This document shows, piece by piece, positions 1 to 45,099 of a stretch of 45,099 nucleotides of DNA. This stretch comes from a virus. The first letter of the stretch is position 1, and each line of letters begins with the position of its first letter. Below the pieces are notes generated by a model. It was not told the origin of the DNA and made no database searches. It saw nothing but the letters and a program-made list of their open reading frames with translations. The DNA is taken from the IMG/VR virus record IMGVR_UViG_3300017940_000002, positions 1 through 45,099 of that record. One strand, written 5' to 3'. The position numbers and the translations under genes were made by a program.

Positions 1-123
1 AAAATTGAGATCACTCCAAAGAACGGCGATTACCTGAACCCGGATGAGTGGGTATACCGGGTTGACGAATCTCCTACTCCGATGTGGATTGGTCGAGAGC
101 ACGAGGAGGCTTGCCGGAGAGCA
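1..123. repeat. Terminal overlap, copy 1 (circular assembly)
   Basis: Bases 1-123 are identical to 44977-45099. An exact overlap of this size at both contig ends is what a short-read assembler leaves on a circular or circularly permuted molecule. The reading frame of the wrap-around gene continues without a break across the join, which supports circularity. It is less likely to be a biological terminal repeat because it lies inside a gene. Confidence 0.9.
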
Positions 124-678
124 CATACTCTCTGGCTCAAGCAACTCGATAAGTTTATCATTCGACATCCCATGATAGATCCGCTCAAACTCAAGACTTC
201 TGTAGTTGGCCCCAAACAGCTCGCCCTCCTAAAAAAGTGGGACAGTATGAGAGACAGTGTGAGGGACAGTGTGGGGGCCAGTGTGGGGGCCAGTGTGGGG
301 GATAGTGTGTGGGCCAGTGTGAGGGACAGTGTGAGGGACAGTGTGTGGGCCAGTGTGAGGGATAGTATGAGGGACATTATATGGGACAGTGTGGGGACCA
401 GTGTGAGGGATAGTATGAGGGACAATATATGGGCCAGTGTGAGGGATAGTGTGTGGGCTTATACTGGATCGTTCTTCAAGATTCCTGTTTGGAAATACAT
501 CAAGCATCCCAAAGGTAAATACCCATATCAACCTCTTGTCACACTTTGGAATCAGGGGTTTGTTCCGAGTTTCGACGGCACCACCTGGAGACTACATGCG
601 GGACCGAAAGCGAAGATTGTTTACTTAATCAAAGCCGAAGACCTGAAAACAAAGAACTACGAAGGCCTCCTAAATTAA
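1..678 (+). CDS. Wrap-around tetrapeptide-repeat protein, C-terminal 225 residues
   Basis: This is the main part of a 272-residue protein that begins at 44836 and crosses the contig junction in frame. Residues before the repeat are charged and ordinary in composition. From base 241 the protein becomes 18 tetrapeptides of the form [D/A/N/T]-S-V-[R/G/W], and it ends in an aromatic-rich segment with GTTWRLHAGPKAKIVYLI. Similar DSVW/ASVR tetrapeptide proteins occur as hypothetical proteins in many phages; I know of no assigned function. The repeat unit is 12 bp, so gain or loss of units keeps the frame. It follows two small early genes on the same strand, one of which (43715-44425) is also a low-complexity protein. 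No catalytic motif or signal peptide is visible. Confidence 0.85.
   Translation, partial: KIEITPKNGDYLNPDEWVYRVDESPTPMWIGREHEEACRRAHTLWLKQLDKFIIRHPMIDPLKLKTSVVGPKQLALLKKWDSMRDSVRDSVGASVGASVGDSVWASVRDSVRDSVWASVRDSMRDIIWDSVGTSVRDSMRDNIWASVRDSVWAYTGSFFKIPVWKYIKHPKGKYPYQPLVTLWNQGFVPSFDGTTWRLHAGPKAKIVYLIKAEDLKTKNYEGLLN
241..456 (+). repeat. 12-bp coding tandem repeat, 18 units
   Basis: Eighteen consecutive 12-bp units with consensus gacagtgtgagg. Variation sits at the first codon (gac, gcc, gat, acc), the third codon (gtg, atg, ata) and above all the first base of the fourth codon (agg, ggg, tgg = R, G, W). Adjacent units are often identical, suggesting expansion by slippage or unequal recombination. 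The opposite strand is also open through the block, giving spurious reverse ORFs. Confidence 0.9.
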
Positions 679-737
679 ATGAATTACAGAGGCTTCAAGA
701 GGGATGGAAATAAGTCCCTGTCTAACAGCTTGTCTAA

Positions 738-747
738 CAATAAGATA
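738..747 (+). promoter_or_regulatory. CAATAAGATA motif, copy 1
   Basis: The decamer caataagata lies 55 bp upstream of the -35 box at 803. The same decamer lies close upstream of TTGACA hexamers at 5484-5493 and 42721-42730. The surrounding 679-951 gap holds this motif, an imperfect inverted repeat (agcaggaaat / atttctcctgct, about 750-788) and a promoter; no gene is seen in it. Confidence 0.4.
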
Positions 748-802
748 CGAGCAGGAAATTTCTCCCATTTTTCATAGATTTCTCCTGCTTGTATTTTAAT
801 GC

Positions 803-831
803 TTGACATCCCTTTGGGAATAGTCTAGTAT
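803..831 (+). promoter_or_regulatory. Sigma70-type promoter for 952-1512
   Basis: TTGACA (803-808), a 17-bp spacer and TAGTAT (826-831). It lies about 120 bp upstream of the next start codon with no gene between. It is one of the best promoter matches in the window and is paired with a strong terminator at 1562-1593, so 952-1512 is probably an independent, highly expressed transcript. Confidence 0.75.
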
Positions 832-951
832 TAAACATCCCCCTTAAAGGGAAGGAAGTAAGAACCAAAAGCACCAACCCAAACGTAGTTAAATCCCTAA
901 GCAACAACCCACCGCGGTGGGCCCGCAAAGCGGGAGAAAGAGAAAACCCAG

Positions 952-1512
952 ATGAGCACCTACAACGATACTCGCATTAACCTCCAGACCGTAGTTTACT
1001 CAACCGATGCAGATGGCAAAGCCGTCGTCGAACTCGACGAAAAGACTGGCGAGCAAGTGACCGAGCTTTTCGGAAAGGGAAACACCACTGAGAAGAAGGC
1101 AAACGCCACGATTGCAGAGTTCAAGACGAGGGGCTTGCCCGAGCCGGAGATTCTGAAAATCCAGACTTTCCAGTACTCTGAGGTTGGCTCGTCAATCGAG
1201 CTTGACACTCTGATCGCCTCATACAACCCCGATCCCGAGCAGGCGGAAAAGGTCAAGGTCGCCATTATCAATCGTGGCCTGGTGCTCGCGCAGCAGAACC
1301 TCGCGCGTGAGTTCATGCTTGACACCGACCAGGCCGGTGTCGAAGGTGTTTACGACCTGATGCTCGATGCCAGCAAGCCTGGCGAAGGCCGTCGGAAGGC
1401 CGATCCTGCGTCGAAGGCGGTCAAGGCTCTGTCCGAGCTTTTGGGACAGAACATTACCGCAGACGATCTTGCCGCCCTGCTCGCCAGCTTCAAGGCGAAC
1501 ACCGCCGTCTAA
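952..1512 (+). CDS. Probable highly expressed early protein, function unknown
   Basis: 186 residues, acidic, with no transmembrane segment or recognised motif. The start ATG follows an AAAGAG-type ribosome site. The C-terminal third (KALSELLGQNITADDLAALL) looks like a short helical bundle. It has a dedicated TTGACA/TAGTAT promoter and an intrinsic terminator immediately downstream. Codon choice is regular and C-ending, unlike several neighbours, which fits abundant expression. It could be a host-takeover or DNA-associated protein, but nothing in the sequence decides this. Confidence 0.85.
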   Translation: MSTYNDTRINLQTVVYSTDADGKAVVELDEKTGEQVTELFGKGNTTEKKANATIAEFKTRGLPEPEILKIQTFQYSEVGSSIELDTLIASYNPDPEQAEKVKVAIINRGLVLAQQNLAREFMLDTDQAGVEGVYDLMLDASKPGEGRRKADPASKAVKALSELLGQNITADDLAALLASFKANTAV

Positions 1513-1561
1513 CCCCCGGCGGAGCAAAACAGCTCCGCTACTTGGTTTGTAAGAAATCTGG

Positions 1562-1593
1562 AACGCCACTCAAAACAGGGTGGCGTTTCTTTC
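1562..1593 (+). terminator. Intrinsic terminator after 952-1512
   Basis: Perfect 8-bp stem aacgccac / gtggcgtt (1562-1569 and 1580-1587) with a loop of about 10 nt, followed by tctttcc. A shorter hairpin cggagc-aaaaca-gctccg precedes it. Confidence 0.8.
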
Positions 1594-1594
1594 C

Positions 1595-1625
1595 ATTGCC
1601 TTCGGCAATCTTCCGCTTTGCGGAA
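1595..1625 (+). other. Two adjacent triloop hairpins
   Basis: attgcc-ttc-ggcaat (1595-1609) and ttccgc-ttt-gcggaa (1611-1625), both perfect 6-bp stems. They belong to a set of short intergenic hairpins with a C-TTC-G apex found throughout this genome. Confidence 0.6.
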
Positions 1626-1673
1626 TCTTGACTTTTGTTTTCAATCTTGAAAATGAAGGTGAGGATTAGAATA

Positions 1674-2141
1674 ATGGCCCAACAAACTGGTATCAAAATC
1701 TGGTGGGACACCACTGTAGATGCCTACAGGGTGGTAACTCCCTACCGACCCCAATTCGTTGATCTGTTGAAGCAGCTAATACCAAGCTCAGATCGAGGGT
1801 GGGACGGCACGTCAAAGACTTGGACAATCACTGAGAAGTTCCTCCCCGCAGTTAAGGACTTGGCGGAGCGAATCTTCGGCGGAGTCGCTGTTATAATATC
1901 AAAGGCGCAGGCCCAAGCAGCCCAGCAACCACCTCCACCCCCACGTGGCGGAGCAACCACCCCCGTAGGGAAGATGATCGAGGAATGGTTCCAACTCCTC
2001 CCCTACGAAGCCGCACGCAAGGCGTATCGAGATGGTGCGATGGCTTTGCACCCAGATCGAGGCGGGTCGATGGAAACGATGTCGAAGTTCAATTCACTCT
2101 GGCAACAGATTGAGAAACTTCACTTTCAGAAGGAGAAATAA
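1674..2141 (+). CDS. J-domain (DnaJ-like) protein
   Basis: 155 residues from the ATG at 1674, chosen because GAGG precedes it and the upstream in-frame extension is short and basic. Residues 8-70 (IKIWWDTTVDAYRVVTP...KTWTI) form a small alpha/beta module seen at the N-terminus of some phage J-proteins. Residues 81-96 are a glutamine/proline-rich linker. Residues 100-155 resemble the end of a J-domain with the diagnostic HPD tripeptide at 126-128 (ALHPDRGGS). J-domains stimulate Hsp70 ATPase, so this protein may recruit host DnaK; that role is inferred. It starts the operon that includes the VWA and FtsK-like proteins. Confidence 0.8.
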   Translation: MAQQTGIKIWWDTTVDAYRVVTPYRPQFVDLLKQLIPSSDRGWDGTSKTWTITEKFLPAVKDLAERIFGGVAVIISKAQAQAAQQPPPPPRGGATTPVGKMIEEWFQLLPYEAARKAYRDGAMALHPDRGGSMETMSKFNSLWQQIEKLHFQKEK

Positions 2142-2142
2142 A

Positions 2143-2316
2143 ATGTTAACTTTCTACCAAAAACAATCAGTTCCTTGCCCAAAGTGTGATGCTCTTGCGT
2201 GCGAACCTTGCTACTTTGTTTTTCTCAAGGAGCCTGACATTCAACCCGGCGAGCGGATAACCAACTACGTTCACGTACTTCGTGAAAAGGCAGCAGAGGT
2301 AATTTATGGCAAATGA
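2143..2316 (+). CDS. Small CPxC zinc-ribbon-like protein
   Basis: 57 residues, with the start ATG preceded by a clear aggagaaataa ribosome site. Residues 11-20 contain C-P-K-C followed by C-x2-C (CPKCDALACEPC), compatible with binding one zinc ion. The last 11 nt overlap the start of the VWA gene, so the two are probably translationally coupled. No specific family is recognised; it is one of about nine small cysteine-rich proteins in this genome. Confidence 0.7.
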   Translation: MLTFYQKQSVPCPKCDALACEPCYFVFLKEPDIQPGERITNYVHVLREKAAEVIYGK

Positions 2317-3082
2317 ACCTACCAACGGAATTACTCCATTCAACCCCCCGAATGGAAAACCCTCCTATGAGGGGCTTAAGAAGATCGGTAAGAAGCCAAT
2401 CCTTACCGGACTCCAAGCAAGGCTTGCCTCGGCGAAGAAGGCCGAAGCCGAAGCCATCTCCAGTGGGTCGGGGTCACCCGAGACTCGTGCGAATCGACTC
2501 GCCCTTATGCTTGACGTAAGTGGTTCAATGGATGGCGAAAAGATGGATGCTCTCAAGAAGGCGACCGAAAGCTTCCTCCAATCCCTTTCGCTTGGCCCCC
2601 AAGGGGATACGTCGATTGCCTGTGAGACCTTCCCGAATAATGAGCAAAGTTCGGCAGCTTGCTACCCCTTAACCTCCGATTACACCAGAGCCCTGCTTGC
2701 AAGCTGGCAGCTCACCGTAACTGGCTTGACGCCGATGGCCCAAGCACTCGAAAAGGTCATCGAGAATTACCCTATAACTCGTGGTATTCTCATGAGTGAT
2801 GGGCAGCCCGACAGCGACCTTGCAGCCACCACACAAGCGTTGCTTTTTAAGGCTGCCGAAGTTCCGATTGACTGTGTTCACATTGGCACTTCTTCCTCTG
2901 GTGAGGAGTTCCTCAAAAGCATTGCCGAACTGACCGGAGGTCTCTTCATCAAGTTCACCGACATCGACAGCTTTGCTAAGAACTTCAAATACCTGAGTCC
3001 TAGACTTCGCCCGCTGATGTTGAGTGGAGCGGTAGGCGCAGCCGAGCTTGGCGCAAGCGAACTGAACGGGGGCACAAAGTGA
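2306..3082 (+). CDS. von Willebrand factor A (VWA) domain protein
   Basis: 258 residues. A flexible lysine/alanine-rich N-terminus is followed by a VWA domain from about residue 62. The metal-ion-dependent adhesion site is complete: D70-V-S72-G-S74, a threonine in GLTPMAQAL (T142) and D165 in ILMSDGQPD. There is no signal peptide, so it should act in the cytoplasm through Mg-dependent protein binding. Cytoplasmic VWA proteins often partner with AAA+ ATPases, and an FtsK-like ATPase lies downstream in the same operon. A partnership is only inferred from gene order. Confidence 0.88.
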   Translation: MANEPTNGITPFNPPNGKPSYEGLKKIGKKPILTGLQARLASAKKAEAEAISSGSGSPETRANRLALMLDVSGSMDGEKMDALKKATESFLQSLSLGPQGDTSIACETFPNNEQSSAACYPLTSDYTRALLASWQLTVTGLTPMAQALEKVIENYPITRGILMSDGQPDSDLAATTQALLFKAAEVPIDCVHIGTSSSGEEFLKSIAELTGGLFIKFTDIDSFAKNFKYLSPRLRPLMLSGAVGAAELGASELNGGTK

Positions 3083-3258
3083 ACTACTGCCGCTTCTGCA
3101 ACCATATCCTCACATCCACTCAGATGGTAAATGATTCTGCCGTCCTTTCCCACGGACGAACTCTCTGTACCTACTGTGGGATGAAGGCTACGGTTAGTAT
3201 GCTTGTTACCAGACCTCCGACAAAAGAATATGGAGATAAGATCAACAAGACCTCCTAA
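3079..3258 (+). CDS. Small GTG-start zinc-ribbon protein
   Basis: 59 residues. The GTG start overlaps the VWA stop (GTGA), with GGGGG upstream as a possible ribosome site. Two C-x2-C pairs (C4/C7 and C30/C33; CRFC and CTYCG) form a standard zinc-ribbon arrangement. The tail after residue 45 is lysine-rich. It is tightly coupled to the VWA gene and may be an accessory of it; the function is unknown. Confidence 0.65.
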   Translation: MNYCRFCNHILTSTQMVNDSAVLSHGRTLCTYCGMKATVSMLVTRPPTKEYGDKINKTS

Positions 3259-3332
3259 TTGATACTGAAACCTTGCCATGACTTCGGTCGTGGCTGGGAT
3301 TGCACTATCAATAAAAGAAAGAAGGCGAAGCC

Positions 3333-3785
3333 TTGCAAATAAAACTCTACTCTGAAAATGACACACGCCCTGTGGGTACGTACGAATTCGCCTGCTCGGC
3401 CTATGTCAGCCCCTTCTCTATTCTGTTCGTCAGCCAAACCGGCGTGCAAATTCTATCCTCTCTCCGGCATAAGATCACCATGGACGCCGGGGACGATCTC
3501 AAGCACAACTCGATGAATCAGACCTACGATATCATTGGGGTTACCAAGAAACAGTTCGAAGAAATCCAACGTCAAGTGGAGCAGGTGAAGATTGATGCCA
3601 ACACAACCAAGCAACGAACCACCTCGAAACGCAGCGCCGCAGGTGTTGTCCCCGGAGCAAGTGAAAACGCTGGGGGTGATTCTGACGAGAAGTTTATCCC
3701 TCGGACTCGCCGTAAAGCCGCTCGCGCAAGTGACCGAAGGGAAGAGGGTAACTTGTTTTCGGATGATCCCACAAGGATCGACTAG
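3333..3785 (+). CDS. Unknown protein overlapping the FtsK-like gene
   Basis: 150 residues from a TTG start preceded by AGAAGG. Residues 1-75 look like a compact beta-rich domain (YEFACSAYVSPFSILFV). Residues 76-95 are a short amphipathic helix (KKQFEEIQRQVEQVK). The remainder is a basic, low-complexity tail. The last 190 bp are shared in another frame with the start of the FtsK-like gene, so the disordered tail may be overprinted. The TTG start is an inference, since there is no better ATG upstream. Confidence 0.6.
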   Translation: MQIKLYSENDTRPVGTYEFACSAYVSPFSILFVSQTGVQILSSLRHKITMDAGDDLKHNSMNQTYDIIGVTKKQFEEIQRQVEQVKIDANTTKQRTTSKRSAAGVVPGASENAGGDSDEKFIPRTRRKAARASDRREEGNLFSDDPTRID

Positions 3786-4788
3786 AGCTTCGCACTTGGG
3801 GAACATAGCGGAAGACCTTGCCTTGGCTCTTCAGGTAGAATCAGTCTTAATAAGACCCCTTCCACAGGAAGGTTGCGTTGGTATCTTCGTCCCTCGCCCT
3901 CCTTCAGAGATTAAAACGGTGATGTGGCGTGATCTTCTTGCCGCCTCTCCTGCATCACAGCGGATGATTCTCCCAATCTGCCTCGGGGTCGATTGGTTGG
4001 GTACTCCCGTATTCGACAACCTGGTTGCACTACCTCATCTTTTAGTAGCCGGCTCCACCGGAGGTGGAAAGTCTGTTTTCATGCGGAGTATCATTGCAAC
4101 AATTGTTTACAACGGAAACAATAAGATCGTACTCTCCGACACCAAGGGAGTTGAGTTCACCGAATTCATTGGAAACCCAACTCTCTGGGTAGAAACTGGC
4201 GGCGAGATCGCTACAACTCCGATGAGGACGGTGGAACAGATGGACTTGCTTTGCAAGGAGACCGACCTACGTCTCGATCTATTCGGCCGATCTGCTTGTC
4301 GGAACATCATTGAGTACAACCAGCGGTGTTCAGTCCCAGCGAGGCTGCCTTTCATCATTCTGGTAATCGACGAACTAGCTGACATCGTGTTTCTCCCTGG
4401 AGAAAAAGGAAGGGCGGCCAAAATTGGGGCGGACAAGCTTGATTACCTTACTAGAAAAGCTCGTGCTGCTGGTATTCATGTCATTGCTGGCACACAGCGT
4501 CCGTCTGTTGATACTGTCAAGGGGGTTATCAAAGCGAACTTCACGGCTCGCATTGCGTTTAAGACAGCTTCGGCAATCGACTCGAAGGTTATTCTAGACG
4601 AGACTGGGGCGGAGAATCTCCTCAAGAAAGGGGACATGCTCTACCGATCTCCCAACTTACCCGGACTCCAGCGTTTGCACAGCGGATACGCCTCTACCGA
4701 GGACATCCACGGAGCCCTAGAATTTGCTCGCTTCTCACACACCATCTCCCTCCCTGATGAGGGCGATTCAAATGGAGTTAAACAATAG
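3595..4788 (+). CDS. FtsK/SpoIIIE-like DNA translocase ATPase
   Basis: 397 residues from the ATG at 3595 (ribosome site AGGTGAAG). Residues 62-102 resemble the FtsK alpha subdomain (LALALQVESVLIRPLPQEG). The RecA-like motor follows, with Walker A GSTGGGKS near 153-160 and Walker B FIILVIDELAD near 253-263. A sensor segment THVIAGTQRPS-like (here HVIAGTQRPSVDTV) and the typical DETGAENLLKKGDML are also present. FtsK family hexamers pump double-stranded DNA. There is no transmembrane domain and no C-terminal winged-helix gamma domain, so it is probably a cytoplasmic motor without KOPS-type orientation reading. It could serve phage DNA movement, copy resolution or injection-coupled uptake. Confidence 0.88.
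   Translation: MPTQPSNEPPRNAAPQVLSPEQVKTLGVILTRSLSLGLAVKPLAQVTEGKRVTCFRMIPQGSTRASHLGNIAEDLALALQVESVLIRPLPQEGCVGIFVPRPPSEIKTVMWRDLLAASPASQRMILPICLGVDWLGTPVFDNLVALPHLLVAGSTGGGKSVFMRSIIATIVYNGNNKIVLSDTKGVEFTEFIGNPTLWVETGGEIATTPMRTVEQMDLLCKETDLRLDLFGRSACRNIIEYNQRCSVPARLPFIILVIDELADIVFLPGEKGRAAKIGADKLDYLTRKARAAGIHVIAGTQRPSVDTVKGVIKANFTARIAFKTASAIDSKVILDETGAENLLKKGDMLYRSPNLPGLQRLHSGYASTEDIHGALEFARFSHTISLPDEGDSNGVKQ
4102..4122. promoter_or_regulatory. Dispersed 21-bp palindrome, copy 1
   Basis: Left arm ATTGTTTAC, centre AAC, right arm GGAAACAAT; 8 of 9 arm positions are complementary. It lies within the FtsK-like gene. It is one of six near-identical sites (4102, 9288, 24479, 31221, 41825, 44776). 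Confidence 0.6.
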
Positions 4789-4795
4789 GAGAACC

Positions 4796-4978
4796 ATGGA
4801 AAAATTAAAAGAAGCTCTCGATGAGTACCTCTCTGCAAAAGCTGATCAGGAGAAGGCGATGTGTAGGTATGATAAGGCCCTACTCAAATTGGCTAAAGCT
4901 CTCTGCGAAGCGGGGGTGAATCTACTCCACCTCCGATTGAAGATTACCACCGACTGCGTTAGCACCATTAACAAGTAG
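4796..4978 (+). CDS. Small coiled-coil protein
   Basis: 60 residues starting at the ATG that follows TAGGAG. It is almost entirely helical with heptad-like spacing (LKEALDEYLSAKADQEKAM) and has two cysteines. No domain family is recognised. It follows the FtsK-like gene by 7 bp and is probably co-transcribed with it. Confidence 0.65.
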   Translation: MEKLKEALDEYLSAKADQEKAMCRYDKALLKLAKALCEAGVNLLHLRLKITTDCVSTINK

Positions 4979-4979
4979 C

Positions 4980-5025
4980 AATCAACTGTAAGTAATCAAC
5001 TGTAAGTTACCAACCAAAAGGTTGG
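4980..5025 (+). repeat. 14-bp tandem duplication plus hairpin
   Basis: aatcaactgtaagt occurs twice in perfect tandem (4980-4993 and 4994-5007). It is followed by the hairpin ccaacc-aaaa-ggttgg (5010-5025). This sits between two genes and could attenuate transcription or be a protein-binding site. Confidence 0.6.
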
Positions 5026-5045
5026 ATAAAGAAAGTAGGAATGAA

Positions 5046-5432
5046 ATGGCAAAGACAATCCAAGATTTATCTGATGACTTAGACATTCTTCAGCTTCGAC
5101 TCGAAGACCTCGATGGAGAAGAGCCGATCAAGATCTCCGGTATCTACTGCTGGTGCTACAGTCGTGAAGAGTTCGTGCAAACCTGCAAGCTCTTAGGAAC
5201 TACCGCTGAGCCGAACTATCAAGCAACCAACATGACCTTGACGGAAACGCTTCCTGGCGGACTCCGTATTCAAGTCCAGGTTGACTACCAATATCTTCAA
5301 GATCCAAACCGACCGAGGGTCTCGCCGTTGAGTCCCCTAAGTGAGCCACCTGCAATCACCAAATATGTGCTCGATCCTGAAATGGTGAAACTGATCGAAG
5401 GTAAGATCGGAGCAGAGCTACCAAAAATCTAG
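5046..5432 (+). CDS. Unknown early protein
   Basis: 128 residues from the ATG at 5046 (AGGAATGAA before it); an in-frame TTG at 5022 is a poorer start. The N-terminal 20 residues are an acidic helix (IQDLSDDLDILQLRLEDL). Residues 28-90 contain a mixed alpha/beta region with a CWC dipeptide motif and beta strands (GGLRIQVQVDYQ). No family is recognised. It is the last gene before the promoter of the ribbon-helix-helix regulator. Confidence 0.7.
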   Translation: MAKTIQDLSDDLDILQLRLEDLDGEEPIKISGIYCWCYSREEFVQTCKLLGTTAEPNYQATNMTLTETLPGGLRIQVQVDYQYLQDPNRPRVSPLSPLSEPPAITKYVLDPEMVKLIEGKIGAELPKI

Positions 5433-5483
5433 GAGAATCCGTAAAATGGGAGAATATATGAAAATGTGTATCCTCCTTGTTTT

Positions 5484-5493
5484 CAATAAGATA
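5484..5493 (+). promoter_or_regulatory. CAATAAGATA motif, copy 2
   Basis: caataagata ends 16 bp upstream of the TTGACA at 5510. The flanks also match copy 3 (gttttcaataagatacaag against attttcaataagataaaag). The spacing suggests an upstream promoter element or operator. Confidence 0.45.
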
Positions 5494-5509
5494 CAAGCGA
5501 AAAAGAGGC

Positions 5510-5537
5510 TTGACACGTGTGACAATCTTGCTACACT
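5510..5537 (+). promoter_or_regulatory. Promoter of the ribbon-helix-helix gene, with embedded palindrome
   Basis: TTGACA (5510-5515), a 16-bp spacer and TACACT (5532-5537). The perfect palindrome ACACGTGT (5513-5520) overlaps the -35 box, and TGACA is directly repeated (5511 and 5520), so an operator probably lies here. Transcription should start about 7 nt after the -10 box, at or within a base or two of the ATG at 5544. Confidence 0.7.
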
Positions 5538-5543
5538 AGATTC

Positions 5544-5714
5544 ATGCCAAAGCAAAACTTTATCTCCGCCCGTATCTCGTCGGAACAGGCTGCAAAGTTC
5601 CATATCAAAGTACCCCGAAGGGGTGACCGCTCTGCAATAATGCGGGAACTCCTTCGGCTTTACTTGGATGGGAAAGTTAGCGTGCAGATGCCGCGACGAA
5701 CCATCCTTACCTAG
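5544..5714 (+). CDS. Ribbon-helix-helix (Arc/CopG-like) regulator, probably leaderless
   Basis: 56 residues. The N-terminal strand FISARISSEQAAKF followed by two helices (RSAIMRELLRLYLDGKV) has the length, order and spacing of a ribbon-helix-helix DNA-binding dimer, in which the strand residues contact the major groove. No Shine-Dalgarno sequence precedes the ATG, and the -10 box ends only 6 nt upstream, so the message is predicted to be leaderless, as for lambda cI from pRM. The palindrome over its own -35 box suggests autoregulation. The stop codon lies in the hairpin ctagcc-ttt-ggctag (5711-5725), followed by ccgga-aa-tccgg and a T-rich stretch. Confidence 0.75.
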   Translation: MPKQNFISARISSEQAAKFHIKVPRRGDRSAIMRELLRLYLDGKVSVQMPRRTILT

Positions 5715-5792
5715 CCTTTGGCTAGTAAGAAGCAGACCGGAAATCCGGACATTTTATTTGTAAAATCAGCGAATTGAAAAGGCAGCGAAGCT

Positions 5793-6491
5793 ATGGCAAA
5801 TGATTTCCCATGCAAGTTTTCCACCCCTGAGCACCCGTGCCCACCTCCCAACGAATCTGGGACAGATGGGTGGTCCGATTCCAATTACATAATTTGTGAA
5901 ATCTGTCGTTCTCCAGTATGTGACCACCATATCTCCGATGCAGACCCGAATGTTTGTGTTGGTTGTTTTAATGACAACGCCCTTGCTACACAGGAACGCC
6001 CGCTGGTAGATGACGAGGGAGTGACTCATAAAGGGCGAGTTATACAACCTTTAGGGTTCACCTACAAAACCCTAATGCAACGTTTGGTGGATTACACTGA
6101 GGATGAACTGATCATTCACATTCACAGTGTAAAGCACCAGATCGAAGAAGCACAGCGAATCTTGGACTACCGTCGGCTTGATATGAGCGCCAGCTCGGTA
6201 GAGCTTGAGGATCGACAGGTTGCGAAGCGACGGAAGCTCCGCTTCCAAGGTGTCTCAAGTATCGCCAACGGAGCTAAAACAATCGCCGGACCTGATCAGC
6301 TACCATCTGCAAAGGAAAAGCAACTTCGTGCTTTAGCCTCACGGCTAAAAACTGTGGCCACCCTCCTGGGTATCCCCTGTAAAACACCGGAGGATTTGGC
6401 GAAGGTGGCTCAAGCGATAAAGGCAATTGGCGAGGCCAAGGCAAAACAAGTCCGCGTTGCGAAGCAGACTCCTCCGGAGGCAATCCAATGA
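5793..6491 (+). CDS. Cysteine/histidine-rich zinc-binding protein, unknown role
   Basis: 232 residues. The N-terminal 70 contain several metal-binding pairs (C-K near residue 7, CEICRSPVCDHH and CVGC), resembling a RING- or B-box-like cross-brace. The middle (residues 90-130) is helical, and the C-terminal 80 residues are lysine/alanine-rich helix. Preceded by AAGG. It overlaps the next gene by 4 nt (ATGA). The role is unknown; nucleic-acid binding is plausible from the charge. Confidence 0.72.
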   Translation: MANDFPCKFSTPEHPCPPPNESGTDGWSDSNYIICEICRSPVCDHHISDADPNVCVGCFNDNALATQERPLVDDEGVTHKGRVIQPLGFTYKTLMQRLVDYTEDELIIHIHSVKHQIEEAQRILDYRRLDMSASSVELEDRQVAKRRKLRFQGVSSIANGAKTIAGPDQLPSAKEKQLRALASRLKTVATLLGIPCKTPEDLAKVAQAIKAIGEAKAKQVRVAKQTPPEAIQ

Positions 6492-6718
6492 ATATCTTTG
6501 GTAGAAATCTTGGAAACGAAAGCACTCAGACCTCAGACGAGCGCCGTGCTGAGGCGAATCGAATTATTAAGATCATAATTGAGTGTGATCTTGATATGTC
6601 AGATTTAACCAGCACTGAGTCAAGTTTTGTAACACGATTAGCTGACGATCCAACCGCATCTGTATCACCAAAGCAGCTGTATTGGTTAAGGGACATCAAG
6701 TCCAAATACTGTGAATAA
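6488..6718 (+). CDS. Small protein with C-terminal QLYWLRDI motif
   Basis: 76 residues, ATGA-coupled to the preceding gene. The C-terminal half (TRLADDPTASVSPKQLYWLRDIKSKY) resembles a short phage module of the form L-x-Q-x3-L-x2-[IL]-x3-Y. The 43489-43698 protein ends the same way (PQQQILFLERLYRA), so the two may be distant paralogues. The function is unknown. Confidence 0.7.
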   Translation: MNIFGRNLGNESTQTSDERRAEANRIIKIIIECDLDMSDLTSTESSFVTRLADDPTASVSPKQLYWLRDIKSKYCE

Positions 6719-6729
6719 AGGAAAATAAA

Positions 6730-8046
6730 ATGAGTGAGTACGAAAATCCAATTCCTATTCTCCAAAGAAAGCAGCCACACGCCGGCCAGCTTTTCCAAGT
6801 CCTCCCTGATGGAAGGTGGGCTTTCTGGTTTGACAACTCGACCTCATCTACCTACACTGAGTGCCAGGAGAAGTTCCGACTCAAGAACATCGCCTTCGCC
6901 CCTCAAACTCTCCGGAGGAAAGGCTACGGCGGCGCAGCCATGTCGATTGGGTCGTGGTGGTCGAAGGTGAGCGAGAACTTCTATAAGCAGATAGCTGCTG
7001 TTCAATCACCAGCCAAAGAAGCATTGACAAGCCGATCAGTGGATATTCCACAGATGCCCACTCTCCAAGATATTATGGTAATCGCCGCTAAAGCCTGGGT
7101 AAGCGAAGGAATGGACTCTCTCCAGCTTGCCCAACCTGATAAGTACGACAAGTTTGCCATTCCAGTGGCCGCAGGCCAGCTTGGGAAATACTTCCCTCAG
7201 TCGAGCTTCGATGAAATCTTCATGGGGCTTTATCATCAAAGAGCAAGGCGTCTACGACATCAGGCTGAACAGATATTAAGTTTTCCTTACCTGGATGGAA
7301 AGGGAGTAACAGAGGAGAGGCAAGAGCAGGCTAATTTTGTAAATAGAGAAGCTCTCGCCCTCGAATCCCGCACCTCTCTCGCCCTTGGCCCCATCTTGAT
7401 GGCTGCTGAATACTACCAAAGCTTCGCCCTCCAAGACATGAAAGATTGGAAAGTGATCGGGGCAGAGCTGGCCTTTGGACGTCATGGTGAAGTCATCGTA
7501 GGAGAGACCGACAAGGTCGTGGTCTATTGGATGGGCAAACCTGACCTCGTGATCTACGAAGAAAAGACAAACTGTCTCGCCCCGCTCGACCAAAAAACAA
7601 AGGACTACATAAAAAGCGATGTCCAAAACATCTGGAAGCCCCACACCCAAACTGCCGGATACATCTACTCCATCGGGCAAATTGCCAAGGAACTCGGCTA
7701 TGACGGGATTACTGTGGATCGCTGCATTATATCTGTGTGTGGCCGCCTTCGTCCTGCTGAGCCTAGGAAGAAGGGCGATAGCCCTAAGCCTCGGTTTATC
7801 CGGGTTCGTCCTCATTATGCTGTTGAGGAGATCGCTGAGTGGCAGGCAAACATTCTGATCTTGGCAGAGCAGATGCGCACTTCTCTTGAGAAGAATCAAT
7901 GGACTCTCAACGACAAAGCCTGTCATCTCTACGCCGGCTGCGACTTCCGCGGCATTTGCTCCCGACCTGAGGGTGTGCGTCCACTGGTAATCCAATCAGA
8001 CTACGAATTGAAAGAGCCGTGGTCACCTTTCGATGACGAAGACTAA
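6730..8046 (+). CDS. PD-(D/E)XK nuclease with Fe-S-type cysteines (RecB/Cas4-like)
   Basis: 438 residues. The nuclease core is visible: D272 in GKPDLVIY, E277-x-K279 in YEEKT, then QTAGYIY as the downstream QxxxY-type motif. Cysteines C45 (TYTECQEKF), C398, C404 and C410 (CHLYAGCDFRGIC) are placed like the 4Fe-4S clasp of AddB and Cas4 nucleases, where one cysteine is N-terminal and three C-terminal. Such enzymes resect DNA ends. The Sak4-like ATPase and ssDNA-binding protein downstream suggest a phage recombination module in which this nuclease makes single strands. ATG start, preceded by AAGGAAAA. Confidence 0.85.
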   Translation: MSEYENPIPILQRKQPHAGQLFQVLPDGRWAFWFDNSTSSTYTECQEKFRLKNIAFAPQTLRRKGYGGAAMSIGSWWSKVSENFYKQIAAVQSPAKEALTSRSVDIPQMPTLQDIMVIAAKAWVSEGMDSLQLAQPDKYDKFAIPVAAGQLGKYFPQSSFDEIFMGLYHQRARRLRHQAEQILSFPYLDGKGVTEERQEQANFVNREALALESRTSLALGPILMAAEYYQSFALQDMKDWKVIGAELAFGRHGEVIVGETDKVVVYWMGKPDLVIYEEKTNCLAPLDQKTKDYIKSDVQNIWKPHTQTAGYIYSIGQIAKELGYDGITVDRCIISVCGRLRPAEPRKKGDSPKPRFIRVRPHYAVEEIAEWQANILILAEQMRTSLEKNQWTLNDKACHLYAGCDFRGICSRPEGVRPLVIQSDYELKEPWSPFDDED

Positions 8047-8284
8047 TGATCTTCAATACCTCCTCCAGTGTATCTGGGAGGTAGAACAAGCCGTTGCTTA
8101 CCAGCGTCTCCATAAAGGTCGCGGGCCAGAACAGAAGCTCGCACTTATTGGTGAGATAGATCAAAGGCTTGAGATTTTTGAGTTTTGTATTAACTTGAAA
8201 GAAGAAAGAAGGGAAGGAAAATATGAGTCGATGGAAACCGTGGGACGATTACAAGACAAAAGAAGATGGGATCGAGTCTGTTAA
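8033..8284 (+). CDS. Small helical protein, unknown
   Basis: 83 residues, overlapping the nuclease stop by 14 bp and the next gene by 62 bp. The first 50 residues look like paired helices (LQYLLQCIWEVEQAVAYQRLH); the end is basic. There is no obvious ribosome site, so expression would depend on coupling to the nuclease gene. The long overlap with the next gene makes the C-terminus uncertain. Confidence 0.5.
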   Translation: MTKTNDLQYLLQCIWEVEQAVAYQRLHKGRGPEQKLALIGEIDQRLEIFEFCINLKEERREGKYESMETVGRLQDKRRWDRVC

Positions 8285-8435
8285 AGCTCCCCCATGTTCT
8301 GATTGTCCATACTGGAAACCGACACTGGTGTTTTGGTTAGATGGAAAATTCAATGGAGTTCACTTTTGCCATTCTCCTAATCAATTCCATGACTTCTCTT
8401 GCTACCGTGAAAGAACATCAGAGGTGAGAAAATGA
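8223..8435 (+). CDS. Small cysteine-rich protein
   Basis: 70 residues with a strong ribosome site (GGGAAGG). C-x2-C (PPCSDCPYW) is followed by a distal HFCHS and FSCY, giving four cysteines that could bind zinc or an Fe-S cluster. It overlaps the Sak4-like gene by 4 nt (ATGA) and may be an accessory of the recombination module. No family is recognised. Confidence 0.7.
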   Translation: MSRWKPWDDYKTKEDGIESVKAPPCSDCPYWKPTLVFWLDGKFNGVHFCHSPNQFHDFSCYRERTSEVRK

Positions 8436-9265
8436 TAGAATTCGCCTCATGTGAAACCGAAACCGCATTTGATCGTCTCTTGCTGATCTTGGCAGGGAAG
8501 GAGAAGTCTGGAAAATCTCGGACTGCTGCTACTGCTCGAAAGCCCGTGCTCTTCCTAGACTACGATCGCCGTCGTCAGGCACTTGCCGGAATCAAAGACT
8601 GCTACGCGATCACATTCGCAGATGCAGGGGCACCACATATGCCCACCGCCTTCAATGAAGGTCTCTCGATCCTAACCAAGATCGAGGGTGGCGCCACGAT
8701 CAAAGACTTAATCCCTGGGGCTACCGACGCACGTCGTCCCCGAACCCTGGTCTTCAGCTCCCTCGCCTCACTTGGTAAGTGCGCTATGGACCATGCCCTC
8801 TACAGCAACCCCGCGCTCCGCAGGGAGATTACGGTGGCCGGGATGAAACTAAACTTCGTCAAGGGATGGGACTCCTGGAATGCCGAATCTACCATGGTCC
8901 AAAGCATGGTGTTCCGTGCGATGGCTATTAAAGGGGCAGACGGAACCCTGCTGGATATTATCCTAGAGTTCCATGAAGCGGCAGAGGAGACACCTGACTC
9001 TTCAGAAGAAAAGAGGAAGTACACTGGCAAGGTCAGCTTGTATCCGGGAAGGTACCAAATCTTCAACAAGTATATGTCAGAAGTTTGGCGGGTCTCCCGC
9101 GAGAGCGGGGGTTTGATCCCAAAGATTCAGGTGATCCCAGACTACCGATTCGCTGCAAGCAGCGGGTTGGATTTCAGCAAGATCAGCGAAGCCCAAATCA
9201 ACGACCCGATTCACGGACCGAACATTAGTCGGATGATTGAGCTTATCACCGGGAAGAAGTCTTGA
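8432..9265 (+). CDS. Sak4-like RecA-fold recombination ATPase
   Basis: 277 residues. Walker A is GKEKSGKS near residues 22-29 (LLLILAGKEKSGKSRTA), followed by KPVLFLDYDRR, typical of phage AAA_24/Sak4 proteins. These single-domain RecA relatives promote single-strand annealing with an SSB partner, and a candidate SSB is the next gene. The Walker B position reads TLVFSSLASL, so the usual acidic residue of VIDSLT is replaced by serine. The C-terminal PGRYQIFNKYMSEVWRV resembles the family. The ATG is coupled to the previous gene. Confidence 0.78.
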   Translation: MIEFASCETETAFDRLLLILAGKEKSGKSRTAATARKPVLFLDYDRRRQALAGIKDCYAITFADAGAPHMPTAFNEGLSILTKIEGGATIKDLIPGATDARRPRTLVFSSLASLGKCAMDHALYSNPALRREITVAGMKLNFVKGWDSWNAESTMVQSMVFRAMAIKGADGTLLDIILEFHEAAEETPDSSEEKRKYTGKVSLYPGRYQIFNKYMSEVWRVSRESGGLIPKIQVIPDYRFAASSGLDFSKISEAQINDPIHGPNISRMIELITGKKS

Positions 9266-9287
9266 GCTTCGATCTGCGGAGCAAAGT

Positions 9288-9308
9288 TTTGTTCACAACG
9301 TAAACAAT
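9288..9308. promoter_or_regulatory. Dispersed 21-bp palindrome, copy 2
   Basis: Left arm TTTGTTCAC, centre AAC, right arm GTAAACAAT. It lies in the 124-bp gap before the ssDNA-binding-protein candidate, about 80 bp upstream of its start, a natural operator position. Confidence 0.65.
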
Positions 9309-9325
9309 TCGGAACACTAACGTAG

Positions 9326-9341
9326 CCCACCTTCGGGTGGG
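9326..9341 (+). other. UUCG tetraloop hairpin
   Basis: cccacc-ttcg-ggtggg, a 6-bp GC-rich stem with an extra-stable C(UUCG)G loop, in the leader of 9390-9878. There is no T-tract, so it is more likely an mRNA-stabilising or processing element than a terminator. Confidence 0.65.
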
Positions 9342-9389
9342 TAAATTGAAACCGGATGAAATAATCCGAAATGAAAATGGAGAAACAAA

Positions 9390-9878
9390 ATGCCGAAACT
9401 TACTTTTGGAAAAGAACAGCTCCAGGGAAAATCCTTTGCAAATCCTCCGGCCGGAATCTACGAGTTTACCCTTGATGGATTCAGCCCGAAGGCTGCGAAG
9501 GTGAAGGACGGAAAGACTGCCTCAGTCAATCTCCGCCCAACTCTTCGAGTTGTTAACCATCCTACCCTCACCGGGAGTGAGATCTTCACCTGGTGCAACA
9601 CGAATTTCCCGGCGGAGCTGTATGATCTATGCCACTCCGTAGGTGTTCCTTTTGATGGGGACGGCAGCGACAACGCCTCGATGCCTGGGGAGTTTGTCGG
9701 ACCCGACGATGAACCCTCGCAGTGGAGCTATATTGGACCGTTGGTCGGGCAAGTCGGCAAGCTGGAGATTGGAGAGACAACCGATCAGAATGGCAAGCCG
9801 ATGACCGCGGTGAAGAAGTATTTCTGCAGGGTGCAGGGTTGCACCGCAGAACATCGCGATTCGCTGCTTCGCAGCTAG
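9390..9878 (+). CDS. Putative single-stranded-DNA-binding protein (DUF669-like)
   Basis: 162 residues. The beta-rich N-terminal two thirds (AGIYEFTLDGF...SVNLRPTLRVVNHPTLTGSEIFTWC) has the layout of phage DUF669/OB-fold ssDNA-binding proteins: a G-x-Y strand, a long strand with lysines and a G-x-[EK]-I-F turn. A second strand pair (VGKLEIGETTDQNGKPMTAVKKY) follows. It is placed directly after the Sak4-like ATPase, the usual partner of a phage SSB. It has its own leader with a palindrome and a hairpin, and a terminator afterwards. The assignment rests on pattern and context, not on a diagnostic motif. Confidence 0.55.
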   Translation: MPKLTFGKEQLQGKSFANPPAGIYEFTLDGFSPKAAKVKDGKTASVNLRPTLRVVNHPTLTGSEIFTWCNTNFPAELYDLCHSVGVPFDGDGSDNASMPGEFVGPDDEPSQWSYIGPLVGQVGKLEIGETTDQNGKPMTAVKKYFCRVQGCTAEHRDSLLRS

Positions 9879-9894
9879 TTAGTATGTAGGATAG

Positions 9895-9925
9895 GGCACC
9901 CACCACGAAGTGGGTGCCACTTCTT
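9895..9925 (+). terminator. Terminator-like hairpin after the SSB candidate
   Basis: Perfect 9-bp stem ggcacccac / gtgggtgcc (9895-9903 and 9910-9918) followed by acttcttatg. The tail is only moderately T-rich, so termination may be partial. Confidence 0.6.
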
Positions 9926-9958
9926 ATGTACTAAGTCGAAGGCTTGAGGGGGACAAGG

Positions 9959-11362
9959 ATGCCAGCAGAATCAATAAATCTCTGTGATATTATTGTAGAA
10001 GACCGAATGAGAAAAGATTATGGGGATGTGGGTGAACTTGCCTCCTCCATAAAAGAATATGGATTGATCCAACCCATTGTTCTCTCACAAACCAACCGTG
10101 GATACAAATTGGTTGCGGGAGGTCGTAGATTTGCAGCACTCTCGCTGCTTAAAATCCCATGCCTGATAAGGGGTGAGGGTTGGATTTTACGAGAAGAAAC
10201 CGAATCTGACACAAATGGACTATTAAGACTCACCGCCATTGAGATCGAAGAAAACCTAAAGAGAAAAGACCTCTCCTGGCCTGAGCAGGTTGAGGGGAAG
10301 CAACGCCTCCTCGAACTGATGCAATCCATACATGGAGGCAGCCGCGGAGCGGGAGCCCCTTCACAAAAGGAACAAGCCCTTGGTGAGACCTCCGGATTTG
10401 GTGTCCGCAAGCTCGCGGCGATGCTAGGCGAAAGCCCTGCGCTCGTGTCAAAAGACCTCCATCTGGCTACCCTGGTAAGGGCAATGCCAGTCCTTGCAAA
10501 GCAGGAATCAAAGTCCTCCGCACAGCGGATTGGAACAATCAACCTGGCGTTGCATCATATGAAGATGCAGAAAGCCAAAGTCACTATTGCTCAGGTAACT
10601 GGTGGATCAAGCTGCGTCGCCCAATTTCATGAGGATGATTCGCCGAAGTACGATCTCTTCCAAGGTGATTGGAAAGGATCAATCCATACCATACAGAACG
10701 AAGAAATAGACCTAATCTACACCGACCTCCCCTACGGGGTCGATCTTGATAAGATGGGAGCAACCGAAAATGTCAGTGCCCATGGTGGAGCAATTAGCTA
10801 TTCTGATTCTCGTGACTCTATTGTGGCTGACCTTGACACACTCGCCGAGGCAGCGTTCCGGGTGCTTAAGCCTCATCGGTTTGGTGTGTTTTTCTTTGGG
10901 TATAATTATTATATCGACCTGTGTAGGAGTCTGTGTAGGGCTGGTTTTACAATCAATGCAATCCCGGTAGTCTGGCTCAAACATCAGCAGTTCACTCAGC
11001 AACCGACCTGCCGCTACGCAAATGGATACGAACAAGCCATCATTGCTATGAAGGGCCAGCCGAAGTTCCTGCGCCCCGGCCAGGTAAACATCGTAGATGT
11101 TCCAGGACTGACTGTCGCCGGCCGTTTTCAGGTAGCCCAGCAGCCGGTCGATCTGGTGAAGCGATTCATCCTTGATATGACCCTTCCACGAAGCGGAGCA
11201 CGAGTGCTCGACTTCTATGCTGGCACCGGAACAACCGGAGTAGCTGCACTTGAACTTGGGCAATATCCAATCTTATTTGAAAAGGACGGTAATCAATGCA
11301 CGATAATTCAGAACAGGATGGAACAAGCACTCAAGCAGCAATCAGTAAGCTCGAAGAAATGA
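9959..11362 (+). CDS. ParB N-domain / HTH / DNA methyltransferase fusion
   Basis: 467 residues from the ATG at 9959 (GAGGGGG upstream). Residues 5-110 are a ParB/sulfiredoxin-fold domain with the GGRRFAA box (54-60) and ENLKRKDLSWPEQ (98-110). Residues 147-172 form a KorB/ParB-type helix-turn-helix (VRKLAAMLGESPALVSKDLH). Residues 230-460 are an amino-methyltransferase: motif IV D256-L-P-Y-G, and the SAM-binding FYAGTGTTG at 419-427 near the C-terminus, a beta-type order. Such enzymes methylate adenine N6 or cytosine N4 and can protect phage DNA from restriction. The ParB/HTH half could direct the enzyme to a palindromic site; six candidate sites are present in this genome. Confidence 0.88.
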   Translation: MPAESINLCDIIVEDRMRKDYGDVGELASSIKEYGLIQPIVLSQTNRGYKLVAGGRRFAALSLLKIPCLIRGEGWILREETESDTNGLLRLTAIEIEENLKRKDLSWPEQVEGKQRLLELMQSIHGGSRGAGAPSQKEQALGETSGFGVRKLAAMLGESPALVSKDLHLATLVRAMPVLAKQESKSSAQRIGTINLALHHMKMQKAKVTIAQVTGGSSCVAQFHEDDSPKYDLFQGDWKGSIHTIQNEEIDLIYTDLPYGVDLDKMGATENVSAHGGAISYSDSRDSIVADLDTLAEAAFRVLKPHRFGVFFFGYNYYIDLCRSLCRAGFTINAIPVVWLKHQQFTQQPTCRYANGYEQAIIAMKGQPKFLRPGQVNIVDVPGLTVAGRFQVAQQPVDLVKRFILDMTLPRSGARVLDFYAGTGTTGVAALELGQYPILFEKDGNQCTIIQNRMEQALKQQSVSSKK

Positions 11363-11661
11363 CTGCTCAACTTCGTTGGGCAAAGGATTATATCGAGAGT
11401 TTACCGATTGATCGACAGCTTGCTGATTCAGTGACTGACTACTCTGTTGCTCTTTCATTCGCAGCCACCGCAGCGCACGGATTAAATCGGAAGCTTTATC
11501 TCTTGGAGAATCCGCCCAAGGCTCAGCTTTCTATGAACGATATTATTCATCAGATGCGCCGCAGTGGAGTCACAGTCGATGATCTGAGATTAATGCTAGA
11601 GCGGCAGAGAGCCGCAAAGCAGGAGGGAGCTACCGGTGGGTTCAGCAGAGCAAGCTCTTAG
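11296..11661 (+). CDS. Small helical protein, unknown
   Basis: 121 residues from the ATG at 11296 (AAGGACGG upstream). It overlaps the methyltransferase end by 67 bp. An in-frame ATG at 11359 forms an ATGA overlap with the methyltransferase stop and is an equally possible start (100 residues). The protein is helical (EEMTAQLRWAKDYIESL) and ends in a basic segment that overlaps the UDG-exonuclease gene. No family is recognised. Confidence 0.62.
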   Translation: MHDNSEQDGTSTQAAISKLEEMTAQLRWAKDYIESLPIDRQLADSVTDYSVALSFAATAAHGLNRKLYLLENPPKAQLSMNDIIHQMRRSGVTVDDLRLMLERQRAAKQEGATGGFSRASS

Positions 11662-12895
11662 ATCACTCGCTATCGCTGCAAAGCAAACCTACGTTCCCCT
11701 TCGAGGAAACACCTCTGCTCAGATGTGTCTGATCGGAGAGGCTCCAGGTGAGAACGAGGAGCGCGAGGGTAAAGCTTTCGCAGGTGCCTCCGGTCAGCTC
11801 CTTATAGGGATGACCCGGGAGGTCGGTCTCCGCCCATCGGATTATTGGATAACCAACGTATTCAAAATCCGTCCCCCTGATAACGATCTCAAGCGGATTG
11901 ATGAGGTTGGCATCCCAACAGATTGCCACTTCATGACCTTACTAGAGGAACTTTATGCTTACAAGCCCAAGATCATTGTGGCGGTTGGAGGTACAGCCGG
12001 AGGATTCCTCTGCCCTTCAACCGTTGATCCCAAAACCGGAAGCTGCTCTGTTAGCAAATGGCATGGTTCACTTCTACGGAGTGACAAACTCAACTGGGAC
12101 CACTATGTGGTTATTATGGAACACCCAGCCTACGTCCTCAGAATGTGGAGTGAGAAACCAATTGCAACTTTCTGTCTCGCCCGAGCTAAAGAGGAACTGG
12201 AGTTTGTACTCTCGCACAACGGAAGATTGAATCCTTTACCAGATAGGAAGCTCCTCTGGAATCTAAGTCCACAAGATGCCTGCGACTGGGTGCAATCGTG
12301 CATTGATTCTCCCAATCCAGTAAGTATGGATATCGAGCTTTCGGGAAAACGAATTGGTACAAAGACATATTACTTTGGCATTGATATGATTGCACTTGCC
12401 AAAGACCCTTGGAACTCAGCAAGTATCAATCTATTTCAGTATGATGATATAAACAATGCCAAACTTTGGCGACTGCTGGATCGTCTGTTATCAGAACAAA
12501 GGATTATAGGACAGAACGAGATTGGCTTCGACGCACAGCAGTTACGTCGAATTGGCTTTGAGCCTAATGTAAATCTATGGGTTGATACAATGGTCCTTCA
12601 TCATAATCTATGGATTGAAATGCCCCATGGTCTACACTTTCTTGGCATGACTTATACTCGATCGCCCTATTGGAAGGATGATTCTAAGCTATGGACTAAG
12701 GGCGATAGTATGGAAGCTAAATCAAGATATAACGCCCTTGATGCTGCCGGGACTTATGAGGTTTGCATTAAAGAACTTGAGGAGTTAGCAGAAAGGATTG
12801 GATATGATCAAAGAAGAGCACGAATTCTGGAAGATGGTGGACATGAAATCAACACCCAACGGCTGCTGGAATTGGGTTGGCCCAATGCGTCCTGA
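11636..12895 (+). CDS. Uracil-DNA glycosylase-like domain fused to polymerase 3'-5' exonuclease
   Basis: 419 residues from a GTG start. Residues 30-195 resemble family 4/5 uracil-DNA glycosylases: GEAPGENEEREGKAFAG (34-50), ITNVFKIRPP (72-81), and EHPAYVLRM (162-170) in place of HPSY-L. The N-terminal cysteine pair that binds Fe-S in family 4 is absent. Residues 228-385 are a DnaQ-like exonuclease of the family A polymerase type: D232-x-E234, NEIGFD (294-299), D317 and YNALD (365-369). The last 30 residues are read out of frame from the inserted HNH gene and are probably not part of the original protein. The polymerase domain follows as 13184-14677 in the same frame. Confidence 0.85.
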   Translation: MGSAEQALRSLAIAAKQTYVPLRGNTSAQMCLIGEAPGENEEREGKAFAGASGQLLIGMTREVGLRPSDYWITNVFKIRPPDNDLKRIDEVGIPTDCHFMTLLEELYAYKPKIIVAVGGTAGGFLCPSTVDPKTGSCSVSKWHGSLLRSDKLNWDHYVVIMEHPAYVLRMWSEKPIATFCLARAKEELEFVLSHNGRLNPLPDRKLLWNLSPQDACDWVQSCIDSPNPVSMDIELSGKRIGTKTYYFGIDMIALAKDPWNSASINLFQYDDINNAKLWRLLDRLLSEQRIIGQNEIGFDAQQLRRIGFEPNVNLWVDTMVLHHNLWIEMPHGLHFLGMTYTRSPYWKDDSKLWTKGDSMEAKSRYNALDAAGTYEVCIKELEELAERIGYDQRRARILEDGGHEINTQRLLELGWPNAS

Positions 12896-13187
12896 TGGAT
12901 ATGGAAGGATGGGAAGGGCAAGAGCCCACCGTTTAGCTCTTATCTTCTGTGGACATCGACTTGGACCCTTAGATGATGGTCATCATGTGTGTGAGAATCG
13001 AGGATGTGTTCGTGTTCATCCGGACCACGTTGTAATATCTAACTATAAACATAGGGGAAAAGCAAAAAAAGATAAAACTCATTGTCCGAGGGGTCATGAA
13101 TACAATGAGAGAAACACATATATTGATGGGAAGGGCTATCGCCAATGCAGAGTTTGTAAGTTGGCATGGTATCATAATCAGAAATGA
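12804..13187 (+). CDS. HNH homing endonuclease inserted in the polymerase gene
   Basis: 127 residues from the ATG at 12804. Features typical of phage HNH_3 homing endonucleases: CWNWVGPMRPDGYGR, AHRLAL, DDGHHVCENRGCVRVHPDH (the HNH core with two zinc-binding cysteines) and a C-terminal ribbon CPRGHEYNERNTY...CRVC. It makes site-specific DNA breaks that allow its own gene to spread to empty alleles. It sits exactly between the exonuclease and polymerase ORFs, which are in one frame while this gene is in another. Its stop overlaps the start of the polymerase ORF (ATGA). The insert is about 380 bp, all coding, so there is no room for a group I intron. Confidence 0.9.
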   Translation: MIKEEHEFWKMVDMKSTPNGCWNWVGPMRPDGYGRMGRARAHRLALIFCGHRLGPLDDGHHVCENRGCVRVHPDHVVISNYKHRGKAKKDKTHCPRGHEYNERNTYIDGKGYRQCRVCKLAWYHNQK

Positions 13188-14677
13188 TGAATTTATTAGA
13201 GTTCGCCCACTACCCCCAACGACTCGCTCGCGCCTTCTACCAGATCGAGCAGCGAGGTATCTTAGTTGATCAACCAAAGCTTTCAGCTTTAAGGAGCCAC
13301 ATCCTAGATGAAATCGACAAACGCTGTGATGAGTGCGAAACGATCCTTGGAGCTTCGGTGGCTAGCTGCGAAAAGGCAGAGAGCGGCCGACGGAATGTTA
13401 AAGCCGTGGCAGCGGACCGCAATCTGCGCAAGACAGATGTTATCAACATCGGCTCTCCTCAACAACTCATCTCTATATTCGAAGCTCGCGGTATTAAGAT
13501 TCCAAAGAAACGTGGGGCGAAGAAGAACGGCGTCTATGTTGCGGGTAAGCAAAGCCTCGATGAAGAAGCGTTACTTCGCATTGCTCTCGATAACAAACAG
13601 GATAAATTGCCAGGTTTGATCCTAAAAGTCCGAGAACTTAACAAGATGAGGGGAACCTACGTTGACACAAAACTCTACCAAGATCAACTTTTCTGTGCCT
13701 ATAAGGTCACAGGGACAGAGACTGGACGCCGATCCTCTCAAGAAAATTGCTTTGGATTCGGAACTAATGGTCAGAATATTCCAAAGCATACCCATCTTGG
13801 TCTCCTCTTTAGAGAATGTTTGCGAGCAAGACCTGGCCATATCTTTATCGAAGCTGATCAAAAAGGTGCCGAGGACTGGTTGGTTCAAGGTATCATTGTC
13901 GATAACGGTGGAAGCCATGACGGACTCAACGACCTCTTGTCTGGAACAAATCGTCACGCGAAGCTTGCCGCCCGACTCTTCAACCTCAACGCTGCAGAAG
14001 TAAAGAAGCATAAAGGGGCCGGCGAGAAGTACGAGATTCAATACTACTGCGGAAAGAAAACCCGGCATGCCGGGAACTATGGGATGGCCGCTGACCGGAT
14101 GTCCATCGTCCTCTTGGTAGAAGCTGGTTTGAACATGCCCCCAGCCTACACGGAGTGGCTCCTCAAGCAATTCCACTCTATCGAACCAGACATTCAAGGA
14201 GTATTCCATCAATATGTCGAACAACAACTTAACTCCACTCGCCGTCTGGTTACTCCCCTCGGACGAGAGAGGGTCTTTTTTGACCTCCGACCGGGCAGCA
14301 ACAATGCTGACACTTATAGAAAAGCATATGCCTTTATCCCACAATCAAGCGTTGGGGATAATACAGGACTTGCAATCTGCCAACTTGTTGAGTCTGGATA
14401 CCCTGTCATTCAGGACAATCATGATGCGATTACCCTTGAAGTCCTTGACAATGATGAGGCAATCCTTGACGGTATTCGCGCTCTTGAACGCTCCTTCGAT
14501 CGAACCATGCAGTTCCCTAACGGAACCGAAGTAAAGATTCCCCTAGAAGTAATGGTTGGATATAATTTGAAAGACCTCAAACAATGCCCAGACTCTTGCA
14601 CAATGGATGGATTGAGACCTATACTTCAACAGTTGCGAGCTACTCTGATTCCCCGGACAACTACCATCTGTGGGTAG
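13184..14677 (+). CDS. Family A DNA polymerase, polymerase domain
   Basis: 497 residues. It opens at the point where Pol I-like proteins continue after the exonuclease (LARAFYQIEQRGILVD). The thumb/palm signature TGTETGRRSSQE (177-188) and NGQNIPK follow. Motif A is EADQKGAED with D225, motif B KKTRHAGNYGMAADRM with Y299-G300, and motif C QDNHDAI with H413-D414. All three catalytic motifs are intact, so the split enzyme may be functional as two chains. Translation probably depends on coupling to the HNH gene, since only the ATGA overlap and no good ribosome site precede it. The last 30 residues overlap the next gene. Confidence 0.92.
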   Translation: MMNLLEFAHYPQRLARAFYQIEQRGILVDQPKLSALRSHILDEIDKRCDECETILGASVASCEKAESGRRNVKAVAADRNLRKTDVINIGSPQQLISIFEARGIKIPKKRGAKKNGVYVAGKQSLDEEALLRIALDNKQDKLPGLILKVRELNKMRGTYVDTKLYQDQLFCAYKVTGTETGRRSSQENCFGFGTNGQNIPKHTHLGLLFRECLRARPGHIFIEADQKGAEDWLVQGIIVDNGGSHDGLNDLLSGTNRHAKLAARLFNLNAAEVKKHKGAGEKYEIQYYCGKKTRHAGNYGMAADRMSIVLLVEAGLNMPPAYTEWLLKQFHSIEPDIQGVFHQYVEQQLNSTRRLVTPLGRERVFFDLRPGSNNADTYRKAYAFIPQSSVGDNTGLAICQLVESGYPVIQDNHDAITLEVLDNDEAILDGIRALERSFDRTMQFPNGTEVKIPLEVMVGYNLKDLKQCPDSCTMDGLRPILQQLRATLIPRTTTICG

Positions 14678-15810
14678 GAGCAACTGTAATAGGAGCCTCT
14701 CTCAAGAGAAGAGTTTGGTTTGAGAGGGGAACCTACAAACTATTCCCTAACCTATTCACAATCCTCGTAGGTCCGCCTGCGGTAGGGAAAGGAGCTGCAC
14801 TTGGCCCAGGAGTTCGGATCATTAAAAAAGCCCTCACTGCCAACATCCTCTCCGATCGGATCACGATGGAGTGGTCTAAGGAGACATTGGCTAAGGGATT
14901 TTCTGCTCCGCCGCGTACTGGTCCCGGAGGGATTACGTTTAATCAGGATGCTTCTTGCCTGTTTGTGGCCCCGGAGTTAGGAGTTTTCATCCGACATCCT
15001 GAGGAGGAACTACCTGACCTGACGCACCTATGGGATTGTGAGACCAACAACTACGCCACCCGAGGAAAGGGACTTTTCATAATCACCGATCCATGTCCCT
15101 CAATGCTTGCGGGCTGTGCCCCAACTTGGCTAAAAGACTCAGTACCACAAGACGCGATTGGAGGAGGATTTACTCGGAGGGTAAACTTTGTATACGCCCC
15201 GAAGCAGAAGTACCTCAACACCTGGCCATCCCAAATTGATTGGGATGTTATCACTGCTCCACTTGTGAATGACCTTGTTGAGATTACCAAGATGCGAGGT
15301 GAATACAAATGTGACAACCTGGCCCGCCCGATATTTGAGAGGATGTACCGGGAGTCGGAGCATATCACCGACTTCTCTGACGAGGCCACGACGAACTATA
15401 CGGCATCGCGGTGGGCTAATACAATTAAGATGGCGATGTGTATTGCTGCTTCGCGGAAGGACGACCTTGTGATTCTAAAAGACGAACTACAGGAGGCTGA
15501 TGATTACACAACCGATGTAAAGAATGAACTAAAGCAGGTCTTTCGATCTGTCGGCTCTAGTGATATGATGGGCGCCGCAGACAAGGTTCTCAAGTTTATC
15601 GAGAACTCCGGCAGCTGCACCATCAATCAGTTGATGAACGCGGTATGGAGAGACTGCTCTCGACCAGAGCTTGACGTGATTCTCGTGACGCTACGGGATG
15701 CCGGTCTTGTCGATGAAACTAATCTACAGAATCGAACGGTCTTGAGGTGCAAAGCAACCGCAGGTGTTCCTAGCGGAGCGGCTAAGGCACAGAAGTTTGG
15801 AATCTATTAA
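14584..15810 (+). CDS. DUF3987-like P-loop protein (putative helicase/primase-associated ATPase)
   Basis: 408 residues. NYHLWVGATVIGASLKRRVWF followed by LFPNLFTILVGPPAVGKGAAL has the layout of DUF3987-type proteins, with a Walker A of GPPAVGKG in which the usual T/S after GK is glycine. Later segments (ASCLFVAPELGVFI, DLTHLWDCE) may hold the Walker B and sensor regions. A C-terminal winged-helix-like part (INQLMNAVWRDCSRPELDVIL) could bind DNA. Its position after the polymerase suggests a role in replication initiation or unwinding. It overlaps the polymerase gene by 94 bp. Confidence 0.72.
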   Translation: MPRLLHNGWIETYTSTVASYSDSPDNYHLWVGATVIGASLKRRVWFERGTYKLFPNLFTILVGPPAVGKGAALGPGVRIIKKALTANILSDRITMEWSKETLAKGFSAPPRTGPGGITFNQDASCLFVAPELGVFIRHPEEELPDLTHLWDCETNNYATRGKGLFIITDPCPSMLAGCAPTWLKDSVPQDAIGGGFTRRVNFVYAPKQKYLNTWPSQIDWDVITAPLVNDLVEITKMRGEYKCDNLARPIFERMYRESEHITDFSDEATTNYTASRWANTIKMAMCIAASRKDDLVILKDELQEADDYTTDVKNELKQVFRSVGSSDMMGAADKVLKFIENSGSCTINQLMNAVWRDCSRPELDVILVTLRDAGLVDETNLQNRTVLRCKATAGVPSGAAKAQKFGIY

Positions 15811-15829
15811 CCCAAAGGAGAAGAACTAA

Positions 15830-16192
15830 ATGGTAGCCCTAAGAAGGTCCGATTGCATTCTCGCCCCTTTCCCCGACATGTGTGTTGTCCTCCGTGATGA
15901 TGCACCGTCTAAGTACGGTAAACTCATCATTCCTGAGAAGTATAAGACCTACCCAACCATCGGAATCGTTGTTGCGGTTGGCAGCGAGTCTGATAAAGAG
16001 TTGATGGGACGGAAGGTTTTGTTCCCTCACCTGAGTGGTCTTGACGTCTCCCTGAAGAATCAGCCATTCTATACCATCTTCAGAATGAGCGAACTTCTCG
16101 CCGTGATCGAAGCGCCAGACGACGAAGTCGTGGAGTTCAAGGAAGAAAACGATGAGTTGATTCCGGCGCCGCTTTCCCAGGCAGGCCGCTAG
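15830..16192 (+). CDS. GroES-like co-chaperonin (Cpn10)
   Basis: 120 residues with a clear GGAGAAG ribosome site. The sequence follows the Cpn10 barrel: PFPDMCVVLRDDAPSKYGKL, IIPEKYKTYPTIGIVVAVG, GRKVLFPHLSGLDV and YTIFRMSELLAVIE align with the start, mobile loop, G-x-V-V-A-V-G strand, KVLF strand and terminal DILAVIE of GroES. The expected mobile-loop position (SKYGKLIIPEKYK) retains the hydrophobic IIP that docks on GroEL. An acidic tail of about 25 residues is added. Like T4 gp31, it may redirect host GroEL to fold the phage capsid. It is the last gene of the + arm. Confidence 0.85.
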   Translation: MVALRRSDCILAPFPDMCVVLRDDAPSKYGKLIIPEKYKTYPTIGIVVAVGSESDKELMGRKVLFPHLSGLDVSLKNQPFYTIFRMSELLAVIEAPDDEVVEFKEENDELIPAPLSQAGR

Positions 16193-16195
16193 ACT

Positions 16196-16226
16196 AGAAA
16201 AGGGAGACCTCTGTTCTGGTCTCCCT
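16196..16226 (-). terminator. Shared terminator between the converging arms
   Basis: 9-bp stem agggagacc / ggtctccct (16201-16209 and 16218-16226) with an 8-nt loop. On the - strand it is followed by TTTTCT, a proper intrinsic terminator for the late operon. On the + strand it directly follows the GroES-like stop and could stop that transcript less efficiently. A smaller hairpin gggtg-gat-caccc lies at 16246-16258. Confidence 0.78.
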
Positions 16227-16263
16227 CACCTAGATAATCCCCGAAGGGTGGATCACCCCCTAA

Positions 16264-16422
16264 CTACTTTCCCTTTTTGTTGGTTCCCTTCGACCCCCCG
16301 CTTGCACTGCTCTTATTCCCCGCGGGAGACTGAACATCCGGTTTGGCACAGGAGCCCTCAGCAAACTCCGCCGGGCTCTTAATCAGCTTGCTTACCTCTG
16401 ACCTAACTTCCGAGTTGTTCAT
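16264..16422 (-). CDS. Small basic serine/lysine-rich protein, last late gene
   Basis: 52 residues from an ATG preceded by a perfect GGAGG (chosen over an upstream GTG). The N-terminal half is a short helix (NNSEVRSEVSKLIKSPAEF); the second half is a disordered, basic Ser/Gly/Lys tail ending KGTNKKGK. There is one cysteine. No family is recognised. Confidence 0.6.
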   Translation of the reverse strand: MNNSEVRSEVSKLIKSPAEFAEGSCAKPDVQSPAGNKSSASGGSKGTNKKGK

Positions 16423-16444
16423 ACAACCTCCATTGTTCTTATTC

Positions 16445-16501
16445 ACGGCTTTGCCGTCCTTTCTGGTGCACCCTCACCTTCGGTGATCAACTCCGAAGGA
16501 G
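16445..16501. other. Cluster of three short hairpins
   Basis: acggc-ttt-gccgt (16445-16457), tcacc-ttc-ggtga (16474-16486) and ctcc-gaa-ggag (16491-16501), in the gap between two late genes. They match the C-TTC-G hairpin family elsewhere in the genome. Confidence 0.55.
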
Positions 16502-16532
16502 ATTTTATTGTTTCCGTTGTGAACGATTCTTT

Positions 16533-18317
16533 TTACTTCTTCTGTGCCGCCCTTGGTTTACCATCCCCAAGCATCTTCACCGCCTTTTCCCTAGCAGCAG
16601 CAGGCAATTGTCTTACCGTCTCCTCAAATGCATTTCTAGTAATATCTTCAAACTCGGCATCCGGAATATTCTCACTATTCAATCTAGGAGAAGCACTTGG
16701 CATTGGTCTTGCCGGACGAGGAGCAGAATTCAAACCACCACCTGGCCCAGCCTCTGGTGCTGGAGGAAGATTACCTCCAAAAGTTCTGCCCCCACTTACC
16801 CCCTCATCCAAACTAGCCAAATCTCTAACCAGCAGTTTACAGAATAACATCCGAGCTGTTTGGCTGGGAAGTGAGTTCCATGCCAGTCTGCCGAATCCCC
16901 CCGCAACTGCCCCACCAACATAAGAGCCAAGTCCAACAAATCCATGCTCTCGCAGTAGGGCGAAGACAGGCAGGCTAAATACCCCAGAATAGAGTATGTC
17001 TTCCAGGGTATGAGGAAGGATATTAGTAACCAACTTTCCCCGCTCATTTTTATATCGAGTAGCGATATTATCTCTGACTTGATAAGCAGCCGCTGCCTTT
17101 TCATTAGCAGCCGTCCACTTTTTCCCAATCCTGGTGTCCAAAGCAGAGTCAAGTTCTTTTCTTATCTTATACGCAACCTCTTCTACTGGGGTATAATCAC
17201 CACTTTTTCCCTGTCTCCCTACCTTTTCATAATTAATAACAGAGTCTAAATCCCTTCGGAGAGCAAGCATATCGTTTGGGGTCATAGCACCTGGCTGATT
17301 GTGTTCCCAGACACCACTCACCTTAGCCTCTGGGTCAAGTTGACCTTGTGCGATTTTATCCCTGATAAGTGTGTTGCGCTTCCGAATAAAGGCAAGCCAC
17401 TCAATTAGGTTTTGATTGACAGTAAACTTTGTTCCTTTAGCTGTCTCATCGGCAGCAAGCCCCTCAACTTCCCCCTTAGCCGCTTTTGCCTCAGCCGCCT
17501 TAGTATCAACAGCAGTTTTTAGTCGATTGATTTTATCTGTTGCTTCAAATGCCCGCTTCGCAGCAATACTTTTTTCTTCTAAACCATACGCCTTAGCTGC
17601 AATTGCCTCTCCATGAGACTTCGCACCTTCTCGCATAAATTCAATTGGCTTAGCATTTTTAACTGCACTCGTGGTAGCATCAAGGGCTGAACTCCCCTTT
17701 TTCCCGCCAAGTCCAAGAGCTGCTAACATACCAAGGGCGCTTCCGGTACCATGAGCTATTTGCTCTGGGCTTCCTTCATGGAGACCCTCTGCAATTTCCC
17801 CGCCAGCACCATGTGCAGCAGGACCAATCATTGGAACACTGCCTGCAAGAACATGGGTCAGTGCTTGGGTCGCATCAATCGCTGCTCCCTTAAATCCCTC
17901 ACCAGTAGTTCCTATTCTGCCTGCTGCATCCTGAGCCTGTCTCCAATGCTCACTCATAGGATCTTTTATTGAATGATACATAAGAGAGGCAGAGTTTATA
18001 GGATGCCGAACCTCCTGATAAAGTCCTGGGAGAATAGAGAAATCAGACCTTTTTTGTGTCTCAGGTAAACCAACCCCACTAGCCAGGCCAAGAACGGCGC
18101 CCCTAGCTACTTTATCGAATGTACCTTCCTCTTGATATTGCTTAGGCAGAGGAGTTGCATTTTGTTTTCTTGCGTTAGCAAGGGTAGTTTGCATATCAGG
18201 CTTGGCAGGAGCCGCCCCAATTCCTTTCTTCTTAAAATAACCAATCGCAGCTTCCTTATCAGTCCCATCGGGGAACTGATAGATATTACCATCCGGTCCT
18301 TGAATTGGCTGGCTCAT
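16533..18317 (-). CDS. Large internal virion / ejection-type protein
   Basis: 594 residues, ATGA-coupled to the gene before it. The first 32 residues (IQGPDGNIYQFPDGTDKEAAIGYF) match a short N-terminal module common on podovirus internal proteins. A glycine/alanine-rich hydrophobic segment follows (about 75-210, AAHGAGGEIAEGLHEG), then an Ala/Lys-rich coiled region (230-290) and a second hydrophobic helix pair near 455-490 (YSGVFSLPVFALLREHGF). A proline-rich tail ends the protein. Membrane-active stretches combined with coiled coils suit an ejected protein that crosses the envelope with the DNA. Identity is inferred from position and composition. Confidence 0.7.
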   Translation of the reverse strand: MSQPIQGPDGNIYQFPDGTDKEAAIGYFKKKGIGAAPAKPDMQTTLANARKQNATPLPKQYQEEGTFDKVARGAVLGLASGVGLPETQKRSDFSILPGLYQEVRHPINSASLMYHSIKDPMSEHWRQAQDAAGRIGTTGEGFKGAAIDATQALTHVLAGSVPMIGPAAHGAGGEIAEGLHEGSPEQIAHGTGSALGMLAALGLGGKKGSSALDATTSAVKNAKPIEFMREGAKSHGEAIAAKAYGLEEKSIAAKRAFEATDKINRLKTAVDTKAAEAKAAKGEVEGLAADETAKGTKFTVNQNLIEWLAFIRKRNTLIRDKIAQGQLDPEAKVSGVWEHNQPGAMTPNDMLALRRDLDSVINYEKVGRQGKSGDYTPVEEVAYKIRKELDSALDTRIGKKWTAANEKAAAAYQVRDNIATRYKNERGKLVTNILPHTLEDILYSGVFSLPVFALLREHGFVGLGSYVGGAVAGGFGRLAWNSLPSQTARMLFCKLLVRDLASLDEGVSGGRTFGGNLPPAPEAGPGGGLNSAPRPARPMPSASPRLNSENIPDAEFEDITRNAFEETVRQLPAAAREKAVKMLGDGKPRAAQKK

Positions 18318-19762
18318 TTCATATCCTCAGCGGTGACGGTGATCACCTTCTTAGGGCCGGTCTTTGTCTGACTAGGGGTGGCTGGCTGTGTAGAACTGAC
18401 CTGGGGATTAGCCTGAGCAGCTCCAGTGTACTTCCCATCAATAACTCCCTGTGCCGTATCTTGGTAAGTCTTAATTCCATCCAAGGCACTTTGAGGACTC
18501 TGCCACTGGCTCCTCAGTGTTTTCTCTACATCACCCACAACCTTCTGATTTCTCATGTTGTGCATACCAGAGAGTGGAAGTGACGCTGCCTGAGCAAGCT
18601 TGATATATTCCATTGCATCCCTATCACCGTCACCAGCAGCCTGCTCCATCTTACTACCAAGCAGTCCGGAAGGTCCGAATAGGTCAGGTCGTTTGGTGGC
18701 AATAGATTTCATCTGTTCTAAGTACTCATTAGCCATCCCGGCGAGCATTGTATTTCTAGCCATGATGGCTCCGCCACCTGCACCCCTGCCACTCTGCCCA
18801 GGCTGATATTTCTGTGCCCGAAGCATAGATGCGTTAGCGGCGATTCTTTTAGAATAAGAGTCCTGCGCCTCTGCCTTCGACTTATCAATCATGGATTGAA
18901 TCTTTTGTTTTTTCTCCTGATACCTCTGCTCAAGCACTGGATTGCCATTAATATCCTCTAAGGTCATATCTCGGCTCATGAGGGTACCATTAGGACTGCG
19001 CTGTAGATTTCCCTGCTCATCTACCACCGGCCGCTTGAAGTTCTGTTTCATATCTTGAAGAGTCGGTTTATCCTGATCTGCCTGCTTCTTCCTATTCTCC
19101 TCTTGCTGTTTGATGTCATTGGCATCATTCTGCTGATCTGCCTTTTGCTGATTGATCTTCTCCTGCTGTTGTCGGTAGGCAATGTCTGCCATCATCTTGG
19201 CGAGCTTTTCTTTCCTCTCCTCAGCATCAATTGCCGCCTGACTAATTGCCTGATGCGCCCTTTGAGTCCCAACATAAGCCCCGCTCATCGGATCGGTCAT
19301 GGCCTTCTCCATGATTTGAGCCTTCTTCTTCGAGAGCTTATCGCTGCCAGCCATCTTAATCGACTGAAGCTCTTGTGCGGTAAGTGGCATCCCCGCCTTT
19401 TGCTTCTCCTCCGCAATTGAAGCGGCAGTGAAAATGGCAGCCTCAGAAGCCTCTTGCTCAAACTTCTTCTGCTTCGCCTCCCGAATCCCGGCTCCCAACC
19501 CTTTCATCCCAGCCGCTATCGCACTCATCGTCTTGTCAGCTCCCCCTACGGGGGCTTGGTACTTCGGCTCTGGAGAGCGAGGTTGGGCCATTGGACCCCC
19601 TGCTTGAGCAGGACTCATGGTCTGCAAGAGAGGGGCTACCTCAGTACCATTCTTCGGAAGCTGTCCCTGAGGGCTACCAGGAAGTTGTGGCAACTGCTGA
19701 GGACTCTGCTGCTGAAGCAATTGCTGAATCATTGCCTCCGGATTTACTGGAGCTGCTGCCAT
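18314..19762 (-). CDS. Glutamine-rich coiled-coil virion protein
   Basis: 482 residues. A Q/P-rich N-terminus (IQQLLQQQSPQQLPQLPG) leads to a long helical middle (about 90-330) rich in K, Q, E and A with heptad character, then a more globular C-terminus (LPLSGMHNMRNQKVVGDVEKTL). It is part of a run of three overlapping or abutting late genes at the end of the structural arm and is probably an internal or ejection protein. No enzymatic motif is seen. Confidence 0.65.
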   Translation of the reverse strand: MAAAPVNPEAMIQQLLQQQSPQQLPQLPGSPQGQLPKNGTEVAPLLQTMSPAQAGGPMAQPRSPEPKYQAPVGGADKTMSAIAAGMKGLGAGIREAKQKKFEQEASEAAIFTAASIAEEKQKAGMPLTAQELQSIKMAGSDKLSKKKAQIMEKAMTDPMSGAYVGTQRAHQAISQAAIDAEERKEKLAKMMADIAYRQQQEKINQQKADQQNDANDIKQQEENRKKQADQDKPTLQDMKQNFKRPVVDEQGNLQRSPNGTLMSRDMTLEDINGNPVLEQRYQEKKQKIQSMIDKSKAEAQDSYSKRIAANASMLRAQKYQPGQSGRGAGGGAIMARNTMLAGMANEYLEQMKSIATKRPDLFGPSGLLGSKMEQAAGDGDRDAMEYIKLAQAASLPLSGMHNMRNQKVVGDVEKTLRSQWQSPQSALDGIKTYQDTAQGVIDGKYTGAAQANPQVSSTQPATPSQTKTGPKKVITVTAEDMK

Positions 19763-19763
19763 A

Positions 19764-20777
19764 TTAACCTCCCAATCCGCCTAAGAAGTTGATTGCATTC
19801 TCGCCAATTGAACTTGATCCGGTGAAGTCCATGTTCCCAATCCCACCACCCAATGCCCCAAGAATCTGCTGAAGTCCAGTTCCTTGCTTCTTCTCTAGAT
19901 ACTGAGGCATTGTCGTCGCAGCTTTCATCTGAGAACCAATCAGAGGGTTGTTCTGCGGGCTGATTCTCTGGAACTCTTGGTACAATCTGTCGATTGATGC
20001 TTGGTCAAGTCCCTGGATGTACTGACTCAACCCCGCCTGAATCTGCTCTTGAGTTGCCCCTGCGGTCAACTGCCTGCCCGCGGCTGCTTCCTGTGCAGCC
20101 TGTTCCGCCTGGGTAAGCTGGGCATTCTGATCTTTAGTAACTTGAGTTTCGTAATCCGACATCGCCGTTCCCATTGGTGATCCCGCCAGATTCCCACTGA
20201 GATTCATCCCTTCCTTAAGCTGGGCTTGATTCTTCTGGATGTTTTGCTGCTCCGCCGATTTCATCGCTTCCCACGCCGGTCCCACATCGGTGGGATTCCC
20301 GGTGTTAGCTATCTTATTCAGCGGGTTGTTCGGACTCTGTATTGCCTGCATAAGACTCTGCAAGAGCTGATTTTGTGGAGCAGAGAGTTGTCCTGGCGCA
20401 GTCGCCTTGCCACTTGACGATAGGATCGAACTCCAGTCAAAGGCAGGAACCCCCTGTCCAACCTGACTTGACAGCCAGCCGAACACCTGCTTCGTTAGAT
20501 TAGGATCAAGCGTTCCCCCGGCGTAGTATTGGGAATTCGCCGATGGTGCAGATGGGGACTCGTTTCTTACAGTTGCTCCACCTGGAACTGGCGCTGCCCC
20601 ACTGGCGCTTGGCATCTGTACTGGAGCCGGAGCACCGGGAGTATTCCCCCCAGCCATTGCATTCGTCCCCATGTTCAGGGTGGGATACGAACCGTATTGA
20701 TTCGATCCACCGAACAACCCATTCGAGTCGTTGTTCTCTGAGCCGAAATTGAAAAGCTGACTACCTGAGCTGCTCAT
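19764..20777 (-). CDS. Gly/Ser/Asn-rich virion protein with helical core
   Basis: 337 residues, ATGA-coupled to the adaptor gene upstream. The first 90 residues are low-complexity (N, G, S, P, A). The middle (140-280) is helical and glutamine-rich (KNQAQLKEGMNLSGNLAGSP). The end is glycine-rich (GALGGGIGNMDF). The composition resembles podovirus internal proteins ejected with the genome. The function is inferred from position. Confidence 0.62.
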   Translation of the reverse strand: MSSSGSQLFNFGSENNDSNGLFGGSNQYGSYPTLNMGTNAMAGGNTPGAPAPVQMPSASGAAPVPGGATVRNESPSAPSANSQYYAGGTLDPNLTKQVFGWLSSQVGQGVPAFDWSSILSSSGKATAPGQLSAPQNQLLQSLMQAIQSPNNPLNKIANTGNPTDVGPAWEAMKSAEQQNIQKNQAQLKEGMNLSGNLAGSPMGTAMSDYETQVTKDQNAQLTQAEQAAQEAAAGRQLTAGATQEQIQAGLSQYIQGLDQASIDRLYQEFQRISPQNNPLIGSQMKAATTMPQYLEKKQGTGLQQILGALGGGIGNMDFTGSSSIGENAINFLGGLGG

Positions 20778-21547
20778 CCTCTTCCTCCTCCAAAACCATA
20801 CGATCTTACGATCGGTCTTAATCCGATTGATTCCCTGTAAAGTTCTTTCTTTCTCCGGGTGGGAACCCGTGCAATCATTCCCTTATCCTGCGGATGCTTG
20901 GGATCACCATAAAGCATCGTGTGAATCGCGGCGGCCTTGTCGAACTCTTGTAGGTCCATAAACCCCCTCATGAGGGCTGATTGGATTATAACTTCTTTCC
21001 ATTGTCTTGTCAAGAGAATTGGAGTAGTCCCAACAACTGAGGGACTCCCCTCATTGATCGGAAACAATTGCAAGCATCTCGCCTGCACCGTATACCCTAG
21101 ATTTGGTATCGGATTAAATCCAATCTGATCCGCGAAGCGGTACCAATCCGACGGCTGACTCCAGCTTCCCAGCGAGAGGGAACTCGTCGTCATCCGGTCA
21201 GCATCTTGGTAGTGCCCCGGATGGAGCTTCACCCTTGTATAATTCGTCGGAGGATCAATCCACAGCATTACCGAAAGCGTGGCCTGATTGTAAGTCAGCT
21301 GTGGATTGAGCATCAGGCTGAATGGGTATTCCTGCTGACCAGGAATCAAGGAGAACTTATCCCCCCAAGCCTCAAGCTCGTCGAAATCATCCCGCAGGTC
21401 AGAGTCCCCGGTAATCTCAACAAGAGAGTTCGCAACCCACTCAATAGCCTTATCCAGGTCGGAGGTACGATTCTCCAACTTAGTACAGACAATCGCGGCG
21501 TAATCTGCAATCGTCGGACCGCTTGCTGTTGGACTTAGAATTGGCAT
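20774..21547 (-). CDS. Putative head-to-tail adaptor / tail tubular protein A
   Basis: 257 residues, ribosome site GGAG. The N-terminal helix TIADYAAIVCTKLENR, the LIPGQQEYPF turn, WSQPSDWYRFADQIGF and the C-terminal helix pair with LQEFDKAAAIHTMLYG fit the P22 gp4/T7 gp11-like adaptors that join portal to tail. In particular Q-x-E-Y-P after a beta turn and the paired C-terminal helices are seen. It lies away from the portal gene, which is less usual, so a tail-nozzle accessory is an alternative. Confidence 0.55.
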   Translation of the reverse strand: MPILSPTASGPTIADYAAIVCTKLENRTSDLDKAIEWVANSLVEITGDSDLRDDFDELEAWGDKFSLIPGQQEYPFSLMLNPQLTYNQATLSVMLWIDPPTNYTRVKLHPGHYQDADRMTTSSLSLGSWSQPSDWYRFADQIGFNPIPNLGYTVQARCLQLFPINEGSPSVVGTTPILLTRQWKEVIIQSALMRGFMDLQEFDKAAAIHTMLYGDPKHPQDKGMIARVPTRRKKELYRESIGLRPIVRSYGFGGGRG

Positions 21548-21573
21548 TTCAAATCTCCTATTGCTTTGCTATC

Positions 21574-21930
21574 CTACGACTTGTGAGACTCTCGGAAACG
21601 GTTTTCCGTTGCAGTGAAGCTGTGGTTAATTTTGCACACCGCTTCTATTCCAAAGATTCGCTCTCCGTGATCATCGACATGTTCCCAAAGTTCACGCTTC
21701 GCTCTTGATTCCTCTTCCTGAAACGTACCCAAAGTTTTAGCAAGCGCATCAAGTTGTATCTGCCGTGTAGCTTGCTCATTTTCCCGATTCAGCTTAATAG
21801 TTTCGGTAATTCCAGCGATCTGCGCCTGAATAGTACCTTTGAAGGTTCCCCAAAAAAGAGTCTGAGCAAGCAGCGACCCAATTATCGCCACCATTCCTAC
21901 TCCGAGTGCAACCCATGATTCATTGCTCAT
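21574..21930 (-). CDS. Small membrane-anchored coiled-coil protein (holin- or spanin-like)
   Basis: 118 residues, ribosome site GGGAGATAGATAA. One N-terminal transmembrane helix (residues 7-27, ALGVGMVAIIGSLLAQTLFW) is followed by a long polar coiled coil (KLNRENEQATRQIQLDALAKTL). One membrane segment plus coiled coil fits an inner-membrane spanin subunit, or a small inner-membrane lysis regulator. No outer-membrane lipoprotein partner was found, so lysis is only a suggestion. Confidence 0.55.
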   Translation of the reverse strand: MSNESWVALGVGMVAIIGSLLAQTLFWGTFKGTIQAQIAGITETIKLNRENEQATRQIQLDALAKTLGTFQEEESRAKRELWEHVDDHGERIFGIEAVCKINHSFTATENRFRESHKS

Positions 21931-21990
21931 TTATCTATCTCCCAACTTCCCCTGCGTTTCAATATCCCCACTGATTGCATCCAGCCATCG

Positions 21991-24513
21991 TCAATTGCAA
22001 GTACAGGTTCCAGTCGCTCCCACCACGGAAGAACAGTACCCAATCGTGGGATTCGTCCCAACCGTTTTCCAGCATGTCGCGTATCCCGCCGTGGGCGTTC
22101 CTTCTGCCGTTGGAAGGTTGTTTCCATTCGCGGTGATAACCCCCGCTGGGGTGACGTGGATAGCTTCAGCCCCATTAGCTCCGAGCGACAGCGCCGCACC
22201 CGAACTGGTGTTTATCCCAACCGCTGAGTTCGGTATTCCGTACACAGCCGAGCCTGAATTGTTGAGCAAGAACCAAGCGTTGTTCCAGCCATTGATGTTG
22301 AGCTGAGCACCGACCCATTGCCCACTGTTTGCGTTAAGTTGTACCTGATTGTTGATCGCGTCCGAGGTGCTTCCGATTGCTAGTCGAACCGGATTCGCGT
22401 AGGGAGCAACTCCAATTCCGACGTTGCCGACGTGATAGCTCGTTCCCTGATTTTTCCAATCTCCCGACGTGTCTAAATACCCGACCTGTGTGCATGAAGG
22501 CAAGCCGCCAGTCATAGTGAAAGGACACGCCAGGTAAAACCACCCGTTGCCGCTGTAATTATAAGCAGTGAAAGCCAGAGAATGCACATTTGTCCCGTCT
22601 AGTGTGCTTATGCTTGCGTAAGGGTTCGACGGATAATATGTGCTCAGGATATTAGCGACTCCTGTATTGCCACCGCCACCAAGATTGCTGATCGAGCCGA
22701 AGTCTCCCGCCCCCACTGCCTGCGGAACAATTCTCGATGTTCCCGCCATGCTTGCTGCGTTGCCATCCACAAAGCTTGCCGTGCCTAAATCCCACAGTAC
22801 AGGGTAGCCCTTCATCTGCCCGCCGCTGGCGATGGTAACTCCCGTTCCAGAGGTTCCTTCACCTACGATGCTGTACTCATTTCCGTACCAGTTCGCCGCA
22901 GTGCCAATCTGTATGAACGCTGTCGTCCCGCTGGTCCCATTGAAGGTAAACCGGAGTTTGGAATGATAAAGAGTTCCCGTGACCGCGTTGATTCCTACCT
23001 GCCCACTGCCAACAGTGTACTGCATGTCTATATCGGAATATCCAAAGCTACACGAAGATGGATTCCCGGTGTTGCAGGCAAGCTGCCAGCCAACCGTATT
23101 ACCCAAAAATTGAAGGTCGCGCATGTGACTGCGCTCCATCCATCCATTCGATGCGAGAGAGTTGTAGGTATACAATCCAACAGCGCTAGTGCCGCTGAAC
23201 CCAGAAAATACGATGCGGTCTATCTTCGGGTCGATTACGCCGTTGGTTCGTACTCCAATTTGTCCAGCAGACCCATCACCTGTGAGAGTGAACCCAGATA
23301 ACTCTCCGACCGTGGAAATCGAATAACTCGCCTCTGTCATGTAAAAAGTGGTCGATCCGGTCCGTGCAGTGATATGTACAGCGTTCGGCCCTGCTCCGAT
23401 GATGCTCTGATAGGTTGGGTCATAGCTAACGGTCGCGGAACAGGTATAGGTTCCAGGAGGGATACCCACGGTTCCATAATTTCCCGTCCCGATCAGTGCG
23501 AGCGAAGTGTTTATTTTAACACAAGCATCGCCGCCAGAGGTAATAGAATACGTGCCATTGACCAACGGGGAGGTGACTGATGTTGTTGCTGTCACCGTGG
23601 TAAACGCGCCCGTCGCACAAAACAAGTTTCCTCCCGCCGTGGTAGAACACCCATTGGCAGGTAAGGCTCCGAGCGCCGCCGCCGTTGCTACTACGAAAGC
23701 ATCTGTAGCGATCTTAGCTGTACTGTCGGCAGTGGTTTGCGTTGTGGCCGTCGTACCGTTCGGTAGCGCGGGAGTACCTGAGACATTCGCCGCCGTACCG
23801 CTTGTGTTTGCGGCGTTGTTTGGAATATCACCGCTCGTTAAGGCGCGGCAACTGAGCACCCCAGCACCGCCGCTCGAAGGCCCAGCGATTATGCAATTCT
23901 GCGCTCCGTTTGCTAGGCCAATTGTGATCGTTCCATTTGTGGTTAACGGTGACCCAGAGACAGTAAGCAAGACAGAAGGCACGGAAATTCCAACGCTGGT
24001 TATTGGTGTCCCGTAACCCGTTCCGTCTGCCTTCACATAACTTCCACCAGGAGCCCCTCCAATGGTTACCGTGGTAAACGCGCCCGTGTTTGGCGCAGTG
24101 CCCCCGATAGGGCCGGGAGATGCTGGATTGAACCTACTTCCGATAGTAATCGGCACAGCTGACTGTGCTTGGTAGTAAGCATTATACCCTGCAGCACTAA
24201 TCATCGTAACAAAATTCGTCGTGCTCCCCACATTCACATAGAATGAGTAATTCCCATTTGCATCTGCTACCGGAGTCACTGAGTAACTCAAAGCAGGATC
24301 ACTATAAGTCAGCACTGGAGTTGTACAGGTCAGCGGAAGTACCCCCGTATTTACACAGACTTGAATCGTGGACCCAGGCAACGACTTAACATAGTTGTTC
24401 GAACCAATCCCAAGCGCGATGTTTGAAATCAGCCCAGCCTGACCAACTACCTGAGGTACCAAGAGCAGCGAAGCTACAATTGTTCCCAACGTAAACAATA
24501 CTATCTTTTTCAT
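21991..24513 (-). CDS. Tail fibre/spike with N-terminal Sec signal peptide
   Basis: 840 residues, strong ribosome site GAGGTGATGG. Residues 1-26 form a classical signal peptide (MKK, hydrophobic core, cleavage likely after VVGQA). Residues 27-125 are a beta-sandwich-like module (SVTPVADANGNYSFYVNVG). GGTAPNTGAFTTVTIGG and its relatives (130-150, 300-315) are tail-fibre repeats. Residues 330-650 look like a right-handed beta-helix of serine/threonine/glycine strands. The C-terminus has a VGIGVAPYANPVRLAIG collar and an alanine/glycine-rich tip. A signal peptide on a virion protein is unexpected; in cytoplasmic assembly it would have to be tolerated or cleaved. Confidence 0.75.
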   Translation of the reverse strand: MKKIVLFTLGTIVASLLLVPQVVGQAGLISNIALGIGSNNYVKSLPGSTIQVCVNTGVLPLTCTTPVLTYSDPALSYSVTPVADANGNYSFYVNVGSTTNFVTMISAAGYNAYYQAQSAVPITIGSRFNPASPGPIGGTAPNTGAFTTVTIGGAPGGSYVKADGTGYGTPITSVGISVPSVLLTVSGSPLTTNGTITIGLANGAQNCIIAGPSSGGAGVLSCRALTSGDIPNNAANTSGTAANVSGTPALPNGTTATTQTTADSTAKIATDAFVVATAAALGALPANGCSTTAGGNLFCATGAFTTVTATTSVTSPLVNGTYSITSGGDACVKINTSLALIGTGNYGTVGIPPGTYTCSATVSYDPTYQSIIGAGPNAVHITARTGSTTFYMTEASYSISTVGELSGFTLTGDGSAGQIGVRTNGVIDPKIDRIVFSGFSGTSAVGLYTYNSLASNGWMERSHMRDLQFLGNTVGWQLACNTGNPSSCSFGYSDIDMQYTVGSGQVGINAVTGTLYHSKLRFTFNGTSGTTAFIQIGTAANWYGNEYSIVGEGTSGTGVTIASGGQMKGYPVLWDLGTASFVDGNAASMAGTSRIVPQAVGAGDFGSISNLGGGGNTGVANILSTYYPSNPYASISTLDGTNVHSLAFTAYNYSGNGWFYLACPFTMTGGLPSCTQVGYLDTSGDWKNQGTSYHVGNVGIGVAPYANPVRLAIGSTSDAINNQVQLNANSGQWVGAQLNINGWNNAWFLLNNSGSAVYGIPNSAVGINTSSGAALSLGANGAEAIHVTPAGVITANGNNLPTAEGTPTAGYATCWKTVGTNPTIGYCSSVVGATGTCTCN
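24479..24499. promoter_or_regulatory. Dispersed 21-bp palindrome, copy 3
   Basis: On + strand: left arm ATTGTTCCC, centre AAC, right arm GTAAACAAT. It lies in the signal-peptide codons of the tail-fibre gene, starting 14 nt inside the ORF. Confidence 0.6.
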
Positions 24514-24522
24514 TCCATCACC

Positions 24523-24915
24523 TCAGTGAATAAACAGGGTTAACTTCGCGCTTGCTGCCGTAGCCTTCATTGTAATTTGAGAGCTAGTTGCTGGTACAGA
24601 GCCTGTGTAAAGATCGCAGGGGGAGTCCTTCTGCTTTATATCCGTCCCCACCGGAACCGACCCGAGGTTGTGGGTCACAACGAAGTCGGTGTTCGGAGTT
24701 GCAGGGGTAGTCACAGTGATCCAAGTCCCCTTGATATTTCCAGACGAACCTGGATTCGACGCCTGCGAAACCGGAGCATTTGGTGTTGCCCCTGCGGGCT
24801 GCCCAAACTCGATCCCGCTATTTACAACCGTCTCCAGATCAGAGAACCGCTTGCGGGTGTGAATATCAACCTGCTTCCCCTGATTCCCAAGGGCCAAATT
24901 AGCATTAAAGCGCAT
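24523..24915 (-). CDS. Minor tail protein with THNLG beta module
   Basis: 130 residues from the ATG at 24915, chosen because GGGGAGG lies just upstream. It overlaps the end of the beta-propeller gene by 11 bp. The second half (VTTPATPNTDFVVTHNLGSV) is a beta-sandwich motif common in phage tail-fibre and baseplate proteins. The N-terminus is helical and has two lysine-rich segments. It sits between the propeller and the fibre and may link them. Confidence 0.65.
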   Translation of the reverse strand: MRFNANLALGNQGKQVDIHTRKRFSDLETVVNSGIEFGQPAGATPNAPVSQASNPGSSGNIKGTWITVTTPATPNTDFVVTHNLGSVPVGTDIKQKDSPCDLYTGSVPATSSQITMKATAASAKLTLFIH

Positions 24916-26635
24916 TTTTAACCTCCCCACTCTGTGAGTAAATCGGAGCATAACTACTCATCTCGAAGGGAACGCCTGCTTCGCCGCTCAACTCCATTGT
25001 GATGTAGATCGACGGCAGGTTCACCGGAAGCACAATCTTCTGAGTCTGACCTGATCCTGTTCCAGGCAAGGTTGTAAGCAAGGGGAAGGTGGGGGAGTTT
25101 ACACAAGTACCCCCGCTCTCATTAGTGAACACTACCTGCATCCCAACTTCCCCATTATCCTTGTAGGTCAAACGTAGTTTCTTGGTAGAATTCTCGTGCC
25201 TTGGGTCGCCATAATCCATCTCCCCAGTTGTCAAGCTCCATGGCTGCTCACTCCATCCTGAGAAATCAAACAAGAAAAGGCTTCCATCAATGTTACCCAC
25301 AGCCACGGATGGAAATGGATTCGGATTATCAAGTGATTCCCACGAAGTTGTCGGGGAATACTGATCCCATGCCAACTTCATATCAATCCACCTGAGATCA
25401 CTATCCAAAATAAACTCATTAACGCAGTTCGGCTTTCCAGCCGTACTCCACCTCGTCCAGGTCATATCATCAATATGGTAAACCCAAATTGCTATACCAG
25501 GGATGAACAACCAGTAAGCATTGTAGGGATTACCATTAACCGACGTAGACACATAGGCAAAGACAGAGTAGGGATCAACAAGTGATATGTCACTGAAGAT
25601 CAGGGTTCGTGCTCCTAGCCGGGCCCTCCCCTGGAACGGCGTGTCCCCAATCGGAACACTGGTAGTCCCATCAAACGAATTTACATTATCCTGCCCAACA
25701 TAATAGCAGGTACTCTCCCCATTCGCCGCAAGCGATCGTGGAATCACAAGCCCCTTCGATCTGGCTGAGAGCGGCTGAATATCAAATGGAGCCGCTGCAT
25801 TTCCAGTTAGACTTAGTTGGTTGATGCCAGCCTGCTGGAAGATGAATCCATACTGAAAGAGCTTGATACATCCGGTGATCGGACCAAGATCGTTGTAGAG
25901 ATCGTCCTGCCCAGAATCAAATGAAGTCCAGTCTTGCCCATCCCCAGCCCCACTCCACTGAATCCTCTGGTAAGCATGGGACCCTTGAGTAATCAAATTA
26001 CAAGCTACAAGATGATTCCCAAGCTCGAAGAGGTAATTTGCCGCAGGAGCATTGAGTAGATTGTTTGCTTGATTTACATAAGCAGGAACCGGACCCACCG
26101 CTGCGCCGTCCCACATCCAGATTGGATCAATCCCTTGGGAGAAATAGAGCTTCTGTCCTACCACCGCATACGACATCACAGAAGTGGAAATCCCATTCTG
26201 AGGCCCGAACAACCGATTCCACTCCCCACCAACATAATAATACATCTGAGTTGGGGTGTTTGCCACCTGAACTCTCTCATCCTGAGCGGTGAAGAAGTCA
26301 AAGATACCAATCCAAGGCTCTGTCAGCCCTGCCCAATAGGAATCAGCGTTTGCCCAAGTAGCTCCTGCGGGAGCGGCGTCCCAAGCAGTCGCGGCTAGTA
26401 GTGGATTACTCCAGATAACCAGATTAGGAACTGGTGGAATCCCAGTGCCCCCGCCATAGGAAATAAAAGCGGGCCGGACCCTGGCCTTCCCAAGCCGAAA
26501 CATTATATTCAATGCGTCGGAGAAGCCACCCAACTGAGCAATCATCTCAGTTGGAAGCTCGCTCTGGATACCCCCAAAAGGCCCGAGGATTGGGTACTCA
26601 GGAAGCTCGCCGTTCTTCATACCTTGTTGATCCAT
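24905..26635 (-). CDS. Beta-propeller tail hub / stabilisation protein (P22 gp10-like)
   Basis: 576 residues. After an N-terminal PFGGIQSELP segment the protein is almost wholly beta, with repeated aromatic strands of the kind W-x-W-D (MYYYVGGEWNRLF, KLYFSQGIDPIWMWDG, TSFDSGQDDLYND, NVNSFDGTTSVP, AYWLFIPGIAIWVYH). That is the pattern of podovirus tail-hub beta-propellers. The C-terminal 80 residues (LRLTYKDNGEVGMQVVF) form an added beta domain. It is likely to plug or extend the tail tube. Confidence 0.7.
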   Translation of the reverse strand: MDQQGMKNGELPEYPILGPFGGIQSELPTEMIAQLGGFSDALNIMFRLGKARVRPAFISYGGGTGIPPVPNLVIWSNPLLAATAWDAAPAGATWANADSYWAGLTEPWIGIFDFFTAQDERVQVANTPTQMYYYVGGEWNRLFGPQNGISTSVMSYAVVGQKLYFSQGIDPIWMWDGAAVGPVPAYVNQANNLLNAPAANYLFELGNHLVACNLITQGSHAYQRIQWSGAGDGQDWTSFDSGQDDLYNDLGPITGCIKLFQYGFIFQQAGINQLSLTGNAAAPFDIQPLSARSKGLVIPRSLAANGESTCYYVGQDNVNSFDGTTSVPIGDTPFQGRARLGARTLIFSDISLVDPYSVFAYVSTSVNGNPYNAYWLFIPGIAIWVYHIDDMTWTRWSTAGKPNCVNEFILDSDLRWIDMKLAWDQYSPTTSWESLDNPNPFPSVAVGNIDGSLFLFDFSGWSEQPWSLTTGEMDYGDPRHENSTKKLRLTYKDNGEVGMQVVFTNESGGTCVNSPTFPLLTTLPGTGSGQTQKIVLPVNLPSIYITMELSGEAGVPFEMSSYAPIYSQSGEVKNAL

Positions 26636-26665
26636 CGAGTTCCTTGATTACGAAGTAGCCAAAGA

Positions 26666-27454
26666 TTAGCTAGAAATTCCGACTGCGATCCAGTAAACTG
26701 CCACAGCTGTGGAGTTGAAGGTAATTCCACTAGTGCTTGGTGGTGTGGTAGATGAAATATTACAGGACCCATTCAAGCCAACCGCAGTAATCACCGGAGT
26801 TGCTAAGTATGGGACTGTGAAGGTAATTGCAGGTGATCCCCCCGATCCTGAGAGTCCACCCTGAATGGTAAGGAATGTAAGTGGTGCTCCCGCAGAATTG
26901 AATGTGTTGGGGATTTTTACCACAAGTGTATTAGCTCCGTAGGTAACTGATTGCGGAGCTACATTTGCCTGGGCTGCCTGAACATATCCAGTCGATGCAA
27001 TTACAGTTGGGGTTAAGATTCCAATAGCCTGAGTAACAGTAGGAGTTGTAGGTAGGTCTGCCCCAGGACCACTCGTAATCTGCGGGCTTTGGAGTCCAAC
27101 AAGGGCAGGAAGCACCAGCGGCCCAGGACTTGTTGGAGGAATCGCAGCCAGCGCAGCTACAATTGCAGCTTGCAACGTGGTGTTCGATTCGGAAATGTTC
27201 GCCAGAATTAGCGGGGTAATCTCGCTAAAGGTTCCACCGATGTTGTAAATCTTCCCAGTGGTAGAGTCGATAAAAGGCGCCCCATAGAAGTTTGTCTCAT
27301 ACCCAAGAGCTTCAGCCGCTGCTACCGTAATTCCAGAAAGATTCGCAATCCTCTGTGCGATATCCTGTTTGAAGTTCCTTATATCCAAAGCACCCTGGCT
27401 GATCGCCTGAGTATCCGGTGGGAATGTAATATCGTAAATCTCGCTGAAAGCCAT
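26666..27454 (-). CDS. Beta-rich tail appendage protein
   Basis: 262 residues. Its ATG overlaps the ATP-grasp stop (TAATG). The N-terminal FPPDTQAISQGALDIRNFKQDIAQRI is a helical attachment module, followed by GTFSEITP and a long Ala/Pro/Thr-rich region. The last 100 residues form a beta sandwich (NTLVVKIPNTF, AITFTVPYLATPVI). It is a likely fibre or decoration protein of the tail. Confidence 0.6.
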   Translation of the reverse strand: MAFSEIYDITFPPDTQAISQGALDIRNFKQDIAQRIANLSGITVAAAEALGYETNFYGAPFIDSTTGKIYNIGGTFSEITPLILANISESNTTLQAAIVAALAAIPPTSPGPLVLPALVGLQSPQITSGPGADLPTTPTVTQAIGILTPTVIASTGYVQAAQANVAPQSVTYGANTLVVKIPNTFNSAGAPLTFLTIQGGLSGSGGSPAITFTVPYLATPVITAVGLNGSCNISSTTPPSTSGITFNSTAVAVYWIAVGISS

Positions 27455-28833
27455 TAGATCAACCCTTCTTCGTATTCTTCAATACGAGCACCTATGTCGG
27501 TACGATACTTCATCCCCGGCAAGTAGATGTTTTCCTTGATGTATTTAATCAAGGACTTACGAACTGATTTGATCGAAGCGCCACGATTGGTAACAGTGAG
27601 AAGGTAGCCATTCTTCGTAACCACCTTGTAGCAGGCTTCGCCACTCTCTTCGTCAACGGTGAACTCGAAATTGTATAGATGGATGTGTTCCCTCTGTTCC
27701 TCTGAGAATTGCCCACCCTCTTCGGTAGAAGGCTGTCCATCCTTCGGATTCAGGAGCCAGAGGCGCTCTCCTAGAGAAGTTGCCTTCTCCTCAACATCCA
27801 TCTCACAGGGGAACGGCTTCGCCACAACACACATCACCATTCCAACTCCCTCATGAATCTGGAGTCCCTCGGCAGGAGCAGTTCCCCGCGCACAGTGTTC
27901 GATCACTTCGCCAGGATCACTCACCATCCCCTCGATCATTACGTAAGAGGTAGAAGGAATCCCAAACCTCATCGTCGGCTCCAGCGCCACTATCCCATTT
28001 GGGTCATCCAAATCCACAATGCAATTGATGTCAAACACACCATGGAACTTAATATCACGGAGCTTCTCAACAATTCCAGGTCGCCCGATAATAGAATTGA
28101 AAAGAGGATTGCTGTCGTCAACGCCAATAAAAGTGGTCCCCATCTCACCGCAGGTTTCGCCGGTTCCACCATCAGCCTCCTTCTTCTCCTCGAAGTTTAG
28201 GAATCCGACTATTCTTCCATCCTGATTGCGAAGGAAATCACTACCATTAAAAAAAGCAGAGGCAGCGACTTCAAGTCCTTCAACAACTTCCATGACATCA
28301 CAATCAAAGGCTCCATACTCCTGTGGGTTCCAACTACGCTTAAGTTCGTCGAGGTGGAAAAGCATATCGACTGAGCCGACGAACTTACCAAGATGATTGA
28401 TTGATTTCGGGGCGTCGCCGTTCTGTTTGAGAATCCACTGCCGCTCTGCGTGATTCTGAACGAAACGCTGAATTGAGTCGATGGAGGTGAAGTTCTTTGA
28501 GAACGGTTGCTTGAACCCAAGCTCTTTGAACCAGGACTGATTCAGCTGCCGATCATTCTCCAGCCTATCCCCTTCGGCGCAGCCACCAAACACAAGCTCA
28601 CCCCGAGAGCGGAGCCAATCCTGCAAGCGTCCGAAGGAGCAAGAGTCGAATATCCAAACGAAATTCTTTCCAAGGAAATCAAACCAATCCTCAGTTTGGG
28701 CGACAATCCCCTTCCCAATCGACCGACTCGCCTTGTCTTGGATGAACATCACCACGTTATGCTGCTTAACATGGGAGAGGTAGCTCGCCAGATCGAGAGT
28801 TTCTCCATACTCGGAATAAAAGATAAATTCCAT
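27454..28833 (-). CDS. PurD-like ATP-grasp ligase in the virion module
   Basis: 459 residues from the ATG at 28833, one base after the stop of the L,D-transpeptidase-like gene. PurD (phosphoribosylamine-glycine ligase) domains can be followed along the chain: FGGCAEGDRLENDRQ at 82-96, the lysine strand WILKQNGDA, the glutamate strand VMEVVEGLEVAASAFFNG, then FEEKKEADGGTGETCGEMGT, which corresponds to the DHKR..DGDKGPNTGGMG segment. The Mg-binding VALEPTMRFGIPST follows. The C-terminal LPGMKYRTDIGARI matches PurD's FxGMxYRxDIG. The N-terminal GGREHA signature of true PurD is missing, so the substrate may differ. It could be an auxiliary purine gene or an amide ligase acting on cell wall or virion. 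Confidence 0.75.
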   Translation of the reverse strand: MEFIFYSEYGETLDLASYLSHVKQHNVVMFIQDKASRSIGKGIVAQTEDWFDFLGKNFVWIFDSCSFGRLQDWLRSRGELVFGGCAEGDRLENDRQLNQSWFKELGFKQPFSKNFTSIDSIQRFVQNHAERQWILKQNGDAPKSINHLGKFVGSVDMLFHLDELKRSWNPQEYGAFDCDVMEVVEGLEVAASAFFNGSDFLRNQDGRIVGFLNFEEKKEADGGTGETCGEMGTTFIGVDDSNPLFNSIIGRPGIVEKLRDIKFHGVFDINCIVDLDDPNGIVALEPTMRFGIPSTSYVMIEGMVSDPGEVIEHCARGTAPAEGLQIHEGVGMVMCVVAKPFPCEMDVEEKATSLGERLWLLNPKDGQPSTEEGGQFSEEQREHIHLYNFEFTVDEESGEACYKVVTKNGYLLTVTNRGASIKSVRKSLIKYIKENIYLPGMKYRTDIGARIEEYEEGLI

Positions 28834-28834
28834 A

Positions 28835-29230
28835 TCACACTTCCAAGTTTGCGTGGTACATATCAACTACAAGAAGATCTCGATCTCCAGAGTACCAAAT
28901 TCTCTGTCGAACATTCCGAGGAAGAATGATACATCCCTCAGAAGCAGCCCCTGGATGTTCAATTGAATCACCGTGGATCAGGAAGCCACTTCGTCCGAAC
29001 ATTTGATTAGTGGGATCAGGTACCAACCTCAAGACAAATGGACCGTGCTTTGGATCATCAAACGGAGGACCAGTGATCGTATAGTACCCGCAAGGGAGTG
29101 GCCCAACATCAGGGATTTCCTGCATGTTAGGCTTATTCTTCCCATTCGGCTCTGCACCACTATAGCCGGTGGCTGCGGGCTCAGGATCACCGTGCCACAT
29201 ATCACCTGTTAGTTGGGAGAATGTCCACAT
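28835..29230 (-). CDS. Tlde1/DUF2778-like L,D-transpeptidase-fold enzyme
   Basis: 131 residues, TAATG-coupled to the gene upstream. The sequence GYSGAEPNGKNKPNMQEIPD, GPLPCGYYTITGPP, FVLRLVPDPTNQMFGRSGF and the catalytic segment HGDSIEHPGAASEGCII follow the DUF2778/Tlde1 family. There a histidine and a cysteine of a YkuD-type fold exchange or cut peptidoglycan cross-links. There is no signal peptide, so it would reach the wall through the virion or after holin opening. It is the best candidate for the phage's cell-wall enzyme, whether virion-associated or as endolysin. Confidence 0.78.
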   Translation of the reverse strand: MWTFSQLTGDMWHGDPEPAATGYSGAEPNGKNKPNMQEIPDVGPLPCGYYTITGPPFDDPKHGPFVLRLVPDPTNQMFGRSGFLIHGDSIEHPGAASEGCIILPRNVRQRIWYSGDRDLLVVDMYHANLEV

Positions 29231-29517
29231 TACTTGATGTAAACCTTAACCTTTCCAGTCGATCCAGCAGTGAGTTGGGAGAGATAGAGACCATTCAATG
29301 TCCAATTAACCTTTCCGCTTCTAACCTCTTCATTATCAGAGGCCCCATGAGCTTGCCAGATCACCTTTCCCACCCCATTCGAGACAGTGCAGGTATCTGT
29401 GACTGTGGTATACCCCACAAACTCAAAATGCTCAACCTGAACATTGTTCAAGCCAAGGACTGGGGTTGTGGTAACAGTGTCAAGAGTCCAAGGATTTGTT
29501 GATGGATCGTTTGCCAT
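29230..29517 (-). CDS. Small beta-rich virion protein
   Basis: 95 residues, strong AAGGAGAGAAA ribosome site. Alternating beta strands (VEHFEFVGYTTVTDTCTVSNG, GKVNWTLNGLYLSQL) and no helix suggest a small sandwich. It lies directly before the Tlde1-like gene in the late operon. It may be a head-decoration or tail-completion protein; no family is recognised. Confidence 0.6.
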   Translation of the reverse strand: MANDPSTNPWTLDTVTTTPVLGLNNVQVEHFEFVGYTTVTDTCTVSNGVGKVIWQAHGASDNEEVRSGKVNWTLNGLYLSQLTAGSTGKVKVYIK

Positions 29518-29612
29518 TTTCTCTCCTTACTTCTTACTTCGTGTTGATAAATCTGATGATGCGAAGCTGCATAGCAAACATCAAGCATAAAATTGCTGCT
29601 GCGAAGCAGCGG

Positions 29613-29996
29613 CTAAAGAGAACAAACTGCTTTGTCATAATCACCCCAATCAACTCCCAGCCTCATCGCAAGCGTGGCTTCAAGATCAGTTGCAACGGTG
29701 TGTGCCTTAAAATAAGGAGCCTGTGGGTTATCTCCCGGCTCGCTAAAATCCCCTGGACGGCGGGACTCCTCATACTGAATATCATACCGATCAATCTCAT
29801 CAATCAAGATTTCTTGATGGGTGATCTGAAGATACTCAGCAAGTTCGTGGAAAGCTACGAGGGCCTCGTACCTCCAGTCTCCCATCTCACTTACCCTAAT
29901 CTGTAGCTTCCCATCCCTAGAGTCAATCCAGTAATCACCAACAGTTGGGTACCGCTGCTGATCGTGGGGAATCGTTTTGATTTCGATGTTGAGCAT
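29613..29996 (-). CDS. HELxE-containing phage protein (metalloprotease-like)
   Basis: 127 residues, ribosome site AAGGGG. ALVAFHELAEYLQITHQEI contains H-E-x-x-E on a helix, followed by DEIDRYDIQYEE and PGDNPQAPYFKAH...ATDLEATLAMRLGVDW. This is a recurrent phage family with the HE(L/I)xE helix and a distal histidine; the layout resembles a minimal zinc-peptidase, but the third ligand is unproven. The 95-bp gap behind it contains the hairpin gctgc-gaa-gcagc (29598-29610). Confidence 0.6.
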   Translation of the reverse strand: MLNIEIKTIPHDQQRYPTVGDYWIDSRDGKLQIRVSEMGDWRYEALVAFHELAEYLQITHQEILIDEIDRYDIQYEESRRPGDFSEPGDNPQAPYFKAHTVATDLEATLAMRLGVDWGDYDKAVCSL

Positions 29997-30021
29997 TTTA
30001 TCCCCTTACAAGCCAGGAAGT

Positions 30022-30483
30022 TTAGGTTCCTGAAAGAGTCCCACCTACATTTCCGAGGACATACCAAATTCCATTATATGCCTCAAGGATGACGTAGTTT
30101 CCAATTGTAGCGGTAAAAGTGATCACATTCTTCGACCCATTGATGTAGCCATGCCCTGCGGTTCCCACAGTAATCACGGCAACCTGTGCGGTAGTAAGAA
30201 GAATCGTAAGAACCTTCCCATCATCTCCACCCTGCATTGTCTGCCCGCCGAGGCCGGTGGGAAACTGGGTTGCCTGAGCAGTCGGAGGAACTGGGGAACC
30301 TGCAATCGGAGGAATCAGGGTATATGCCCCTGTTGCGGTATTAGCAATAACCTGAAGTCCTCCCGGAGCCGAGGATGGAAGTGAGTTATCAGAGCTAGTA
30401 ATCGCCCCAGTTGCCCCTGTGATCGGGGCTAAGACCTGATCCATGAATACCGACCTAACCCCTCTAAAAAATGAAACTGACAT
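30022..30483 (-). CDS. Beta-rich head or neck protein, unknown
   Basis: 153 residues with GGAG upstream. The first 18 residues are amphipathic and basic (SFFRGVRSVFMDQVL). The rest is Gly/Thr/Ala-rich with strands (KVLTILLTTAQVAVITVG, NVITFTATIGNYVILEAYNG), resembling trimeric decoration or fibre-head proteins. The 184-bp gap behind it (30484-30667) shows no gene. Confidence 0.58.
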   Translation of the reverse strand: MSVSFFRGVRSVFMDQVLAPITGATGAITSSDNSLPSSAPGGLQVIANTATGAYTLIPPIAGSPVPPTAQATQFPTGLGGQTMQGGDDGKVLTILLTTAQVAVITVGTAGHGYINGSKNVITFTATIGNYVILEAYNGIWYVLGNVGGTLSGT

Positions 30484-30667
30484 CTCAATTCTCCTGCGCC
30501 TCAGCGCCCAATCTCCTCCAGAGGAGGGTTAAAATCGTGTCACTAGCCCTGATCGGGCACCTACCTACTTGGCGATGGTAAGACTAGGTACCCAGAATCA
30601 GGTCCGACGGGTGAGCCTGATTGCCAAAACCCAGACCCCACCGCAATTAGTGGGGCTTATGACACGA

Positions 30668-30925
30668 TTATGGAATAGGTGGTTCCGGTTCATTCGTACT
30701 CCCTCGGAGTTTTTCTGCTACCTGCGCCTCTTCTGGGCTATCAGTAAGGGCGTCTTGGATCTGAGTATCTCGGGCCCAAGCCTCTGGGTTATCCCAGCAC
30801 TTCTCACAGAGAAGAAGCCCGTTCTGCCAATTCAACTGCGAGATTCTACACTCACAGTCGCATCTCTGACAACGGTGCCAGGGGTCACCCATAATCGCGC
30901 TGTGACGTAGATAACCCCTTGCCAT
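30668..30925 (-). CDS. Small zinc-ribbon protein of the late operon
   Basis: 85 residues. HRCQRCDCECRISQLNWQNG...LLCEKCWDNPE contains C-x2-C and C-x2-C pairs that form a treble-clef-like ribbon. It is found in many tailed phages beside capsid genes. The C-terminus is acidic and proline-rich. No precise role is known. Confidence 0.72.
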   Translation of the reverse strand: MARGYLRHSAIMGDPWHRCQRCDCECRISQLNWQNGLLLCEKCWDNPEAWARDTQIQDALTDSPEEAQVAEKLRGSTNEPEPPIP

Positions 30926-30926
30926 G

Positions 30927-31199
30927 TTAAACCTCTTCTACTACAGCCGGCGTCGAAGTGCTTGTCCTTGTAAAGTCGTAAACAGGCTTTTCTGTTACGA
31001 GCGGCTTAGACTCTTCGGCCAGCCCCGAGGGCTCAATCGGATGAACATAACCAAACTGCTCCCGATGCTGCGCTCCAATCGCCACAGCCGATTCCCTCGT
31101 CTCTTGATGAGACTGCCACTGACACCCATCACAGTAATACTTAAATCTGTGAGCTGGGGTGTTCAGAGGATACTCAGTTACTGTTCCTTCATGAACCAC
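30927..31199 (-). CDS. Small C2H2-like zinc protein
   Basis: 90 residues. YYCDGCQWQSHQETRESAVAIGAQHREQFGYVH has C-x2-C then spaced histidines in a zinc-finger-like array. The remaining 45 residues are low-complexity and acidic. It starts 22 bp after palindrome copy 4 (read on the - strand) and directly precedes the zinc-ribbon gene at 30668-30925. Confidence 0.65.
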   Translation of the reverse strand: MVHEGTVTEYPLNTPAHRFKYYCDGCQWQSHQETRESAVAIGAQHREQFGYVHPIEPSGLAEESKPLVTEKPVYDFTRTSTSTPAVVEEV

Positions 31200-31220
31200 T
31201 TTGTGCCTCCACTTCGTTGA

Positions 31221-31241
31221 ATCGTTTACGATGGAAACAAT
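31221..31241. promoter_or_regulatory. Dispersed 21-bp palindrome, copy 4
   Basis: Left arm ATCGTTTAC, centre GAT, right arm GGAAACAAT. It lies between the capsid stop and the start of 30927-31199, 22 bp upstream of the latter. Confidence 0.65.
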
Positions 31242-31285
31242 TCCTCAGAGGAGGGAGGGTTGCCCCTCCCCCTTACCTGAAGAGG

Positions 31286-32257
31286 CTACGGACCGTTAGA
31301 TCCCCACGTACCAATCCAATGGAAGGCGCCGACTCCGTACCGTTCCATCGTCACCTGCTTGATGGACATGGTGTCGAAGTCATCAGAGAACATCTCATCA
31401 AGCGGCTCACGAGTGATATGCTTGAGAGAGTGCTCACTCTTATCTGACAGCAGATACCAAGCCGACAGGCTAGGAGAATAAGAATAGGAGAAGTAATCCA
31501 GGTTCTCATTCAGCAAGCTGTTGATCTCGTTGTCCGCCGTGTAGGGCTTATGTGGGGAGCCGAGAATTTCCCGGGCAATCCAGATAAGTTCCGGCGGGAT
31601 CAGCAGAGTCCGAGGGCGGACCTTGATCGGCATACCAACTCCATCGGGCATCCGGCGGAAGTTGTTCATGGCAAGCTGGAGAGCGGTGAAGGAGAGATCA
31701 ACGTCGGTGGCAGGGCGATTTGGCCATGTACCTGGGCTTGTGTAATAAGAAGATGCCCCAGGTGCGATGGCAGTAGCTGCGCTGCCCCCAAGAAGATTAT
31801 GTGCCGTGTTGAACAGATTGTTCCCGTCCACCGTCACATAGCTGTTCAGAATATTCGTGCTTGACGTGAACCCTAGGTTGATAACTCCCCAGGTATTAAC
31901 CTCACGGGCAAACTGAGCAGAACGCGCCAGCGCGGATGGAATCTTTTTCACCAACCCATACATATCGTCCTTGTAAAGTTCATAAGAACTTCGGACGCCA
32001 AGTGCGTAGGTGAACATCTGGAACCGCTTCGTCCCGCCCTGCGCTGCGTCACGATAAGTCGTCGGCTCGCCTTCTGGTTTCTGCACCAGCGGTCCTACAC
32101 CTACAAACTCGGCCTCATCCTCAAATGCCCGATCAGATGATTCCTTGTTAAAGATGTGAGGCCATTCCTCATCCTTCTGATGCAACTTCTCCCATTGCAC
32201 AAAGAGACCATGCAATCCGGGAGCTTGTAGCTGTGAAAATTGACCACGTACCTGCAT
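31286..32257 (-). CDS. Major capsid protein (HK97-like fold)
   Basis: 323 residues, stop before a 60-bp gap. A long N-terminal helix region is followed by an E-loop-like FVGVGPLVQKPEGE. The central spine carries ALGVRSSYELYKDDMYGLVKKI and VNTWGVINLGF. The A-domain segment is RPRTLLIPPELIWIAREILG and the end LKHITREPLDEMFSDDFDTMSIKQVTMERYGVGAF is typical of Mu gpT-like/HK97-fold capsid subunits. It follows a scaffold-like gene and the portal, as expected for a head operon. The length fits a mature subunit without a fused scaffold. Confidence 0.82.
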   Translation of the reverse strand: MQVRGQFSQLQAPGLHGLFVQWEKLHQKDEEWPHIFNKESSDRAFEDEAEFVGVGPLVQKPEGEPTTYRDAAQGGTKRFQMFTYALGVRSSYELYKDDMYGLVKKIPSALARSAQFAREVNTWGVINLGFTSSTNILNSYVTVDGNNLFNTAHNLLGGSAATAIAPGASSYYTSPGTWPNRPATDVDLSFTALQLAMNNFRRMPDGVGMPIKVRPRTLLIPPELIWIAREILGSPHKPYTADNEINSLLNENLDYFSYSYSPSLSAWYLLSDKSEHSLKHITREPLDEMFSDDFDTMSIKQVTMERYGVGAFHWIGTWGSNGP

Positions 32258-32266
32258 TGCTCCTCC

Positions 32267-32821
32267 TTATGCTTGTTGCTGAGCGCCAGTCGTGAACTGA
32301 AAGTAAACGCCTCGCGGGTCCCAATCATCAAGACCAACGATGGTTACTACAGTGTTTGTACCAACGGTAGTCTTGGAAGTATCAACATACCAGTGATTGT
32401 CGGTATCCTTGGTAAGTCCATACTGAGTACCAATCATAGCCTGCGTAGCCGTGGCTACTCCAACCTGGCCGAAGAAGTAAGTATCATTCTCTGATTGATA
32501 AACATTCAGCTTTCCATCGTCGAACGGTGGAACCTGAATCACCACCGCATTCGGCTCATTTGCAACTGCGGGAGGGGTGTTGATAATCTGTGGAACACCA
32601 GCAGCCGATCTGTTCCTAGCCGCCTCCATCGAGATTCCAACAGTACCAAAAGCAACTGTCAATCCATCCCACTCTTGCAGATAGCCTGCAACCAACTGAA
32701 CAGGTACGCCCTGTAGGAAGGTCTTGGAGGCTGCTTCAGCCAATCGACGAACGGTAGGCTGGGTTCCAGAACCACTACGAGAGCCATACATGACAGCTGA
32801 TACACCAGTAACACTGGCCAT
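32267..32821 (-). CDS. Beta-rich head protein upstream of capsid
   Basis: 184 residues from the ATG at 32821 (AGGAGG seven bases upstream; a GTG lies one codon before). Strands dominate (AVVIQVPPFDDGKLNVY, TVVTIVGLDDWDPRGVYFQF). Its position directly before the major capsid gene suggests decoration or head completion. The function is not shown by a motif. Confidence 0.62.
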   Translation of the reverse strand: MASVTGVSAVMYGSRSGSGTQPTVRRLAEAASKTFLQGVPVQLVAGYLQEWDGLTVAFGTVGISMEAARNRSAAGVPQIINTPPAVANEPNAVVIQVPPFDDGKLNVYQSENDTYFFGQVGVATATQAMIGTQYGLTKDTDNHWYVDTSKTTVGTNTVVTIVGLDDWDPRGVYFQFTTGAQQQA

Positions 32822-33432
32822 CACATACCTCCTAGGGGCGATGCCCCTTCATTTGAATCAGCACTTACAAAGGCTTCAAGCTCTGTCTGGGTGGGGACAT
32901 AAGTTTGAATCTTTCCTCCTGCCGATCTTCCAACCTGCTTCTGGACCTCTCCAGCTGCATTCCTTCCCGACGCCGCTAACATCTGTTTTGCCGCCTGCTG
33001 ATCCTTCCACAGCAAGGCGCCTTCGTAAGTCCGACGACTGATCTTCATCAGAATCAAATCGCCGTTCACGAACTTTACACCCCCATCGCCGGCATAAGCC
33101 ATCGGGGGATTTTTAATATCTTCTATCCTGGCAGGCTCGAACCCCTGGGCCTTTGCCTCTTCGTAACGAATGGAGTTCTGAGTTCCATCCTGCTTGTAGA
33201 GGGTGTGCATTACCCACCTGAACGAGATCCCAGGATTCACCGGAACCAAGTTCACAAAGTCTGGGGCATTGAGTGGGGCAGCTACAATCGTATCAAGTGA
33301 AGCCTCAACGATAGCCTGAGCCATCGACTTCACCGACTGTGGAAGGCTATCAATCGGGGTCTTCTGACTCCCGGTAGCCGGCTTCGGCATTGAAGCCGAT
33401 GTGAATGCTGGACCTTTAGCTGTATCAGTCAT
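32821..33432 (-). CDS. Head-module protein of unknown role
   Basis: 203 residues, overlapping the scaffold-like gene by 8 bp and ending one base into the next start. The N-terminus is disordered. A globular region spans about 60-150 (GISFRWVMHTLYKQDGTQNS, VKFVNGDLILMKISRRTYEG) and a charged helix follows. It lies between scaffold and capsid genes and may be a head accessory protein. Confidence 0.62.
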   Translation of the reverse strand: MTDTAKGPAFTSASMPKPATGSQKTPIDSLPQSVKSMAQAIVEASLDTIVAAPLNAPDFVNLVPVNPGISFRWVMHTLYKQDGTQNSIRYEEAKAQGFEPARIEDIKNPPMAYAGDGGVKFVNGDLILMKISRRTYEGALLWKDQQAAKQMLAASGRNAAGEVQKQVGRSAGGKIQTYVPTQTELEAFVSADSNEGASPLGGM

Positions 33433-34096
33433 GGTACACCTGCATCGTCTTTCTCTGGGCTAGGAAGTCAGCTTCAGGAATCCCGTACTTCTTCGCAGTT
33501 TTCAACTCATCCTCAGTCAGCCGATCATCCGGTAAGATGGTACGTCCGGGGCCACCGATGGGAGAACCAGAAGAAGTCTCTGCAAAGAAGTCTGAGCGAT
33601 CCTGCGCTGCCTTCGTAATCTCCTCAGTATGCTCACCCTTTACCATATTCCAAGCCTGTTTCCAGGCGCCAGGATTAGCTTTGGTTGGGGCATCCACCGC
33701 ACTCATGCGAGTCTCAACTTCAGGACCATACTTCGCAAACATCGCCTTGTCAATCCCAGTCAGCGAGTTTTCAAACTGGTTCTTCGCTGCAGTAGCTCCC
33801 ATCGTGTAAACGGCAGCTACAATCGGTGCGCTCCTCTGTTGGAAGGCTAGGTCTTCATCTTCAAGAAAAGAGACAATCCGATTTTTATCCTCGACAACCG
33901 GAGCCGGCCTGTTATTCGGATTTGCCTCCAACGAGGCCAGTCGAGTCTTGATCGTTTCATTCTCGGTCTTCTGAGCAGCCAGATCAGTCCTTAGCTGCTG
34001 ACTCTCACGAACCGCCGCTGCGATTTGCTCAGGAGTCAGGTCTCTCAACTCCGGCGGACCATCATCCTTTGCATCTTTACTTCCCCACCATGCCAT
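33425..34096 (-). CDS. Scaffolding-like coiled-coil protein
   Basis: 223 residues with an N-terminal helix AAAVRESQQLRTDLAAQKTE giving a coiled coil, a helical middle and an acidic C-terminus with a basic end. Length, composition and position between portal and capsid fit a scaffolding protein. No protease gene was found nearby. Confidence 0.6.
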   Translation of the reverse strand: MAWWGSKDAKDDGPPELRDLTPEQIAAAVRESQQLRTDLAAQKTENETIKTRLASLEANPNNRPAPVVEDKNRIVSFLEDEDLAFQQRSAPIVAAVYTMGATAAKNQFENSLTGIDKAMFAKYGPEVETRMSAVDAPTKANPGAWKQAWNMVKGEHTEEITKAAQDRSDFFAETSSGSPIGGPGRTILPDDRLTEDELKTAKKYGIPEADFLAQRKTMQVYHD

Positions 34097-34114
34097 AACT
34101 TTACCCTCCGTCTT

Positions 34115-34375
34115 TTATTTTTCTGCTTTGTTCTTCGCCGTCTGCTCTAGGACAGAGGGAAGTTCAAGAATTTTACTCAACCTTCGGACTTCACCACTAA
34201 GTCTCATCATCTCATTTACATCAGTAGCGGCGATCATTTTATCAATCACCGTGGCTCTCTCTGCCTGAAGGTACTGAAAGAACTGCTTGGTAATCTGATT
34301 CTTCGCCCACTGCGCTGCAATTGCAGGCTGGCCACCGATCAAGATGTCGAGATTAAAACCTGTGGGTTGGCTCAC
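34115..34375 (-). CDS. Small helical head protein
   Basis: 86 residues, ATGA-coupled to the portal gene. It is almost all helix (QYLQAERATVIDKMIAATDVNEMMRLSGEVRRLSKIL). Small helical proteins directly after a portal gene are often portal accessories or truncated scaffold-like factors. Confidence 0.6.
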   Translation of the reverse strand: MSQPTGFNLDILIGGQPAIAAQWAKNQITKQFFQYLQAERATVIDKMIAATDVNEMMRLSGEVRRLSKILELPSVLEQTAKNKAEK

Positions 34376-36297
34376 TGCCCACCTCCACCTTGCTGCCCCT
34401 GCGGTGCTCCGCCACTAAGAAGTTGCTGTATAGCTGGAGGGAGACCACCCTGCGGTGGAGCGCCCGCTTGCAGTGAGCCTCCCCCCTGTGGGGCACCCTG
34501 CTGTGCAGAACCACCTGCCTGTTGCTGGGGTTGCGGAGCAGGAGCCTCAACATCGGTTACAAATCTTTCAACCTCATCATAATTAAAGCTCTTGAATACC
34601 ATCTTCATCAAAGTGTTCGAGTTCTCAATCGCGCCGTAGAGATACTTCTTCAACTCCGGTGGAGTAAACTGATTTGATGCGGCCTGGAGCATTTGGGTAA
34701 TCGTCTGATGATGCTTCTGCTGAACCCCAGTCAGCATGAGATCACTCTGCTTTTCAACTTCTTTATTCACCGAAGCAGATGTAGCCGAAATCGGGAGACA
34801 GAGCGTGTTGTTTTTAATTGCCTCAAATGCCTTATCAATGTTCTGTGCGTCTCCACCAAACAGCCTTGCCCTCGAACCAGTTCCAAACTCAGCATAGAGC
34901 TTGGAGAGCAGCCGACCTAACTTCGTATGGGCATAGCGAATATCCGTGACATTAAGATCAGTCCTGGTATTCCCTTCCTGTAGCAAAGAAAGGGTTCCCA
35001 TAGAGGAATAAACTCCTCGTTTATTCATTGTACCAGAACCCATTCCCTGCATCGGCGCACTAACACCAGATCGTTTGTCTGCAAGTTCAAGGGTGAGCCG
35101 CTCTGCATCAATGGTCATGGCAGAAGGCTGCCCAGCCTGTAGAGGCTCCAGCTCATCCTTCCCTGCCGGGATCATCGCACTCGGAAACAGCCGATACCCC
35201 TTATTCAAGAGACTATCGTTTCCGACTCTCCACACAACCGTATTCGAAACAGTCATGTTATCACCACGACCGTTATGAATCTGCGAAAGCTCCTCTTGGA
35301 AAGTTGCTAGGGTTTCACAGAACCCATACCCATAGAAGTAGTCATCACGGTAGAATAGCCGTCCGGCAATGAAGATCTCTTCAGGGTAGTAGTTGTAATA
35401 GGCCCGTAAGATTTTGTTGTTAAGCAGATTGTACCAGACAATGCACTTCGCAAAGCGGCCGCGCTGGATACGATACTTAAAATGACATTCGTAAACATGA
35501 TATTCTTCATAAAGCCCATCATTCGATGGAGAAGCACCAGCATCGCTCAACTGAGTCATTGTTACTGAATCCGGAGTCGTGGCGTCAGGGTGTCCTATAA
35601 TTGCCTTAATAACATCCTTATCATAAATACCCCTCCAACCCAACTCTTCAAGTGCCTGTCTGCTGGTGTATCGAATTCGGTGGGCCTTAAAATCAGCCAT
35701 CTCGATCGTCTTAAAAGTTGGGTCCATGAAGAAATCATTAAACGGGAGCTTCTCCGGTCGCGGGCCCTCGTAAACGATATTAGGATAGAATCCTCCAAGA
35801 GAACCATCACTCGCAGCATAGGGGATATCTTCCTTAGTAATAACATGAGGACACTTAACAATCGAAGTGCCCAGCTTTATAATCTCCCCCACCCACTCAT
35901 GATACACCCGATAGAGATCAAGCTCGCTCGGTTCCATCCCAACATAATTCATAAACTCTTCATAAGAGAGTTTCCAATTCATCGCCTCTTTCGGGTGCTT
36001 ACCAATCAATCTGGAAGCCCACAACGGCGATGTCTTAAAAATCGCCGCCATTACCCGCGCTAAGAGGGTGTCCGCATGAATCGCGATAATCGGGACTACA
36101 AGATTTGAAGCCCCATGCCAAGGAAACTCTCGGATTGTCTCAGCAGGAACTGCCTCATAAGCACGACGCCACATTGGGAGTCGGGTCTCATGAAGTTCTG
36201 CCAAAGCATATTTCAGGGAACGAACCTTCTTGCCTAAGAATCGGCAGAGCCGTTCTTGCCCTTCCCCTGACATTCCGAGTTTGATTGGCTGGATCAT
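34372..36297 (-). CDS. Portal protein
   Basis: 641 residues, clear AAGGAG ribosome site. The N-terminus KYALAELHETRLPMWRRAYEAVPA with EFPWHGASNLVVPI is the usual start of large P22/Vibrio-type podovirus portals. FMDPTFKTIEMADFKAHRIRYT, FIAGRLFYRDDYFYGYGFCETL and LSQIHNGRGDNMTVSNTVVWRV are conserved wing/stem segments. The last 60 residues are a low-complexity Gln/Gly/Pro tail. It forms the dodecameric ring through which DNA is packaged. Confidence 0.85.
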   Translation of the reverse strand: MIQPIKLGMSGEGQERLCRFLGKKVRSLKYALAELHETRLPMWRRAYEAVPAETIREFPWHGASNLVVPIIAIHADTLLARVMAAIFKTSPLWASRLIGKHPKEAMNWKLSYEEFMNYVGMEPSELDLYRVYHEWVGEIIKLGTSIVKCPHVITKEDIPYAASDGSLGGFYPNIVYEGPRPEKLPFNDFFMDPTFKTIEMADFKAHRIRYTSRQALEELGWRGIYDKDVIKAIIGHPDATTPDSVTMTQLSDAGASPSNDGLYEEYHVYECHFKYRIQRGRFAKCIVWYNLLNNKILRAYYNYYPEEIFIAGRLFYRDDYFYGYGFCETLATFQEELSQIHNGRGDNMTVSNTVVWRVGNDSLLNKGYRLFPSAMIPAGKDELEPLQAGQPSAMTIDAERLTLELADKRSGVSAPMQGMGSGTMNKRGVYSSMGTLSLLQEGNTRTDLNVTDIRYAHTKLGRLLSKLYAEFGTGSRARLFGGDAQNIDKAFEAIKNNTLCLPISATSASVNKEVEKQSDLMLTGVQQKHHQTITQMLQAASNQFTPPELKKYLYGAIENSNTLMKMVFKSFNYDEVERFVTDVEAPAPQPQQQAGGSAQQGAPQGGGSLQAGAPPQGGLPPAIQQLLSGGAPQGQQGGGGQ

Positions 36298-36306
36298 TCC
36301 AACTCC

Positions 36307-37026
36307 TTACTTTCCCCAACCAAAGAGAACACCGACAATCGGTTGATACGCAGTATTATTGCCGACCGTAATCTTGGCGATTCTAACCATTGGCAGAGCG
36401 TAGATGCTGGGTTTTATCTGCACGACCGCGATCGCCCCGGTGTTCCAAGTCCAGCTAGTATTCGTTCCGGTGAATGTGATTCCTGTTGCGGCGGGAATGA
36501 AAATCGGCACACTCCCAATCGTCGCTACCTTCTGAGCTACTCCAGCCCCAACGCTCGTAGTAACGGTGAATGGCTTGTAGCTGGTTGGGATCACATCCAC
36601 GACTCCGAAGGCATACGTCCCCACCGTGTCTGCCGCATGAGCGTACAAAGCGGTAGCAGCGATACTTGGGGAACCTCCGTTGTTGTAGCTCACACCTAGA
36701 CCGTAGAGGTTGGAGATTCCCACCGAAGGGGAAGAGACAGGAGCCACCTGCGCCTGTGCGGACGGAACTGCCGCAAAGCCAATCATCAGTGCGAGCAGGA
36801 CAATTCCGCTGACTTTAGCGATATTTTTCGTGTTCTTCGCAATAGCAGCTGTGTTCGCTGCGGAGGTAGTCGAGTCGGTAGAGTGGATCAATCCCCAGCC
36901 TGCCGTGATCGCAGCCAGCAGTATGGGGATATTTACGTCCTTGCCGTTGAGATAGTTGATTCCTGCATTGGCCAGTCCCGCAACGATTGTGAGGATACCG
37001 AGAGTAGTAGTCTTCCAGTTCAACAT
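36307..37026 (-). CDS. Membrane protein with internal signal peptide and beta-barrel-like tail
   Basis: 239 residues from the ATG at 37026 (AAAAGGAG just upstream). An in-frame ATG at 37101 overlaps the terminase stop and would add 25 basic residues, so two starts are possible. Residues 8-55 form two hydrophobic helices around GKD (TLGILTIVAGLANAGINYL; IPILLAAITAGWGLIHS), like small phage membrane proteins. Residues 71-92 look like a signal peptide ending PSAQAQ. After it, alternating glycine/aromatic strands (GTYAFGVVDVIP, PFTVTTSVGAGVA, YQPIVGVLFGWGK) end in a W-G-K outer-membrane-barrel-like terminus. It could alter the host envelope or exclude other phages. Confidence 0.6.
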   Translation of the reverse strand: MLNWKTTTLGILTIVAGLANAGINYLNGKDVNIPILLAAITAGWGLIHSTDSTTSAANTAAIAKNTKNIAKVSGIVLLALMIGFAAVPSAQAQVAPVSSPSVGISNLYGLGVSYNNGGSPSIAATALYAHAADTVGTYAFGVVDVIPTSYKPFTVTTSVGAGVAQKVATIGSVPIFIPAATGITFTGTNTSWTWNTGAIAVVQIKPSIYALPMVRIAKITVGNNTAYQPIVGVLFGWGK

Positions 37027-37100
37027 TGCATCTCCTTTTTTGGTAATCTTCTTCAACTTCTCCCAACACTTCCAAATCCTAATCGCGTCAATGATATTCA

Positions 37101-39878
37101 TCAGTGAATCCTCCTCCCACTAAACATCGAGCGAAGCTGATCAGATCGGTGAGAACCCGGACCGCCTTGATGAATCATCGTAGAATAAGGAAGCGCGATT
37201 TGTTTCTGTTGTAACTGATTCATCCGAAGGAACTTTGCATCCGCCACCTTCGAGGTGGGGTTCCTGAGAATCTGCGGGATATACGCCATCGCGTCGATCT
37301 GATCGCAGTACTTACCACGAGGGAAAGTGGTCAACTCGTTCAGGACATCAAGCTGCTTGCGGCGCATGAAGAACCGACCGAACTCGATAATCGGAGCCAG
37401 GGTATTGCGGATTCTCCATTCCTTCTTCGTGGTGATCTCGCCGTCTGGCCCCTCTACTTCGCCTTTGAGTTCGGTGATCCGCAGAGGCCAATCCTTCACG
37501 GTGTTCAGATACTTGAAGTGGGGGAGCGCCAAGGACTGGCCTGCACACGTCTCGAATCCGACAGAGTGACACCGCCATCGCTTCGCTATATCATAAATCT
37601 TGTTGAAAAAAGTCTCATGGGAAGAGGCTTCGGCCCAGCTTTCCAGCAGATAATAGTTGTTTTCGGGTGACATTCCAAGAACAACAATTGCATGACGGCA
37701 TCTGCCTGTAGAGGTGTGAGTTGGGTCACAAGCGATAACAACATCGAGTTTTCGGTAGTGAAGATCAGGTCGTATGATTCCATTCTTCACCTCGTGGCGG
37801 ATCATCAAGCTACCGTCGTCGTTGTCTCCCACTTTGTAGAAGTCGTACCAGTTGATATCGGCTTCAGCGAATTCGGCATCCTCAGGAGCAGCGGGATTAT
37901 TTATGTACTGGCAGGAAAAGCGATAACTACCCAGGTCATGCTTAAGCTTCATCAGCTTCTCAATCGAGAAGTGCTCCGGGAAGATCGGAGTATCTGAGGG
38001 GTGCTTATCGCAGCACCCGCCTAGGGCGGAGTGGCTTTCAATCTGGAACCCCTTCGGATCATCCTTGCAAATCTGCTCATGCTCCCTGATGTAGCTGTTA
38101 AGGTCACGGTAGCCCCACCGATTCCCAATTACCAGTCGATCGCCGATATGATTCGGGTCGCCGTGCTCAAACAGGGCTGCTACGAGGACATGGTAGTCGA
38201 TTGTCTTTTCAATCACCGAGGGAGACTCAGCCTCTTTCGGTCCGACAAGATCATCTTCGATAATCAGGCCATTGTAGTGGCGGGACTGAGAGGCGCCCCC
38301 AACTCCGATGAAATCAAAAGTTCCTTCTCCATGCGGAGCGGCGTCGAGAGGCTGGCGCACTTGTAGGGAGAAGTCCGTCCACCGTTCTGAAGAACTCGGC
38401 AAGGTTTCGGGGAACAGAGTTCGGTAGATCGAGTTCGACTCGTAGTGACGACGGATTTTCGATCCGAGTTTCGAGGAGTTCGTAATGTTCGACGAGACCA
38501 GCAGATTCCGCTTGGTACAATCGTGCATCAGAATCATGTGCCGGATGAACTCATCGTCGAAGCCGAGCTTCAAGAAAAGGTCGATGTCCTGATTTGCCAG
38601 AGGGAGCACTCGCCACATCGGCATCCCCTCACCAGCGATTGTAGAGTTGTGAGTTGGGATAAATCCCTCTCCCACTAAGAATAATCCATCAACTCGATCT
38701 ATTGTAATACAGCACACGATTCTTGGTGATGTTCTTACAACATCTACAATCTGCCTAAATTGAGGTCGGATACTTCGGCAACGCTTTACCTTTCTTGCAA
38801 GTAGGAATGGTGCTTTCTCTTTACTCGCATAAAAAGTAAATACAAAAAACTTGCCACATGACTTCCCATCTAAAGATGAATCATATGATCCAATCTTAGA
38901 CGGCTTATAACCTAAGCTTGCGACTAATATCCTTGTCTGCTCAACAAGCAAACGACTCATTCCAGTAAATGAGCATTGCCCCTCTTTGCTCACACTACCA
39001 TCAGTATCCATCAGACCACGAAGTAGTTGCAGTCTGCTAGTGGCGGTAGCAAATAAGTAGTCGATTGGAATGTGCTTATTGTTTAGTACATCAATCTGCC
39101 TCAATCTTTTAGTAAAATCATTACAAAAGGCATACCTCATTGATGTCTCATTCTTTCGGGTAATCTCACCAAAAGAAGAGCACATATCCGGGATATCAGA
39201 AGTCTCAGCGGTAAATCTAGCTCCTGCACTATCTCCATCTCCGAGCCACACGCCAAGAGCATATGGATGAATAACAAGTGGAGTACCTTCCATTTTTATG
39301 GAAGAGGCGACCCAGACTCGATGATTGTACTCCTTATACCCATCCCTGATTGTGTAAACTAAATCAGCCTTAATCTCTGAGGTAGTAGAGATTTTATTTG
39401 ACAAACTAGGATCAAGTCTTGCCTTACGATTATTCTTTCGTACCCTGGTTACCTGGGTTGTCCATTCATGCCCCTCATCTGCCACAATTGCATCTCCAGT
39501 TGAGAATCGAACCTCGTATGAATTCTCACTCTGAAAATGGGGAGTTACCCTAGTTATCTTAACTGGATTTCCATCAATACCAAATACATAATCCCCAACT
39601 TTAAGTTCCCCCATCTTTCTAAATCCAAGGGGGGTTGGAATCAAGGTATCAATGTCCAGGGCTTTGAAATGGTCCCTGGGCATCTCGATCAGCTTATGTA
39701 GGGTATCGCATTCGAGAGACCGACAGAACGGCTCGTGAAATGTGCGGGTGAGTTTGTCCCGTTTCAAGGAGATCTTTAGGAAATAATACAGAGAGCCCAA
39801 GCAGTTTAGTCGGTGCATCCTCAGCATGGTTACTGGGTCCATGTCCTCGGTGATCGGGATTGGCTCGAAGTATCTCAT
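37101..39878 (-). CDS. Large terminase subunit interrupted by an intein
   Basis: 925 residues in one frame, of which 339 are an intein (residues 73-411). Joined exteins give about 586 residues. Walker A is split as PRDHFK / STIAGEG. NGLIIEDDLVGPKEAES is Walker B, and the RNase H-like nuclease shows D in VVIACDPTHTS, E in SVGFETCAG and D in GKYCDQIDAMAY. The enzyme pumps DNA through the portal and cuts it. The gene lies between terS and the membrane-protein gene. Because the intein removes the P-loop, the motor must be inactive until splicing. Confidence 0.93.
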   Translation of the reverse strand: MRYFEPIPITEDMDPVTMLRMHRLNCLGSLYYFLKISLKRDKLTRTFHEPFCRSLECDTLHKLIEMPRDHFKALDIDTLIPTPLGFRKMGELKVGDYVFGIDGNPVKITRVTPHFQSENSYEVRFSTGDAIVADEGHEWTTQVTRVRKNNRKARLDPSLSNKISTTSEIKADLVYTIRDGYKEYNHRVWVASSIKMEGTPLVIHPYALGVWLGDGDSAGARFTAETSDIPDMCSSFGEITRKNETSMRYAFCNDFTKRLRQIDVLNNKHIPIDYLFATATSRLQLLRGLMDTDGSVSKEGQCSFTGMSRLLVEQTRILVASLGYKPSKIGSYDSSLDGKSCGKFFVFTFYASKEKAPFLLARKVKRCRSIRPQFRQIVDVVRTSPRIVCCITIDRVDGLFLVGEGFIPTHNSTIAGEGMPMWRVLPLANQDIDLFLKLGFDDEFIRHMILMHDCTKRNLLVSSNITNSSKLGSKIRRHYESNSIYRTLFPETLPSSSERWTDFSLQVRQPLDAAPHGEGTFDFIGVGGASQSRHYNGLIIEDDLVGPKEAESPSVIEKTIDYHVLVAALFEHGDPNHIGDRLVIGNRWGYRDLNSYIREHEQICKDDPKGFQIESHSALGGCCDKHPSDTPIFPEHFSIEKLMKLKHDLGSYRFSCQYINNPAAPEDAEFAEADINWYDFYKVGDNDDGSLMIRHEVKNGIIRPDLHYRKLDVVIACDPTHTSTGRCRHAIVVLGMSPENNYYLLESWAEASSHETFFNKIYDIAKRWRCHSVGFETCAGQSLALPHFKYLNTVKDWPLRITELKGEVEGPDGEITTKKEWRIRNTLAPIIEFGRFFMRRKQLDVLNELTTFPRGKYCDQIDAMAYIPQILRNPTSKVADAKFLRMNQLQQKQIALPYSTMIHQGGPGSHRSDQLRSMFSGRRIH
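38646..39662 (-). mobile_element. DOD (LAGLIDADG) intein, class-3-like, in the terminase P-loop
   Basis: Residues A73-N411 of the terminase ORF, 339 aa. It starts ALDIDTLIPTPLGF (no Cys/Ser nucleophile at position 1) and ends FIPTHN before S412. Both LAGLIDADG helices are visible: YALGVWLGDGD and LLRGLMDTDGS. W139 in DEGHEW, a Cys in VCCITID and the Thr of PTHN fit the W-C-T triad of class 3 inteins, which start splicing from the internal Cys. The insertion lies between the P-loop lysine and serine. Confidence 0.88.
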
Positions 39879-39888
39879 CGCGGAGCGA

Positions 39889-40611
39889 TTATGCTTCTCC
39901 TTCTTGCTGAAGTATCATCGGAATCGCTGGGTACTCCGCAGCCTGCGGTTTAGGTTCCGAAGTAAGGGTGGTGGCAAGATTACGTCCTTCATCTGAGACT
40001 GCAACCGAAGGTTGGGAAGAAGTCCGAATCTCCGCCACCACTTTATTTCCCTGCATTGAGAGGTAGGCAATCACGTTCTCAGGAAGCTGAGGACCACTGT
40101 CGCCACCACGTTCAACAGGGGCCTTCCCCTGCTCAGTCAAGGTCTTGTTAGGGTCGAATTGGAGGATTGTCTTAGCCGCAACAAGTGCTGATCGGAGATC
40201 TCTCCGCTGAGTGACCCCCTCCACAAGGGCACGAAGGGCAGCAGGAACTGCCGCTCGTGCAAGGTCTCGAATCTGGTCGTCTTCACCTGCGAGTTGTTCG
40301 TCAATCTGGGTAAGTCTTCCCTCAAGTAGCCCCTCCTCAATCTCTTTGTAAGTAGGAGTCTTAATCGCCAACGTAAGTGCTTGCGGCGTCAATCCAACCA
40401 TCTCCGCAATCTTGGCATCCGACATCCGGCCTGCAACGCGGTAGCGTGCGATCTGTTCATACCGAATGACACTCTTCGAGTTTAGAGACCCAGCAGGGCG
40501 ACCAGCCCCACCGCCAGTTCCGCTGGCTCCTTGCGAAGGTGAGCTTCCTGAACCAGTTTGCCCTCCAGCGTTGGATTGGGTGGAGGCGGTCGGTTTTGGA
40601 TAAGATGCCAT
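39889..40611 (-). CDS. Small terminase subunit
   Basis: 240 residues, first gene of the late operon, 10 bp before terL. A glycine/serine-rich N-terminus (1-38) ends in AGRPAGSLN. Residues 48-85 form a helix-turn-helix (YRVAGRMSDAKIAEMVGLTP, QALTLAIKTPTYKE) that should bind the packaging site. A helical oligomerisation segment (DQIRDLARAAVPAALRALVE) follows, and the tail is charged. Ribosome site GGGAG. The upstream promoter is TTGACT-17-TATACT. Confidence 0.8.
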   Translation of the reverse strand: MASYPKPTASTQSNAGGQTGSGSSPSQGASGTGGGAGRPAGSLNSKSVIRYEQIARYRVAGRMSDAKIAEMVGLTPQALTLAIKTPTYKEIEEGLLEGRLTQIDEQLAGEDDQIRDLARAAVPAALRALVEGVTQRRDLRSALVAAKTILQFDPNKTLTEQGKAPVERGGDSGPQLPENVIAYLSMQGNKVVAEIRTSSQPSVAVSDEGRNLATTLTSEPKPQAAEYPAIPMILQQEGEA

Positions 40612-40640
40612 TGGTGCAGTTCTCCCTGTAAGCAGTTCAA

Positions 40641-40669
40641 AGTATACTCCGTCTGCAGAGCAGAGTCAA
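40641..40669 (-). promoter_or_regulatory. Late-operon promoter (- strand)
   Basis: On the - strand TTGACT (40664-40669), a 17-bp spacer and TATACT (40641-40646), about 30 bp upstream of the terS start. It is the only clear promoter for the 24-kb late operon. Confidence 0.75.
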
Positions 40670-40933
40670 GACAATCTCGAAGGGATAAGTCTTAGTGCCG
40701 GAGGCATTTGTAAATAGTGTGCTACACTTTGTGTGACAATTTGGACGGAGGATTTCTCACTTCGTGATTTTAATCAATCTCTCCAACCAGAGAGTAATCA
40801 CCGCAGGTGTCGATTCTGGTATTTGGCAAAAAATTATTTATGTAGGAAGGAGCGGTAAATATCAAATTGAAATTTTAGCCCATGTCACTTCCTGGGGCTC
40901 CTGTGCCAGCAGGGGGAGCACCATTAACTAGTT

Positions 40934-40971
40934 GGTTACTAATGGGATGGTTACTAATGGGATGGTTACTA
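40934..40971 (+). repeat. 15-bp iteron-like direct repeats
   Basis: ggttactaatgggat occurs twice in perfect tandem (40934-40948, 40949-40963), followed by ggttacta (40964-40971). Confidence 0.75.
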
Positions 40972-41126
40972 GTAAGTTTGATACTAAGTGTGGTGAAGTA
41001 AATCAATCGTATGATTTAATCTATCTTGCAATTGAAGCTCCAATGATTGTTAAGATATGTAATGCTTCGCATTGGAGTTATCCACAGCCCCTATGGGAAA
41101 TAGAATATACAGGACATACAATATGA
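40947..41126 (+). CDS. Doubtful small ORF in the origin region
   Basis: 59 residues. The first ten residues come from the 15-bp repeats. The end (ICNASHWSYPQPLWEIEYTGHTI) looks like real protein sequence. No ribosome site. The stop overlaps the ATG of the next mini-ORF (ATGA), whose product IIHPSDVIDSNGL reads like a continuation, so the pair may be one gene broken by a frameshift. Confidence 0.3.
   Translation: MVTNGMVTSKFDTKCGEVNQSYDLIYLAIEAPMIVKICNASHWSYPQPLWEIEYTGHTI
41078..41086 (+). promoter_or_regulatory. DnaA box
   Basis: TTATCCACA, an exact match to the TTATNCACA consensus. Confidence 0.5.
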
Positions 41127-41203
41127 TTATTCATCCTTCGGATGTGATTGATTCTAATGGACTTGGGACGGTGGAGCAAGGGAATATGGTTATCAGTAGA
41201 TGA
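41123..41203 (+). CDS. Doubtful 26-residue mini-ORF (possible frameshift partner)
   Basis: Starts at an ATG overlapping the preceding stop and encodes IIHPSDVIDSNGLGTVEQGN then MVISR. The HPSD segment after EIEYTGHT is the sort of continuous strand-turn expected in one small domain. It is a short coupled gene, a decayed gene, or chance. Confidence 0.25.
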   Translation: MIIHPSDVIDSNGLGTVEQGNMVISR

Positions 41204-41262
41204 TAAATCATATGTCATATACTATGATAAGTAGTAAGTGCTTTAGAAGCAAGGTGGTAAGC

Positions 41263-41271
41263 TGTGGAAAA
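41263..41271 (-). promoter_or_regulatory. DnaA box, second, reverse orientation
   Basis: TGTGGAAAA on + strand, i.e. TTTTCCACA on -, a common DnaA-box variant. Confidence 0.4.
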
Positions 41272-41375
41272 CTTTTGGGCTTGGGATTGCAATAGTAAGG
41301 GAGTAAGAATCAAACAAGCGCACACACGCTCACAAGTGCAGAATGAAAATCATTTACTGATGAGGAGAAAACAAA

Positions 41376-41723
41376 ATGACAATCGAAACGAAAGAACTAG
41401 CTTCCATGCGCGATAGCTTCGCGCTTGCGTCCGATGACGGACAGAGGATTAACTCATCTGATTCCAGAACAATCGTTGTAGTCCTGAGCGAAGCACAACA
41501 CACAGAGCTTCTCAACATCCTTGAACATGATCACGCGGGGAAAGAAAAGCACCTTGATGAACTCTGTGAGAACATGATGTTGCAGGGGATTACAGCGCGG
41601 ATTCGGTCGATTGAGTACAGCGAGAGGACCAAAAAGAACGCGGAACTTGCGAAACTGGTCGCGGAGTGCAAGAATCCAGAGGAACTAGCCTCGCTGCTGA
41701 CGAAGTTGAAAGCACGTCCTTAG
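41376..41723 (+). CDS. Unknown early helical protein
   Basis: 115 residues, GAGGAG ribosome site. A basic beta start (TIVVVLSEAQHTELLNIL) is followed by helices with conserved-looking spacing (HAGKEKHLDELCENMMLQGI; NPEELASLLTKLKARP). It is the first gene of the rightmost early cluster and ends 47 bp before an intrinsic terminator. No family is recognised. Confidence 0.72.
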   Translation: MTIETKELASMRDSFALASDDGQRINSSDSRTIVVVLSEAQHTELLNILEHDHAGKEKHLDELCENMMLQGITARIRSIEYSERTKKNAELAKLVAECKNPEELASLLTKLKARP

Positions 41724-41770
41724 AGCGCCGATCTAAGATGCAAAGGCATCTGATAAGATGCTGGCAAGCG

Positions 41771-41800
41771 AATCCCACTCGAAAGGGTGGGATTTTCCTT
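41771..41800 (+). terminator. Intrinsic terminator after 41376-41723
   Basis: Stem aatcccac / gtgggatt (41771-41778, 41787-41794), 8-nt loop, then ttccttt. Confidence 0.8.
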
Positions 41801-41824
41801 TGATCCTGCTCCACAGTCCGATGA

Positions 41825-41845
41825 ATCGTTTACATTGGAAACAAT
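41825..41845. promoter_or_regulatory. Dispersed 21-bp palindrome, copy 5
   Basis: Left arm ATCGTTTAC, centre ATT, right arm GGAAACAAT, followed by a second right half-site (attgggaacaat, ending 41860). It lies 40 bp upstream of 41886-42314. Confidence 0.65.
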
Positions 41846-41885
41846 TACATTGGGAACAATATGCAGAACAAGCTGAGAGGAATCT

Positions 41886-42314
41886 ATGATTATGAGCAAC
41901 CGGCCAATCCACATCGTTTGTGAAAATGGGACATCCCGTTTGGCTCCTTCAATCAAGCGAAGTCACCGCGAAGCCGAGCGGGATTGGGCGCGCAAGGCAC
42001 TATTCTCTCTTTGTGGCAAGTTGGATGATCCTTTGTCACCTCCGCTACCACTTGCCCCACCGAGGTGTGACGGCATGAGATGCCCGCCTCCAGCCAGAGT
42101 CAAGCTACAGAGCAATGGCGGCTTGCAGCCTTCCTCAGTTGTACCCCGTCCGATTGTACGAACCCCAGCGAGACAAGCCTCCTCGCTTTGCACTTCGTGG
42201 ACTCCGCCCCATTACCACAAGCTCTTCTGCGCCCACGACAGGTTTCGCGGGCTGCCTTGTGGGGCCTGCAGGCGATCGACTGCCGAAGGCAGGGAGTGGC
42301 TTGCAAGCATTTGA
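41886..42314 (+). CDS. Proline-rich protein with C-terminal zinc knuckle
   Basis: 142 residues, GAGAGGAATCT before the start. The middle is proline/arginine-rich and probably disordered. The C-terminus FCAHDRFRGLPCGACRRSTAEGREWL has C-x2-H and C-x2-C, a short zinc-knuckle seen on other phage proteins. Overlapping alternative frames exist (for example 42115-42369), so the frame is moderately sure. Its start lies just after palindrome copy 5. Confidence 0.45.
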   Translation: MIMSNRPIHIVCENGTSRLAPSIKRSHREAERDWARKALFSLCGKLDDPLSPPLPLAPPRCDGMRCPPPARVKLQSNGGLQPSSVVPRPIVRTPARQASSLCTSWTPPHYHKLFCAHDRFRGLPCGACRRSTAEGREWLASI

Positions 42315-42757
42315 GTACCATTGTGAACGTCCAAAGGACGAGGGAGAGAGGAATGAGCAAAGAGCGTAAGTCCTTTGTAATCCGAAGGATAGCATTTCTC
42401 TCTCTCTCGTGCGCCTCACCCCCTATGCGTATGCATGAGTGCTTCCGGGGAGTGTCAAATATATGAAATAGCATAGGGATATGAAGTTACATATAGTATA
42501 TATGGTATTATATATTATATATAACTAATGTCATAGTACTAATATCTTTAATGCAGGGCAAAGTCCCTAGATATTTTTGGTAAACTCCTTCGGAGTTACC
42601 GACGGAGTTACCGTAATTATGACAATTTGTGTCACTTTGTAAGTCCCTGTGAAGTAGAATAAGACAACACAAGGGACATGAGAGACAAGAGCGAGAGAAA
42701 GATGACAAGTCCTTTATTTTCAATAAGATAAAAGTCCTTGACATCTCTCCCTCCCCC
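42315..42757 (+). other. Gene-free region with A+T-rich block and hairpin
   Basis: No convincing gene. A very A+T-rich stretch (about 42465-42540), a hairpin ggtaaactcc-ttc-ggagttacc with a one-base bulge (42579-42600), followed by a second cggagttaccg, and the CAATAAGATA motif at 42721. Confidence 0.5.
42721..42730 (+). promoter_or_regulatory. CAATAAGATA motif, copy 3
   Basis: caataagata, seven bases before TTGACA at 42738-42743. A second, better-spaced promoter follows at 42758. Confidence 0.45.
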
Positions 42758-42786
42758 TTGCATTTCACACAAGACTATGCTATAAT
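42758..42786 (+). promoter_or_regulatory. Extended -10 promoter for the 42836 cluster
   Basis: TTGCAT (42758-42763), 17-bp spacer, TATAAT (42781-42786) with TGC immediately upstream (extended -10). It drives 42836 onwards and probably the wrap-around gene. Confidence 0.7.
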
Positions 42787-42835
42787 TGCTTTGCAATCGA
42801 GCCTTGCTAAGCAGTGGGAGAAAGTGAGTACTAAG

Positions 42836-43486
42836 ATGGCCAGGAATATAACTGATGTTACCGAGATGTATAAACCAAGCACACCAATCTGCAGATGTGG
42901 AAGGGTAACATTTCCAATCCATTGTAAGGCGTGCGGATCAACCTCTAAGTACTCACGGGTGTCTGAGGGACAGGTTATAAACATCCCACCACTGCGCGGT
43001 AGTCTTTCGGAGGGCCTGGGAGAAGAAAGAAACATCTTAATCAAACGGTGTGTCTGTCGTTACTGTGGGCACGCCTATTTTGAGAATGATGATTGCTTCG
43101 CACCAGTGCTGGTACAGAAACCTTCGGCAGCGGATGCAAAAGCAGCCCGCGCTGCAATTCAACGGACTGGAACCACAGCATTAAGTGCCGCTGATGTTGA
43201 GAAGGTTATTGAGGGTGTGAAGAGGATTGCAGCAGAGCGGGCTGGCACACCTTACGCCCTCCCAACAGGCCCAAATGTGGTGACTACTCAGGAAAAGTGG
43301 CGACGTATTCGTGTGGGTGAGGCGAAGCCTGAGGATTTTGACGGCCTGTCGATTATCAAGAAGGAAGACACACCGTTGTTACCTGATGAGCTTCCTGATA
43401 AACTGCCCGATGAACTTCAACCCGACGAACCGATAATGAATTCAGAAGAAAAAGCTGAGTTTGATAAATGGATGAAAGGAGATTGA
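42836..43486 (+). CDS. Two-zinc-ribbon early protein
   Basis: 216 residues from the ATG at 42836 (GGGAG upstream; the in-frame extension to 42758 covers the promoter and is rejected). Two zinc modules: ICRCGRVTFPIHCKACG (about 18-34) and RCVCRYCGHAY (about 71-81). A helical AADAKAARAAIQRTGT segment and an acidic repeat tail (LPDELPDKLPDELQPDEP) follow. It may bind nucleic acid or host polymerase. No named family. Confidence 0.75.
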   Translation: MARNITDVTEMYKPSTPICRCGRVTFPIHCKACGSTSKYSRVSEGQVINIPPLRGSLSEGLGEERNILIKRCVCRYCGHAYFENDDCFAPVLVQKPSAADAKAARAAIQRTGTTALSAADVEKVIEGVKRIAAERAGTPYALPTGPNVVTTQEKWRRIRVGEAKPEDFDGLSIIKKEDTPLLPDELPDKLPDELQPDEPIMNSEEKAEFDKWMKGD

Positions 43487-43488
43487 AG

Positions 43489-43698
43489 ATGGAACCATCT
43501 GAGGATGAGTTTTTTGATCCTGCTGAGTTCGAAGCCAAAGCATTCGAGGTTTTAGTATCTGGTGGAAACCCTATTCTTGAGCAGATGCGGAGGAACCGCA
43601 GCTCACTTTGTGAGCTTAATTATTGGCTCAACAGCGACAGGCAAGGGGCACTACCGCAGCAACAGATTCTTTTCTTGGAACGGCTCTACCGAGCTTAA
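43489..43698 (+). CDS. Small protein with QILFLERLY end
   Basis: 69 residues from the ATG at 43489 (AGGAG upstream). The C-terminal PQQQILFLERLYRA resembles the end of 6488-6718 (SPKQLYWLRDIKSKY), suggesting a shared small module. The start is coupled to the gene before it. Confidence 0.68.
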   Translation: MEPSEDEFFDPAEFEAKAFEVLVSGGNPILEQMRRNRSSLCELNYWLNSDRQGALPQQQILFLERLYRA

Positions 43699-43714
43699 GG
43701 AGATTACGAAGACT

Positions 43715-44425
43715 ATGAAAAAAGGTGAAAAGAAACTCTACAAACTCACAGATGAATTCGGTGAGACAATGGGGAAAACTCGATGGGTTGACTCTGAGGG
43801 AAAAGTCCCGAAGGGCGGGATAACCCACTCAATTGATCCTGGGATCACCCTGAAATACCCAGACCTGCCCCTCTGCTCTGGGGGATGGATTCACGCCTAT
43901 GAATCCCCACTGCTGGCGGTCTTACTGAATCCGAAACACGCTAATTTTCCTCCAGACAAAATGCGCCTTTTTGAGGCAAGGGGAATTATTGGAGAAAGAG
44001 AACACCAACTCAAAATTGGAACTCGATCATTAACCACAATCCGAGAGATTCCCCTCCCACAAATTACCCCGAATCAAAAAACTGCCTTTGGAATTCTTTG
44101 TGTTAGGGGTGTAGAACAAAGCCCAACTTGGAATAGATGGGCAGACAATTGGTTAAATGGAAAAGATCGCTCGGCGGCGTCGGCGGCGGCGGCGTCGGCG
44201 TCGGCGGCGTCGGCGGCGGCGTGGTGGGCGGCGTCGGCGTCGGCATCGGCGGCGCCGACGTGGTGGGCGTCGGCGGCGGCGTCGGCGGCGTGGTGGGCGG
44301 CGACGGCGGCGGCGTCGGCATCGGCGTCGGCGGCGGCATCGGCGGCGGCGACGTGGTGGGCGGCGTCGGCAAACAAGTCATTGAATTTAATAAAACTAGC
44401 AGAGGGGTGTCTTAAGTATGAGTAA
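43715..44425 (+). CDS. Phage protein with Ala/Ser/Trp low-complexity repeat
   Basis: 236 residues from the ATG at 43715. Residues 1-145 form a conserved domain: WIHAYESPLLAVLLNPKHAN, GTRSLTTIREIPLP and FGILCVRGV match a phage family I associate with DUF7666-type proteins (the name is from memory). Residues 153-219 are an Ala/Ser/Thr/Trp stretch coded by GC-rich triplets, with WW pairs. The C-terminus INLIKLAEGCLKY-like (NLIKLAEGCLKYE) returns to normal sequence. It overlaps the next gene by 8 bp. The function is unknown. Confidence 0.82.
   Translation: MKKGEKKLYKLTDEFGETMGKTRWVDSEGKVPKGGITHSIDPGITLKYPDLPLCSGGWIHAYESPLLAVLLNPKHANFPPDKMRLFEARGIIGEREHQLKIGTRSLTTIREIPLPQITPNQKTAFGILCVRGVEQSPTWNRWADNWLNGKDRSAASAAAASASAASAAAWWAASASASAAPTWWASAAASAAWWAATAAASASASAAASAAATWWAASANKSLNLIKLAEGCLKYE
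44171..44370 (+). repeat. GCG/TCG/TGG triplet-repeat block
   Basis: About 200 bp of gcg and tcg codons with tggtgggcg interruptions, close to 80% G+C. No stop occurs in any frame, so arginine-rich and Gly/Val-rich shadow ORFs appear on both strands. Confidence 0.9.
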
Positions 44426-44660
44426 AACCGAAATCTACAAATGCGATTCCTGCGGAGCTACCAGAGGGATTGATAATCATTGGTTTACCGTAGTTGTTCG
44501 TACAGCCGACATAACAAAAGAAAAGAAGCCGGTGACTTGGCCAGGAATAATTGAGATCAGGAAATTCACCCCTGACCATGCTGAGATGGAAGGTGCGCTC
44601 CACATCTGCTCTGCCGAGTGCATTGCCAAGATTGTAATTCAGAACCATGACAAGCTTTAG
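44418..44660 (+). CDS. Small zinc-ribbon protein
   Basis: 80 residues. YKCDSCGA at the start and CSAEC at the end (C-x2-C ... C-x3-C) give a four-cysteine zinc site around a small beta domain (HWFTVVVRTADI). It overlaps the repeat-protein gene by 8 bp. Confidence 0.72.
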   Translation: MSKTEIYKCDSCGATRGIDNHWFTVVVRTADITKEKKPVTWPGIIEIRKFTPDHAEMEGALHICSAECIAKIVIQNHDKL

Positions 44661-44678
44661 CGCCTACGGCGCAGCTTT
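44660..44678 (+). terminator. Weak terminator-like hairpin
   Basis: gcgcc-tac-ggcgc followed by agctttaa, directly after the zinc-ribbon stop. Confidence 0.4.
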
Positions 44679-44702
44679 AATATTCTAACCTTGCCACCTC
44701 CC

Positions 44703-44719
44703 TTCGATACTTTATCGAA
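44703..44719. promoter_or_regulatory. Inverted repeat upstream of the wrap-around gene
   Basis: TTCGATA-ctt-TATCGAA, perfect 7-bp arms; a further half-site tttatcgaa follows at 44731-44739. Confidence 0.5.
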
Positions 44720-44775
44720 TGGATTCTTTCTTTATCGAAGATAAGAGATGGCTGGGATTAGTTTATTAAAAACTA

Positions 44776-44796
44776 ATTGTTTCCATTAGAAACAAT
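44776..44796. promoter_or_regulatory. Dispersed 21-bp palindrome, copy 6
   Basis: Left arm ATTGTTTCC, right arm AGAAACAAT; the inner 8-bp arms attgtttc / gaaacaat are perfect. It lies 40 bp upstream of the wrap-around gene. A second inverted repeat, ttagttt-attaa-aaactaa, abuts it on the left. Confidence 0.68.
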
Positions 44797-44835
44797 ACAA
44801 GAAGGCGGAGAAATCCGCAAAGAAAAGAGGAAATC

Positions 44836-45099
44836 ATGCGTAAAGCATTTTCATGCCTTGTTGACATCGACGCAAAAAGAGTGACGTGGAAATTAGGCGT
44901 CGATGCGCACTTCGAACTGGTCGCGCTCGGGGGATACAAAGACGACACGGCTGACTCGCGCAAAATGTTGTTTGCCAAAATTGAGATCACTCCAAAGAAC
45001 GGCGATTACCTGAACCCGGATGAGTGGGTATACCGGGTTGACGAATCTCCTACTCCGATGTGGATTGGTCGAGAGCACGAGGAGGCTTGCCGGAGAGCA
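44836..45099 (+). CDS. Wrap-around tetrapeptide-repeat protein, N-terminal part
   Basis: Starts at the ATG after AAAGAGG and continues in frame through the contig end into 1-678. The first 75 residues form a compact domain (LVDIDAKRVTWKLGVDAHFE, RKMLFAKIEITPKNG, DEWVYRVDE) typical of small phage proteins with an added repeat. Only the part from 44836 to 44976 is unique; the rest is the repeated end. Confidence 0.85.
   Translation, partial: MRKAFSCLVDIDAKRVTWKLGVDAHFELVALGGYKDDTADSRKMLFAKIEITPKNGDYLNPDEWVYRVDESPTPMWIGREHEEACRRA
44977..45099. repeat. Terminal overlap, copy 2
   Basis: Identical to 1-123; the unique genome is therefore 44,976 bp. Confidence 0.9.

Follow-up and report, generated by a model that had tools for sequence, protein, structure and literature searches.

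The stretch of viral DNA analyzed here (hereafter, the window) comprises positions 1 to 45,099 of the IMG/VR record IMGVR_UViG_3300017940_000002 and is bounded by an exact direct terminal repeat of 123 bp (positions 1-123 and 44977-45099), so that the record probably represents a complete genome of about 45 kb. A search for near DNA matches among phages returned none for the window. The open reading frame (ORF) list and profile matches place a split family A DNA polymerase at positions 11636-14677, on the plus strand, as are the junction elements and neighboring genes of the window described below. Two ORFs in frame 2, the N chain (11636-12895) and the polymerase itself, or C chain (13184-14677), are separated by an HNH endonuclease ORF in frame 0 (12804-13187) that shares a 92-nt overlap with the N-chain ORF and whose stop codon (TGA, 13185-13187) overlaps the polymerase start codon (ATG, 13184-13186) in an ATGA sequence (13184-13187). 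This layout agrees with an earlier, sequence-only reading of the window, in which the exonuclease and polymerase ORFs were assigned to the same frame and the HNH gene to another, with the ATGA overlap at the polymerase start. The locus is flanked by two conserved neighbors identified by profile matches, a gene encoding ParB_N and N6/N4 DNA methylase domains upstream (9944-11362) and a DUF3987/primase-like gene (phrog_14296) downstream (14584-15810).

The N chain starts with a GTG codon located 9 nt downstream of an AGGAGG sequence and combines a family-4 uracil-DNA glycosylase (UDG) domain (approximately residues 16-175) with a DnaQ-like 3'-5' exonuclease. Membership in the family-4 UDGs is indicated by the matches to Pfam UDG (PF03167, E = 1.4e-22) and TIGR00758 (E = 1.6e-28; 99.6 bits, below the curated cut-off of 125.3), along with the presence of the GEAPG and HPx motifs. 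The exonuclease matches DNA_pol_A_exo1 at an E value of 1.5e-4, slightly below the Pfam cut-off, and retains its motifs (DxE in MDIELSG, GQNEIGFD and YNALD). The exonuclease had been recognized in the sequence-only reading, and the UDG domain had been missed. The final 30 residues of the N chain (Tyr390 onward, from nt 12803) are the HNH gene translated out of frame.

The C chain, with 497 aa, is a complete polymerase domain. It matches DNA_pol_A (E = 9.3e-20) and contains motifs A (EADQKGAEDW), B (KKTRHAGNYGM) and C (NHD), and its homologous sequence begins at about residue 3 (nt 13190). When modelled alone (pLDDT 91, pTM 0.89), it adopts the complete polymerase domain fold, matching KlenTaq and Klenow, and in the profile alignment with Klenow the match begins at residue 203 of the fragment, close to where the exonuclease domain is known to give way to the polymerase domain. 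With motifs A, B and C and the polymerase fold all present, the C chain belongs to the family A DNA polymerases. The exonuclease motifs reside on a separate chain rather than on the polymerase polypeptide; a 3'-5' exonuclease on the same polypeptide is usual in the proofreading members of family A and is not required of the family. Taken across both chains, the exonuclease motifs and polymerase motifs A, B and C are all found, as had been claimed for the catalytic motifs.

The HNH gene (12804-13187) encodes a 127-aa protein with a C-terminal Cys/His cluster that matches phrog_826 (E = 3.2e-20) and has many phage homologues. It does not match Pfam HNH_3 up to E = 1, whereas the HNH proteins of two related loci (L020 and L113; loci of the family are numbered in this way throughout) do. 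Both histidines of the HNH motif are kept, and a two-residue insertion occurs at the position of the expected asparagine (CVRVHPDH replacing CVNPDH), given which the window HNH may be inactive; Clavibacter HNH homologues likewise lack the asparagine (CVRPDH). The best start is the ATG at 12804, 6 nt downstream of an AAGGA (12793-12797) that is the likely Shine-Dalgarno sequence and starts within the polymerase reading frame at the junction; a TTG at 12798 is an alternative start.

Insertion point and proposed origin of the split

The sister lineage of the window polymerase (L003, 51% identical and found on other contigs too) encodes a single uninterrupted ORF of 895 aa, and the nearest relatives of the window are 51-55% identical. 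The alignment with uninterrupted relatives that the sequence-only reading had proposed maps the break between two adjacent profile columns: column 381 is the last matched by the N chain and column 382 the first matched by the C chain, so nothing is missing at the break. In the AlphaFold model of L003 (pLDDT 90), the break falls after Arg411, in the loop 411-413 that joins the last exonuclease helix (383-410) to the first polymerase helix (414-433). Because an uninterrupted relative exists and the insert is a recognizable HNH gene, the split is not a chance occurrence. In having an intact homologue in a relative and an endonuclease gene precisely where the reading frame is broken, the locus resembles the genes split by free-standing homing endonucleases (Aeh1 nrdA type).

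The inserted unit can be delimited to 390 bp (12795-13184) between two copies of a CAGAAA repeat, the left one at 12789-12794 and the right one at 13179-13184. When this unit is omitted, the flanks join in frame (ELAEMMNLLEF), with the same length as in the intact relatives L018 and L019. A 6-bp match of this type is found by chance in about 10% of random zone pairs, and the repeat at the insertion point is weak, merely supporting evidence for insertion.

We consider it likely that a free-standing HNH gene was inserted into the loop of an intact UDG-exonuclease-polymerase gene, yielding two cistrons and, without splicing, two working chains. Under this scenario, the 390-bp unit would have entered the three-residue exonuclease/polymerase loop and left the gene as two cistrons of a single mRNA. 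Translation of the HNH gene would rely on the Shine-Dalgarno sequence at the junction, and the polymerase start would be reached by reinitiation at its ATGA overlap with the HNH stop. The polymerase start lacks a Shine-Dalgarno sequence of its own, which, together with the overlap, suggests translational coupling; start/stop overlaps occur alike at several other splits in relatives. No RNA or protein splicing would be involved. The enzyme would be produced as two polypeptides, one carrying the UDG and exonuclease and the other the polymerase, divided close to the point where Klenow passes from its exonuclease to its polymerase domain. In Klenow, the polymerase domain retains its function when the exonuclease domain is absent, and hence reunion with the N chain need not be required of the C chain; the C chain is probably active alone, and the exonuclease chain would proofread in trans or by docking. 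For the window, then, we infer expression, activity and assembly of the two chains and homing of the insert.

Recurrent splits in related polymerases

Profile-guided scans yielded a census of approximately 170 loci (124 distinct at 95% identity), the majority of which consist of one uninterrupted ORF; the scanned bacterial genome contigs contributed one distant relative only. Three places account for the splits in the census. Site 1, at the exonuclease/polymerase hinge (columns ~379-386), includes the window, L016 (with L017 and L100), L020, L105, L106, L113, L114 and the distant L007. Site 2, within the exonuclease domain and ahead of the Exo III motif (columns ~342-355), is represented by Caulobacter phage Kuura (L010) and L077. 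Site 3 follows the NLQN motif (548/549), within the polymerase domain, and is found in Vibrio phage VS-ABTNL-3 (L012), L063 and L093; by profile alignment, the published OM43 phage MEP401 shares this site (column 548; PMC10580990). One further candidate for site 2, L071, was doubtful and was dropped, given that its in-frame TAG codon may be read as an amino acid. This codon lies in the polymerase gene, at 5300-5302, and translation of TAG as Gln gives a more open frame across the locus, so the phage may use a recoded stop.

Random placement does not give this three-site clustering: ten random positions fell within three intervals of 15 in 0 of 200,000 trials, and four within one interval of 8 in 2 of 500,000, figures that are not to be pressed exactly, as the ten events taken included the doubtful L071. 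The contents of the junctions vary. At site 2, Kuura (4001-7405) carries two hypothetical ORFs and L077 (2186-4642) has no insert, and the site-3 junctions (L012, 4662-5216; L063, 6604-6640; L093, 6356-6753) are occupied by an unknown ORF, left empty, or filled by an HTH ORF whose tail weakly matches an HNH family. In L007 (phage MW202554), a NrdR-type zinc-ribbon ORF (2878-3138) is located at the exonuclease/polymerase hinge and overlaps the polymerase start in a TGATG sequence.

Within the close clade that includes the window, the 18 distinct polymerases comprise 7 split ones, each broken at site 1 and within about 7 columns of the hinge, and 11 intact ones; the outgroups are intact as well. 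The tree of both domains requires at least four changes of split state, three of which are forced by the starred branches alone, and the AU test rejects a tree that keeps the split polymerases together (p = 6.5e-24), a grouping that was chosen from the split state and not from the tree. Because the outgroups are intact, repeated fission at the hinge is the simplest reading; the pattern may alternatively reflect an early fission followed by several re-fusions within the close clade.

The hinge is occupied differently from one split member to another: by the HNH gene in the window, by an HNH gene and an unknown ORF in L020, by an HNH gene and an ASCH-like ORF in L113, by the ASCH-like ORF alone in L105 and L106 (weak Pfam matches), and by nothing in L016 and L114. 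Thus, the HNH gene is not the general cause of hinge splits, given that hinge splits recur among relatives, often with no HNH gene present; the sequence-only reading, whose attribution of the window split to the HNH gene is supported, had not included this recurrence or the exact hinge position. L016 shows another arrangement at its junction (6080-6150), shared by L017 and L100, near-identical contigs from different samples with the same frame change. The split lacks an insert, and the polymerase frame opens inside the N-chain gene; its translation may use an ATT start preceded by GGAGG or a +1 frameshift at CCT TAG C.

These relatives bear on the best surviving alternative, namely, that other causes had already split the gene of the window at the hinge and that the junction was colonized by the HNH gene later. 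The splits that are empty (L016/L017/L100 and L114) or hold only the ASCH-like ORF (L105 and L106) are compatible with this order of events, as are two comparisons within the clade. The ASCH-like ORF is common to L113 and L105, with the HNH gene present only in L113, in front of that ORF; similarly, the new polymerase N-terminus LNFRDPG is common to L020 and its split sister L114, and only L020 carries an HNH gene. Judged from these shared features, the HNH gene looks later than the split in both groups. An origin from a gene already split was also left open for phage 25 gp43 (PMC2988022). A pre-existing split in the window is disfavored, however, by the uninterrupted gene of its sister L003 and by the precision of the insert, a single in-frame unit that neither removed nor added residues at the hinge. 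Furthermore, every other N chain split at site 1 in the close clade has its own stop codon at the junction; that of the window runs into the HNH gene without one, a feature that favors direct insertion. A later arrival of the HNH gene in the window thus appears unlikely, and insertion into an intact gene is the reading we prefer. For this phage clade, we regard as evenly balanced the proposition that the hinge is a recurrent fission point at which two-chain polymerases arise repeatedly and persist, with HNH genes and small ORFs mostly settling there afterwards rather than causing the splits.

Splicing, decay and artefact as alternatives

A group I (or other) intron carrying the HNH ORF, spliced out to give one polymerase as in SPO1-type phages, is very improbable. 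HNH-carrying examples in family A phage polymerase genes are cited in PMC10580990, but in the window the HNH coding sequence fills almost all of the 390-bp unit, and the polymerase has its own ATG within the stop/start overlap. Rfam searches of the window at gathering scores detected no introns, the junction gave no relevant match up to E = 10, and the insert RNA folds no better than shuffled sequences (z = 0.05). The judgment that a group I intron is unlikely, made earlier from the coding density of the insert, is borne out by these results.

Decay of a dispensable polymerase, with the split abolishing function, is just as improbable. In pairwise comparisons of split relatives, dN/dS was 0.07-0.15 in both halves, compared to 0.11-0.12 in intact controls, with some dS values close to saturation. 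Because these values are like those of the controls, the split halves appear to be maintained, and in the relatives, they are under purifying selection. The comparison covers pairs of split relatives and not the window chains, whose nearest relatives are too far removed (51-55%), which leaves some room for decay in the window itself; nevertheless, its exonuclease and polymerase motifs are all kept, there are no stops or frameshifts, and the C chain is modelled as complete.

A split intein (fractured gene) joining the two chains by protein splicing has a precedent in the PolB of phage MIJ3, whose halves are separated by an HNH gene (PMC6892783), and is nonetheless hardly conceivable here: the broken ends provide just 30 out-of-frame residues after the N chain and about 2 before the C chain, leaving no room for intein halves, and the intein-like insertions of the family (L076 and L173) are in frame, ~290-320 aa long and located at polymerase motif B. 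Rfam, RNA folding and profile columns give no sign of an intron or intein around the endonuclease gene of the window. The in-frame insertions, which we read as inteins, belong to two distant members of the family, L076:4977-8354 and L173:4594-7857, the latter with a LAGLIDADG match and on a contig filed as a Nealsonbacteria MAG. In these two genes, elements in catalytic motifs appear to splice out, unlike those at the hinge. Finally, an assembly or sequencing artefact in this single metagenomic record has a negligible probability, given that the insert reads as a coherent HNH gene and has numerous homologues in phages, the hinge is split in independent contigs, including the near-identical L016/L017/L100 from different samples, and the 123-bp terminal repeat is as expected of a complete assembly.

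Comparison with other split phage genes

Phage genes split by HNH genes are already known, and the version at the UDG-exonuclease/polymerase hinge is new among the open-licence literature, in which we found no description of such a split or of a recurrent hinge, a result that does not by itself prove novelty, and nothing relevant on UDG-polymerase fusions. In SPO1-type Bacillus phages, group I introns with HNH ORFs reside in family A polymerase genes; the window resembles them in having an HNH gene within such a polymerase gene, but those genes are spliced, and the window has no intron features. The PolB of phage MIJ3, likewise a polymerase split with an HNH gene between its parts, differs in that a split intein rejoins the protein (PMC6892783), whereas no intein halves are present in the window.

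In Aeromonas phage Aeh1, nrdA is split by mobE, an HNH gene inserted at a site critical for function, and its two chains have to come together again; T4 gene 60/mobA is another endonuclease-split phage gene (PMC2988022). The analogy with Aeh1, drawn in the sequence-only reading, is apt in that an HNH gene divides an essential gene of nucleotide or DNA metabolism into two chains without splicing, and is otherwise loose. The critical region and required reassembly of Aeh1 contrast with the inter-domain loop of the family A polymerase; because the cut in the window lies between two domains, the polymerase chain may work without rejoining. The OM43 phages MEP401 and MEP402 also encode their family A polymerase as two ORFs separated by a small one (PMC10580990), although without a UDG domain, with the break inside the polymerase domain (site 3, column 548) and with an unknown small ORF at the break.

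In Aeromonas phages 25 and 44RR, gene 43 is split into 43A and 43B; the chains of phage 25 co-purify and are active, and an endonuclease gene lies at the break (PMC2988022). As in the window, a phage replicative polymerase is made in two chains, but there it is a family B polymerase with a seg (GIY-YIG) gene, and here a family A polymerase with an HNH gene. Endonuclease genes may break host genes or enter ready-made breaks, and for phage 25 gp43, the cited review leaves either order of split and endonuclease open (PMC2988022). The clade described here contains intact, split-empty and split-occupied versions of one essential gene at a single hinge, making the order of events traceable, and the window would offer a naturally occurring proofreading polymerase in two chains, divided close to the exonuclease/polymerase boundary of Klenow.
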